From a virus: a stretch of DNA of 36,478 nt. Shown piece by piece: positions 1 through 36,478 of the stretch; position 1 is the stretch's first letter; each line of letters starts with the position of its first letter. The stretch is taken from positions 1-36,478 of IMG/VR virus record IMGVR_UViG_3300037516_000529; one strand, given 5' to 3'. Below the pieces are notes generated by a model, which was not told the DNA's origin, searched no databases, and saw only the letters and a program-made list of their open reading frames with translations. The translations under genes were made by a program, and so were the position numbers.

Positions 1-127
1 CCCCGATCATCGGCGAGGAGATCACCGAGAGCGAGGACGGGATGCAGGTTAAGCGGTCGGACATGCTCGGGCACCGGAAGCTCCAGATTGAGACCCGGCT
101 GAAGCTGCTCGCCAAGTGGGATCCGAA
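1..127. repeat. Terminal direct repeat, left copy
   Basis: The first 127 bases are identical to bases 36352-36478. An exact overlap of 127 is a common largest k-mer length in short-read assembly, so this is most simply the assembly overlap of a circular contig rather than a biological terminal repeat. The unique genome is then 36,351 bp. The small terminase gene continues in frame across the join, which supports circularity or circular permutation. Confidence 0.93.
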
Positions 128-275
128 ACGCTACGGCGAGCGCATGGCGCAGGAGATCAGCGGGCCGAACGGCGGGCCGGTGACCGTCGCTCCGGCCGTG
201 CAGCTCACACCCGACCAAGACGCCGCGCTCCGCCGGGTGATCGAGGACGCGCAGGAACGAGTTCGACGACCATGA
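1..275 (+). CDS. terS: Terminase small subunit, C-terminal part (gene crosses the contig join)
   Basis: This is the 3' part of the small terminase gene that starts at 36096. When the contig is closed at the 127-bp overlap the gene is 531 nt and encodes 176 residues. The part here carries the conserved segment HRKLQIETRLKLLAKWDPKRY, typical of Sf6-type small terminases, followed by a flexible Pro/Gly/Val-rich stretch and an Arg-rich end. The small subunit recognises the packaging site on phage DNA and recruits the large subunit. The gene ends in an ATGA overlap with the next gene at 272. An internal ATG at 42 could look like a start, but the upstream frame is open and conserved, so it is not needed. 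Confidence 0.85.
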   Translation, partial: PIIGEEITESEDGMQVKRSDMLGHRKLQIETRLKLLAKWDPKRYGERMAQEISGPNGGPVTVAPAVQLTPDQDAALRRVIEDAQERVRRP

Positions 276-598
276 CACCAACCATGACACCAACACCGAG
301 AACCGATGCCGCTGAGTTCCCGGCTCACCAAGCCACCCGATGCCACTACGGAGAGGACCCGCTGGTCGATGCCGACTTCGCACGCCAGCTAGAGCGCGAA
401 AACCAGACGTTCCGAGCCGCTCAGAAAGCGTGCGAAAACTGCGACGCGCCGCGCGTTGACCGGATCGCCGAACTGGAGCGCGAACTTGCCGTCTGGAAGC
501 ATGAGGTGGAGACGCTTCGAGATCAACTCAAGGCGGAACACGAGACCGCGGTCAGCCTGTTCATTGAGCTCCACGAGCTAAAGGAGAGGTTGAGATGA
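272..598 (+). CDS. Hypothetical protein, TPRTD/ARQLERE family
   Basis: This gene encodes 108 residues of unknown function between the two terminase genes. Its ATG overlaps the terS stop (ATGA); a second in-frame ATG at 284 is an alternative start. The protein has an N-terminal TPRTDA motif, an FARQLEREN motif, two cysteines in a CENC pair, and a C-terminal half rich in Glu, Leu and Lys that should form a coiled coil. The same TPRTD plus ARQLERE layout is seen in the gene at 21060, so they are probably paralogous. Proteins with this layout recur in phages, but I know of no assigned role. Its tight packing between terS and terL suggests late expression. Confidence 0.7.
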   Translation: MTPTMTPTPRTDAAEFPAHQATRCHYGEDPLVDADFARQLERENQTFRAAQKACENCDAPRVDRIAELERELAVWKHEVETLRDQLKAEHETAVSLFIELHELKERLR

Positions 599-1935
599 CC
601 CCCACCGAGTTCTGCATCCGCCGGCTGGGGATCATCCCATACGTCTGGCAGATCGAAGCGCTGGAGTCCGTCGGCATCGGGCAGTTCTCGTCCGTGGTCG
701 CGGCCAACGGTAGCGGCAAGACCGACCGGCTCGTCGCGCCGCTGATCCTCTGGTTCCTCGACAAGCACCCAAAGGGCAGGGTCGTCTTCACCTCGGGATC
801 GTTCCGGCAGCTTTCCAACCAGCTCTGGCCGGCGATCCGCAAGCACCGCGACAAGTTTCCCGCGTGGACGTTCCTGTCCGATGAGCTGCGGACACCCGAA
901 GGCGGCTTCGCGCTGGGATTCTCGACCGACGACGCCGGCCGCGCTGAGGGCTGGCACGGCGAGCCTGACGCGCCGTTGATGCTCATCGTGGACGAGGCCA
1001 AGACGGTGCCCGACCAAATCTTCGAGGCCTTCGACCGATGCACCCGCCTGCTGCAGCTTTGGGTGTCGTCCCCTGGCGCGCCGCGTGGGCAGTTCTACGA
1101 CTCCCACCACAAGGACCGGTCGCTCTACTGGACGCGGAAGGTGCCGAGCAGTGAGTGCCCGCACATCCCGGAGGAGCGCCGGCAGCTCGACCGCATCAAA
1201 TACGGCGAGGACCACCCGCTGTATCGATCCAAGCACCTCGCCGAGTTCACCTCCGACGACGAGCTGATGGTGCTTTCACCGGCCCGCCTGACCGCCGCGC
1301 TGGAGCGCCAACCGAAGGCTGACGAGTCCGGCGAGGTGGTCGCGTTCTGTGACTTCGCCGCAGGCCGGGACGAGAACGTGCTGGCGATCCGCCGCGGCAA
1401 CCGCGCCCGCGTCGTGAAAGCATGGCAAGAGAGGGACACCGTGCAGGCCGCCCGCCAGTTCATCCGGCTGTTCGAGGAGGAGAAGCTGAAGCCGGGGCAG
1501 ATATTCGGCGACGCTGACGGACTCGGCACCGGCTTCGTCTGCCAGATGGCCGAGGAGGGCTGGCACATCAACCGCTTCCACGGCGGGCAGGCCGCGAAGG
1601 ACTCCGACGAGTATGCCAACCTGATCGGCGAAGTCTGGCACACAGGGACGCAGGCGATCCACCGGGGCGAGATCAACCTGGGCGAACTGGACCCAATGAC
1701 GTTCGAGCAGATCACCACCCGCAAGAGCGAATGGAACGCGACCGGCAAGCTGCGGATCGAAGACAAGGAGAAGATGCGGAAGGCCGGCATCAAGTCGCCC
1801 GACCGCGCCGACGCGCTGCTGGCCTGCATCGCGCTGGGCGCTCACCACTCGGGCCGGATGTCGGAGAAGTCGGCGATCCGGATGCAGGCCAACCCGATGG
1901 CAACGCGGGCTGTGCGGGGGTTTAACGCGATCTGA
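595..1935 (+). CDS. terL: Terminase large subunit
   Basis: This is the ATP-driven DNA packaging motor with a C-terminal nuclease, 446 residues. The Walker A motif is AANGSGKT at residues 36-43 and the Walker B motif is LMLIVDEAK at 128-136. The nuclease half has acidic positions in VAFCDFAAGRDE, GDADGLG and SPDRADA, as expected of an RNase H-fold nuclease. The start at 595 overlaps the preceding stop (ATGA) and has a good Shine-Dalgarno AGGAGAG at 582-588. The motor docks on the portal encoded next. Length is normal for the Mu gp28/Sf6-like class. The function is secure; the exact subfamily is inferred. Confidence 0.93.
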   Translation: MTPTEFCIRRLGIIPYVWQIEALESVGIGQFSSVVAANGSGKTDRLVAPLILWFLDKHPKGRVVFTSGSFRQLSNQLWPAIRKHRDKFPAWTFLSDELRTPEGGFALGFSTDDAGRAEGWHGEPDAPLMLIVDEAKTVPDQIFEAFDRCTRLLQLWVSSPGAPRGQFYDSHHKDRSLYWTRKVPSSECPHIPEERRQLDRIKYGEDHPLYRSKHLAEFTSDDELMVLSPARLTAALERQPKADESGEVVAFCDFAAGRDENVLAIRRGNRARVVKAWQERDTVQAARQFIRLFEEEKLKPGQIFGDADGLGTGFVCQMAEEGWHINRFHGGQAAKDSDEYANLIGEVWHTGTQAIHRGEINLGELDPMTFEQITTRKSEWNATGKLRIEDKEKMRKAGIKSPDRADALLACIALGAHHSGRMSEKSAIRMQANPMATRAVRGFNAI

Positions 1936-1983
1936 ATCCCCGCCCTTGCCAAATCCTTACTAAGTTGCTAAGGATGCTCAAGA

Positions 1984-3615
1984 ATGACAATCGACGAGCG
2001 AAAAGGCGTTGTCTGGCCGGTGCCAGCGCAGTATCGGACGAACGACTTCGACCTGTCGAACGTCACGCCCGAGCAGGTCCGCACGATCCTGCGGAACGTC
2101 CGCACGGGCAAGCTGGAGGACCAGGACCGGCTCTTTCGGCTGATGCTGGATACATGGCCACGGCTGCGGAAAGCGCTTAACGAGGTGTCCGGTGCCGTCG
2201 CTCGCCTTGAGATCCAGATCAAGCCGGCCATCCGTGAGGGCGCGGAGGAGCCAACCCCGCAAGCCCTGCGGATCAATGAAGTCGTCGAGCGGGCCATGGA
2301 GTCATTCGCGCCTCGGCCGGGATATTGGGAGCTCGACATGGAGGGCGGTATCCGCGCTCTCATCGACGCCTATGCCAAGGGTATCAGCGTTCTGGAAATC
2401 GCATGGCACGCGCAGAACGGGATCATCTCGCCGCGGGCCTACGCCCCTGTTCCGGCCAAATATCTCGCCTACCCATCCGCCGGTAACGAGATCGACCGGC
2501 TGATGATCGCTCCGGGTGGCGCGAACAACAGCCCGTTGGAAGACTTCCCACCCGATCGCTTCCTCATCGCCGTCTGGAGTCAGGGAGGCACCCACCCGAT
2601 CCACGCCGCCAACCTCCGAACCCTGACGAAATACTGGCTCGCCAGCGTCTATGGCCTCGGATGGCTGATGCAATACGCGCAGCTCTTCGGCGTCCCGTGG
2701 CGGCACGTCGAGACCGACGGCAGCGAAGGCGCGATGAATGCGGCCGAGGCGATGCTCGAAAACGTCGGCAGCACGGGCGCGGCCGTGACCGGCCCCGGGG
2801 TGAAGTTGAACATCCTCGACGGCGTGAGCGGCGCCGCCGACTCCATGCCGCAGTCGCACCTGATGGACGTAGCCGACCGCGCCTGCGACATCCTGCTTCT
2901 CGGCCAGACGCTGACGACCGACAACACTGGCACCGGATCTCGGGCGCTGGGCGAAGTGCATGACGGCATCCGCACCGAGGTGCTCCAGTCCGTCGCGTCG
3001 TGGACGGCGTCAATCCTGACCGAGCAACTCATCCCTGCCATCGTCCGGCTTAACTTCGGCGCGGTGCCGGCCGAGGACATGCCGTTCGCCGAGATCGTGA
3101 TCCCTCGCGTGAAGGACACCAAGGCGGCCGCCGAGCGGTTCAAGATCCTCGTCGAGACCGGCGTGAAGATGCCGTCGAAATGGGTCTATGAGGAGTTGGA
3201 GATCCCCGAGCCGGTGGACGGCGAGCCGATCTTCGGTGACGACGAGATCGAAGATGCCATGCCTGACCCGCTCGACACGCTGGCCGCGGCCCGCCTCGAC
3301 GAGATCGACCTACGACCGACCGCCGAGATGGCGGCGAACGCACAGGAGGCGCTGGACATTCGCCGCACGAAACCCTCGAGCGAGCGAGGCATGACCGCCG
3401 TGGGGATCGCCCGCGCTCGCGACATCGCCAACCGGACCACCCTGACGCCTGACACCGTGAAGCGCATGGTCTCGTTTTTCGCCCGCCACGAGGTGGACAA
3501 GTCGGGCGAGACGTGGCCGGCCAAGGGCAAGGGCTGGCAAGCATGGCACGGCTGGGGCGGCGACGCCGGATACCGCTGGGCGAAGTCAAAGCAAAAACTC
3601 ATCGAAGCGGAATGA
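1984..3615 (+). CDS. Portal protein, DUF935 / Mu gp29-like, with extra C-terminal module
   Basis: The portal forms the dodecameric ring at the packaging vertex. The 543-residue protein matches the DUF935 (Mu gp29-like) family: conserved stretches include the region around residues 95-125, the SPRAY/VPAKY segment, and LLGQTLTTDNTGTGSRALGE near residue 305-325. After an acidic linker, residues about 470-543 form a separate module with the pattern ARARDIANR...VKRMVSFFARHE...GWGGDAGYRWA. I have seen that pattern attached to other phage proteins, and it is not part of the core portal. The gene follows a 48-bp gap after terL and ends in an ATGA overlap with the next gene. Confidence 0.88.
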   Translation: MTIDERKGVVWPVPAQYRTNDFDLSNVTPEQVRTILRNVRTGKLEDQDRLFRLMLDTWPRLRKALNEVSGAVARLEIQIKPAIREGAEEPTPQALRINEVVERAMESFAPRPGYWELDMEGGIRALIDAYAKGISVLEIAWHAQNGIISPRAYAPVPAKYLAYPSAGNEIDRLMIAPGGANNSPLEDFPPDRFLIAVWSQGGTHPIHAANLRTLTKYWLASVYGLGWLMQYAQLFGVPWRHVETDGSEGAMNAAEAMLENVGSTGAAVTGPGVKLNILDGVSGAADSMPQSHLMDVADRACDILLLGQTLTTDNTGTGSRALGEVHDGIRTEVLQSVASWTASILTEQLIPAIVRLNFGAVPAEDMPFAEIVIPRVKDTKAAAERFKILVETGVKMPSKWVYEELEIPEPVDGEPIFGDDEIEDAMPDPLDTLAAARLDEIDLRPTAEMAANAQEALDIRRTKPSSERGMTAVGIARARDIANRTTLTPDTVKRMVSFFARHEVDKSGETWPAKGKGWQAWHGWGGDAGYRWAKSKQKLIEAE

Positions 3616-3851
3616 CCAAAGCCGACCTCCGTGACCTCGCCGCCGAATGGCTCGCCCCGATGGACGAGCTGCTCGGCGATCTGATCGAGCAAAGCCGCAC
3701 GCTCACGCCCGGCGCATTCAATGCGCTGGTCGATCAGGCTGTCCAGCGGGTGCCGCGGATGTTCCGCGAGCTGAACCAGCAGGCGCTCGCCGACGCTCTC
3801 GAAGCCGAGATCGGCGAGGCCATCATCCGAGGGATCGAACCGAATGTCTAA
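3612..3851 (+). CDS. Small hypothetical head-region protein
   Basis: This encodes 79 residues and overlaps the portal stop by ATGA at 3612 and the next start at 3844. It is predicted to be mostly helical, Leu/Glu/Ala-rich and acidic, with no cysteine and no membrane segment. It lies where Mu-like phages usually carry the gpF head protein, but it is far too short to be that, and a MuF-like gene is found upstream of terS instead. I do not recognise a family. The tight translational coupling on both sides argues that it is real and made with the portal. Confidence 0.65.
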   Translation: MTKADLRDLAAEWLAPMDELLGDLIEQSRTLTPGAFNALVDQAVQRVPRMFRELNQQALADALEAEIGEAIIRGIEPNV

Positions 3852-4449
3852 CCTGAGCGTCAACGTCGCGATCACCGGGGCGCAGGAGGTGAGGCTCGGG
3901 CTGATTCGGCTATCATCCCCTGCTGCCAGGAGGCAAGCCATCGGTGACGGCGGGCAGGCCGCGCTGACTGTGATCAAGGGGTATTACCAAGCCAAGGGTC
4001 GCCCGTTCTGGGTCAACCCCGCGCTGCCGACTCACGGGCCGGGGCGGAGGCCGACGCAATGGTGGCGCTCGACGGAAACCGCGTGGGCCATGCTCCAGCC
4101 CAACAGCTACGACGTGAAATTCCAGAACGAGACGATCGGCCTCGCCCACAAGGTCACCGGCGGAACGATCCGGGCGAAGCGGAAGAAATTCCTGACGATC
4201 CCGGTGGACCCTCGGGCGCACGGGCTGACCGCGAAGACGTTCGCCCGCACGATCGCCCCGCTGTTTCGGGCCAAGGGAATGCTGATGTACACCGACGAGC
4301 AAACCGGCGACGCCAAGGCCGCCTACGCGCTGAGGAAAAGCGTCACTCACCGCCCGTGGCCGGGTGCCCTGCCGCCCGAATCGAGCTACCTCGACGCCTT
4401 CATCGACGAGGCTCTCAACAGCCTGATCGCCACCGTGGAGGAGGCTTGA
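3844..4449 (+). CDS. Mu gpG-like virion morphogenesis / tail completion protein
   Basis: The 201-residue product resembles Mu gpG-type phage virion morphogenesis proteins, which complete the tail or join it to the head. The supporting pattern is a basic middle stretch, TIRAKRKKFLTIPVDP, then a C-terminal segment YALRKSVTHRPWPGALPP, which is typical of this group, together with its place between portal and the gpI-like protease as in Mu. The start at 3844 overlaps the upstream gene by 8 nt. I see no catalytic motif. Confidence in a head-tail role is moderate; the gpG label is an inference from pattern and gene order. Confidence 0.6.
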   Translation: MSNLSVNVAITGAQEVRLGLIRLSSPAARRQAIGDGGQAALTVIKGYYQAKGRPFWVNPALPTHGPGRRPTQWWRSTETAWAMLQPNSYDVKFQNETIGLAHKVTGGTIRAKRKKFLTIPVDPRAHGLTAKTFARTIAPLFRAKGMLMYTDEQTGDAKAAYALRKSVTHRPWPGALPPESSYLDAFIDEALNSLIATVEEA

Positions 4450-4459
4450 ATTTGCAATG

Positions 4460-4487
4460 TTGACTATCCTGAGCAATTTACTAAGGT
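4460..4487 (+). promoter_or_regulatory. Possible promoter before the protease/capsid genes
   Basis: TTGACT at 4460-4465, a 16-bp gap and TAAGGT at 4482-4487 resemble the spacing and sequence of the four early-region promoters. It would give an almost leaderless mRNA for the start at 4496 and extra transcripts for protease and capsid. A related TTACTAAG string also lies before the portal gene near 1956-1963. The match is loose and the call is tentative. Confidence 0.3.
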
Positions 4488-4495
4488 TTCGCCAG

Positions 4496-5476
4496 ATGAC
4501 CGGCCTCACAGTCAACTCCGCGTTCCAATCCGAGCTCTCTGAAGCGGGCTCGATCGTGTTCCTGCCCGAAGGAACGCACGAGATCACCGCGAGCGTGGGC
4601 GGCAAGCCGAAGACGCTGACCGTGACGGTCGACGACCGGGTTCTTGCCGGATTCGCCGACGACCTCGCTCGCCGGATGGAGTCCAACGTCCGGCCCTTCG
4701 CCGGGTTCGATCACAAGCCGGGTGCCGCGTCGTTTATCCCGACCGCGTTCCGCTATGAGGCGGGCGTCGGCCTCATGCTCGACGTCGACTGGACCAGCGC
4801 CGGTCGCGCAGCCATCGAGGGCCGCGACTACTCCTATTTTTCCCCGACCTTCCTCGTCTCGAAAGACGGCATCCCAACGGGTCTCACGACTCGCGGGGAA
4901 ATCGGCAGCCTGGTCAACGACCCGGCCTTCGAGGAAATCCCGCGGATCGCCGCAGCTCACCAAGCAACAGAAGACCCCATGCAACACCTAGTTGAACTCG
5001 GGCTCGTGGAGGCGTCTTGCGCGCCCGATCAAGCTCTCGAAACCGCCAAGGCCGCGCTCGCTACCCTCCGGGAAGTCGCAGCGCAGGCCGAAGACGTCGA
5101 ACCTGCCAACATCGCCAGGAAATCCGCCGAGGACGAATTGGAGGAGATGAAGAAACGGAACGGCGAACTCGAAGCCGCCTACAAGTCGCTCAAGGACGAG
5201 ATGGCCGCGAAGGCATCGGCATCCGCCGACGCCGCCATCGAGGACGCTATCAAGGCCGGCCGGATCGCCCCGCAGGACGACGCGACGAAAGCATTCTGGC
5301 GCTCGTCCATCACCACCAACCCGGAAGCTGTGAAGGCGCTCAACGCCATCCCCGTCAACCCCGTGCTCTCTGGCAAAACGGTCCTCGCGGGCCGCACCGA
5401 AGAACCCCCTCAAGGCCAAGCTCTCACCGGCCTCGCCCGTGTTGAGGCCGCCTTCAAAGCTCAATCCCAATCCTAA
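4496..5476 (+). CDS. Prohead protease / scaffold, Mu gpI-like
   Basis: This protein probably cleaves head proteins and, through its C-terminal half, scaffolds capsid assembly. Of 326 residues, the N-terminal part holds the gpI-type protease signature: FAGFDHKPGAASFIP, then GRDYSYFSPTFL and GEIGSLVNDPAF. Roughly residues 190-260 are charged and heptad-like (coiled coil), as in scaffolds. An in-frame ATG at 4457 would add 13 residues (MLTILSNLLRFRQ). I prefer 4496 because the extra codons lie over a promoter-like sequence and do not resemble the family. The capsid gene follows 6 nt after its stop. Confidence 0.82.
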   Translation: MTGLTVNSAFQSELSEAGSIVFLPEGTHEITASVGGKPKTLTVTVDDRVLAGFADDLARRMESNVRPFAGFDHKPGAASFIPTAFRYEAGVGLMLDVDWTSAGRAAIEGRDYSYFSPTFLVSKDGIPTGLTTRGEIGSLVNDPAFEEIPRIAAAHQATEDPMQHLVELGLVEASCAPDQALETAKAALATLREVAAQAEDVEPANIARKSAEDELEEMKKRNGELEAAYKSLKDEMAAKASASADAAIEDAIKAGRIAPQDDATKAFWRSSITTNPEAVKALNAIPVNPVLSGKTVLAGRTEEPPQGQALTGLARVEAAFKAQSQS

Positions 5477-5482
5477 ACCATC

Positions 5483-6424
5483 ATGCCCAACAACTTGACC
5501 CTGCTTGACCTCGCCAAGCTGAACGGTGCCGACCCGATTGTCGGACTGATCGAGGAAGTCGCAACCGCTTCGCCCGAGGTGACCATCATCCCGGCGCGCA
5601 CGATCCGCGGCACCTCCTACAAGACGGTGATCCGCAACAGCCGCCCGGCTGTCAGTTTCCGCGCTGCCAACGAAGGCACCGACGCCACTAAGTCGAACTT
5701 CACCGAGCGCCTCGTCGAGTGCTTCATCCTCTCGGCCCGCGTCGAGGTGGACAAGGCCGTCGCCCGCGGCTACGAAGACGGCCCCGAAGCCATCCAGGCC
5801 ATCGAGGCTGCCGGCGTCATGCGTGCCGCACTCTCGACCGTTGGTTCCCAGACGATCTACGGCACCGCCGCGGGCGCGAAGGGCTTCTTTGGCCTTCAAC
5901 AGCTCATCGGCACCTTCGGCGACGAACTTGTCGTTGATGCAGGCGGCACCACTCTCGGCACCGGCTCCTCGGTGTATGCCATCAAGGCCGGCACCACCGG
6001 CGTGCAATACGTCTATGGCAACGGCACCAGCTTCGACCTCTCGGCCTTCCGCGAGGGCGACGCGGTGGACGCCAACTCGAAGCGTTATGCCGCGTTCATC
6101 GCGGACCTTACCGCGTGGATCGGCTTCCAGTGCGTCAACAAGTACGCCGTGGGGCGACTGAAAGACCTCACCGCCGCCGAAGCCGGCGCTCGTCTCACCG
6201 ACATCAAGATCGCCGAGCTTCTCAGCAAGTTCCCGGTCGGCGAGCGCCCGAGTCACCTGCTCATGTCCCGCCGCTCGGCCTATCAGCTGCAAATCAGCCG
6301 GACGATGACCGCCAGCACCAAGCAGGAGGCATTTACCGGCATCCTCCCGGGTGTCCCTACCGAGTCCTTCGGTATCCCCATCATCATCACCGACTCCATC
6401 GGTGACACCGAAACCCTCAGCTAA
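5483..6424 (+). CDS. Major capsid protein, GP7-type
   Basis: The 313-residue protein forms the capsid shell. It matches the GP7-like capsid family I know from phages with LTLADLAKLN-type starts: LTLLDLAKLNGADPIVGLIEE at the N terminus, IIPARTIRGTSYKT, FRAANEG, then EVDKAVA, a glycine-rich GTAAGAKGFFGLQQL segment, and near the C terminus LLMSRRSAYQLQ and PTESFGIPIIITDSI. Position directly after the protease/scaffold and before a small beta-rich protein fits. There is no strong Shine-Dalgarno before the ATG at 5483. High expression would be expected, and an intrinsic terminator follows two genes later. Confidence 0.88.
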   Translation: MPNNLTLLDLAKLNGADPIVGLIEEVATASPEVTIIPARTIRGTSYKTVIRNSRPAVSFRAANEGTDATKSNFTERLVECFILSARVEVDKAVARGYEDGPEAIQAIEAAGVMRAALSTVGSQTIYGTAAGAKGFFGLQQLIGTFGDELVVDAGGTTLGTGSSVYAIKAGTTGVQYVYGNGTSFDLSAFREGDAVDANSKRYAAFIADLTAWIGFQCVNKYAVGRLKDLTAAEAGARLTDIKIAELLSKFPVGERPSHLLMSRRSAYQLQISRTMTASTKQEAFTGILPGVPTESFGIPIIITDSIGDTETLS

Positions 6425-6433
6425 TCCACGATC

Positions 6434-6841
6434 ATGCCCTTTGAATTCAACCGCAACCAGCAGGACCAGAACTACGTCTCGACCGTCACGCTCCTCTCCG
6501 GTGGAGCGAACACCGCAGCCTTCGACCTCGAGCAGGCCGTTGGCGGTGACGTCGAACGCGTCGTCTTCGAGTTGGCAGGACCAGTCTTGAGCGGCACGCA
6601 ACTCACCGACACGAAGGTCGTCACCTACACGCTGCAAGACAGCGCAGATGGCACGACCTTCGCAGCCGTTGACCCAGCAATCACGACGACCCAGACCGGT
6701 GTCAGCACCTCTGGCGCTGCTGCCAAGACCGTCCGGTTCCGCGTCCCGGCCAACACTCGCCGGTATGTTCGCATCGCTCAGACCGCAAGCGGCACCCCTG
6801 GCACGCTCACCGCTGCCATGGTCGCTAGGCTGCTGTTCTGA
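6434..6841 (+). CDS. Putative capsid cement / decoration protein
   Basis: The 135-residue product follows the capsid gene by 9 nt. It is Thr/Ser/Ala/Val-rich, low in charge and should be all-beta, with an N-terminal FEFNRNQQDQNYVST and a C-terminal TRRYVRIAQTASGTPG segment that looks like a small jelly-roll or Ig-like domain. Small proteins in this position often trim or cement the capsid surface, as in BPP-1-like phages. I see no catalytic residues. The call rests on position and composition, so treat it as a structural protein of likely capsid-binding role. Confidence 0.5.
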   Translation: MPFEFNRNQQDQNYVSTVTLLSGGANTAAFDLEQAVGGDVERVVFELAGPVLSGTQLTDTKVVTYTLQDSADGTTFAAVDPAITTTQTGVSTSGAAAKTVRFRVPANTRRYVRIAQTASGTPGTLTAAMVARLLF

Positions 6842-6855
6842 TCGACCTCCCCATT

Positions 6856-6892
6856 GAGGCCCGCCTGCTCGCGGGCGGGCCTCTTTCCTTTT
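6856..6892 (+). terminator. Intrinsic terminator within the structural operon
   Basis: A perfect 10-bp stem GAGGCCCGCC / GGCGGGCCTC (6856-6865 with 6874-6883) encloses an 8-nt loop and is followed by TTTCCTTTT. It sits in the only sizeable gap between head genes, just after the capsid and decoration genes. It would lower transcription of the connector and tail genes relative to the capsid. Confidence 0.8.
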
Positions 6893-6900
6893 CCTGACTC

Positions 6901-7353
6901 ATGGCTTGGACCCCACTCACCGTTGACTCCTTCCGCGACCGCCTCGGCAATGACGAACTCGACCGGCTGGTCGAAGAGTCGCCGACGCCTGACGCGAAGC
7001 TCGCTGAGATCCTCGCGCAGGTCGCCGCGGAGTTTGTCTCCCGCATCAACGCCGGCCGTCGCAAGCGCGGCCTCGGCCCGCTGGTCAACACCGGGCTCTT
7101 CATCCCGCCGGGATCGCAGCGGCACGCCTACGCCATCGCTCGCCGCCTACTGACCGACGCGTTCCCGTCGCTCTCCGAGTTCAACGGCGAGGACCGCAAG
7201 CTCTCCGTGGAGGCCGCCGAGAACTTCCTCGACGACTTGGCCAACAACAACGCCGACGCCGACGACACGGGCGCGGCATCATTCGCCACCGCCTCGGGCG
7301 CGTCTTTCCGCTACTCGGGCAAGGCACTGATGGATTTCGCGGAATCTCCCTGA
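6901..7353 (+). CDS. Head-tail connector, Mu gp36-like (DUF1320-type)
   Basis: This 150-residue protein is probably the adaptor below the portal. The pattern agrees with DUF1320/gp36-type adaptors: an early LGNDELDRLVEE segment, AEILAQVAAEFVSRINAGRRKRGLG, and a helix HAYAIARRLLTDAF, followed by a helical region and a Gly/Ser/Ala-rich tail. It begins just after the intrinsic terminator and is followed at 4 nt by the gp37-like gene, the same order as in Mu-like head modules. The family call is by pattern and order. Confidence 0.6.
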   Translation: MAWTPLTVDSFRDRLGNDELDRLVEESPTPDAKLAEILAQVAAEFVSRINAGRRKRGLGPLVNTGLFIPPGSQRHAYAIARRLLTDAFPSLSEFNGEDRKLSVEAAENFLDDLANNNADADDTGAASFATASGASFRYSGKALMDFAESP

Positions 7354-7356
7354 CCC

Positions 7357-7839
7357 ATGGCCTCCCTCATCCGCCAGATCGTCGAGAGCATCGCGGACCA
7401 CCTGCGGGAGTCCGAATATTTCCGCACGGTCCCGACGATCCCCGTGCTCGTGGAGGACCAGAAGGATGTCGAGCGCGAGATCATCAACGCCGCGCAGAAG
7501 ACTGGCGCGTTCGTGATGGTCAACTTCGCATCCGGCGAGACCGACACCGACAACACGCCCGGCCCCTACCTCACGACCTCAACATTCCAGGTCACCGTCT
7601 CTGAGATCCCGAGCATCTGGCGAAGCAAGGCCCGCCCCGGCCCGTCATGCACCGAGATCGCGGAGGCCGTCGCCCGCCTGCTTCATCACGTGCAGCCAGC
7701 CGATCACGACGACGCCCCACTGTCCGGCGGCGTTCTGCTCTTCGCCGGCATGAGCCAGCAGGCCAACGACTCGATGCTCCAGCAGGCCCTTCAATTCACG
7801 ATTCCAATCGGCCTCTCCAACGACCCACCCACCCGCTAA
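7357..7839 (+). CDS. Tail terminator-like protein (Mu gp37-like)
   Basis: The 160-residue product is likely the tail terminator or neck protein that caps the tail. It has an N-terminal helix (SLIRQIVESIADHLRES), a central beta region with a TTSTFQVTVSEIP strand, and a second helix TEIAEAVARLLHHV, the usual helix-strand layout of tail terminator folds. Its place between the connector and the tail tube fits. No catalytic motif is visible. I am fairly sure of the neck or tail-terminator role and less sure of a specific family. Confidence 0.5.
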   Translation: MASLIRQIVESIADHLRESEYFRTVPTIPVLVEDQKDVEREIINAAQKTGAFVMVNFASGETDTDNTPGPYLTTSTFQVTVSEIPSIWRSKARPGPSCTEIAEAVARLLHHVQPADHDDAPLSGGVLLFAGMSQQANDSMLQQALQFTIPIGLSNDPPTR

Positions 7840-7842
7840 GCT

Positions 7843-8754
7843 ATGCCCACTTTCGACAGAACCACCATTGTTCGCGGCCCGTGCAAGATCACCTATGACG
7901 GCGCGACATTCTACAGCAAGGGCGGCGTCGCGCTGACCTTGACCAACTCGACCTCCGACAGGGAGACCGACGCTTACGGCGTGGTCGGACGGGCGAAGAC
8001 CGACCTTCAGATCGTCGTCGAGTTCGAGCCGATCGGTGAGATCGAATCGCTGACCGTGCTGTTTCCGCACGGCAACACCGCCATGGGCGCGAGCATCTAC
8101 GGCGGCACCGACAAGGCGCTCGTCATCGTCGCCGCTGATGGCACCTACACCGTCAACAACGCCGCAATCACCCAGATGCCGAGCATCAGGTGCACCGCGA
8201 ACAACACGGCCTTCGGCAGCGTTCAGTTTACCGGGCTGGTGGACATCGGCGGCGATCCCTCGCTCCTGGCTGACTACTACTCGGTCGGCGCCGGCGCTGC
8301 GATCGGCACCGCCTTCGATGCCACGAAGCTCATCACAGCGCCATATCGGGCGACGCTCGGCGCGATCGGCCCGTTCTTCTCCGAAGCGGGCTTCGAGATT
8401 AGCTTCGACCTCGGCTTGAATCCGATCACCGTGGACGGGATCGGGACGGTTGACATGAGCCTCCAAAATCTCGGTGCAACGATCACGTTCATCCCGACCG
8501 GCATCTCCAAGACGAGCTTCGACGCATTCTTCGGATCGCTTGACGCAGGCGAGGAACTTGCATCGTCCACGCTCGACATCTCGACTGCCACGAGTGGAGG
8601 CATCAACTTCGATTGCGCTGCGGTGCAACTGCTCGACCTGCAAAACCGATTCTCGCCGACCGACAACCGCCTCGGTCAGATCACGCTGGCAGCGAAGCGG
8701 ACCTTCAACACCGGCGCTCCCGTTGCACTCTTCACGGTCTCCGCTGTCGCCTGA
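7843..8754 (+). CDS. Major tail tube-like protein
   Basis: This 303-residue protein is almost entirely beta-strand by composition, rich in Thr, Gly, Ala and Ile. It starts FDRTTIVRGPCKITYDGATFYSKGG, a pattern typical of tail tube proteins, and ends with an antiparallel-looking segment (LGQITLAAKRTF...LFTVSAV). It would stack as rings to form the tail tube around the tape measure protein. The position between the tail terminator and the tape measure supports this. No sheath gene precedes it, so the tail should be non-contractile. It ends in a TGATG overlap with the next gene. Confidence 0.65.
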   Translation: MPTFDRTTIVRGPCKITYDGATFYSKGGVALTLTNSTSDRETDAYGVVGRAKTDLQIVVEFEPIGEIESLTVLFPHGNTAMGASIYGGTDKALVIVAADGTYTVNNAAITQMPSIRCTANNTAFGSVQFTGLVDIGGDPSLLADYYSVGAGAAIGTAFDATKLITAPYRATLGAIGPFFSEAGFEISFDLGLNPITVDGIGTVDMSLQNLGATITFIPTGISKTSFDAFFGSLDAGEELASSTLDISTATSGGINFDCAAVQLLDLQNRFSPTDNRLGQITLAAKRTFNTGAPVALFTVSAVA

Positions 8755-9440
8755 TGATCTGCAACCTGACCATCGGATCGACGGTCATCGAGCTGGCCGG
8801 GGGTAACGGGCGCGAGTCTGAAACCTCCGGCCTACGGATCGACACGGAGACCAACTTTGAGCGGGTCGCCTACCTCGGCGTGACCGATGGTCGGCAATAC
8901 GCTCGGCCTGGCAGCTACGTCTCGGCGTCGTTCTCGTCGATCCAGACGTTCGGGACCGTGCAGGCGGCTGAGACCTATGTCCTCGGACTGCCGGCGGATC
9001 TGGCTGACCAGTCAGGAGCGAGGGCTGCAATCTCCACCACGCCGCGCGGCACAATGACCGTCACGGGCACACTGACGAGCAACGGCACCACGCCAGCAGT
9101 CCCGGGCACCTTGGCTTACCTCGGCTTGCTCAATGGCAAGGTCGCCTACGAAACCGGCAACTGGATACTCGAATGGGTTGAGGATTTCCCGACATCTGGC
9201 ACCGACTCATGGAGACTGAAAGACGAGGGCGGCACCGGCGCTGAGTGGTATTCATCGTCTGCCGTCGCAACGCCTGACGTGGCCGCAAGCTGGACCGCAG
9301 TTTCACCGGCGACGGGAACACCCGCGTTCGTCCCCGGACCTGTCTTGACCATCTACGACGCGCAGGCCAATGTGTCCGCATCGCACCGGGGCTGCGCCGT
9401 CACGCTTGACGTTCAGATCTCGGGCCGACTCACATCCTGA
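8754..9440 (+). CDS. Tail-region protein of unknown function
   Basis: The 228-residue product begins at the TGATG overlap with the tail tube gene and is beta-rich, with repeated Thr/Ser/Gly stretches. A segment around residues 125-180 (ETGNWILEWVEDFP...WRLKDEGGTGAEWYSS) is Trp-rich and may form an Ig-like or carbohydrate-binding fold. It lies where many siphophages have the tail assembly chaperones, but it does not look like one: it is not helical, and I see no obvious slippery heptamer near its end. It could be a minor tail protein. I do not recognise a family. Confidence 0.6.
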   Translation: MICNLTIGSTVIELAGGNGRESETSGLRIDTETNFERVAYLGVTDGRQYARPGSYVSASFSSIQTFGTVQAAETYVLGLPADLADQSGARAAISTTPRGTMTVTGTLTSNGTTPAVPGTLAYLGLLNGKVAYETGNWILEWVEDFPTSGTDSWRLKDEGGTGAEWYSSSAVATPDVAASWTAVSPATGTPAFVPGPVLTIYDAQANVSASHRGCAVTLDVQISGRLTS

Positions 9441-9442
9441 CC

Positions 9443-10771
9443 ATGGCCAGCCGCAGAGTTGACATTCAGATTTCGACGACTGCCGACACGGCCGGCGCGA
9501 GGCAGGCTGAGGCCGCCATCGGGTCCGTTGAGCAGCAACAGGCCGACCTTGCCGCTGCCCAGAAGAAAGCAAGCGAGCGCCGCGTAGAGCAGCAGGCAGG
9601 AGAACTGAGGGCGGAGGGGGAAGCCCAGCAAGCAGCTCGGGACTCAACTGCAATGAGGTTGGCGGCAGGAGCCGCGCTTGCCGCGAGCGCACGGCAGGTG
9701 GCGGCGCTGACCATCGACGTGATCCGCCAATACAAAGAGCTTGGCGTCGAGCTGCGGGGCTTCGAGAGCATCGGCCTGGAGTTCGCGGATTTTCTGACGA
9801 GTCCTTTCGATTACGTCGTCGATGCCTTCACGGATTATAAGGCTGATCTTGTCGCGCTGAAGGAAAGCCAGCTGGAGGTGATCCGGCAAGAGTCGCTGTA
9901 TCAAGACACCATTGCGAAACGAGACAAGCTGCTGGCCGAGGCAAGCAGCAAGCGGGTCTCCAATTATCTCGCGGCTGAAAAGTCGGCCATTGACGCACAG
10001 ACGGCCGCTTATGAGCGCCAGATGAGAGTCGTGAAGTCGCTCGCGGATCTGGAGGAAGCTCGCGCAAAGTCTGCCGATGCGCTCGCCATTGCCAGCGGCG
10101 CCGACCCTGCGGCTGTTGCTGCTGCCGCTGCAACTCGACAAGGAGCAGCGGCAGGAGCATCCGAAAACCAGAGGATCCTTGATGCTGAGCAGAAGCTAGA
10201 GGCAGCCCAGCGATCATATGAGGCGGCTGTTTCTGCATTGGCACAGGGTCAGACCGGAACTCGCGTCGAGATCGAAGCACTAAGCACGGCAGCGCAGGAG
10301 GCGCAGGATGCTGTTGCTGATTCTGTCGCAGAGGTGGAGACTGTTCGCACCGAGGCGGAGGCGGCAAAGGGCGCGATTGCATCGGAAGCGGTCACTCAAC
10401 AGCTGGAAGTTGTTGCATCCGCGAAGGCATCGCTGACCGAAGCAGCCGAAACAGCGAAGGCCACGCTGGAGACTGAGGCGGCAGAGCAAGGGCGGACTCT
10501 TTCCGCAGGCGCCAAGGAGTCCCTCAAGATCCTAACCGATGCACTGAGGGACGGTATAGTGGACCCGCAAGAGATGGGCCAGGTCCGTGACGCGATCAAC
10601 CAAGTGAAGAACAGCCGGGAGGCGGCTGACGCGGAGATCAAAAAGAGTTTCCAAGAACTGGAAAAGGCGAACAACGCGGTTGCCGCCAGCCAGAAGCTGA
10701 TGACCGAGCGGCTGCATCAACAGGCGTTGCGGTTTGAAGCGATAGAATCCCGACTCCGATCCGGCAACTGA
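9443..10771 (+). CDS. Tape measure protein
   Basis: This 442-residue protein is almost wholly helical: Ala, Glu, Gln, Lys and Arg dominate, with long heptad-like stretches from about residue 15 to 65 and again from about 125 to 440. A hydrophobic segment lies near residues 70-95 (AAGAALAASARQVAALTIDVI), as tape measure proteins often have. It would set tail length and line the tube. It is short for the class; with the usual relation of about 1.5 angstrom per residue the tail would be roughly 65 nm. Position between tube and hub genes agrees. Confidence 0.65.
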   Translation: MASRRVDIQISTTADTAGARQAEAAIGSVEQQQADLAAAQKKASERRVEQQAGELRAEGEAQQAARDSTAMRLAAGAALAASARQVAALTIDVIRQYKELGVELRGFESIGLEFADFLTSPFDYVVDAFTDYKADLVALKESQLEVIRQESLYQDTIAKRDKLLAEASSKRVSNYLAAEKSAIDAQTAAYERQMRVVKSLADLEEARAKSADALAIASGADPAAVAAAAATRQGAAAGASENQRILDAEQKLEAAQRSYEAAVSALAQGQTGTRVEIEALSTAAQEAQDAVADSVAEVETVRTEAEAAKGAIASEAVTQQLEVVASAKASLTEAAETAKATLETEAAEQGRTLSAGAKESLKILTDALRDGIVDPQEMGQVRDAINQVKNSREAADAEIKKSFQELEKANNAVAASQKLMTERLHQQALRFEAIESRLRSGN

Positions 10772-10773
10772 CC

Positions 10774-12537
10774 ATGACCGACTACATCATCAAGGGCGAA
10801 GCCGGAAAAACCCTCAACGCCACCGACCGCCTCCTCGGTGCCGACCTGCTGGCAGTCAACGCCAGCTTGCGCTTCGAGAACCTCGGGCCGGATGTCCTGA
10901 CGTGGACATGCCGCACCGAGAGCATCAACGCGGGTGAGACGATCATCCCCGACGTCGGGCAGCGGGTAGAGCTGTGGAGCGCGGGCGGACTCGCCCGCTA
11001 CTTCCGCGGGTGGGTCACCCAAGCGCGGGCCACGAACTACGGCGTGCAGGTCGTCGTCGAGGGCCCGTGGCAGTGGCTCCAGAAGATCGACATCACGACC
11101 GAGTTGACCAGCGTCAGCACGCAGGAGCGCCCGACGATCATATTCAGCGAGGCGACCGTAACGGCAAACATCACGGCGCTCTTGAATCGGGCCATCGCGC
11201 TCAATGCTCCGATCGCCATCGGCACCATCGTCAGCACCTTCACGATCCCGAAGCTGCAACTGTCCATGATGACTTGCGCGGACGTCCTCGCGGAACTCAT
11301 GCGCTGGGTGCCTGATTGCGTCGGATGGTGGGACTACAACGGCAGCGACACTCCGACGTTCAACCTGTCCCGCCGCGGCGGCATGAGCGCGACGACCTAC
11401 ACGGTCGGGATTGCGCCGCTCGTTGACTTCGACTTGACCGGCAGGCCGGACCTTGTGCCTACCCGCGTCGAGGTGAAATACATCGACCGCACGGCCGCGG
11501 GCCGGCCGGAATACCAGACGCAGGCGAGCGGCACGGCATCAACCGGCCGCGTGCAGGTGATCGGGCTCTCCGGGAAGGAGTTGGACACGTTCCTGCCGCC
11601 GGACGACTACCAGACGTTCATTGCTCAGACGAAGCCGATGAACACCTCGACAGCGATCCGAAACGCGATCATCGCTCTCATCCCGGAGGTCGCTGAGAGC
11701 CGGAAGAAGTTCTCGAACTCGCCACGCGAAGGCACGAACGACGTGACCTTGGCCAATGGCGAGTCACTCTGGTATTTCAATAGGCAACCAGTGGACAACA
11801 ACACCAGCCACCAGAGCGTGCAGCAGCCTGCATTTCAGGTGCGGGATGCCGACACCGACGAGGTTATCACGTCGTTCACCGGCCGGAACCTCGTCATCAA
11901 GGCAGACACCCCTGACTGGGCGACGGGCGTGTATAGCAACGCCCGCAAGGTCAAGGTTACAGGCAGGATCTACCGCGTGCAGGTGATCACAACGAAGGCA
12001 ACGTTCTCCTCAATCCCGGTGGCAGCAGCGGTCGAGCCACTTTGGTCCCAGGCGTTCCCGTGGGTGCGACAAAGCCCGATCCTCTATTTCTCGGGGACAG
12101 GAAAGGCACCAAACGGCAAGCAGGATTCAACCGACATCGACTTCCTTTACCTCGATTTCGAGGTGGACGCGATCCTGACCAGCTCGACCTATTCCTCGCC
12201 GCAAACGATCTACAAGCCGCAGGACTACGACTACCTCGCGCCGCCTGCCAGCCTCGCAGCCAACCTGCTCAGCGCGCAGAACTTCACACCCTACGAAGGC
12301 AGCATCCGACTGGACAGATCGTCATTTCCGAATCTGAGCAACGAGCTGCTATACAAGGTCAACGTCTCGGGCGCTCAGTCGTCTCTGACATCGGCAGGCG
12401 CTCTTGCTCGAGCCATCACCTATGACCTTGCCGGTCAGTCGCTCGACATCGAGATCGGCGCGCCGTCTCGATTCAACTTCTCGACCCTCGGCGGAAAGGT
12501 TCGCCAGACCCCGCAGACGAACATCACGATCAACTGA
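10774..12537 (+). CDS. Tail tip / baseplate hub-like protein
   Basis: The 587-residue product comes right after the tape measure gene, where distal tail or hub proteins are encoded. It is mostly beta-strand, with a Trp-rich stretch (VVVEGPWQWLQK near residue 95 and WVPDCVGWWDYNG near residue 180), as in the hub domains of gp27/gpD-like proteins. Residues 400-470 carry further Tyr- and Ser-rich strands. No peptidase or lysozyme motif is visible. I infer a hub or tail-tip role from gene order and fold-like composition; the specific family is uncertain. Confidence 0.5.
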   Translation: MTDYIIKGEAGKTLNATDRLLGADLLAVNASLRFENLGPDVLTWTCRTESINAGETIIPDVGQRVELWSAGGLARYFRGWVTQARATNYGVQVVVEGPWQWLQKIDITTELTSVSTQERPTIIFSEATVTANITALLNRAIALNAPIAIGTIVSTFTIPKLQLSMMTCADVLAELMRWVPDCVGWWDYNGSDTPTFNLSRRGGMSATTYTVGIAPLVDFDLTGRPDLVPTRVEVKYIDRTAAGRPEYQTQASGTASTGRVQVIGLSGKELDTFLPPDDYQTFIAQTKPMNTSTAIRNAIIALIPEVAESRKKFSNSPREGTNDVTLANGESLWYFNRQPVDNNTSHQSVQQPAFQVRDADTDEVITSFTGRNLVIKADTPDWATGVYSNARKVKVTGRIYRVQVITTKATFSSIPVAAAVEPLWSQAFPWVRQSPILYFSGTGKAPNGKQDSTDIDFLYLDFEVDAILTSSTYSSPQTIYKPQDYDYLAPPASLAANLLSAQNFTPYEGSIRLDRSSFPNLSNELLYKVNVSGAQSSLTSAGALARAITYDLAGQSLDIEIGAPSRFNFSTLGGKVRQTPQTNITIN

Positions 12538-12539
12538 AG

Positions 12540-13514
12540 ATGACAGCCGCCCCATTTTCCGCCGCCGTCGATGAGTTCGGGAACCTCTACATGCAGGCGG
12601 GTGTCGTGATCGGGCTTCATGGCACGACTGTTTACTTCGCGACCGGAGGATCGACGAACGCAGTGGCGCTGCAAGACCCGACGCTCGCGCTGATGACCGC
12701 TTCCCGCGGCCTCGGCGGGTTCTACGGGGGAAGCGGGACCAACGTCAAAGCGACATCCTCGGTGCTCGGCACGCTGGTCCCTGACGGGTTGTTCCGCCCG
12801 CTGGAACCGGACGTCTGGACGAGCGGAGGTCTGACGATGACCTTCGACCCCGGCACCGGCAACGCGGAGATCGAGGACGACACCGATGTCGTGGCCACGA
12901 TGGCAGCGGCCACCACGATCGCGCCGTATGGCACATTCAACGCGACAACCTACGGCGAGGACAATTACAACGGCGGGACACCGTTCGCGATCGCGACGAC
13001 CTACGAAGGCAGCGCCGGAACATGGCCGGCGCGCCCCGCCGTGCTGGTCTGCGATGACACCACCGTGCAGGTCGGTAACTACACGCGCACCGACTGGCAA
13101 ACGTGGGAGTCGGACGACGATCCTGACTGGACGATAACCATCGACGGCACCGGCGCAGGCATCATCAACGACGGCACCGACGACGTGCTGGAGCGTGCTG
13201 CCGATGCGGATCGGATCTATGACGTGACCGGGGCCGCGTGGGTCTCGACGGCCTACGGCGCGACGACCTACGGCGGCGGGGAGTTTTTCTACGGGCAGAC
13301 CGCGCTTCTCCGCGCCTATCCGATCGCCGGCTACCTCTACGTGACCCTGACCCTCAACGGCAGCGACGAGGTGACAGCGGTCAGTGGCCCGTTCTTCGCC
13401 GCCAGCCTGCCGGCCAACTCATCCACCGCCGTCTCGGTACCGATCGCCTACAGCAACGGCACCGGCACCGTCACTCAGATCCAACTCGGGCCGATCACAT
13501 GGCGGCCGGCATGA
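12540..13514 (+). CDS. Minor tail protein, function unknown
   Basis: This encodes 324 residues, acidic, and rich in Gly, Thr, Asp, Ala and Tyr with no Lys-rich stretch. Repeated short motifs such as TTYG/ATTYGG (residues about 135 and 240) and many Asp-Gly turns suggest a beta-structured, possibly calcium-stabilised tail-tip protein. It ends in an ATGA overlap with a glycosyltransferase-like gene. I do not recognise a family. Its place between hub-like and fibre genes suggests a tail-tip component. Confidence 0.6.
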   Translation: MTAAPFSAAVDEFGNLYMQAGVVIGLHGTTVYFATGGSTNAVALQDPTLALMTASRGLGGFYGGSGTNVKATSSVLGTLVPDGLFRPLEPDVWTSGGLTMTFDPGTGNAEIEDDTDVVATMAAATTIAPYGTFNATTYGEDNYNGGTPFAIATTYEGSAGTWPARPAVLVCDDTTVQVGNYTRTDWQTWESDDDPDWTITIDGTGAGIINDGTDDVLERAADADRIYDVTGAAWVSTAYGATTYGGGEFFYGQTALLRAYPIAGYLYVTLTLNGSDEVTAVSGPFFAASLPANSSTAVSVPIAYSNGTGTVTQIQLGPITWRPA

Positions 13515-14197
13515 TCGCTGCAATCTTCGCCTACGCCGGCGACGCGCTGCCGGTGATCGAGTGCGTGCGTCACCTCGCTCGCCTCGGCGTCCGGGCGTGG
13601 GTCTTTGACGATGTCGCGCGCCGCCTGCCGGGATGGGTGAGGGGCGATCTATGGCGCATGGGAGCGGCCTACGGCGTGACGGGATTCCCCCGGCGCGGCA
13701 ACCTGAACGGCACCGAGTGCTGCATAGGAATTCTTGAGGCGATGCTGTCAACCGGGGCCGATGTCGTCGCGAAAATCGATGCCGACACGCTGCTGGTCCA
13801 GCCTGACCTGTTCGCCGGCGGCACCGTAGGCTGCTGCTCGACGATGGCAGCTCGCCGCGATGCTTTCGGCGCCTGCTACTCGATGCGACGTGAGACGATC
13901 GCCGCCGCGCTGGAGATCCTGCGCGGGATGCCGGACGACCCATCGGCCCCGGAGGATCTGACGATTTGGAGCACGATCCGAGCGACCGGCCACCCGTTCG
14001 AGCTGCTCGACCATGACCCCGACGGCGGAGGACTAGCCGCTGTGCCGATCGGATCGCCAGTGGATCGGCCCGAGCGATTCGCCGCGCTGACCTTCGGCAA
14101 CGAGCCCAAGGGCGGCTGGGGGGATCGGCAGATCCAAGTTGCTCTGGAGATGCGACGATTCGCCTCCGGCATTGACCGCGCGCGGGGAATCCAATAG
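13511..14197 (+). CDS. Glycosyltransferase-like protein (GT-A fold, DxD)
   Basis: The 228-residue product looks like a nucleotide-sugar transferase. It begins with a Rossmann-type strand-helix start (MIAAIFAYAGDALPVIECVRHLARLGV), has a DxD motif in VVAKIDADTLLV (D90 and D92) for metal-nucleotide binding, and later an acidic acceptor-side segment PEDLTIWSTIRATG. It overlaps the tail gene upstream by ATGA and lies inside the tail operon, so it is made late with the virion. It could glycosylate a tail or fibre protein. A GT-A call fits what I see, but the donor and acceptor are unknown. Confidence 0.6.
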   Translation: MIAAIFAYAGDALPVIECVRHLARLGVRAWVFDDVARRLPGWVRGDLWRMGAAYGVTGFPRRGNLNGTECCIGILEAMLSTGADVVAKIDADTLLVQPDLFAGGTVGCCSTMAARRDAFGACYSMRRETIAAALEILRGMPDDPSAPEDLTIWSTIRATGHPFELLDHDPDGGGLAAVPIGSPVDRPERFAALTFGNEPKGGWGDRQIQVALEMRRFASGIDRARGIQ

Positions 14198-14207
14198 CGT
14201 GCCGCTC

Positions 14208-14537
14208 ATGACGAAGGTTCAAGCCTATTCAGGCGCGACTCTAACGCTCTCATTCACCTGCCGGGATGAGGACGGCGACCCGGTGAACCTCACCGGGTTC
14301 TCGGCGCGGGCCGAGGTCCGCGAGACCATCTCGAGCGAAGAGGTGATCCTCGACCTCGCTCCGACGATCCCGACGCCGGCAAGCGGCGTGATCATGGTGG
14401 ACATCCCCGACACCGTGACTGCCTTGATTCCCGCGGGCTCCTACGTCTGGGGGCTGGTCCTCGTCACCGATGCCGACAAGGTAATCCCTATCGAGTCCGG
14501 CCCAATCATCTTCCGCCAAATCGTCCCCCGCTCATGA
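14208..14537 (+). CDS. Small beta-sandwich protein before the tail fibre
   Basis: This 109-residue protein is all-beta in composition and has the layout of an Ig-like or BppU N-terminal type domain: YSGATLTLSFTCRDEDGDPV, NLTGFSARAEVRE, and a closing YVWGLVLVTDADKVIPI. Such proteins attach fibres or receptor-binding proteins to the tail tip. The ATG at 14208 is preferred; a GTG at 14199 is an alternative. It ends in an ATGA overlap with the fibre gene. The role is inferred from fold-like pattern and position. Confidence 0.6.
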   Translation: MTKVQAYSGATLTLSFTCRDEDGDPVNLTGFSARAEVRETISSEEVILDLAPTIPTPASGVIMVDIPDTVTALIPAGSYVWGLVLVTDADKVIPIESGPIIFRQIVPRS

Positions 14538-16450
14538 GTATTCAGATCGTCGAAATCGCCCTTCCTACCGGTATCGCCATCGTGGAGGTCCGGCAGGGAC
14601 CGGCCGGCTTGTCCGGCTTTATCGACGACACGACCGGCAGCGACGGCACCGCTGACCTTGACTTGCTCAATGTCACCACGGCCACGGCGACCGTCACGGG
14701 CACGCTGACCGCCGACCACATCCACGGCAACCTGGCCGGATCGGTTTACGCCCACATCCGCGCAGGCGAGGCGCTCGCAAAAGGCGATCCGGTCTACGTC
14801 TCAGGCTCGCACGGCAGCGGTTCGGCGCTGATCCCCATCGTCTCGAAAGCCGACGCCAGCAACGCCGCGAAAATGCCCGCGATCGGCATCATGGACGCGG
14901 CAGTTGCCAACAACGCAAACGGTCACATGGTCATCGTCGGGACGATCACCGAGCTGAACACGGCGGGCCTAACAGACAACGCGGAACTCTACGTCGCGTC
15001 GGGTGGCGGGATGACGGCAACGCCACCAACAGCGCGAGCGCAGCCCGTGGCGCGAGTTGAGCGGGCCAACCTCAACAACGGCGCGGTAATCGTGAAGGTC
15101 AACGGGCTGTCGGCATCGGACGCGACCGGCAACACCTTGGTTCGCCGCACATCAGGCGGTGCGGCGTCCTTCGCGAGCATCACTCTGTCCGGCACCGGCG
15201 GCTCACCCTTCAACTCGACCTTGACCGGCGGAGTCAACTTCGCGAACCGCACGCTGGTCCTACCGGACGCGTCGGGCACGCTGGTGACCTTGGGCGAGTT
15301 GGCAAACTCCGCGACGATCACGGCATCGACCGCAGTTGCGAACAACACCATCGTGCTGCGGGATGCAGCTGGGCAGATCAACATCACCAACTCGAACGTG
15401 GCAGGCACCACCGCCTACGCATCCACAGCGGGCTGGACGTATGCGGGGAGTTCAGCCGCCGCGCACAGGACGGCGCTGGGATTGGGCACGGCCGACAGCC
15501 CTTCGTTTTCGGGCGCGACCATCGGCAGCGGCACGTTTTCGGTCAACGGCGTTTCCGTCGGGCGGGGCGGTGGGGGTATTTCGACGAACACGGCAGTTGG
15601 ATCTGAGGCGCTGGCAACTAACACGACGGGCCTAGAAAACGTTGCCGTTGGCTATCGCTCCATGGTCGTTAACACGACGGGGAACGGGAATTGTTCCGTT
15701 GGAACCTCGGCCATGATTAGAAATACGACGGGAAGCGGCAATACCGCTCTCGGCCAGTTCGCGCTTTTTGAAAACCTCTCGGCAGAAAACAACACGGCGC
15801 TAGGTTCCCGCGCACTCTTGCCAGCTACTGCGGGATCGAACACCGCTGTCGGACGGCAGTCCTTGGGTAATAGCACGACTGGACCCAGCAACACCGCAAT
15901 CGGCATCCGCTCAGGTAACACTATCGCGGACGGAACGACCGCGAACGCGATAACAACGAACAGCGTCTACATCGGCTCGGACACCCGCGCGCTTGCCAGC
16001 GGTCAGACAAACCAGATAGTCATTGGGCATCTAGCGATCGGCGCAGGCAGCAACTCCGTGACCCTCGGAAATGATAGCGTCACGCTCACCCAACTCAAGG
16101 GCAACGTGGTCGTTCAGCGCGGCGCGCAAGACACGACAAACTTTGAGCGGCTCGGAATGCGCTGGGACTCAACTACGGCGAAAGTCGGAACGAGCAAGGG
16201 CGGTTCCGGCCAGCCTCGCGACCTCGCGCTAGAGGCTGACAGCATCGAACGTCTCCGAGTCCTCGCGAGCAACGGAAACGTCGGGCTCGGCACGCAAGCG
16301 CCCGCCAGCCGCTTGACTGTTTCCGGCGGGGACGCGGAGGTAACGGATTCCGCTAGCGGCATCATCCTCAAATCACCAGACGGCACCCGCTGGCGTGTGA
16401 CAATTAGCAATCTGGGAATTTTAACGACAGCCTCAATCACTCCACCTTAA
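14534..16450 (+). CDS. Tail fibre with YadA-like head repeats
   Basis: This 638-residue protein is the likely receptor-binding fibre. Residues about 1-200 form an N-terminal attachment and beta region, including the HIRAGEALAKGDPVYVSG segment common in phage fibres. Residues about 349-465 carry repeats of the NTAVGSEAL / NTALGSRAL / NTAIGIRSG type, spaced about 23-24 residues, as in the left-handed beta-roll of YadA-like trimeric adhesin heads. The C terminus (NVGLGTQAPASRLTVSGGDA) is another fibre-type motif. No S74 chaperone domain is visible. The repeat region is visibly less GC-rich than the flanks, which suggests modular exchange. Confidence 0.82.
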   Translation: MSIQIVEIALPTGIAIVEVRQGPAGLSGFIDDTTGSDGTADLDLLNVTTATATVTGTLTADHIHGNLAGSVYAHIRAGEALAKGDPVYVSGSHGSGSALIPIVSKADASNAAKMPAIGIMDAAVANNANGHMVIVGTITELNTAGLTDNAELYVASGGGMTATPPTARAQPVARVERANLNNGAVIVKVNGLSASDATGNTLVRRTSGGAASFASITLSGTGGSPFNSTLTGGVNFANRTLVLPDASGTLVTLGELANSATITASTAVANNTIVLRDAAGQINITNSNVAGTTAYASTAGWTYAGSSAAAHRTALGLGTADSPSFSGATIGSGTFSVNGVSVGRGGGGISTNTAVGSEALATNTTGLENVAVGYRSMVVNTTGNGNCSVGTSAMIRNTTGSGNTALGQFALFENLSAENNTALGSRALLPATAGSNTAVGRQSLGNSTTGPSNTAIGIRSGNTIADGTTANAITTNSVYIGSDTRALASGQTNQIVIGHLAIGAGSNSVTLGNDSVTLTQLKGNVVVQRGAQDTTNFERLGMRWDSTTAKVGTSKGGSGQPRDLALEADSIERLRVLASNGNVGLGTQAPASRLTVSGGDAEVTDSASGIILKSPDGTRWRVTISNLGILTTASITPP

Positions 16451-16453
16451 ACC

Positions 16454-16774
16454 ATGTCCCTCACCCTACAAACCCCGCTCGAAATACCAGCCGTAGCTGC
16501 GAAAAGCTATCCGCATATTTGGTTACTCAATGTCATCGCATCGGCTCCGTCCATGCAATCCGGCAGCATCCGGATCGAAACGCTGCCATGCAACCAACTC
16601 ACCGGCGACATCGCTAGCGGCGACCACATGGAGGCAATCTCCACCGGCCGACTTTGGGAGGCGGTTGAACAGGTCCCCGAGGTTGCCGCTGCGATGCACG
16701 CGATTTTCTCCGCCGTTGAACCGCTGCGGGCGTGGGTCGCCGCGCAGGAAACCTCAGCCGCTGCAGCCGAATGA
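16454..16774 (+). CDS. Small hypothetical protein after the tail fibre
   Basis: The 106-residue product begins 4 nt after the fibre gene stop and ends in an ATGA overlap with a holin-like gene. The N-terminal half is beta-like (LTLQTPLEIPAVAAKSYPHIWLLNVI), the C-terminal half helical (WEAVEQVPEVAAAMHAIFSAVEPL) and Ala-rich. No signal peptide or membrane segment is clear. It could be a fibre assembly factor or minor tail protein. I do not recognise a family. Confidence 0.6.
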   Translation: MSLTLQTPLEIPAVAAKSYPHIWLLNVIASAPSMQSGSIRIETLPCNQLTGDIASGDHMEAISTGRLWEAVEQVPEVAAAMHAIFSAVEPLRAWVAAQETSAAAAE

Positions 16775-16968
16775 ACATCCCCACCGAATGGGTCCTTGCG
16801 TCGATGGGCGGGCTGGCAACTGTCATCTCCTCGCTGGCGGTCCTCATCTACCGCTCGCTGTCTGCGGAGATCACCAACCTGCGAATCGTCGTCGCAAAAC
16901 TTCAAGACGACGTTGACCGCTTGAGCAAGGGCTGCGGGATCGTGGCCTGCATTTGGAAAAACCGATGA
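16771..16968 (+). CDS. Holin-like small membrane protein
   Basis: This 65-residue protein has one clear membrane segment at about residues 8-29 (VLASMGGLATVISSLAVLIY) and then a charged helix with heptad character (EITNLRIVVAKLQDDVDRL) and two cysteines near its end. It is translationally coupled upstream and downstream by ATGA overlaps, and the endolysin lies two genes later. Size, topology and position fit a holin that lets the endolysin reach the cell wall. Small proteins like this can also be spanin or tail-associated, so the call is an inference. Confidence 0.5.
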   Translation: MNIPTEWVLASMGGLATVISSLAVLIYRSLSAEITNLRIVVAKLQDDVDRLSKGCGIVACIWKNR

Positions 16969-17339
16969 TATACTTCCCCTACGAACTCCAGTTCCGTGAT
17001 GCCGGAATGCGAGGCGCAAGCCGGATCTTCCGGCTGACCGACCCGTTTTCCTACATCTCCAGCAGGGGAACCATCACAGTCCCGGCCGGCTTCGACACAG
17101 ACGGCGCGTCGATCCCTCGCGTGTTCTGGTCGATCCTCGATCCGTTCGGCCCCTACTTCAAGGCGGCGGTGATTCATGACTGGCTTTACAGCCCGCACAA
17201 CCGGCGATTCACCCGCGCCCAGGCCGACGACATTTTCAGGGAGGCGATGTATAACAACGGCCTCGACTGGCTTCGCCGGGAGGCAATCTATCGCGCCGTC
17301 CGGCTGGCTGGCTGGCGCAGCTACAAAGGCAAACCATGA
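16965..17339 (+). CDS. DUF1353 family protein
   Basis: The 124-residue product fits the DUF1353 family: TVPAGFDTDGASIPRVFWSI followed by KAAVIHDWLYS, then a helical end. Members often lie by phage lysis or tail genes. The conserved Asp, His and Asp residues (in GFDTDG and IHDWLY) might bind metal or act in catalysis, but no activity is known to me. The ATG at 16965 overlaps the preceding stop (ATGA); a TTG at 16953 would add four residues and is less likely. It ends in an ATGA overlap with the endolysin gene, forming a lysis cassette. Confidence 0.8.
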   Translation: MIYFPYELQFRDAGMRGASRIFRLTDPFSYISSRGTITVPAGFDTDGASIPRVFWSILDPFGPYFKAAVIHDWLYSPHNRRFTRAQADDIFREAMYNNGLDWLRREAIYRAVRLAGWRSYKGKP

Positions 17340-17896
17340 CGCGCGCACAGATCATCGAAATGCAGGACCGCATTGGCGCGGTGCCGGACGGCTTCTGGGG
17401 GCCGAAATCCATCGCTGCCGTCCAGCGCCACCTCCGGGCGCTCATGCCGAAGGATTCCAACTGGCCGAGCCAATCTCAGGCCGCGCTTCAGGGGTTCTAC
17501 GGCAGCCCCGGCGACGAGTCGAAACTGGTCCGATTCGACCTTCCGCGAGGCACTCTCTACGATGGCAAGGTGGTGCGCCACACCCGGGCGCACGAGCGGT
17601 GCTTTGAAAGTCTCTCCCGCGTCCTCCATGTTATCGCCAGCGGCCCGCACGCGGCGATCTTGAAGGGGTTCGCCGGGGTCTACAACAACCGGCCGATGCG
17701 CGGCGGGAGCCTCCCGAGCCTCCACGCCCGCGGCGCCGCCATCGATCTCGACCCGGGCACCAACCGGCTCTCGCAGTCCTGGCCGGTCTCCGCGACGATG
17801 CCGCTGGAGATCATGGAGGCGTTTGCCCGCGAGGGATGGCTCGCCGCCGGCGCGTTCTGGGGGCGCGATGCCATGCATTTTCAGGCTACCAAGTGA
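17336..17896 (+). CDS. Endolysin, M15-type peptidase with peptidoglycan-binding-like N terminus
   Basis: The 186-residue product should cleave peptidoglycan cross-links at lysis. The C-terminal M15/VanY-type domain has the zinc site in SLHARGAAIDLD (H130 and D137) and the third ligand in DAMHF (H181), with an acidic residue near E166 as the likely catalytic base. The first 36 residues (IIEMQDRIGAVPDGFWGPKSIAAVQ) look like a peptidoglycan-binding repeat. No signal peptide is visible, so export would depend on a holin. It is the last gene of the late operon; hairpin terminators follow. Confidence 0.88.
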   Translation: MTRAQIIEMQDRIGAVPDGFWGPKSIAAVQRHLRALMPKDSNWPSQSQAALQGFYGSPGDESKLVRFDLPRGTLYDGKVVRHTRAHERCFESLSRVLHVIASGPHAAILKGFAGVYNNRPMRGGSLPSLHARGAAIDLDPGTNRLSQSWPVSATMPLEIMEAFAREGWLAAGAFWGRDAMHFQATK

Positions 17897-17953
17897 CGGC
17901 TTGACAACCGGCTGCGGCGGGAGACCCTGTGGCCGGTATCTTGGTTGGTGCCC

Positions 17954-18005
17954 GCCCGCCCTCTACGCCGTCATGGGAAACCTAGCGATGAGGGCGGGCA
18001 CTTTT
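17954..18005 (+). terminator. Terminator after the late operon
   Basis: A perfect 10-bp stem GCCCGCCCTC / GAGGGCGGGC (17954-17963 with 17990-17999) encloses a 26-nt loop and is followed by ACTTTTT. It lies 57 nt after the endolysin stop. The long loop is unusual for an intrinsic terminator, but the T run directly after the stem supports the call. Confidence 0.7.
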
Positions 18006-18032
18006 TCCAGGGTAATTCGTGCGTGTCATCAT

Positions 18033-18064
18033 CCCCGCCTCGCAAGGGGCGGGGATTTTATTTT
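18033..18064 (+). terminator. Second terminator, abutting early promoter P1
   Basis: A 7-bp stem CCCCGCC / GGCGGGG (18033-18039 with 18048-18054) with an 8-nt loop is followed by ATTTTATTTT. It shields the early promoter at 18086 from late read-through. The region 17897-18163 otherwise holds no gene I can support. Confidence 0.7.
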
Positions 18065-18085
18065 GGGGGTGGTGGATTTATTTTG

Positions 18086-18113
18086 TTGCACTTCGCCGGG
18101 GGCGGGGTAGGTT
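18086..18113 (+). promoter_or_regulatory. Early promoter P1 (TTGCAC-N16-TAGGTT)
   Basis: TTGCAC at 18086-18091 and TAGGTT at 18108-18113 are exactly 16 bp apart. The same two boxes at the same spacing occur at 21678, 25520 and 32941, each just before a gene. P1 would start the first early unit with a leader of about 40 nt to the gene at 18164. No inverted repeat spans its -35 box. Confidence 0.8.
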
Positions 18114-18163
18114 CCTCCCATCGAAGCGAGCAACGCGACGACAACCACCAACCAACCAAGATC

Positions 18164-18364
18164 ATGAACCGCATCGACCACATCACCTTGACCATGGATT
18201 TCACCCGCGCCTGCGGACCAGTCACCGAAGCGCAGATCGCAGCCGAGCTTCGCCGCCAGCACAACGCTGAAACCGCCGAACGCGACGCCCGCAACGCCAT
18301 CACTCACGGCGAGCAGCACGGATGGCTTGAGCGTTACGACGAAGAGAGCTTCTGCCTCGCCTGA
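18164..18364 (+). CDS. Small early hypothetical protein
   Basis: This is the first gene behind promoter P1, 66 residues. It begins after a CA-rich leader (ACCACCAACCAACCAAG) without a Shine-Dalgarno sequence. The product is charged and helical in the middle (EAQIAAELRRQHNAETAERDARNAI) and ends in a Trp/Tyr-rich tail. The layout, with a helix pair then GEQHGWLERYDEESF, could be a winged-helix-like small DNA-binding protein, since a G-W-L step often marks such folds. That is only a suggestion; I know no family. Being first in an early unit fits a regulator or host-takeover protein. Confidence 0.65.
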   Translation: MNRIDHITLTMDFTRACGPVTEAQIAAELRRQHNAETAERDARNAITHGEQHGWLERYDEESFCLA

Positions 18365-18374
18365 CCAACCCATT

Positions 18375-18397
18375 GCGCCGGGTTCGATCCCCGGCGC
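18375..18397 (+). other. Hairpin with tRNA T-arm-like loop
   Basis: A perfect 8-bp stem GCGCCGGG / CCCGGCGC (18375-18382 with 18390-18397) closes a 7-nt loop TTCGATC, which is exactly the loop of a tRNA T arm. The rest of a tRNA (D arm, anticodon arm, acceptor) is not present. It sits between the stop at 18364 and the CA-rich leader of the next gene. Two further intergenic hairpins, at 23347 and 23894, have similar loops. Confidence 0.7.
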
Positions 18398-18412
18398 TCT
18401 ACCTCACCAACC

Positions 18413-19210
18413 ATGAATGCACCCACCATCAGGCACGATCTGACCAACGCCGAGTATCACGCCTCGCCCGCCATCTCAAAGTCCGGGCTGGATCTGATCC
18501 ACCGCGCTCCAGCGCTCTACCGCTGGCGGCGAAACAACCCGCAGGATCAGACGCCCGCAATGCGGCTGGGCACGCTGACCCATGCCGTCGTGCTGGAGCC
18601 TGACCTGTTTGAGCGGGAGACTGCCGTCCGGCCCGAGGGGATCGACCGCCGCACCAGCGTTGGGAGGGCCGACTGGGCCGCGTTCGAGCTGGAGGCCGAA
18701 GGCCGCGAGATCATCTCTGACGAAGAATGGACTAAACTCGCTGCGATCCGCGACGCGGTGCGGGCTCACCCAGCTGCCGCAAAAGCGCTCGCAGGCTCGC
18801 CGATCATTGAGCAGTCGATATTCTGGGACGCGGACGGCATCGCATGCAGGTGCCGGCCGGATGCCGTAACCGAGAAGGGCGTCATAGTCGATCTCAAGAC
18901 GACCCGCGACGCTTCGCCGGATGGATTCGCCAAAAGCATCGCGAAATATCGATACCACGTGCAGGCCGCATTCTACTCCGACGGCTACAAGGCCGCGTTC
19001 GGCGAGGCGCCGCGGGGATTCGTGTTCATTGCGGTGGAGACCGAGCCGCCCTACCTCGTCGCCGTCTATGTTGCCAGCGAGGCGATGACCAACCGCGGCC
19101 GGTTCGATTACCGCGTTGACCTCGACACCTTCCGGGAATGCCTTGCCGCCGACACGTGGCCGGGCTACTCAAACAGTCCGCTCACGCTGGATCTTCCAAA
19201 GTGGGCATAA
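18413..19210 (+). CDS. RecE-like exonuclease (PD-(D/E)XK)
   Basis: The 265-residue product is probably a 5'-3' double-strand DNA exonuclease that makes single-strand tails for the annealing protein encoded next. The PD-(D/E)XK core is visible: GTLTHAVVLEP near residue 53, RPDAV with D150, VDLKTT with D160 and K162, and QAAFY (184-188), the usual QxxxY motif. The N terminus (DLTNAEYHASPAISKSGLD) is typical of this phage nuclease group. The start lies behind a CACCAACC leader. The following gene is a RecT-like protein, making a RecE/RecT-type recombination pair. Confidence 0.88.
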   Translation: MNAPTIRHDLTNAEYHASPAISKSGLDLIHRAPALYRWRRNNPQDQTPAMRLGTLTHAVVLEPDLFERETAVRPEGIDRRTSVGRADWAAFELEAEGREIISDEEWTKLAAIRDAVRAHPAAAKALAGSPIIEQSIFWDADGIACRCRPDAVTEKGVIVDLKTTRDASPDGFAKSIAKYRYHVQAAFYSDGYKAAFGEAPRGFVFIAVETEPPYLVAVYVASEAMTNRGRFDYRVDLDTFRECLAADTWPGYSNSPLTLDLPKWA

Positions 19211-19232
19211 CTCAACCCCAACCACAGACAAC

Positions 19233-19970
19233 ATGACAACTGACATGACGACCACCACTCAGAGCATCACCGCTTTTAGCAACGCCGCATCCTTCGAGTC
19301 CGCCCAGCGCATGGCGCTTGCGCTCGTCTCAAGCAACATCGTCCCGGAGCAATACCGCGGCAAAGACAACATTGGCAACGCCATCGTCGCGCTGGAGATG
19401 GCGCAGCGGATCGGGGCAAGCCCGCTCGCGGTGATGCAAAATTTGAACATAATCCACGGCCGGCCAAGCTGGTCCTCCACGTTTATCATCGCCGCCCTCA
19501 ACAGCTGCGGCCGGTTCGCCCCAATCCGATTCGAGGTCACCGGCGAAGGCGACGACCGGAGCTGCATCGCCTGGACGACTGACAAGACTGGCGAGAGGCT
19601 GGAAGGCCCGCCGGCGTCCATCGCGATGGCCAAGGCGGAAGGCTGGTACGCGAAGAACGGATCCAAGTGGAAAACGATGCCGGAGTTGATGCTCCGCTAT
19701 CGCGCCGCCGCGTTCTTCGGCCGGCTCTACGCGCCCGACGTGCTCAACGGGATGCACGCGACGGAGGAGGTCGAAGACATCGGCGACCGCCCGCGGAACG
19801 TGACTGCCCGCGCGGAGTCGCCGATCCTCGACGACGCGCCGGCCCCGGCTGCGGCACTGGCTGCCGAGGTGGAGGTGCTGCCGCCGGCAAAGAAGGCGAA
19901 GGCGGTGAAGGCTGAGCCGGTTCATGGCGGCAGCTTCGCCGCCGCCGACGACGGCGATATCTTCGGCTGA
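19233..19970 (+). CDS. RecT-like single-strand annealing protein
   Basis: The 245-residue product would anneal complementary single strands, working with the exonuclease upstream. The pattern fits the RecT group: ALVSSNIVPEQYRG, then IVALEMAQRIGASPLAVMQN, HGRPSWSSTFIIAALN, and an aromatic/basic stretch TMPELMLRYRAAAFFGRLYAPDV. The last 60 residues are Ala/Pro/Lys-rich and likely disordered. The ATG at 19233 follows a CA-rich leader (ACCACAGACAAC); a second ATG at 19245 is an alternative. Such pairs serve phage recombination and concatemer formation. Confidence 0.85.
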   Translation: MTTDMTTTTQSITAFSNAASFESAQRMALALVSSNIVPEQYRGKDNIGNAIVALEMAQRIGASPLAVMQNLNIIHGRPSWSSTFIIAALNSCGRFAPIRFEVTGEGDDRSCIAWTTDKTGERLEGPPASIAMAKAEGWYAKNGSKWKTMPELMLRYRAAAFFGRLYAPDVLNGMHATEEVEDIGDRPRNVTARAESPILDDAPAPAAALAAEVEVLPPAKKAKAVKAEPVHGGSFAAADDGDIFG

Positions 19971-19975
19971 TGCAA

Positions 19976-20007
19976 AACGGGGGCTGCGCATCCGATTAAC
20001 GCAAAAC
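19976..20007 (+). repeat. Intergenic repeat, degenerate third copy
   Basis: AACGGGGGCTGCGCATCC at 19976-19993 matches the conserved core AACGGGGGCCGCGCATCC of the elements at 21923 and 25782 at 17 of 18 positions. The right half is diverged (AACGCAAAAC in place of CACGCGGACAAC). It lies right after the RecT stop and before the PAPS-reductase-like gene. Confidence 0.65.
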
Positions 20008-20042
20008 GCCGGTGTCATAACACATGCTGACTAGGAAACTTT

Positions 20043-20927
20043 ATGACCATTGAAAACGATCTCATACTCCAAAATCCCGCCGAAGAAAGTGATGGCATGT
20101 TGCCGCCGACCTCTTGCTTTCTGCCGTCATCTTCCGGCATCTCCTCTCTTCTTGCAGTGGCTTTCGGTGGCGGGACGAACTCGACTGCTATGCTTTGCGG
20201 GTTTCGGGAGCGGGGTATTAAGCCCGATTTGATTACGTTTGCCGACACTGGCGGCGAATCTCCACATACCTATGAGCATGTGTTGGAGATGGACCTGCAA
20301 TGCCGCGTCTGGTGGGGGATTGGGATTGAGACGGTGCGCCAGCTATTTGAAGGCGAGTTTGAAGGACTGGAAAGCGAATGTATACGCGGGAAGAAGCTGC
20401 CGTCTCTTGCCTACGGGTCGAAGGCTTGCAGCATGAAATACAAGATTCAGCCGCAGACCGTCGCGCTCAAGCAATGGATGGATGCGATGGACGCGAGGGA
20501 GGTGACGCGGGCAATTGGGTATGATGCGGGCGAGAGTCACCGCGCCGTTGACATCACGGGAGAAGACTTAAAATCCGGCAGAACCGCCCACAACTGGTTT
20601 CCGCTCATCGAATGGAACTGGCGTCGAGTCGATTGCATCGCGGCAATCAAGCGCCACGGGCTCACGCAACCCGGCAAGTCGTCGTGCTTCTTCTGTCCCG
20701 CCATGAAGCGAGGCGAGATCCTGCGACTCAAAGACGAGCAGCCCGAGCTTTTCGCAAGAGCGGTCGCCATGGAGTCTAATGCCATCACAACGCGGAATAT
20801 GGGACTCACGGGCCGCTCGCTGCGATGGGCTGACATTGGAGCGCAGGACGACAGGCAGGCGCGGCTATGGGACTTCCTCGACGAAAAGGACGAATCTGAA
20901 ACCCCTTGCGGATGCTACGACGGATGA
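20043..20927 (+). CDS. PAPS-reductase-like PP-loop ATPase
   Basis: The 294-residue product belongs to the phosphoadenosine-phosphosulfate reductase-like (adenine nucleotide alpha hydrolase) group. A modified PP-loop is seen in AVAFGGGTNSTAMLCGF (residues about 38-54). Conserved cysteines lie in SKACSMKYKI and SSCFFCPAMKRGEI, with a final CGCYDG, which could hold an Fe-S cluster as in DndC-like proteins. The usual SGGxDS loop is FGGGTNS here. Phage members have no settled role; DNA or tRNA thio-modification, sulfur metabolism, or a defence or counter-defence function are possible. Codon use is less GC-rich than the neighbours and there is no CA-rich leader, so it looks acquired. Two palindromes follow it. 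Confidence 0.78.
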   Translation: MTIENDLILQNPAEESDGMLPPTSCFLPSSSGISSLLAVAFGGGTNSTAMLCGFRERGIKPDLITFADTGGESPHTYEHVLEMDLQCRVWWGIGIETVRQLFEGEFEGLESECIRGKKLPSLAYGSKACSMKYKIQPQTVALKQWMDAMDAREVTRAIGYDAGESHRAVDITGEDLKSGRTAHNWFPLIEWNWRRVDCIAAIKRHGLTQPGKSSCFFCPAMKRGEILRLKDEQPELFARAVAMESNAITTRNMGLTGRSLRWADIGAQDDRQARLWDFLDEKDESETPCGCYDG

Positions 20928-20931
20928 CCTA

Positions 20932-20949
20932 TTTCGTGACGCCACGAAA
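20932..20949. promoter_or_regulatory. Palindromic operator-like site 1
   Basis: TTTCGTGACGCCACGAAA has perfect 7-bp arms (TTTCGTG / CACGAAA) around a 4-bp centre. It begins 4 nt after the stop of the PAPS-reductase-like gene and a near-copy follows 34 bp later. No T run follows, so an operator is more likely than a terminator. Confidence 0.6.
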
Positions 20950-20965
20950 ATGGTCAGCGCATCAA

Positions 20966-20983
20966 TTTTGTGACGCCACGAAA
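20966..20983. promoter_or_regulatory. Palindromic operator-like site 2
   Basis: TTTTGTGACGCCACGAAA differs from site 1 at one base; with flanking bases the arms extend to 9 bp (AATTTTGTG / CACGAAATT) with a single mismatch. The start-to-start distance from site 1 is 34 bp, close to three helical turns, which suits cooperative binding by a dimeric repressor. It lies 77 bp before the gene at 21060. Confidence 0.6.
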
Positions 20984-21059
20984 TTCATAATTGGGAAACA
21001 GGACGCATAAACGACGACGACCACGACAGCCACGACGAACAAACATACGACGATAGACC

Positions 21060-21350
21060 ATGAGCGAAACACCCAGAACAGACTCAGAAGTAACAAGCCT
21101 TTACGCTAAAAAGTCACCCGACATTGTATCATTTCTTCATATGGCGAAGATCGCCCGCCAGCTAGAGCGCGAGCTAGACTTCAGCGAAAAGCACGGGCGG
21201 CAAATATGGAGCAACAACGAACGACTTCAGGCCGAACTTGCAGCCGAGCGCGATCTTGCTGACAGGCTCGCAGAAACGCTCGGCGGGCTCGACTGGCTTG
21301 CAACGAGTGGGCCCCAAGCACTGGCCGCGTGGAAGGAGGCCCGCAAGTGA
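21060..21350 (+). CDS. Hypothetical protein, TPRTD/ARQLERE family
   Basis: The 96-residue product has an N-terminal ETPRTDSEV and an IARQLERELDFSE motif, the same layout as the gene at 272, then a helix rich in Glu, Leu and Ala and a C-terminal ERDLADRLAETLGG...ALAAWKEARK. That last motif is repeated in the next gene (ERALADRLAHAIEA...ALAAWTEAR), so the two are partial tandem paralogs. It follows an unusual leader rich in ACGAC units (21009-21059) after two palindromes. Function is unknown. Confidence 0.7.
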   Translation: MSETPRTDSEVTSLYAKKSPDIVSFLHMAKIARQLERELDFSEKHGRQIWSNNERLQAELAAERDLADRLAETLGGLDWLATSGPQALAAWKEARK

Positions 21351-21562
21351 ACATCACCGAACTCCGCGCCTACGTGGCGAGCAACGAATACGGGGCCGAG
21401 TTAGCGCTTCAGCACGCCATGCGGCTACTGGATGGAATGGAGCAAGAGCGGGCGCTGGCGGATAGGTTAGCGCACGCTATTGAAGCGCATGAGCGGAGAT
21501 ACGGCCATACTCCAGCACGCCAAAGGTATGCCCTAGCCGCATGGACGGAGGCGCGGCCATGA
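21347..21562 (+). CDS. Hypothetical protein, partial paralog of upstream gene (GTG start)
   Basis: The 71-residue product starts with GTG at 21347, which overlaps the preceding stop (GTGA). A Shine-Dalgarno GGAGG at 21335-21339 with a 7-nt gap supports this start. It shares ERALADRLA and YALAAWTEAR with the end of the upstream gene. The middle (HAIEAHERRYGHTPARQR) is charged and helical. Function is unknown. A 47-codon ORF overlaps its stop (ATGA at 21559) but runs through a terminator and a promoter, so I do not count it. Confidence 0.65.
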   Translation: MNITELRAYVASNEYGAELALQHAMRLLDGMEQERALADRLAHAIEAHERRYGHTPARQRYALAAWTEARP

Positions 21563-21634
21563 AACGCCGCGAAGACCCCACCAGAGACCCGGCTAGCGAA
21601 GCGCGGGATGACTGGGCGGGTGAAGCGGACCCGC

Positions 21635-21673
21635 CCCGCCCCGGTGAGTTTATTTTGCCGGGGCGGGTTTTTT
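21635..21673 (+). terminator. Intrinsic terminator abutting early promoter P2
   Basis: A perfect 10-bp stem CCCGCCCCGG / CCGGGGCGGG (21635-21644 with 21658-21667) is followed directly by six T. The -35 box of promoter P2 begins only 4 nt after the T run. Confidence 0.9.
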
Positions 21674-21677
21674 CTTG

Positions 21678-21705
21678 TTGCACTCCGGGCCGCATCGGGT
21701 AGGGT
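21678..21705 (+). promoter_or_regulatory. Early promoter P2 (TTGCAC-N16-TAGGGT)
   Basis: TTGCAC at 21678-21683 and TAGGGT at 21700-21705 are 16 bp apart. The bases that follow include CACGTCAACC, close to the CGCCGTCAACC after P3 and P4. The leader to the gene at 21729 would be only about 17 nt. Confidence 0.8.
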
Positions 21706-21728
21706 TCGCACGTCAACCAGCACCAACC

Positions 21729-21917
21729 ATGAAAGCTGACCTTCAAGACTCCATCGCCCGCCATTTTACCGCCAAGCTCGGAGTCACATCCGTTCAACTT
21801 GAGTTCCGCGAAGAAGATTTTGGCTTCGACAATTCGCTCACCGTCCGCGTCAACGGTACGCCTTTCGATGTGTTCTATACCGCCGCCAACGAAATCACCC
21901 TTTCCTGCCCAGCCTAA
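21729..21917 (+). CDS. Small early hypothetical protein behind P2
   Basis: This 62-residue protein is the first gene behind promoter P2 and starts after CACCAACC. The pattern is a short helix (LQDSIARHFTAKLG) then two or three strands (SVQLEFREEDFGF, LTVRVNGTPFDVFY), a compact alpha-beta layout. It has no cysteine pair or membrane segment. I do not recognise a family. As the first product of an early unit it may act in regulation or host takeover. Confidence 0.65.
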   Translation: MKADLQDSIARHFTAKLGVTSVQLEFREEDFGFDNSLTVRVNGTPFDVFYTAANEITLSCPA

Positions 21918-21922
21918 TCCCC

Positions 21923-21955
21923 CAACGGGGGCCGCGCATCCTACACGCGGACAAC
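21923..21955 (+). repeat. Intergenic hairpin repeat, copy A
   Basis: A 33-bp element with core AACGGGGGCCGCGCATCC and a 5-bp stem CCGCG / CGCGG (21932-21936 with 21946-21950) is repeated with one mismatch at 25782-25814. In this copy CCCCC-AAC-GGGGG (21919-21931) gives an extra hairpin. It follows the stop at 21917 and precedes a CA-rich leader. Confidence 0.75.
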
Positions 21956-21975
21956 AAACCAAACCGACACCAACC

Positions 21976-22200
21976 ATGAATCCAGAACTCAAAGAACTGA
22001 TCGCCGCCTTTGACGCCGGCGTCGCCCGCATCTGCCAAATAATCGACCGGGCCGAGGCCCGCTTCGCATCGATGGAAGCCGCCGCAGCGCAGCCGGCTGA
22101 CCCGCTAGCCGGCCACCCCGAGTTGCCGCTGGCTGCCGCAGACGAATCGGAAATCCGCTGGGCACCGGTCGATGCCGATGGCCTGCATCCGATCCAATAA
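21976..22200 (+). CDS. Small hypothetical protein
   Basis: This encodes 74 residues behind a CACCAACC leader. The first 40 residues are helical (ELKELIAAFDAGVARICQIIDRAEARFAS), the rest is Ala/Pro/Asp/Glu-rich and probably flexible. It has one cysteine and no membrane segment. Net charge is acidic. I do not recognise a family. It lies in the same unit as the coiled-coil protein that follows. Confidence 0.6.
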   Translation: MNPELKELIAAFDAGVARICQIIDRAEARFASMEAAAAQPADPLAGHPELPLAAADESEIRWAPVDADGLHPIQ

Positions 22201-22221
22201 TCCCACCAACCAGATACAACC

Positions 22222-23103
22222 ATGAGCACCACCGCACTCGCCATCATTGGAGATGGCTACCAAATCCAGATCACGCCCGAAGCTGAAAAGCAGAAAGCGA
22301 CCATCATCAACGCCGCTCGCGCCGTCGTAGCGGTCACGGACGCCGACAGTTGCGACATCGCGCAGTCCCGGCTCCGCAGCCTCGCCAGCGTCCGCACTGC
22401 GGTCGAGAGCAGCCGCAAACTCGTCAAGGCCCCGGTCATCGATTTGGGCAAACGCATCGACGGGATCGCCGCCGACTTTGTCGCCGAGGTGATCCAAGAA
22501 GAGTCCCGCCTGTCCGGGCTCGTTACCGAATATGCCCGAGAGCAGCAGCGGATCAAGCGCGAGGCCGAACTCGCCGCCGAGCATGAGCGCCAGCGGGTCG
22601 AGAGGGAGCGCCACGAAACTGAGATGGCAGCGCAGCGCGAGGCCGCGCGGATCGAGCGCGAGCGGCAGGCCGCGGAACGGGCCGCGCATGAAGCCGAGAT
22701 CGCCCACCTGAAGGCCGAGGCCGCGCAGTCGGAGGATGGTCAACGAGCGGCCCGCGAGGCACAGGAACGGGCGCTGGCAGCCCAGCGCGAGGCAGAGGCA
22801 CGGGCCGACGCTTCCCGCCGCCAGGCTGAGGCCGACGCGGCCGCAGCACGTGAACGGGAGGAGGCTGCCCGGATCGCCGCCGCGGAGGCCGTCGCAGCAT
22901 CGGCGCCTGCCGGCGTCCGGGAAGAAATCGATTTCGATGTCGTGGACATCCTCGCGTTCGTCGCGAAATTCCCGCAGTTGTGCCGGATCGAGCCGAGGCG
23001 GGCCGACGTGCTGGCCGCGCTGAAAAAATCATTCGCCCGCAACGGGAAGCTGCCGGAAGTGGCGGGCCTCCGCGTGTTTCAAAACCTGAAGATCAAACGA
23101 TAA
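22222..23103 (+). CDS. Coiled-coil protein, function unknown (DUF1351-like layout)
   Basis: The 293-residue product has three parts. Residues about 1-105 are a helical domain with KLVKAPVIDLGKRIDGIAADFVAEV, which resembles the layout of DUF1351-type phage proteins. Residues about 107-230 are a long Glu/Arg/Ala coiled coil. The last 60 residues have a conserved-looking small domain (DVVDILAFVAKFPQLCRIEPR, then LPEVAGLRVFQNL). Phage proteins of this kind are often found beside RecT-type recombinases, which fits here, but no function is proven. It starts behind CAGATACAACC. Confidence 0.6.
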   Translation: MSTTALAIIGDGYQIQITPEAEKQKATIINAARAVVAVTDADSCDIAQSRLRSLASVRTAVESSRKLVKAPVIDLGKRIDGIAADFVAEVIQEESRLSGLVTEYAREQQRIKREAELAAEHERQRVERERHETEMAAQREAARIERERQAAERAAHEAEIAHLKAEAAQSEDGQRAAREAQERALAAQREAEARADASRRQAEADAAAAREREEAARIAAAEAVAASAPAGVREEIDFDVVDILAFVAKFPQLCRIEPRRADVLAALKKSFARNGKLPEVAGLRVFQNLKIKR

Positions 23104-23105
23104 TC

Positions 23106-23333
23106 ATGACAACACCACAAGACGACGGAGGGCCGGCATTTGCCGCTGGATACCACCCAGAAGGCAACAGCGCAGATCATCCCGGCATGTCCCTCCGCGA
23201 CTATTTCGCGGCTACGGCGATGACTGCTATTCCTCATTGCGGAGATGGGCCTGAACTTGATTCCGGCGATTTTGCCAGGGCTTGCTACGAGTGGGCCGAC
23301 GCTATGCTCGACGCAAGAAAAGCCAAGCGATAA
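23106..23333 (+). CDS. Small phage protein, GMSLRDYFAA family
   Basis: The 75-residue product carries DDGGPAFAAGY, GMSLRDYFAATAM and a final ACYEWADAMLDARKA. This motif set is widespread among small phage proteins whose function I do not know. It starts 2 nt after the coiled-coil gene stop and so is probably translated by coupling. Its stop is followed by a hairpin with a T-loop-like loop. Confidence 0.75.
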   Translation: MTTPQDDGGPAFAAGYHPEGNSADHPGMSLRDYFAATAMTAIPHCGDGPELDSGDFARACYEWADAMLDARKAKR

Positions 23334-23346
23334 CCGCCAACCCTCG

Positions 23347-23367
23347 CGGGAGGTCCAATCCCTCCCG
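23347..23367 (+). other. Hairpin with T-loop-like loop, copy 2
   Basis: A perfect 7-bp stem CGGGAGG / CCTCCCG (23347-23353 with 23361-23367) closes a 7-nt loop TCCAATC. The surrounding string is nearly identical to that at 23887-23915. There is no T run after it. From here to 23483 I see no gene; an upstream in-frame ATG at 23382 would lengthen the next gene but is less likely. Confidence 0.65.
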
Positions 23368-23483
23368 GTGGAACGTCCCTGATGTGGAGCGGCGCAAGGG
23401 ATGACCTAAGCACTACTGAGCCCATCGCCGTCTCCACCATCTTCTTGTTCCACCTTGCCCGAATCACCACCGAAAACCGAACC

Positions 23484-23882
23484 ATGATAACACAACAGCA
23501 ACGAGACCTCCGCAACGCCGTCGTCAAGCACGCCGCCGAAAAGAACCCCGAAATGGACCACCACACCACCGCCCTGATCAGCGTCCTCGGATCAGTCATC
23601 GAGGGGGTGCCGGTCGAGCGGGCAATGGGATCACCTGGAGCATGGGGCTACGGCGAGCCAATCGGCGACGCCCTCCTGGCCCTGCTCCAAGCGCCAGACG
23701 AGATGCCCAACCTCGATCCGCATGCCGACCTTCTCTATTCGGTCTACTGCGAAGCCGTTGGCGGCGTCGCGTTCAATGGCTCCCCGCTCCCATCGTGGGC
23801 CGACTTCGCCGCCGATCCGAACAAGCAGAAGCAGGCCGACGCTTGGCGATCAGTCGCGAAACAATCGCTTGGCTTCTACTGA
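23484..23882 (+). CDS. Hypothetical protein
   Basis: The 132-residue product starts at an ATG after CGAACC. An ATG at 23382 in the same frame would add 34 residues, but these look unlike the rest and lie in a spacer after a hairpin. The protein is helical with an acidic middle (DALLALLQAPDEMPNLDPHADLLYS) and a Trp/Asp-rich end (PSWADFAADPNKQKQADAW). No family is recognised. The stop is followed by a T-loop-like hairpin with a T run. Confidence 0.6.
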   Translation: MITQQQRDLRNAVVKHAAEKNPEMDHHTTALISVLGSVIEGVPVERAMGSPGAWGYGEPIGDALLALLQAPDEMPNLDPHADLLYSVYCEAVGGVAFNGSPLPSWADFAADPNKQKQADAWRSVAKQSLGFY

Positions 23883-23893
23883 CATCAACCCTC

Positions 23894-23922
23894 GCGGGAA
23901 GTCCAATCCCTCCCGCCTTTTT
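23894..23922 (+). terminator. Terminator-like hairpin with T-loop-like loop, copy 3
   Basis: An 8-bp stem with one mismatch (23894-23901 with 23909-23916) closes the same 7-nt loop TCCAATC as copy 2 and is followed by CTTTTT. It is thus both a repeat of the element at 23347 and a plausible weak terminator. The gene at 23926 starts 3 nt after the T run. Confidence 0.6.
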
Positions 23923-23925
23923 CCC

Positions 23926-24141
23926 ATGAACCACCACCAACTCCGCGCTCGAGCTTGCCTACGGCTCGCCCGCCTCTTGCTCGCCTGCGGCATCGTCCTG
24001 ATCGCCGGGGCGATCGCCACCAGCCCCTCGTGGCTGCCGTTACCCCTCGTTGTCGCCGGCGTGCAGGCGCTCAATTTCGCGGCATCGGAATATGCCGACC
24101 GCCGCCGCCACCTCAACCGCTCAGCCCGATGCAAGCGCTGA
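23926..24141 (+). CDS. Small membrane protein
   Basis: This 71-residue protein has two membrane segments, about residues 15-32 (RLLLACGIVLIAGAIAT) and 35-53 (WLPLPLVVAGVQALNFAA), with Arg-rich ends on both sides, which places both ends in the cytoplasm. It overlaps the next gene by 13 nt. A role at the host membrane such as exclusion or lysis control is possible, but nothing in the sequence decides it. Confidence 0.6.
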   Translation: MNHHQLRARACLRLARLLLACGIVLIAGAIATSPSWLPLPLVVAGVQALNFAASEYADRRRHLNRSARCKR

Positions 24142-24407
24142 TCACTGCGGGAAAAATGCTCGCCGCCGCCGGCGTCGGGGCGCGAGAAGCCATCGCCCTT
24201 GGCGTCATCGCCGGGATGGACGGCAAAGCCCAGTCGCCGGACATCAAGGCCGCGCTCGACCACTGCTCCAAAGATCCGATGGCTGTCGTCGCAGTGCTCA
24301 AGGGTAAGGGGCTCGTCCGGCCCGAGCCGAACCGCAACGGCTGGCCGTTCTGGAGGCTCACGACGGAGGGGCGGAGGCGGGTAAATGCAGCGTATGACCA
24401 GTTATGA
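24129..24407 (+). CDS. Winged-helix-like DNA-binding protein
   Basis: The 92-residue product has helices (DIKAALDHC, DPMAVVAVLKGKGLV) followed by a hairpin-like RPEPNRNGWPFWRLTTEGRRRV. A G-L-V step and a final L-T-x-E-G-R-R-R are typical of the recognition helix and wing of winged-helix regulators. It could regulate early genes, perhaps through the palindromes in this genome, but I cannot link it to any site. It overlaps both neighbours, so it is made with a membrane protein and a DUF551-like protein. Confidence 0.55.
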   Translation: MQALITAGKMLAAAGVGAREAIALGVIAGMDGKAQSPDIKAALDHCSKDPMAVVAVLKGKGLVRPEPNRNGWPFWRLTTEGRRRVNAAYDQL

Positions 24408-24697
24408 GTTGCTCCGCCCACGAAGACTCACCCGAACAAGTGACGGGTGAGGGTTGCCAGGAGCGACTTGTTCGGCATTGGGTGGATACCGGATATGACT
24501 TGCCGGAAGAAGGGGAATGGGTGCTGCACACCTATTATGGAGTGCGCCCGCCCGAATATGGAATCTTCATCAATGGCCGATTCTGTCGTCAGAAGGGGCC
24601 GGAATCATTCCCGACGACTCACTGGCTCAGAATCCCGTTTATTGATATGCCGAACGCTAAAAGTGCTGGCACTGATGCCAGCGAAAACAAGCCATGA
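24404..24697 (+). CDS. DUF551-like protein
   Basis: The 97-residue product matches the DUF551 layout: WVDTGYDLPEEGEWVLHTYY, a middle hydrophobic strand (YGIFINGRFCR), and THWLRIPF. Members are small proteins common in phages with no known function. The start overlaps the preceding stop (ATGA) and the stop overlaps the next start. The first 25 residues are not typical of the family and may be variable. Confidence 0.65.
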   Translation: MSCSAHEDSPEQVTGEGCQERLVRHWVDTGYDLPEEGEWVLHTYYGVRPPEYGIFINGRFCRQKGPESFPTTHWLRIPFIDMPNAKSAGTDASENKP

Positions 24698-24972
24698 AAA
24701 CACAATCGACTCCACCGCTAACAGCAGTTAACCAGCCGCGCCTTGTTCGGCTTCTTTTGGGGAGCAAGGACGAGTGGGACTTTGCGCCATTTGGAGACTT
24801 CTGGGTGATGACCGTCTCGCCAGTTACCGCCCCAAATATCATCCGACGCATGATGCAACGCATCATCATGGGATCAAGGTATCGACTGATCGAGGATCGC
24901 CCGCTTACGCCAATCATCATTTCTGAGCCGAACAATGAGCCGGGTAGCGGTCACCCGGAAACCGAAAGCTGA
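24694..24972 (+). CDS. Hypothetical protein
   Basis: This 92-residue protein follows by an ATGA overlap. The pattern is helix then strands then a basic helix (NIIRRMMQRIIMGSRYRLIEDR). Codon use is less GC-rich than elsewhere, like its DUF551-like neighbour. I do not recognise a family. The 67 nt between its stop and the next gene hold no clear signal. Confidence 0.55.
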   Translation: MKTQSTPPLTAVNQPRLVRLLLGSKDEWDFAPFGDFWVMTVSPVTAPNIIRRMMQRIIMGSRYRLIEDRPLTPIIISEPNNEPGSGHPETES

Positions 24973-25039
24973 ACTACTGCTGAGCGAGGTCGCGTGCAGT
25001 GGCCTTGTTCTCGGTGTTTGAGCCTACCTCAACGCTCCG

Positions 25040-25213
25040 ATGATCCTCCGCTTCCCACCGCCGAGCACGTGCCTGCAATGCCAAGGAAAAGGCGGATGGC
25101 ACCTCGCGAAGCTCAGCGAATACGCGATCAAATTCGAGACCTACTGGCACCCCTGCAACACCTGCAAAGGCACTGGCCGCCGTCCCAAAATATTCCGCCC
25201 AAAGCTCCCATGA
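25040..25213 (+). CDS. Small zinc-finger protein with two CxxCxGxG-type motifs
   Basis: This 57-residue gene encodes a small zinc-binding protein. Two cysteine motifs are visible, CLQCQGKGGW (residues 11-20) and CNTCKGTGRR (residues 39-48), the DnaJ central-domain type that would hold one zinc ion. The rest is basic with a short N-terminal FPPPST. Its stop overlaps the next ATG (ATGA at 25210), which supports it being real. Small proteins of this type often pair with other phage proteins and may bind nucleic acid. Confidence 0.75.
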   Translation: MILRFPPPSTCLQCQGKGGWHLAKLSEYAIKFETYWHPCNTCKGTGRRPKIFRPKLP

Positions 25214-25467
25214 ACTACACCGGAAACCTCTACGGCAAGATCGGCCGAACCCGCGTCCCGCTCAAGCTCAGCTCCGCGGACGTGGACAAGATTGAGCGGG
25301 TCCGCGTCACCATCACCGAAAGCGCATGGAAAGGTGAAAAGGGGTGGATCACTGGTCCGAAAAACGAAGTCGATGCCAACCCAATCACCACGGATAGAGG
25401 AATCTGTCTGTGCTGGTTCGACTCTGAAATTCGCAGGGAGAACGTCCATAGCAACCCGCCGCCCTAG
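25210..25467 (+). CDS. Small phage protein, MNYTGNLYGK family
   Basis: The 85-residue product begins MNYTGNLYGKIGRTRVPLK, a start I recognise from many small phage proteins of unknown function, followed by a helix (SADVDKIERVRVTITE) and a short basic stretch. The frame is open much further upstream (GTG at 24994), but that part overlaps the zinc-finger gene in another frame and is not similar to the family, so I prefer 25210. It is the last gene of the P2 unit. Confidence 0.75.
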   Translation: MNYTGNLYGKIGRTRVPLKLSSADVDKIERVRVTITESAWKGEKGWITGPKNEVDANPITTDRGICLCWFDSEIRRENVHSNPPP

Positions 25468-25478
25468 CGGTCGGGTTC

Positions 25479-25515
25479 GCCCGCCCGTGGATTATTTTTC
25501 GCGGGCGGGCTTTTT
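25479..25515 (+). terminator. Intrinsic terminator abutting early promoter P3
   Basis: A 9-bp stem GCCCGCCCG / CGGGCGGGC (25479-25487 with 25502-25510) is followed by five T. The -35 box of promoter P3 starts 4 nt after the T run. Confidence 0.88.
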
Positions 25516-25518
25516 GTT

Positions 25519-25534
25519 GTTGCATTTCTGCAAC
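25519..25534. promoter_or_regulatory. Palindromic operator over promoter P3
   Basis: GTTGCATTTCTGCAAC is a perfect 6-bp-arm inverted repeat (GTTGCA / TGCAAC, 4-bp centre) that contains the -35 box of P3. The same arms occur over P4 at 32940-32955 but not over P1 or P2. A repressor or activator could bind here. Confidence 0.65.
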
Positions 25535-25547
25535 GGGCGGGTAGGTT
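25520..25547 (+). promoter_or_regulatory. Early promoter P3 (TTGCAT-N16-TAGGTT)
   Basis: TTGCAT at 25520-25525 and TAGGTT at 25542-25547 are 16 bp apart and followed by CACGCCGTCAACC. The leader to the gene at 25577 would be about 23 nt. It is the third copy of the same promoter. Confidence 0.82.
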
Positions 25548-25576
25548 CACGCCGTCAACCGACACCACCAACCAAC

Positions 25577-25777
25577 ATGAACCGCTCCAAGCTCGCCGCA
25601 ATCGCCGCTCTCATCGCCGCTCAAGGAATCGCCCCGACCGCCGAAATGGTGATCGGCCTTGCAGTCCGCGCGCTGGTCGAAGCCGGCCAAGATCCCCGCA
25701 CCGCGTTTGATACCGTGGTGGGTGCTGGCAGCTTCCAGCAGCTCGCCGACGATCTCTTCGCCGAGATGGCAGCCTGA
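25577..25777 (+). CDS. Small early hypothetical protein behind P3
   Basis: The 66-residue product is all-helical and Ala-rich (KLAAIAALIAAQGIAPTAEMVIGL, then FQQLADDLFAEMAA). It is the first gene behind promoter P3 and starts after ACCACCAACCAAC. The first helix is hydrophobic enough to bury in a bundle but not clearly a membrane segment. No family is recognised. Confidence 0.6.
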   Translation: MNRSKLAAIAALIAAQGIAPTAEMVIGLAVRALVEAGQDPRTAFDTVVGAGSFQQLADDLFAEMAA

Positions 25778-25781
25778 ATCT

Positions 25782-25814
25782 CAACGGGGGCCGCGCATCC
25801 TTCACGCGGACAAC
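25782..25814 (+). repeat. Intergenic hairpin repeat, copy B
   Basis: A 33-bp element nearly identical (one mismatch) to copy A at 21923, with the same CCGCG / CGCGG stem (25791-25795 with 25805-25809). As with copy A, it lies between the first gene of an early unit and the CA-rich leader of the second gene. Confidence 0.75.
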
Positions 25815-25834
25815 ACCAAACCAACCAACCAACC

Positions 25835-26107
25835 ATGAGACACTACTACGCCGCCGCCTACCCTTTCGGGGCTGGCACTATCGACGCTCGCACATTCCGC
25901 ACGATTCGCCGAATCCACCGGTTCGCCACTGCCGCCGATCGCGACGCTTGGGTCTATGAGGGCAGCCCATACCCTACCGATCGGGTCTATCGGGAACCCC
26001 TCACGGCCCGTGGCATCGACGCTGAGATCCGCCGAGCTGCTGCCGCTGCTCCGCAGGGCGAGGCAGTCTGGGTCGAAGTCGCCTTTGCCGGGGAGGTGCT
26101 TGTATGA
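25835..26107 (+). CDS. Hypothetical protein
   Basis: This 90-residue protein starts behind CCAACCAACC. It has an N-terminal RHYYAAAYPFGAGTI, a basic FRTIRRIHRFATAADRDAWV stretch, and an acidic-hydrophobic end VWVEVAFAGEVLV, which suggests an alpha-beta fold. The stop overlaps the next start (ATGA at 26104). No family is recognised. Confidence 0.6.
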   Translation: MRHYYAAAYPFGAGTIDARTFRTIRRIHRFATAADRDAWVYEGSPYPTDRVYREPLTARGIDAEIRRAAAAAPQGEAVWVEVAFAGEVLV

Positions 26108-26250
26108 TCTCCTCGATCGCGTTCATCGGTTGCGTGGTGACGGCTGTGGTTTTAGCTGCAACCGGATGCCGGGAGTTCGAAACCTACGCCGTGATCGGGA
26201 TCGTCGCGGCCCAGGCTCTTTTCATTCGATCCAGCAAGCACAACTTATGA
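26104..26250 (+). CDS. Two-TM small membrane protein
   Basis: This 48-residue gene overlaps both neighbours by ATGA (26104 and 26247). It has two hydrophobic stretches, FIGCVVTAVVLAATGC and YAVIGIVAAQALFI, with a short charged loop between them and a basic end. A lipoprotein cut at the second cysteine is conceivable but the box is poor (AATGC). The coupling on both sides is the main support. A similar short two-TM gene lies at 35060. Confidence 0.55.
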   Translation: MISSIAFIGCVVTAVVLAATGCREFETYAVIGIVAAQALFIRSSKHNL

Positions 26251-26738
26251 CAACCACCGAAATCGAAACCCGCGCCAAAGCGGCGGGCCGCACCATCGCC
26301 AGCATCCTCATTCTCGCCGACGTCAGCCGCGCCACGTTTTGGCGCTGGAAAACCGGCAAGTTCCAGCCACGGGCTTCGAGCATTGCCCGAATCCGCAGCA
26401 TCATCCTCAGCATCGAAAAGAGTGGGAAGCACACGCCTGGGCCTTGGGTGGCCGCTCCAAATATTGCCGACGAGCCGGCATTTGCGGTCGGCCTCTCGAA
26501 GTGGGAAGATGGCACGGCCTGCGGATGCAATGAACAGGGAGACGATTACCTCCTGCTGACAAGTTGCAATCTAACGGAAGCAAACGCCCGACTGATCGCC
26601 GCTGCGCCTGACATGCTCAATGACCTTGAAGTGATCCGGATAATCGCAACAAGCCCCTACCACCCGGACGCTTTGAATGCAATTCGCAAGATCGCGGCGA
26701 ACGCGATCGCCAAAGCGACCGGAAAGGAGGGCGCATGA
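26247..26738 (+). CDS. HTH protein fused to a phage 'TPGPW...NARLIAAAP' domain
   Basis: The 163-residue product joins two parts. Residues about 1-57 look like a helix-turn-helix of the Cro/C1 or transposase-like kind (TIASILILADVSRATFWRWK). Residues about 62-163 carry TPGPW and ANARLIAAAPDMLNDLEVI, the signature of a very common small phage family of unknown function. This fusion suggests DNA targeting of the second part or a regulator with an accessory domain. It overlaps the upstream gene and the helicase gene downstream (ATGA at 26735). Confidence 0.65.
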   Translation: MTTTEIETRAKAAGRTIASILILADVSRATFWRWKTGKFQPRASSIARIRSIILSIEKSGKHTPGPWVAAPNIADEPAFAVGLSKWEDGTACGCNEQGDDYLLLTSCNLTEANARLIAAAPDMLNDLEVIRIIATSPYHPDALNAIRKIAANAIAKATGKEGA

Positions 26739-28114
26739 TCACCCTCCGAGATTACCAACTCGACCTGGTCGACGGCGTTCGCAAATCCTACCGGTCCGGC
26801 AAGCGGTCGCCGCTCGTCGTCTCCCCGACCGGCTCTGGCAAGACCGTCTTGTTCGCCTACATCGCGCAGGGGACGGCAGCGAAAGGCAACGGCGTCGTCA
26901 TCCTCGTCCACCGGCAAGAGTTGGTCGATCAGACTTGCCGCACGCTGCGGGACTTCGGTGTCGATCACGGCGTGATCGCCGCGGGCCGGACGCCTGACCG
27001 GTCGCTTGCCGTTCAGGTCGCCAGCGTCCAGACCTACGTCCGGCGGCTTGACTCGTTCCGGCCGGCGCTGATCATCGCCGACGAGGCCCACCACGCGACG
27101 GCCGGGAGTTGGAGGAAAGTCATCGGGTACCACTCGCAGGCCCGCGTTCTCGGCGTGACGGCCACGCCGCAGCGGCTCGACGGCCGGGGCCTCAAGGATG
27201 TGTTCGACGATTTGATTCGCGGGCCGGAAGTCGCCGATCTGATCGATGGCGGGCACCTGGCACCGCCGGTGTATTTCGCGCCGCCGATCGTCGCCGACCT
27301 ATCCCATATCAGCACTCGCGGTGGGGACTTCGCTCAGGAGGAACTCGCAGCCGAGATGGACAAACCAATGATCACCGGCGACGCGGTCGAGCATTACAGC
27401 CGCATCTGCCGGGGAGCGCCGGCCGTCGCGTTTTGCTGCTCGGTCAAACATGCCCAGCACGTCGCCGACCAGTTCAACGCCGCCGGATACCGGGCTGCGA
27501 CCATCGACGGAACGATGGACCGCGAGGCCCGCCGGGAGGTCGTGCGGGCGCTGGGCGACGGTCGCTTGGACGTGCTGACGAGTTGCGAGATCATCAACGA
27601 GGGGTTTGACTTGCCGCTGGTGGCGGCTGCAATCCTGCTGAGGCCGACCAAGTCACTTGGCTTGCACCTCCAGCAGATCGGGCGGGTGCTGCGGCCGGCA
27701 CCGGGGAAGGCAAAGGCGATCATCCTCGACCATGTCGGCAACCTGTCCCGGCACCTGTATGCCGAAACCGTCCGAGACTGGACGCTAGAGGGCAGGAAGA
27801 AGAAGAAGTGCAAGGCCAGCGACGAGGAGGAGATCCAGCAGCGGCAGTGCCCGGAATGCTACCGCTCCCACCCGCCTGCGCCGGCCTGCCCGGAGTGCGG
27901 GTTTGAGTATCCACGCAAGGAGCGCGAGATCGAGCAGGCGGAAGGCGAGCTGGTGGAGGTCGACCCGAAAGAGATTGCACGCCAGAAACGGCACGAACAG
28001 GGGTCGGCGCAGACGCTGGATGACTTGATCGCGCTGGGCCGCGCCCGTGGCTACCGCTCGCCGGATGTCTGGGCCAAGCACGTGTGGAACTCGCGGAAGG
28101 GGGTGATGCGATGA
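26735..28114 (+). CDS. Superfamily II helicase with C-terminal zinc motif
   Basis: This 459-residue protein is a DEAH-type SF2 helicase. Motif I is PTGSGKT at 31-37, motif II DEAH at 116-119, motif III TATP at 142-145, and motif VI QQIGRVLRP at 313-321. A four-cysteine zinc knuckle follows (CPEC at 372-375, CPEC at 385-388). The start overlaps the preceding stop (ATGA) with a strong Shine-Dalgarno AAGGAGG at 26724-26730. It probably unwinds or remodels branched DNA in replication or recombination. Phage UvsW-like enzymes are comparable in role, not shown to be homologous here. Confidence 0.88.
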   Translation: MITLRDYQLDLVDGVRKSYRSGKRSPLVVSPTGSGKTVLFAYIAQGTAAKGNGVVILVHRQELVDQTCRTLRDFGVDHGVIAAGRTPDRSLAVQVASVQTYVRRLDSFRPALIIADEAHHATAGSWRKVIGYHSQARVLGVTATPQRLDGRGLKDVFDDLIRGPEVADLIDGGHLAPPVYFAPPIVADLSHISTRGGDFAQEELAAEMDKPMITGDAVEHYSRICRGAPAVAFCCSVKHAQHVADQFNAAGYRAATIDGTMDREARREVVRALGDGRLDVLTSCEIINEGFDLPLVAAAILLRPTKSLGLHLQQIGRVLRPAPGKAKAIILDHVGNLSRHLYAETVRDWTLEGRKKKKCKASDEEEIQQRQCPECYRSHPPAPACPECGFEYPRKEREIEQAEGELVEVDPKEIARQKRHEQGSAQTLDDLIALGRARGYRSPDVWAKHVWNSRKGVMR

Positions 28115-28458
28115 GCCTGACACCGGAGGAGAAGAAGGCGCGGAAGGCTGAGCAAGGCCGCCGATACGCCGAAGCCAACAAGGAAAAGATGGCTGAGCGA
28201 AGCCGCCGCCGTAACCGGCAAATAGCTTTTTTGAGGGAGGACGGATCATCATTTCAAGCGTGGTTGCGTTCCCTTATTCAACCCGAAAAGATTTTTATTG
28301 CCATCGCCAAATTCCAACCCGACCCCGGCCAAACCCTCGCCGAACTGATCCGCGAACTCAGCGGCTACGCAATGGACGTCTGCGAGCAGATCGCCAACCC
28401 TCCGGTAATCGAGGACGCACCGCCCACCCAATCAATCCCACAACCCGATCTCTTTTGA
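28111..28458 (+). CDS. Hypothetical protein with basic N terminus
   Basis: The 115-residue product starts with a Lys/Arg/Glu-rich helix (EEKKARKAEQGRRYAEANKEK) of the kind that binds DNA or forms a coiled coil, followed by a mixed region and an acidic Pro-rich tail. It overlaps the helicase stop by ATGA and ends at TGATG with the VRR-NUC gene. Position in the replication/recombination cluster is the only functional hint. Confidence 0.6.
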   Translation: MSLTPEEKKARKAEQGRRYAEANKEKMAERSRRRNRQIAFLREDGSSFQAWLRSLIQPEKIFIAIAKFQPDPGQTLAELIRELSGYAMDVCEQIANPPVIEDAPPTQSIPQPDLF

Positions 28459-28802
28459 TGAACGAAATGAACCGCCTGCGGGCTATAATGCTTGGCCTCT
28501 CGACTCCCGGCGTCCGGCTGTTTCGCAACAACTGCGGGGCGCTCAAGGACGCTGAGGGCCGACTCATCCGCTACGGGGTCGCTAACCCCGGCGGCTCCGA
28601 CCTGATCGGCTGGCGATCCGTGACCGTGACGCCCGACATGGTCGGCCAGAAGCTCGCGATCTTCCTCGCCATCGAGGTCAAGGGCGAGCGGGGCAAAGCG
28701 ACCGATGCCCAGCGGAACTTCATCGATCGGGTCCGGGCCGACGGCGGGCTTGCAGGCGTGGCGCGATCTGTGGAGGATGCTCTGGCTATCATCAACCAAT
28801 GA
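28458..28802 (+). CDS. VRR-NUC domain nuclease
   Basis: The 114-residue product is a standalone VRR-NUC nuclease, a PD-(D/E)XK subgroup. The pattern is VRLFRNNCGALKDAEG, then NPGGSDLIGWR (catalytic Asp), then AIFLAIEVKGERGKATDAQ (Glu-x-Lys pair), and VRADGGLAGVARSVEDAL. Such enzymes may act on branched DNA such as Holliday junctions. The start at TGATG overlaps the upstream stop, and its stop overlaps the methyltransferase start (ATGA at 28799). An internal ATG nine bases later is an alternative. Confidence 0.88.
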   Translation: MNEMNRLRAIMLGLSTPGVRLFRNNCGALKDAEGRLIRYGVANPGGSDLIGWRSVTVTPDMVGQKLAIFLAIEVKGERGKATDAQRNFIDRVRADGGLAGVARSVEDALAIINQ

Positions 28803-29818
28803 ACCAAAACGAACAATTACATGAGCTGGCACTTTTCGCAGGCGCTGGAGGCGGCATTCTCGGCGGCAAACTGCTCGGGTGGAAATGCGTCTGTGCCGTC
28901 GAGTTCGAGCCTGCCGCCCAGCGGATGCTCGCGGCCCGACAAGACGACGGATGCCTCGACCCCTTCCCCATCTGGGACGACGTTAGAACCTTCGACGGCA
29001 AACCATGGCGCGGACTTGTTGACGTGGTATCTGGAGGCTTCCCGTGCCAAGACATCTCAGCAGCCGGAAAAGGAGCGGGACTCGACGGCGAGCGAAGCGG
29101 CCTCTGGTCTGAAATGTCTCGGATCATTGGCGAGGTTCGACCTCGATACGTCCTCGTGGAGAACTCACCAGTTCTCACTTCTCGGGGACTTGGAACCGTT
29201 CTCGGGGACTTGGCCGCGATGGGGTATGATGCGAGATGGGGAGTGCTGGGAGCTGTCCATGCCGGAGCTCCTCACAAGCGGCAACGAATCTGGATCGTGG
29301 CCCACTCCTCACGGCTTCAGCCCGGACGGGCGGACCAATGGCCCGAGCGGGAACGAGCTGGGGCGGGCGGTCAACCGATCGATCCCCACACCGACCGCCT
29401 CCATGATGACGATGGCGGACATGGAGCAAGCGAAGTATGCCGGGAACGGCGGGAAGCGCCCGAGCTATCAGGACGCGAAGCAGTGGCCGACGCCAACGGC
29501 GGCTTGCGCGAACGGCGGACAGACCAGCCGGAGCGGGAAGCGCAAGGGCGAGCTACTGCTGGCGGGAGCCGTGAAGGCGTTCCCGACGCCCAAGGCGAGG
29601 GACTGGAAGGACACTGGGACGGTGCCGCCGTCGAGGGTGGCCGATCCGGGCAAGGACACGCTGGGCCAGCATGTGGCGCGCACGGAACCTGGTGGGAGTC
29701 TGAACCCGACGTGGGTCGAGTGGCTCATGGGGTGGCCGCTCGGGTGGACAGACTCCGCGCAATCGGCAACGGGCAAGTTCCGGCAGTGGTCCGCCTCGCA
29801 TGGAATCTCCTCCGATAG
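28799..29818 (+). CDS. C5-cytosine DNA methyltransferase
   Basis: The 339-residue protein methylates cytosine C5 in DNA. Visible motifs are FAGAGGG (residues 13-19, cofactor site), PCQDIS (82-87, catalytic Cys), ENSP (121-124), RQRIWIVA (161-168), and a C-terminal RLRAIGNGQVPAVV (motif X). The middle part (about 170-300), where the target-recognition domain should lie, is Gly/Glu/Arg-rich and low in order. The start overlaps the VRR-NUC stop. It probably protects phage DNA from restriction. The same DNA is open in the +1 frame and appears to encode another protein (28821-29825). Confidence 0.9.
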   Translation: MNQNEQLHELALFAGAGGGILGGKLLGWKCVCAVEFEPAAQRMLAARQDDGCLDPFPIWDDVRTFDGKPWRGLVDVVSGGFPCQDISAAGKGAGLDGERSGLWSEMSRIIGEVRPRYVLVENSPVLTSRGLGTVLGDLAAMGYDARWGVLGAVHAGAPHKRQRIWIVAHSSRLQPGRADQWPERERAGAGGQPIDPHTDRLHDDDGGHGASEVCRERREAPELSGREAVADANGGLRERRTDQPEREAQGRATAGGSREGVPDAQGEGLEGHWDGAAVEGGRSGQGHAGPACGAHGTWWESEPDVGRVAHGVAARVDRLRAIGNGQVPAVVRLAWNLLR

Positions 29819-29825
29819 ACCCTGA
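28821..29825 (+). CDS. Overlapping +1-frame gene, 'TWPRWG...WVEWLMGW' family
   Basis: This 334-codon frame covers nearly all of the methyltransferase gene in the +1 frame. It is not just open: it begins with HFSQALE and ANCSGGN and carries LLTWYLEASRAKTSQQPEK, SLARFDLDTSSWRT, FSGTWPRWGMMRDGE, several WPTPTA-type units, and NPTWVEWLMGWPLGWTD near the end. From memory these motifs, in this order, define a recurrent phage and metagenome protein of unknown function. Its C-terminal motif is exactly the +1 reading of the methyltransferase motif X region. Long shadow ORFs are common in this GC-rich genome, so length alone is no proof; the recognisable family content is the support. Confidence 0.55.
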   Translation: MSWHFSQALEAAFSAANCSGGNASVPSSSSLPPSGCSRPDKTTDASTPSPSGTTLEPSTANHGADLLTWYLEASRAKTSQQPEKERDSTASEAASGLKCLGSLARFDLDTSSWRTHQFSLLGDLEPFSGTWPRWGMMRDGECWELSMPELLTSGNESGSWPTPHGFSPDGRTNGPSGNELGRAVNRSIPTPTASMMTMADMEQAKYAGNGGKRPSYQDAKQWPTPTAACANGGQTSRSGKRKGELLLAGAVKAFPTPKARDWKDTGTVPPSRVADPGKDTLGQHVARTEPGGSLNPTWVEWLMGWPLGWTDSAQSATGKFRQWSASHGISSDRP

Positions 29826-29827
29826 AC

Positions 29828-30025
29828 ATGCCACAACCACCCCGCCCGCCCGAACTCCGCGAGATGCAGCGGTCCCCGCACTGGAAGGCGCTGGAGCCGA
29901 TCTTCCAGACCGGCTGCGACGACGCCCGCCGGGGCCACTGGGACAACAGCCACCCGGCTCGGACGCTCCGCTGGTACGCCTACGAGGCAGGGTGGGACGT
30001 GGGCGAAACTCAAAATCAACCATGA
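29828..30025 (+). CDS. Small hypothetical protein
   Basis: The 65-residue product begins 2 nt after the overlapping frame ends. It is Pro/Arg-rich at the start, then HWKALEPIFQTGCDDARRGHW and an aromatic RTLRWYAYEAGWD. No family is known to me. Its stop overlaps the next gene's start, so it is likely translated by coupling. Confidence 0.6.
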   Translation: MPQPPRPPELREMQRSPHWKALEPIFQTGCDDARRGHWDNSHPARTLRWYAYEAGWDVGETQNQP

Positions 30026-30213
30026 AACCCCGCTTTTTTATCGCCCAGCCCGGCATTCTCCTTGGCTCCTTCGTGAAGCTCCAAGCATGGCACGAGTGGG
30101 AAGTCGTTGACAGCCGCGGTCAGAACCGCGTTTGCCTGACATCCTGCAAGCGCAAGGCGGAACTCATCCGCGACGCCCTTGAAATATTCCATGCCAAGAA
30201 GGCCAAGGATTGA
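30022..30213 (+). CDS. Small hypothetical protein
   Basis: The 63-residue product starts after TCAACC at an ATGA overlap. It has a compact beta-like core (RFFIAQPGILLGSFVKLQAW, WEVVDSRGQNRVCL) and a basic helical end (KRKAELIRDALEIFHAKK). The latter might bind nucleic acid. No family is recognised. The next 59 nt are a CA-rich leader for the primase gene. Confidence 0.55.
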   Translation: MKPRFFIAQPGILLGSFVKLQAWHEWEVVDSRGQNRVCLTSCKRKAELIRDALEIFHAKKAKD

Positions 30214-30272
30214 CCTTGCCGCCGGCCGGGACAACTGCAACAGATCCGAACCGCACCAACCACCAACCAACC

Positions 30273-32921
30273 ATGAAAATCGACTTCGCGGCCATCAACC
30301 TTGCTGCCCTCTCATCCCTTGAGTCCCTGCTCCTTGAGTGGTTTCCCCACGGGCATCGTGAGGGCCACGAGTTCAAGATTGGCTCCCTGTCCGGCGAGCC
30401 TGGCCGATCGCTGAGCGTGAACACCCGGACAGGCGTCTGGAAGGACTTCAGCTCCGGCTCCGGCGGCTCCGATCCGATCTCGCTGCTCGCCGCGATCCGA
30501 TCGGCCTCGATGAAAGACGCCGCCATCGAAATCGGCGAGCGGTTCCGCACCGGAATCGAGTCACAGGGCGTGACCGCAGCACCCAAGCCTGCCGCCCCGG
30601 CTGAGTGGGCACCGACGACGGCGCCGGAGGGCGTGCGACTCCCCGAGCGCATCCAGCACCACCGCTTCGGCGCGCCGTCCGGCATATGGGAATACCGGGA
30701 CGCTACCGGCTGCCTGTTCGGTGCCGTCTGCCGGTTCGACCTGCCGACCGGCGGCAAGGACGTGATTCCGCTGACATGGGCACGCCACACCGACGGCCGC
30801 GAGCAGTGGCGCTGGCTGTCCTTCGCCAAGCCGCGCCCGCTCTACGGCCTCGACCTGCTCGCCGCCAATCCCGACGCCGGCGTGTTGATCGTCGAGGGGG
30901 AAAAAGCCGCCGACGCCGCGCGGACGATCTCGCACGTCGTCGTGACATGGCCGGGTGGATCGAAGGCCGTCAAATACGCCGACTGGTCACCTCTCGCCGG
31001 GCGCAAAGTCGTGATCTGGCCAGATCGGGACGCGCCGGGCATCGAGGCCGCGCACGCCGTCGCCAAGGCTCTCGCCGGGATCGCCGCGAAAGTCCGCATC
31101 GTCCAGCCGCCGGCAGGACCGCAGGACGGATGGGATCTGGCCGACGCGGTGGCCGAGGGCTGGGACCGGGCGCGATTCATCGAGGCCATGATGCCGCGGG
31201 CCGATCCGATGCCTGAGCAAGAGCCCGCGCAGGATGAGGTCGAGCCGTGGCAACCCGCGCAGGCGCCGCCGCCGCCGCCGGCCAAGCCGCGACAGGATGA
31301 CCGGATCGAAGACCTGCCGTTCCGCCTGCTCGGCGTGGACGGCGACTCGTTTTTTTACATGCCCGACCGCGGGCAGCAGGTGGTGAGCCTGACGGCATCC
31401 AGCCACACGAAAAACAACCTCATGCGCCTCGCCGTCCTGAACGCGTGGGAGGCCGGCTACGGCGGCGGGGCCGATCTGACTGGCAAAGGCTGGGATCAAG
31501 CGGTCAACGCGCTCATTCAGCGCAGCCAGTCCCTGCCAAAATTCGACCCGCAGCGGATTCGCGGCCGCGGGTGCTGGATCGACGGAGACGACGTTGTTTT
31601 CCACGCCGGGGATCGGCTGGTCATCAACGGCACCGCCAAACCGATCCCGCAGTTCTCCTCATCCGCTCGGGCGATTTACGAGGGAGCTCTGGAAATCCCC
31701 GTCGATTCCGGCGACGGCGCAGACAATCGAACCGCGGCCCGCCTGATCGAGCTTTGCGAGATGCTCAGTTGGGAGCGCCCGCTCTACGGCAAACTCCTCG
31801 CCGGCTGGCTCGCCATTGCGCCGATCTGCGGGGCGCTCGTCTGGAGGCCGCACTTGTGGCTGACCGGGCCTTCGGGATCGGGCAAGTCATGGAGCGTCGC
31901 GAACATCATCTCGCCGATCGTCGGGGACTCTGCAATCCACGTGCAGGGCGCAACCACAGAGGCTGGCCTGAGGCAAAAAATCGGCTCCGACGCGCTGCCG
32001 GTCGTTTTCGACGAGGCCGAGAGCGAGGACAAGCGGGGGCAACAGCGGCTTGAGGGCGTGCTGGAGCTCGCCCGCCAGGCGTCGAGCGAGAGCAAGGCCC
32101 GGATCACCAAAGGCAGCGCCGGCGGCGGGGCGATCGACTACATGGTCAGATCATGTTTCCTGTTCGCCTCCATCGGGGTGGCTGCGGTGAAGAAGGCCGA
32201 CGTGTCGCGCGTGACCGTCCTCCAGTTGCGCAAAAACAACGGCCCCGGCTCGCAGGAGCATTTCGAGATCGTCAAGGCGCTGTGGCTCGACACCGTGGAG
32301 CGGAAGGGCTTTGCCGAGCAGATCCGCGCCCGATCCCTCGCCAACGCCAAAACCCTGCGGGCGAATGCGGAGACGTTTTCCTGTGTCGCGGTCCAATTTA
32401 CCGGTGACAAAAGGAGCGCAGACCAGCTTGGCACCCTGCTCGCCGGCGCGTTCTCGTTGACCTCAACCCGGATCGCGACCGAGGAGTTTGCCAAGGATTG
32501 GATGGCGCGGCAGGACTGGACCGGCTTCAAGGCCGAGGAGATCGACAACGACGAGAACCAGTGCCTGTCCCACCTCTTCGCGGCCTCGATCCGCTACGAG
32601 GTCCACGAGCGCCCGGTGACGCGCTCCATTTCTGAGGCGGTCCAATTGCTCGGCGGCTCCGCCATCAGCGACGACGCGCTCCGGGTCGTCGCCGAGACCC
32701 GCGAGGCGCTCCGACGGCACGGAATCCTGATCAAAGACGGCCGGGCCAGCATCGCCAATCGGCACCCGGCGCTGGAGCGGATTTTCGCGGACACGCCGTG
32801 GGCCGGCGCGAAATGGCGGCAGCAGCTCGAGCGGGTGGCGGGTCATGAGAAGCACGAGGTGCTGAATTTCGGGCTCAACATCCGGCAGCGGGCGGTGAGC
32901 GTGCCGGTGACGGGCGGCTGA
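30273..32921 (+). CDS. TOPRIM primase-helicase
   Basis: The 882-residue protein is the likely replicative primase-helicase. Residues about 30-90 resemble the N-terminal region of phage primases (LSVNTRTGVWKDFSSGSGG then DPISLL), without a visible zinc-finger cysteine set. A TOPRIM domain follows with VEGEK (207-211) and WPDRD (249-253). After a Pro-rich linker (about 340-365), the C-terminal ATPase has Walker A GPSGSGKS (532-539) and Walker B VVFDEAE with D580 and E581, as in DUF927-type helicases. It starts behind ACCACCAACCAACC. No DNA polymerase is seen, so this enzyme probably works with the host replisome. Confidence 0.88.
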   Translation: MKIDFAAINLAALSSLESLLLEWFPHGHREGHEFKIGSLSGEPGRSLSVNTRTGVWKDFSSGSGGSDPISLLAAIRSASMKDAAIEIGERFRTGIESQGVTAAPKPAAPAEWAPTTAPEGVRLPERIQHHRFGAPSGIWEYRDATGCLFGAVCRFDLPTGGKDVIPLTWARHTDGREQWRWLSFAKPRPLYGLDLLAANPDAGVLIVEGEKAADAARTISHVVVTWPGGSKAVKYADWSPLAGRKVVIWPDRDAPGIEAAHAVAKALAGIAAKVRIVQPPAGPQDGWDLADAVAEGWDRARFIEAMMPRADPMPEQEPAQDEVEPWQPAQAPPPPPAKPRQDDRIEDLPFRLLGVDGDSFFYMPDRGQQVVSLTASSHTKNNLMRLAVLNAWEAGYGGGADLTGKGWDQAVNALIQRSQSLPKFDPQRIRGRGCWIDGDDVVFHAGDRLVINGTAKPIPQFSSSARAIYEGALEIPVDSGDGADNRTAARLIELCEMLSWERPLYGKLLAGWLAIAPICGALVWRPHLWLTGPSGSGKSWSVANIISPIVGDSAIHVQGATTEAGLRQKIGSDALPVVFDEAESEDKRGQQRLEGVLELARQASSESKARITKGSAGGGAIDYMVRSCFLFASIGVAAVKKADVSRVTVLQLRKNNGPGSQEHFEIVKALWLDTVERKGFAEQIRARSLANAKTLRANAETFSCVAVQFTGDKRSADQLGTLLAGAFSLTSTRIATEEFAKDWMARQDWTGFKAEEIDNDENQCLSHLFAASIRYEVHERPVTRSISEAVQLLGGSAISDDALRVVAETREALRRHGILIKDGRASIANRHPALERIFADTPWAGAKWRQQLERVAGHEKHEVLNFGLNIRQRAVSVPVTGG

Positions 32922-32939
32922 AAATAATCGAAAAATTGC

Positions 32940-32955
32940 GTTGCACAAATGCAAC
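32940..32955. promoter_or_regulatory. Palindromic operator over promoter P4
   Basis: GTTGCACAAATGCAAC is a perfect 6-bp-arm inverted repeat with the same arms as the one over P3 (25519-25534) but a different 4-bp centre. It overlaps the -35 box of P4. Confidence 0.65.
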
Positions 32956-32968
32956 GGCGCGGTAGGTT
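32941..32968 (+). promoter_or_regulatory. Early promoter P4 (TTGCAC-N16-TAGGTT)
   Basis: TTGCAC at 32941-32946 and TAGGTT at 32963-32968 are 16 bp apart and followed by TGCGCCGTCAACC. The leader to the gene at 32993 would be about 18 nt. No strong terminator precedes it; the upstream bases are AT-rich. Confidence 0.82.
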
Positions 32969-32992
32969 TGCGCCGTCAACCAAACCAACCAA

Positions 32993-33232
32993 ATGACCAC
33001 CACCGAATACCTCGCAAAAATGGACCAACTCGCCATCGAATTTCCGATGGCCGACCTGATGGCCCCCTCAATTCGCCGCAAAGTGGAAAGCGGGACGACT
33101 TCCAAAGTCGACCTTACAATGGCCCGCCACGCAATGCCGTTTTTGCTGGTTCGCTCAAACCGCCCGCTGTTTATCCAGGGAGACAAGGCCATGACTGCGG
33201 CATGGTCTGAGTGGGTCGCCGCTCTCGCCTAA
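32993..33232 (+). CDS. Small early hypothetical protein behind P4
   Basis: The 79-residue product is first behind promoter P4, starting after ACCAAACCAACCAA. It is helical at both ends (EYLAKMDQLAIEF; AMTAAWSEWVAALA) with a hydrophobic middle strand (AMPFLLVRSNRPLFIQG). No family is recognised. Like the other first genes of early units it is short and unlike known proteins. Confidence 0.6.
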   Translation: MTTTEYLAKMDQLAIEFPMADLMAPSIRRKVESGTTSKVDLTMARHAMPFLLVRSNRPLFIQGDKAMTAAWSEWVAALA

Positions 33233-33269
33233 TCAACCGGCCCTCTAATCCCCAACCAACCCCAGAAAT

Positions 33270-33737
33270 ATGAAAACCGACCAAATCCAAAAAACCCTCA
33301 GCTTGCACGCCGAATGGCTTGCCGACCCAGAGCATGGTCAGCGGGCTGACTTCTCCGGCTCGGACCTCCGCAACGCGGACCTCTACGGCGCGAGCCTCCC
33401 CGGCGCGAACCTCGCCGGCGCTGACTTCTCCGGCGCGGACCTCCGCTACGCGGACCTCTTCGGCGCGGACCTCACCGGCGCGAACCTCACTGGCGCGAAC
33501 CTATCCGGCGCGAGTCTCTTTGTCGCGAACCTCCGCAACGCGGACCTCCGCAACGCGGACCTCCGCAACGCGAACCTCTACGGCGCGAAGCTCACCGGCG
33601 CGGACCTCTTTGGCGCGAACCTCACCGGCGCGAACCTCCGCAACGCGAACCTCTACGGCGCGAAGCTCACCGGCGCGGACCTATCCGGCGCGAGTCTCTT
33701 TGTCGCGAACCTCACCGCCACGATTCGCCGCCCCTAA
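33270..33737 (+). CDS. Pentapeptide-repeat protein
   Basis: The 155-residue product is a right-handed quadrilateral beta-helix made of A(D/N)LxG pentapeptides from about residue 26 to 150, for example NADLYGASLPGANLAGADF. Such folds can mimic DNA, as in the gyrase-binding Qnr and MfpA proteins, though many have no known role. An N-terminal helix (KTLSLHAEWLADPEHG) precedes the repeats. Inside the gene, 33561-33607 is repeated exactly at 33636-33682, so the array grew recently by duplication. It is in the P4 early unit, so it may act on a host topoisomerase or other DNA-binding protein. Confidence 0.85.
   Translation: MKTDQIQKTLSLHAEWLADPEHGQRADFSGSDLRNADLYGASLPGANLAGADFSGADLRYADLFGADLTGANLTGANLSGASLFVANLRNADLRNADLRNANLYGAKLTGADLFGANLTGANLRNANLYGAKLTGADLSGASLFVANLTATIRRP
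33561..33682 (+). repeat. Internal 75-bp duplication in the pentapeptide gene
   Basis: The 47 bases 33561-33607 recur without change at 33636-33682, an offset of 75 bp or five pentapeptides. A further 33-bp unit at 33501-33533 recurs at 33681-33713. Exact identity at synonymous sites implies recent duplication or gene conversion. Confidence 0.85.
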
Positions 33738-33755
33738 CCCCGACCGATTCGACCT

Positions 33756-34028
33756 ATGAAACTCCCTTCCATCGAAGAAGTCAAAGGCCTCAGCTTCACA
33801 ATCCCGCGAGTAGAACAGGGCCAGCCGCACCGCAGGTCCTACGCCATGCTCAACGGCCTTGTCATCGCGCGAGAGTTCCATTGGGACGAGCATGGCGGCC
33901 GGACCAGCGGGCTCCGCTACGAATTTACCGCTTACCTCGACGGTGATCCGGATGCTGATTTTGACCCATGGGCCAGGTCGCCGGCCCTCGGGAAAAACCT
34001 CGGCGAGATCGGATCGATTCCCGCCTAA
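33756..34028 (+). CDS. Hypothetical protein
   Basis: This 90-residue protein starts after CGATTCGACCT. It is beta-like, with SYAMLNGLVIAREFHWDEHGG and LRYEFTAYLDGDPDAD. The end is Pro/Gly-rich. It has a slight resemblance in layout to immunity or inhibitor-like small proteins but no recognisable family. It belongs to the P4 unit. Confidence 0.55.
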   Translation: MKLPSIEEVKGLSFTIPRVEQGQPHRRSYAMLNGLVIAREFHWDEHGGRTSGLRYEFTAYLDGDPDADFDPWARSPALGKNLGEIGSIPA

Positions 34029-34047
34029 TTTCCCCCCAACCAATCCC

Positions 34048-34293
34048 ATGACCACAAAACAAACCGCCCTCATCATCCGCGAGTGCATCCGCGAGGCCGC
34101 CAAAGCCAACGGCTGCAAGCCCAGCGAAGCATTCAGCCCGGGAGTCAACAAACCGCCCGCGATCAAGGCGCGCGACGAGGCGATCCGCGCCGCCTACGAG
34201 CAGGGCGTCGATAAATCCTCGCTTGCCATCGCATTCAACCGCACCATGCAGACCATCCTTACCGCACTCAGAAGAACACCATGCAAAGCCTGA
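34048..34293 (+). CDS. Small HTH-like protein (possible DnaA domain IV-like)
   Basis: The 81-residue product has a helical array: ALIIRECIREAAKANG, then AIKARDEAIRAAYEQGVDKSS, LAIAFNRTMQTILTALRR. The order of an AR-rich helix followed by a helix-turn-helix with a final R-x-x-x-T/I-L-x-A-L resembles DnaA domain IV, which binds 9-bp boxes at origins. That is only a resemblance. It overlaps the SSB-like gene by 13 nt and lies 0.4 kb before the iteron region, so a role in initiation is an attractive idea. Confidence 0.4.
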   Translation: MTTKQTALIIRECIREAAKANGCKPSEAFSPGVNKPPAIKARDEAIRAAYEQGVDKSSLAIAFNRTMQTILTALRRTPCKA

Positions 34294-34619
34294 AAATCGA
34301 TCTGCTCAGATTTATTGGAGCCCGCCCTTTTACCGCCAAGGACGGCACCGCGTTCATCGCCATTCCGATCCATGCAAACGCCATCCACGTCGGCGAAAAG
34401 GGCTCCTACCTCGAGCTGACGCTCATCCCGAATCGCGACGGCGCTGACAAATACGGCTACGCCGGATTTGCTGCCGTCAACCTCCCCAAGGATCGCCGGG
34501 AAGCCGGGGAGAAAGGGCCGGTCGTCGGCAACTGGAAGCCGATCGGGCGGGCTGCTGCGGCGCCTTCACCGGCGCAATCCGAGCCCACCGCGGACGGCGG
34601 CGGCGACATCCCGTTCTAA
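34281..34619 (+). CDS. SSB-like protein
   Basis: The 112-residue product has an OB-like beta pattern (LKIDLLRFIGARPF, GTAFIAIPIHANAIHV, YLELTLIPN, YGYAGFAAVNL) and an acidic/Gly tail that ends GGGDIPF, the typical C-terminal tip of single-stranded DNA-binding proteins used to recruit partners. It is smaller than bacterial SSB but common in phages (PVVGNWKPIG-type segment). It is the last gene of the P4 early unit and is followed by a terminator. Confidence 0.7.
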   Translation: MQSLKIDLLRFIGARPFTAKDGTAFIAIPIHANAIHVGEKGSYLELTLIPNRDGADKYGYAGFAAVNLPKDRREAGEKGPVVGNWKPIGRAAAAPSPAQSEPTADGGGDIPF

Positions 34620-34637
34620 TCGGGGCATCGCCATCCG

Positions 34638-34672
34638 GCCCGCTTCGCCTCTGGGTGGAGCGGGCTTTGTTG
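34638..34672 (+). terminator. Terminator after the P4 unit
   Basis: A 7-bp stem GCCCGCT / AGCGGGC (34638-34644 with 34659-34665) with a 14-nt loop is followed by TTTGTTGTT. It ends the SSB-like transcript before the non-coding block. Confidence 0.75.
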
Positions 34673-35059
34673 TTACTTGTGACGGGATTTCCGCTGCAAA
34701 TCAAAGGGTTACGAGGTAACAGCAACCGGGGAAATACATCCCCTATAAAATAGAGAGAGAAATTTAGAGAGAGAGCCCCTATAGGAGAGGGCTACTTAAT
34801 TAATAATCTATTTTTAGTTGTAGGTAGTAGTAGTAGGGCCTCCCGCCATGATTTTCAAAGGGTTAGCCTGCAACGCGCGATTGTTACCCGCGTTACCCGC
34901 GTTACCCGCTTGCAATCCCGCCTGGACCCGGCATCTTGGGGGCGTGCCTGACGGAATCCCGACCATCCCACAGTGTCGCCGAAGGGCGGGCCGCAAGCCC
35001 TTTCATAACCGTCCGCCGTCGGCCAGGCGCGACAACTGGGGAGCCGACGCAATCACCGC
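34666..35059. other. Non-coding block; candidate replication origin and late promoter region
   Basis: This block of about 390 bp has no gene I trust. Its left part (34735-34835) is AT-rich, unlike the rest of the genome, with purine runs (AGAGAGAG), two CCCCTATA boxes (34740 and 34776), a TATAAAAT string and TAGTAGTAG. Then come three perfect tandem copies of GTTACCCGC at 34883-34909; a GTTAC/GGTAAC pair also lies at 34709-34720. AT-rich DNA beside iterons and next to SSB-like and HTH-like genes suggests an origin. The late operon promoter should also be here, but I cannot fix it. Confidence 0.45.
34883..34909. repeat. Three tandem 9-bp iterons
   Basis: GTTACCCGC occurs three times in a row without a gap (34883, 34892, 34901). 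Iterons of this length are typical binding sites for replication initiators. A short ORF that reads through them (LPALPALPA) is probably not a gene. Confidence 0.75.
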
Positions 35060-35215
35060 ATGAACCGCCGCCAAATCACCGCTATCCTCAGCTCCGCCGC
35101 CATGATCATCCTCGGCGCGGTCCTGCTCGACGTGACGGCCTTGGGTTGCACCGGGGTCGCTCTTTGCGCGATCGGGTCGCTCGGCATCCTTGCCACCCCA
35201 GGCTTCATCGAATGA
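35060..35215 (+). CDS. Two-TM small membrane protein before the head operon
   Basis: This 51-residue gene has two hydrophobic stretches (SAAMIILGAVLLDVTALG and GVALCAIGSLGILA) with a basic N terminus (MNRRQ). Its stop overlaps the next gene by ATGA at 35212. It resembles in layout the short gene at 26104. As the first gene after the origin block it may be the first of the late operon. No family is recognised. Confidence 0.55.
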   Translation: MNRRQITAILSSAAMIILGAVLLDVTALGCTGVALCAIGSLGILATPGFIE

Positions 35216-36099
35216 TCGCCTTCCTCGAAGCGCTCCGCGCCCTGCTGAAACGCAAGGCCGCGCCTTCGACGTTCAACTCGGCCGACTGGCAGGCCGTCGG
35301 CCCAGCGATCCGCCAGCGGTCGTTCTTCTCCGCGACGATCAACTCCGCGAAAGTGCTCAACAGGATGCGGAACATGCTGCTGGACTGGCAGGCCGGCAGC
35401 ACCGAGACCGTGATCAACCCGAGCACCGGTGCCGAGGAAACCGTTTACAAGGTCGGAGGCCTCGCTGAGTTCCGCGAACGCGCCGGGACGCTGCTGGTGT
35501 CCGAGGGCCTCGCCGATCCGGCCGATTTCAAGGACGCCCGGATCGCGAACGTTGTCTCGAATGCCCGCCTCCAGCTCATCTTCAACACGAACACCGAGCA
35601 GGCCCAAACGTTCGCCTACTGGCAGACGCGAGTGACCAACCCGCGCACGCTGAACCGATGGCCCGCCGCCCGGTTCTTCCGCCGCCCTGGCGCCGTGACG
35701 CCCCGGGATCGGCACGTCGCTGCGGAAGGCCAGGTCCGCCGCTACGACGACTTCGAGTTTTGGCTGTTCCAAAACGCCGCCGACATCGGAGGCTTCGAGG
35801 TGCCTTGGGGGCCGTTCGGGTTCAACTCCTACATGACCCAGCAGCCGGTCAGCCGGAAGGAGGCCGAGGCGCTCGGGCTCGTCCGCCCCGGCGAGGTGCT
35901 TGTCCCGCCCGATCTAACCCGGTTCGGGATCGGGCCGGCCAAGCAGCTCAACGCCGGCGTGGATGCCGATGTGGACGATCTGCCGCCTGACCTACGCCGG
36001 GAGGCCATCGCCGCCGTGACGGCCCGTCTGGGGCCGAATGCGCTCGACTCACGCGGCAGGCCGACGCTGGATGCGTTGAAGAGGGCGCGAAATCTATGA
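35212..36099 (+). CDS. MuF-like minor head protein
   Basis: The 295-residue product resembles Mu gpF-type head morphogenesis proteins: an N-terminal helical part (FFSATINSAKVLNRMRNMLLDW), a NARLQLIFNTNTEQAQTFAYW segment typical of the conserved region, then VTPRDRHVAAEGQVRRYDDFEFW and a C-terminal NSYMTQQPVSRKEAEALGL. The Cys-containing pattern of many MuF domains is not seen. It is unusual that it lies before terS rather than after portal. It ends in an ATGA overlap with terS, so it is the head of the packaging genes. No toxin domain is fused. Confidence 0.65.
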   Translation: MIAFLEALRALLKRKAAPSTFNSADWQAVGPAIRQRSFFSATINSAKVLNRMRNMLLDWQAGSTETVINPSTGAEETVYKVGGLAEFRERAGTLLVSEGLADPADFKDARIANVVSNARLQLIFNTNTEQAQTFAYWQTRVTNPRTLNRWPAARFFRRPGAVTPRDRHVAAEGQVRRYDDFEFWLFQNAADIGGFEVPWGPFGFNSYMTQQPVSRKEAEALGLVRPGEVLVPPDLTRFGIGPAKQLNAGVDADVDDLPPDLRREAIAAVTARLGPNALDSRGRPTLDALKRARNL

Positions 36100-36478
36100 A
36101 GCGAGCAAAGAAAGCCGCCAAGAAGCGAGCCGGCAGGCCGTCCAAGCTGACGCCTGCGGTGCTGAAGCGCATCGTCGATGGACTGAGCGAGGGAACGCCG
36201 CTGACCGTCATTTGCTCGCCGGTGGCCATGCCCAGCGACCGCACGGTCAGGGACTGGATGGATGCAAGCCCCGAGATTTCCGCCGAGATCGCGCGCGCGA
36301 GAGATCGTGGCTTCGACAAGATCGCCCTCGACGCGCTACGGATCGCCGACACCCCGATCATCGGCGAGGAGATCACCGAGAGCGAGGACGGGATGCAGGT
36401 TAAGCGGTCGGACATGCTCGGGCACCGGAAGCTCCAGATTGAGACCCGGCTGAAGCTGCTCGCCAAGTGGGATCCGAA
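36096..36478 (+). CDS. terS: Terminase small subunit, N-terminal part (continues at position 1)
   Basis: The gene starts at an ATGA overlap with the MuF-like gene and encodes a basic tail (MKRAKKAAKKRAGRPSKLT), a helix-turn-helix (AVLKRIVDGLSEGTPLTVIC, then SDRTVRDWMDASPEISAEI) for DNA binding, and ARARDRGFDKIALDALRIAD. The reading frame continues into position 1 of the contig when the 127-bp overlap is collapsed, giving 176 residues in all. The layout fits Sf6-type small terminases, which form rings that select the packaging site. Confidence 0.88.
   Translation, partial: MKRAKKAAKKRAGRPSKLTPAVLKRIVDGLSEGTPLTVICSPVAMPSDRTVRDWMDASPEISAEIARARDRGFDKIALDALRIADTPIIGEEITESEDGMQVKRSDMLGHRKLQIETRLKLLAKWDP
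36352..36478. repeat. Terminal direct repeat, right copy
   Basis: Identical to 1-127; see that entry. Removing one copy gives a circle of 36,351 bp. Confidence 0.93.

Follow-up and report, generated by a model that had tools for sequence, protein, structure and literature searches.

We identified a locus that very probably encodes a two-subunit C5-cytosine methyltransferase, with both subunits specified by the same DNA in two reading frames. The locus lies in a window of 36,478 bases, the whole stretch of viral DNA analyzed here (IMG/VR record IMGVR_UViG_3300037516_000529, positions 1-36,478). It contains two overlapping ORFs, alpha in frame 0 and beta in the +1 frame, whose coordinates and openness are exactly as an earlier sequence-only reading had claimed (Table 1). 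Comparisons with relatives establish, at the level of sequence, that each frame is genuine coding sequence maintained by selection, that the constraint alternates between them along the gene and that the beta start is conserved. Alpha appears to be the catalytic subunit, with motifs I-VIII and X around a seemingly unconstrained middle, and beta the subunit that carries motif IX and a presumed recognition domain. It is also probable that the locus exemplifies a wider arrangement. Both subunits would be encoded by one gene whose two frames are each used over its full length, with start codons that usually lie 4 nt apart; constraint would pass from frame 0 to +1 and back, with the other frame serving as filler. 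Such genes would be widespread in viruses and prophages, and swapped recognition cassettes would stay open in both frames.

Table 1. Features of the two-frame methyltransferase locus, in window coordinates.
Feature	Position	Strand	Basis
Alpha ORF (frame 0, 339 aa)	28799..29818	+	PF00145 5.9e-32, phrog_363 1.2e-71; M.HhaI model alignment Z 21, range 5..339
Beta ORF (+1 frame, 334 aa)	28821..29825	+	phrog_1008 1.4e-29; codon-phase and stop-depletion tests
Start region: alpha ATG 28799 (ATGA with upstream stop), beta ATG 28821	28799..28823	+	start conservation in relatives
Alpha motif I (ALFAGAGG)	28829..28852	+	frame 0 translation; invariant or nearly so in 86 relatives
Alpha motif IV, catalytic Cys (GGFPCQ)	29033..29050	+	frame 0 translation, conservation in relatives
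Doubly constrained segment: alpha motif VI (ENSP) to before VIII; beta LARFDLDTSSWRT...TWPRWGMMRDG	29127..29240	+	alpha synonymous choices frozen
Alpha motif VIII (KRQRIW)	29276..29293	+	frame 0 translation
Putative beta recognition region, WPTPTA-type repeats; +1 constrained, frame 0 open but unconstrained filler	29295..29699	+	mismatch rates 0.318/0.111/0.078
Beta motif IX (LNPTWVEWLMGWPLGWT)	29700..29750	+	invariant residues; IX-anchored diversity
Alpha motif X (GNGQVP)	29765..29782	+	constraint back in frame 0; terminal helices pack in alpha model

C5-methyltransferase motifs had been noted in 28799-29818, and profile searches bear this out. The PF00145 match in frame 0 covers only motifs I-VIII (residues 11-186), and phrog_363 matches along the entire length. 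The motif set of alpha (FAGAGGG, GGFPCQ, ENSP, R.R.W and GNGQVP) is conserved throughout in one chain. The +1 product had been said to recur as a family, and it is real as a sequence family: phrog_1008, labelled 'DNA methyltransferase' in PHROGs, aligns with residues 62-330 over profile positions 33-293 of 329 and is matched by all 123 beta relatives. Searches of the +1 product against Pfam and NCBIfam gave no match, and Pfam matched 0 of the 123 beta members.

The locus is preceded by an endonuclease-like gene (phrog_93), the stop of which overlaps the alpha start as ATGA (28799-28802), and is followed by a small ORF and then a DNA primase/helicase gene. Elsewhere in the window, an antisense ORF of 549 codons (4988-6637, minus strand) lies opposite a head maturation protease gene (4457-5476) and 5483-6424, and is probably a shadow of high G+C content.

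We collected 239 related loci by scanning viral contigs twice and bacterial and archaeal genomes once, and added further loci from phage, plasmid and E. coli records. In every locus where tblastn located both parts (166/166), the one with motif IX was in the +1 frame relative to the catalytic one. Profiles for the catalytic, recognition, IX and X parts placed the recognition region and motif IX in +1 and motif X in frame 0 in 230 of 253 loci. A phrog_1008 match was found in 10 of 199 genomes of Pseudomonas (the host genus of locus L184), all 10 without an internal stop, and in 0 of 14 control genomes. In an E. coli prophage (L254:1497-2258), alpha is labelled a pseudogene with an internal stop and the beta side still matches; this copy is possibly decaying.

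Codon phase reveals which frame is constrained in each part of the gene. Mismatch rates at alpha codon positions 1/2/3 were taken from independent viral gene pairs, each sequence used once. Over motifs I-VIII the rates are 0.110/0.061/0.264, and the third position exceeds the first in 55/55 pairs, the rhythm of a frame 0 gene. The recognition region has the +1 rhythm, with the third position above the first in only 1 of 43 pairs (rates in Table 1), as does the stretch from motif IX up to X (0.254/0.072/0.063; 1/49 pairs). At motif X the rhythm reverts to frame 0, as seen in diversity anchored on motif IX. The flip is replicated in bacterial loci (0.165/0.086/0.319 vs 0.439/0.129/0.115), and in 1338 of 1500 random pairs the better alignment of the recognition region is that of the +1 protein.

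Similar patterns are visible between the window and its nearest relative (L092). Across codons 0-99, 30 changed codons alter one residue in frame 0 but 29 in +1. Across two collinear blocks of the recognition region, 12/12 differences fall at +1 third positions, where they are silent, but they change 10 residues in frame 0; these blocks were picked as identical in +1, and the comparison thus illustrates the pattern rather than tests it. When the window and near relatives were aligned as DNA over the whole gene, the recognition region showed no clear phase signal, since this part of the gene is rearranged or swapped. In several viral loci (L111/L133/L134, L040/L042 and L012/L133) the catalytic halves reach 97% identity over half the gene, and the remainder gives no comparable match, as would be seen after an exchange of recognition cassettes. 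A cassette swapped in this way would need to be open in both frames.

Openness itself is far beyond expectation. Under synonymous permutation of frame 0, the +1 frame would be open in about 4 of 152 relatives; it is open in 146, and the third frame in none of the 152. Stop depletion was measured in 213 distinct loci with motif X in frame 0, with sequence-identical copies removed and the ORF left unbounded. By the same permutation, +1 stops over motifs I-VIII number 15 against 501 expected and frame-0 stops over the recognition region 6 against 691 expected, counts that are not independent events, as the loci share descent and some are near relatives. Six loci account for the +1 stops in the N-terminal half. 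The third frame of these 213 loci is not depleted of stops (1588 vs 1289 expected and 1019 vs 934 expected). Of these 213 loci, 207 have a frame 0 that is open throughout the recognition region; of four loci with motif X in +1, none does, and all four have acquired stops. This natural contrast implies that translation of alpha has to run on as far as motif X.

Synonymous choices offer a third line of evidence. Alpha codons 106-134, from motif VI to before motif VIII, overlap the conserved YD..SSWKT.Q.SLL..L..FS.TWPRWG of beta, and choices in this segment are nearly fixed: Val is GTG in 117/118 cases, Ala GCC in 109/109, Gly GGG in 125/125 and Asn AAC in 124/125. Each choice is the one that beta needs, and at every such site the codon of the window is that of the family as a whole. 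From these codon patterns, both frames are evidently constrained here. The proposal that conserved methyltransferase strings yield the +1 motifs one base over holds for only part of the gene; it fails for the recognition region and motif IX, where +1 is the constrained frame and frame 0 is itself the shadow.

These results bear on whether the +1 ORF merely shadows a conserved methyltransferase gene, with its family an annotation artefact. The window is high in G+C and has many shadow ORFs, and public records annotate one frame or the other inconsistently, as such an artefact would predict. This reading was rejected by the phase, stop and synonymous-site tests, and we regard it as having almost no chance of being correct. 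The codon phase inverts, synonymous codons are frozen, and stops are depleted with third-frame controls; the +1 frame is moreover open in 35/35 genes of moderate G+C (0.48-0.55), against 0.2 expected. Of the two options that the sequence-only reading left standing, a widespread annotation artefact is contradicted by these tests, and a protein truly made from the same DNA is strongly supported by the signatures of selection in +1. Frequent stops and a lack of excess constraint in that frame, the pattern expected of shadows alone, were looked for, and the opposite was found.

Several observations concern where beta begins. First, the alpha and beta starts are 4 nt apart in most relatives, mostly as NTG-A-ATG, and 22 nt apart in the window; the alpha NTG directly precedes the beta start in 106/125 cases. 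Second, among 126 genes the beta start is ATG in 113 and GTG in 9; in the remaining 4, an ATG lies 3-5 codons upstream. Third, the alpha codon just before Glu-Leu, which overlies the beta start, is AAT in 105/105 genes in which it encodes Asn, and AAT, CAT or CGT at this codon keeps a +1 ATG or GTG in 122/126 genes. Finally, this choice runs against codon bias: in genes above 60% G+C this alpha codon is AAT 38 times and AAC never, against 87 AAC and 24 AAT elsewhere. The ORF and conserved start indicate a predicted beta of about 334 aa from 28821, with its exact N-terminus inferred, because, apart from openness, there is little sign of protein-level constraint in +1 over the first 100 residues of beta.

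It is unlikely that beta is instead produced solely from a start inside alpha, which would make it a short nested subunit resembling that of M.EcoHK31I. Protein-level constraint on beta does begin near residue 100, and in Paenibacillus phages the +1 ORF starts inside alpha and is annotated as an internal gene. Most loci are nevertheless open in +1 from the 5' ATG (the 15 stops against 501 expected), and this ATG is kept against codon bias (AAT 38, AAC 0 above 60% G+C). The Paenibacillus Fernvirus loci with the internal beta start (L003, L257, L258 and L259) also differ in the C-terminal region of alpha (VLDGLSDWLDR). One +1 motif IX peptide sits over two different frame 0 peptides, one in Fernvirus and another in other loci.

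Relatives with other domain arrangements were also detected. In six split relatives (L181, L196, L214, L245, L002 and L011), alpha stops soon past motif VIII, and the recognition region, IX and X lie in one +1 ORF. In two fused relatives (L236 and L252), motifs I-VIII, the recognition region, IX and X are all in one frame. One of the fused genes, from an actinobacterial MAG (L236:869-3058), has about 730 codons and many WPTPT repeats and is a candidate for the ancestral fused form.

The fused relatives, together with the alternation of functional domains from frame 0 to +1 to 0 along the gene, are what would be expected if a programmed frameshift from frame 0 to +1 near motif VIII yielded one fused enzyme. 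We consider this very unlikely. A fused product would require neither an open +1 frame over motifs I-VIII nor an open frame 0 over the recognition region, yet both are nearly free of stops, which disfavors a frameshift. Motif X would also require a second shift back, and the +1 start codon is conserved. Two polypeptides from two starts remain our preferred reading.

The content of beta suggests its role. LNPxWVEWLMGWPxGWT is the most conserved stretch of beta and occupies the motif IX position; it resembles motif IX as found in M.HhaI. Within NP..EWLMG, the residues N, P, E, W, L, M and G are invariant across 121 relatives. The +1 frame (beta, phrog_1008) thus carries motif IX (LNPTWVEWLMGWP) and the presumed target-recognition domain. 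Alpha alone is without a conserved recognition domain or motif IX, its frame 0 middle being unconstrained and modelled with low confidence.

Predicted structures are consistent with this division. In the alpha model, residues 1-170 are mostly confident, about 180-318 are of low confidence and the last ~15 are again confident. The model aligns with M.HhaI at Z 21.0 (2.4 Å over 180 residues), C-terminus included, and its terminal helices pack. Modelled alone, beta reached a pLDDT of 60, which is low confidence; a PDB structure search with this low-confidence model gave no match, and a PDB sequence search gave no match of note. Such a poor solo model would be unsurprising if beta folds on its partner. 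We use the term 'recognition domain' for beta because of motif IX, its position and the fused relatives, rather than from a solved fold.

We regard it as highly improbable that beta is a separate protein of unrelated function that arose de novo by overprinting. The lack of a Pfam or PDB match would fit such an origin. Against it, beta has the motif-IX-like core LNPxWVEWLMGWP, the two fused relatives have its domain in a single frame together with motifs I-VIII and X, and alpha is without a conserved recognition region and motif IX. The suggestion that a family of its own had overprinted a methyltransferase is not supported, as the +1 product looks like a part of the methyltransferase, namely motif IX and the recognition region.

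In the mechanism that we propose, alpha would supply the SAM-binding and catalytic core (motifs I-VIII), a long unconstrained linker and motif X. Beta, translated from its own start beside that of alpha, would supply the target-recognition domain and motif IX, and the two would assemble into one enzyme. This enzyme may methylate the phage's own DNA, probably evading host restriction. We infer from the comparative data that two proteins are made from the two 5' starts and form a heterodimer, and that this would be an active methyltransferase with an anti-restriction role.

If this is correct, many genes annotated as 'DNA cytosine methyltransferase' or 'hypothetical protein' are half-annotated two-subunit enzymes, and alpha cloned alone would be an enzyme without its recognition domain. 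The locus would also be a long, widely conserved same-strand overlap in which each product has a clear role, and the series of fused, split, nested and fully two-framed genes would allow the origin of overlapping genes to be tested.

Existing annotation captures the arrangement unevenly. Records for six loci (L006 and L010, both phage records, and L004, L005, L003 and L008) annotate alpha only, beta only or both; in beta-only records beta is a hypothetical protein and alpha is missing, and the choice looks arbitrary. Both frames are annotated in a Xanthomonas phage record. The frame chosen by gene callers decides which half is seen, and family libraries therefore hold the two halves as separate entries. 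The frame 0 and +1 products of the window match phrog_363 and phrog_1008, respectively, but these are separate PHROGs families whose names do not mention two frames of one gene.

We did not find the two-frame arrangement in phages described in the literature, which is weak evidence as it covers open-access papers only; it is not described in PMC9409062 (which matches phrog_10089 only), PMC3711429, PMC5009743 or PMC6070908. What appears to be new, judging from the loci compared, is a whole gene used in both frames from adjacent starts, present in viruses, prophages and plasmids and mostly unannotated as such.

Among phage genes, the Paenibacillus Fernvirus methyltransferase (phage Diva gp49/gp50) is similar in having an internal +1 ORF with WPTPAAQD and LNPDWVECLMGFPIGWTD, which the annotators of the Diva record marked 'g49 internal gene'. 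It differs in that beta starts internally, the G+C content is 47% and the C-terminal region of alpha is another one. The catalytic domains of the monomeric enzymes M.HhaI and M.HaeIII match alpha by sequence and fold, but in these enzymes a single chain also includes the recognition domain and motif IX.

Two-subunit enzymes offer closer parallels. M.EcoHK31I and M.AquI target YGGCCR and CYCGRG, respectively. A 1995 paper on M.EcoHK31I reportedly placed the small-subunit gene inside that of the large subunit, in another frame, and the beta of this enzyme is said to be short (about 176 aa) and to start inside alpha. This nesting resembles that of the second ORF found here within alpha, in +1 at 166/166 loci. 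The beta ORF described here differs in spanning nearly the full gene, with its start beside that of alpha.

M.EcoHK31I and M.AquI each consist of two polypeptides (PMC3404938). In M.AquI, catalytic motifs I-VIII are in one polypeptide and the distal recognition region and motif IX are in the other (PMC3404938). Our system shares this split between catalytic and recognition/IX parts, and the I-VIII / IX-X division recurs in the six split relatives. The window differs in that motif X is in alpha (frame 0) and the two genes share the same DNA; the M.AquI-type placement of both IX and X in the small subunit is absent from the window and present in the split relatives. In M.EcoHK31I the large subunit carries motifs I-VIII and X and the small subunit motif IX, and the predicted recognition domain was assigned to the larger subunit (PMC3404938). 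By description rather than by sequence, M.EcoHK31I is thus the apparent closest precedent, with the motifs divided alike: I-VIII and X in alpha and IX in a second polypeptide, as in 230/253 of our loci. It differs from our system in that the constraint observed here puts the recognition region in beta.
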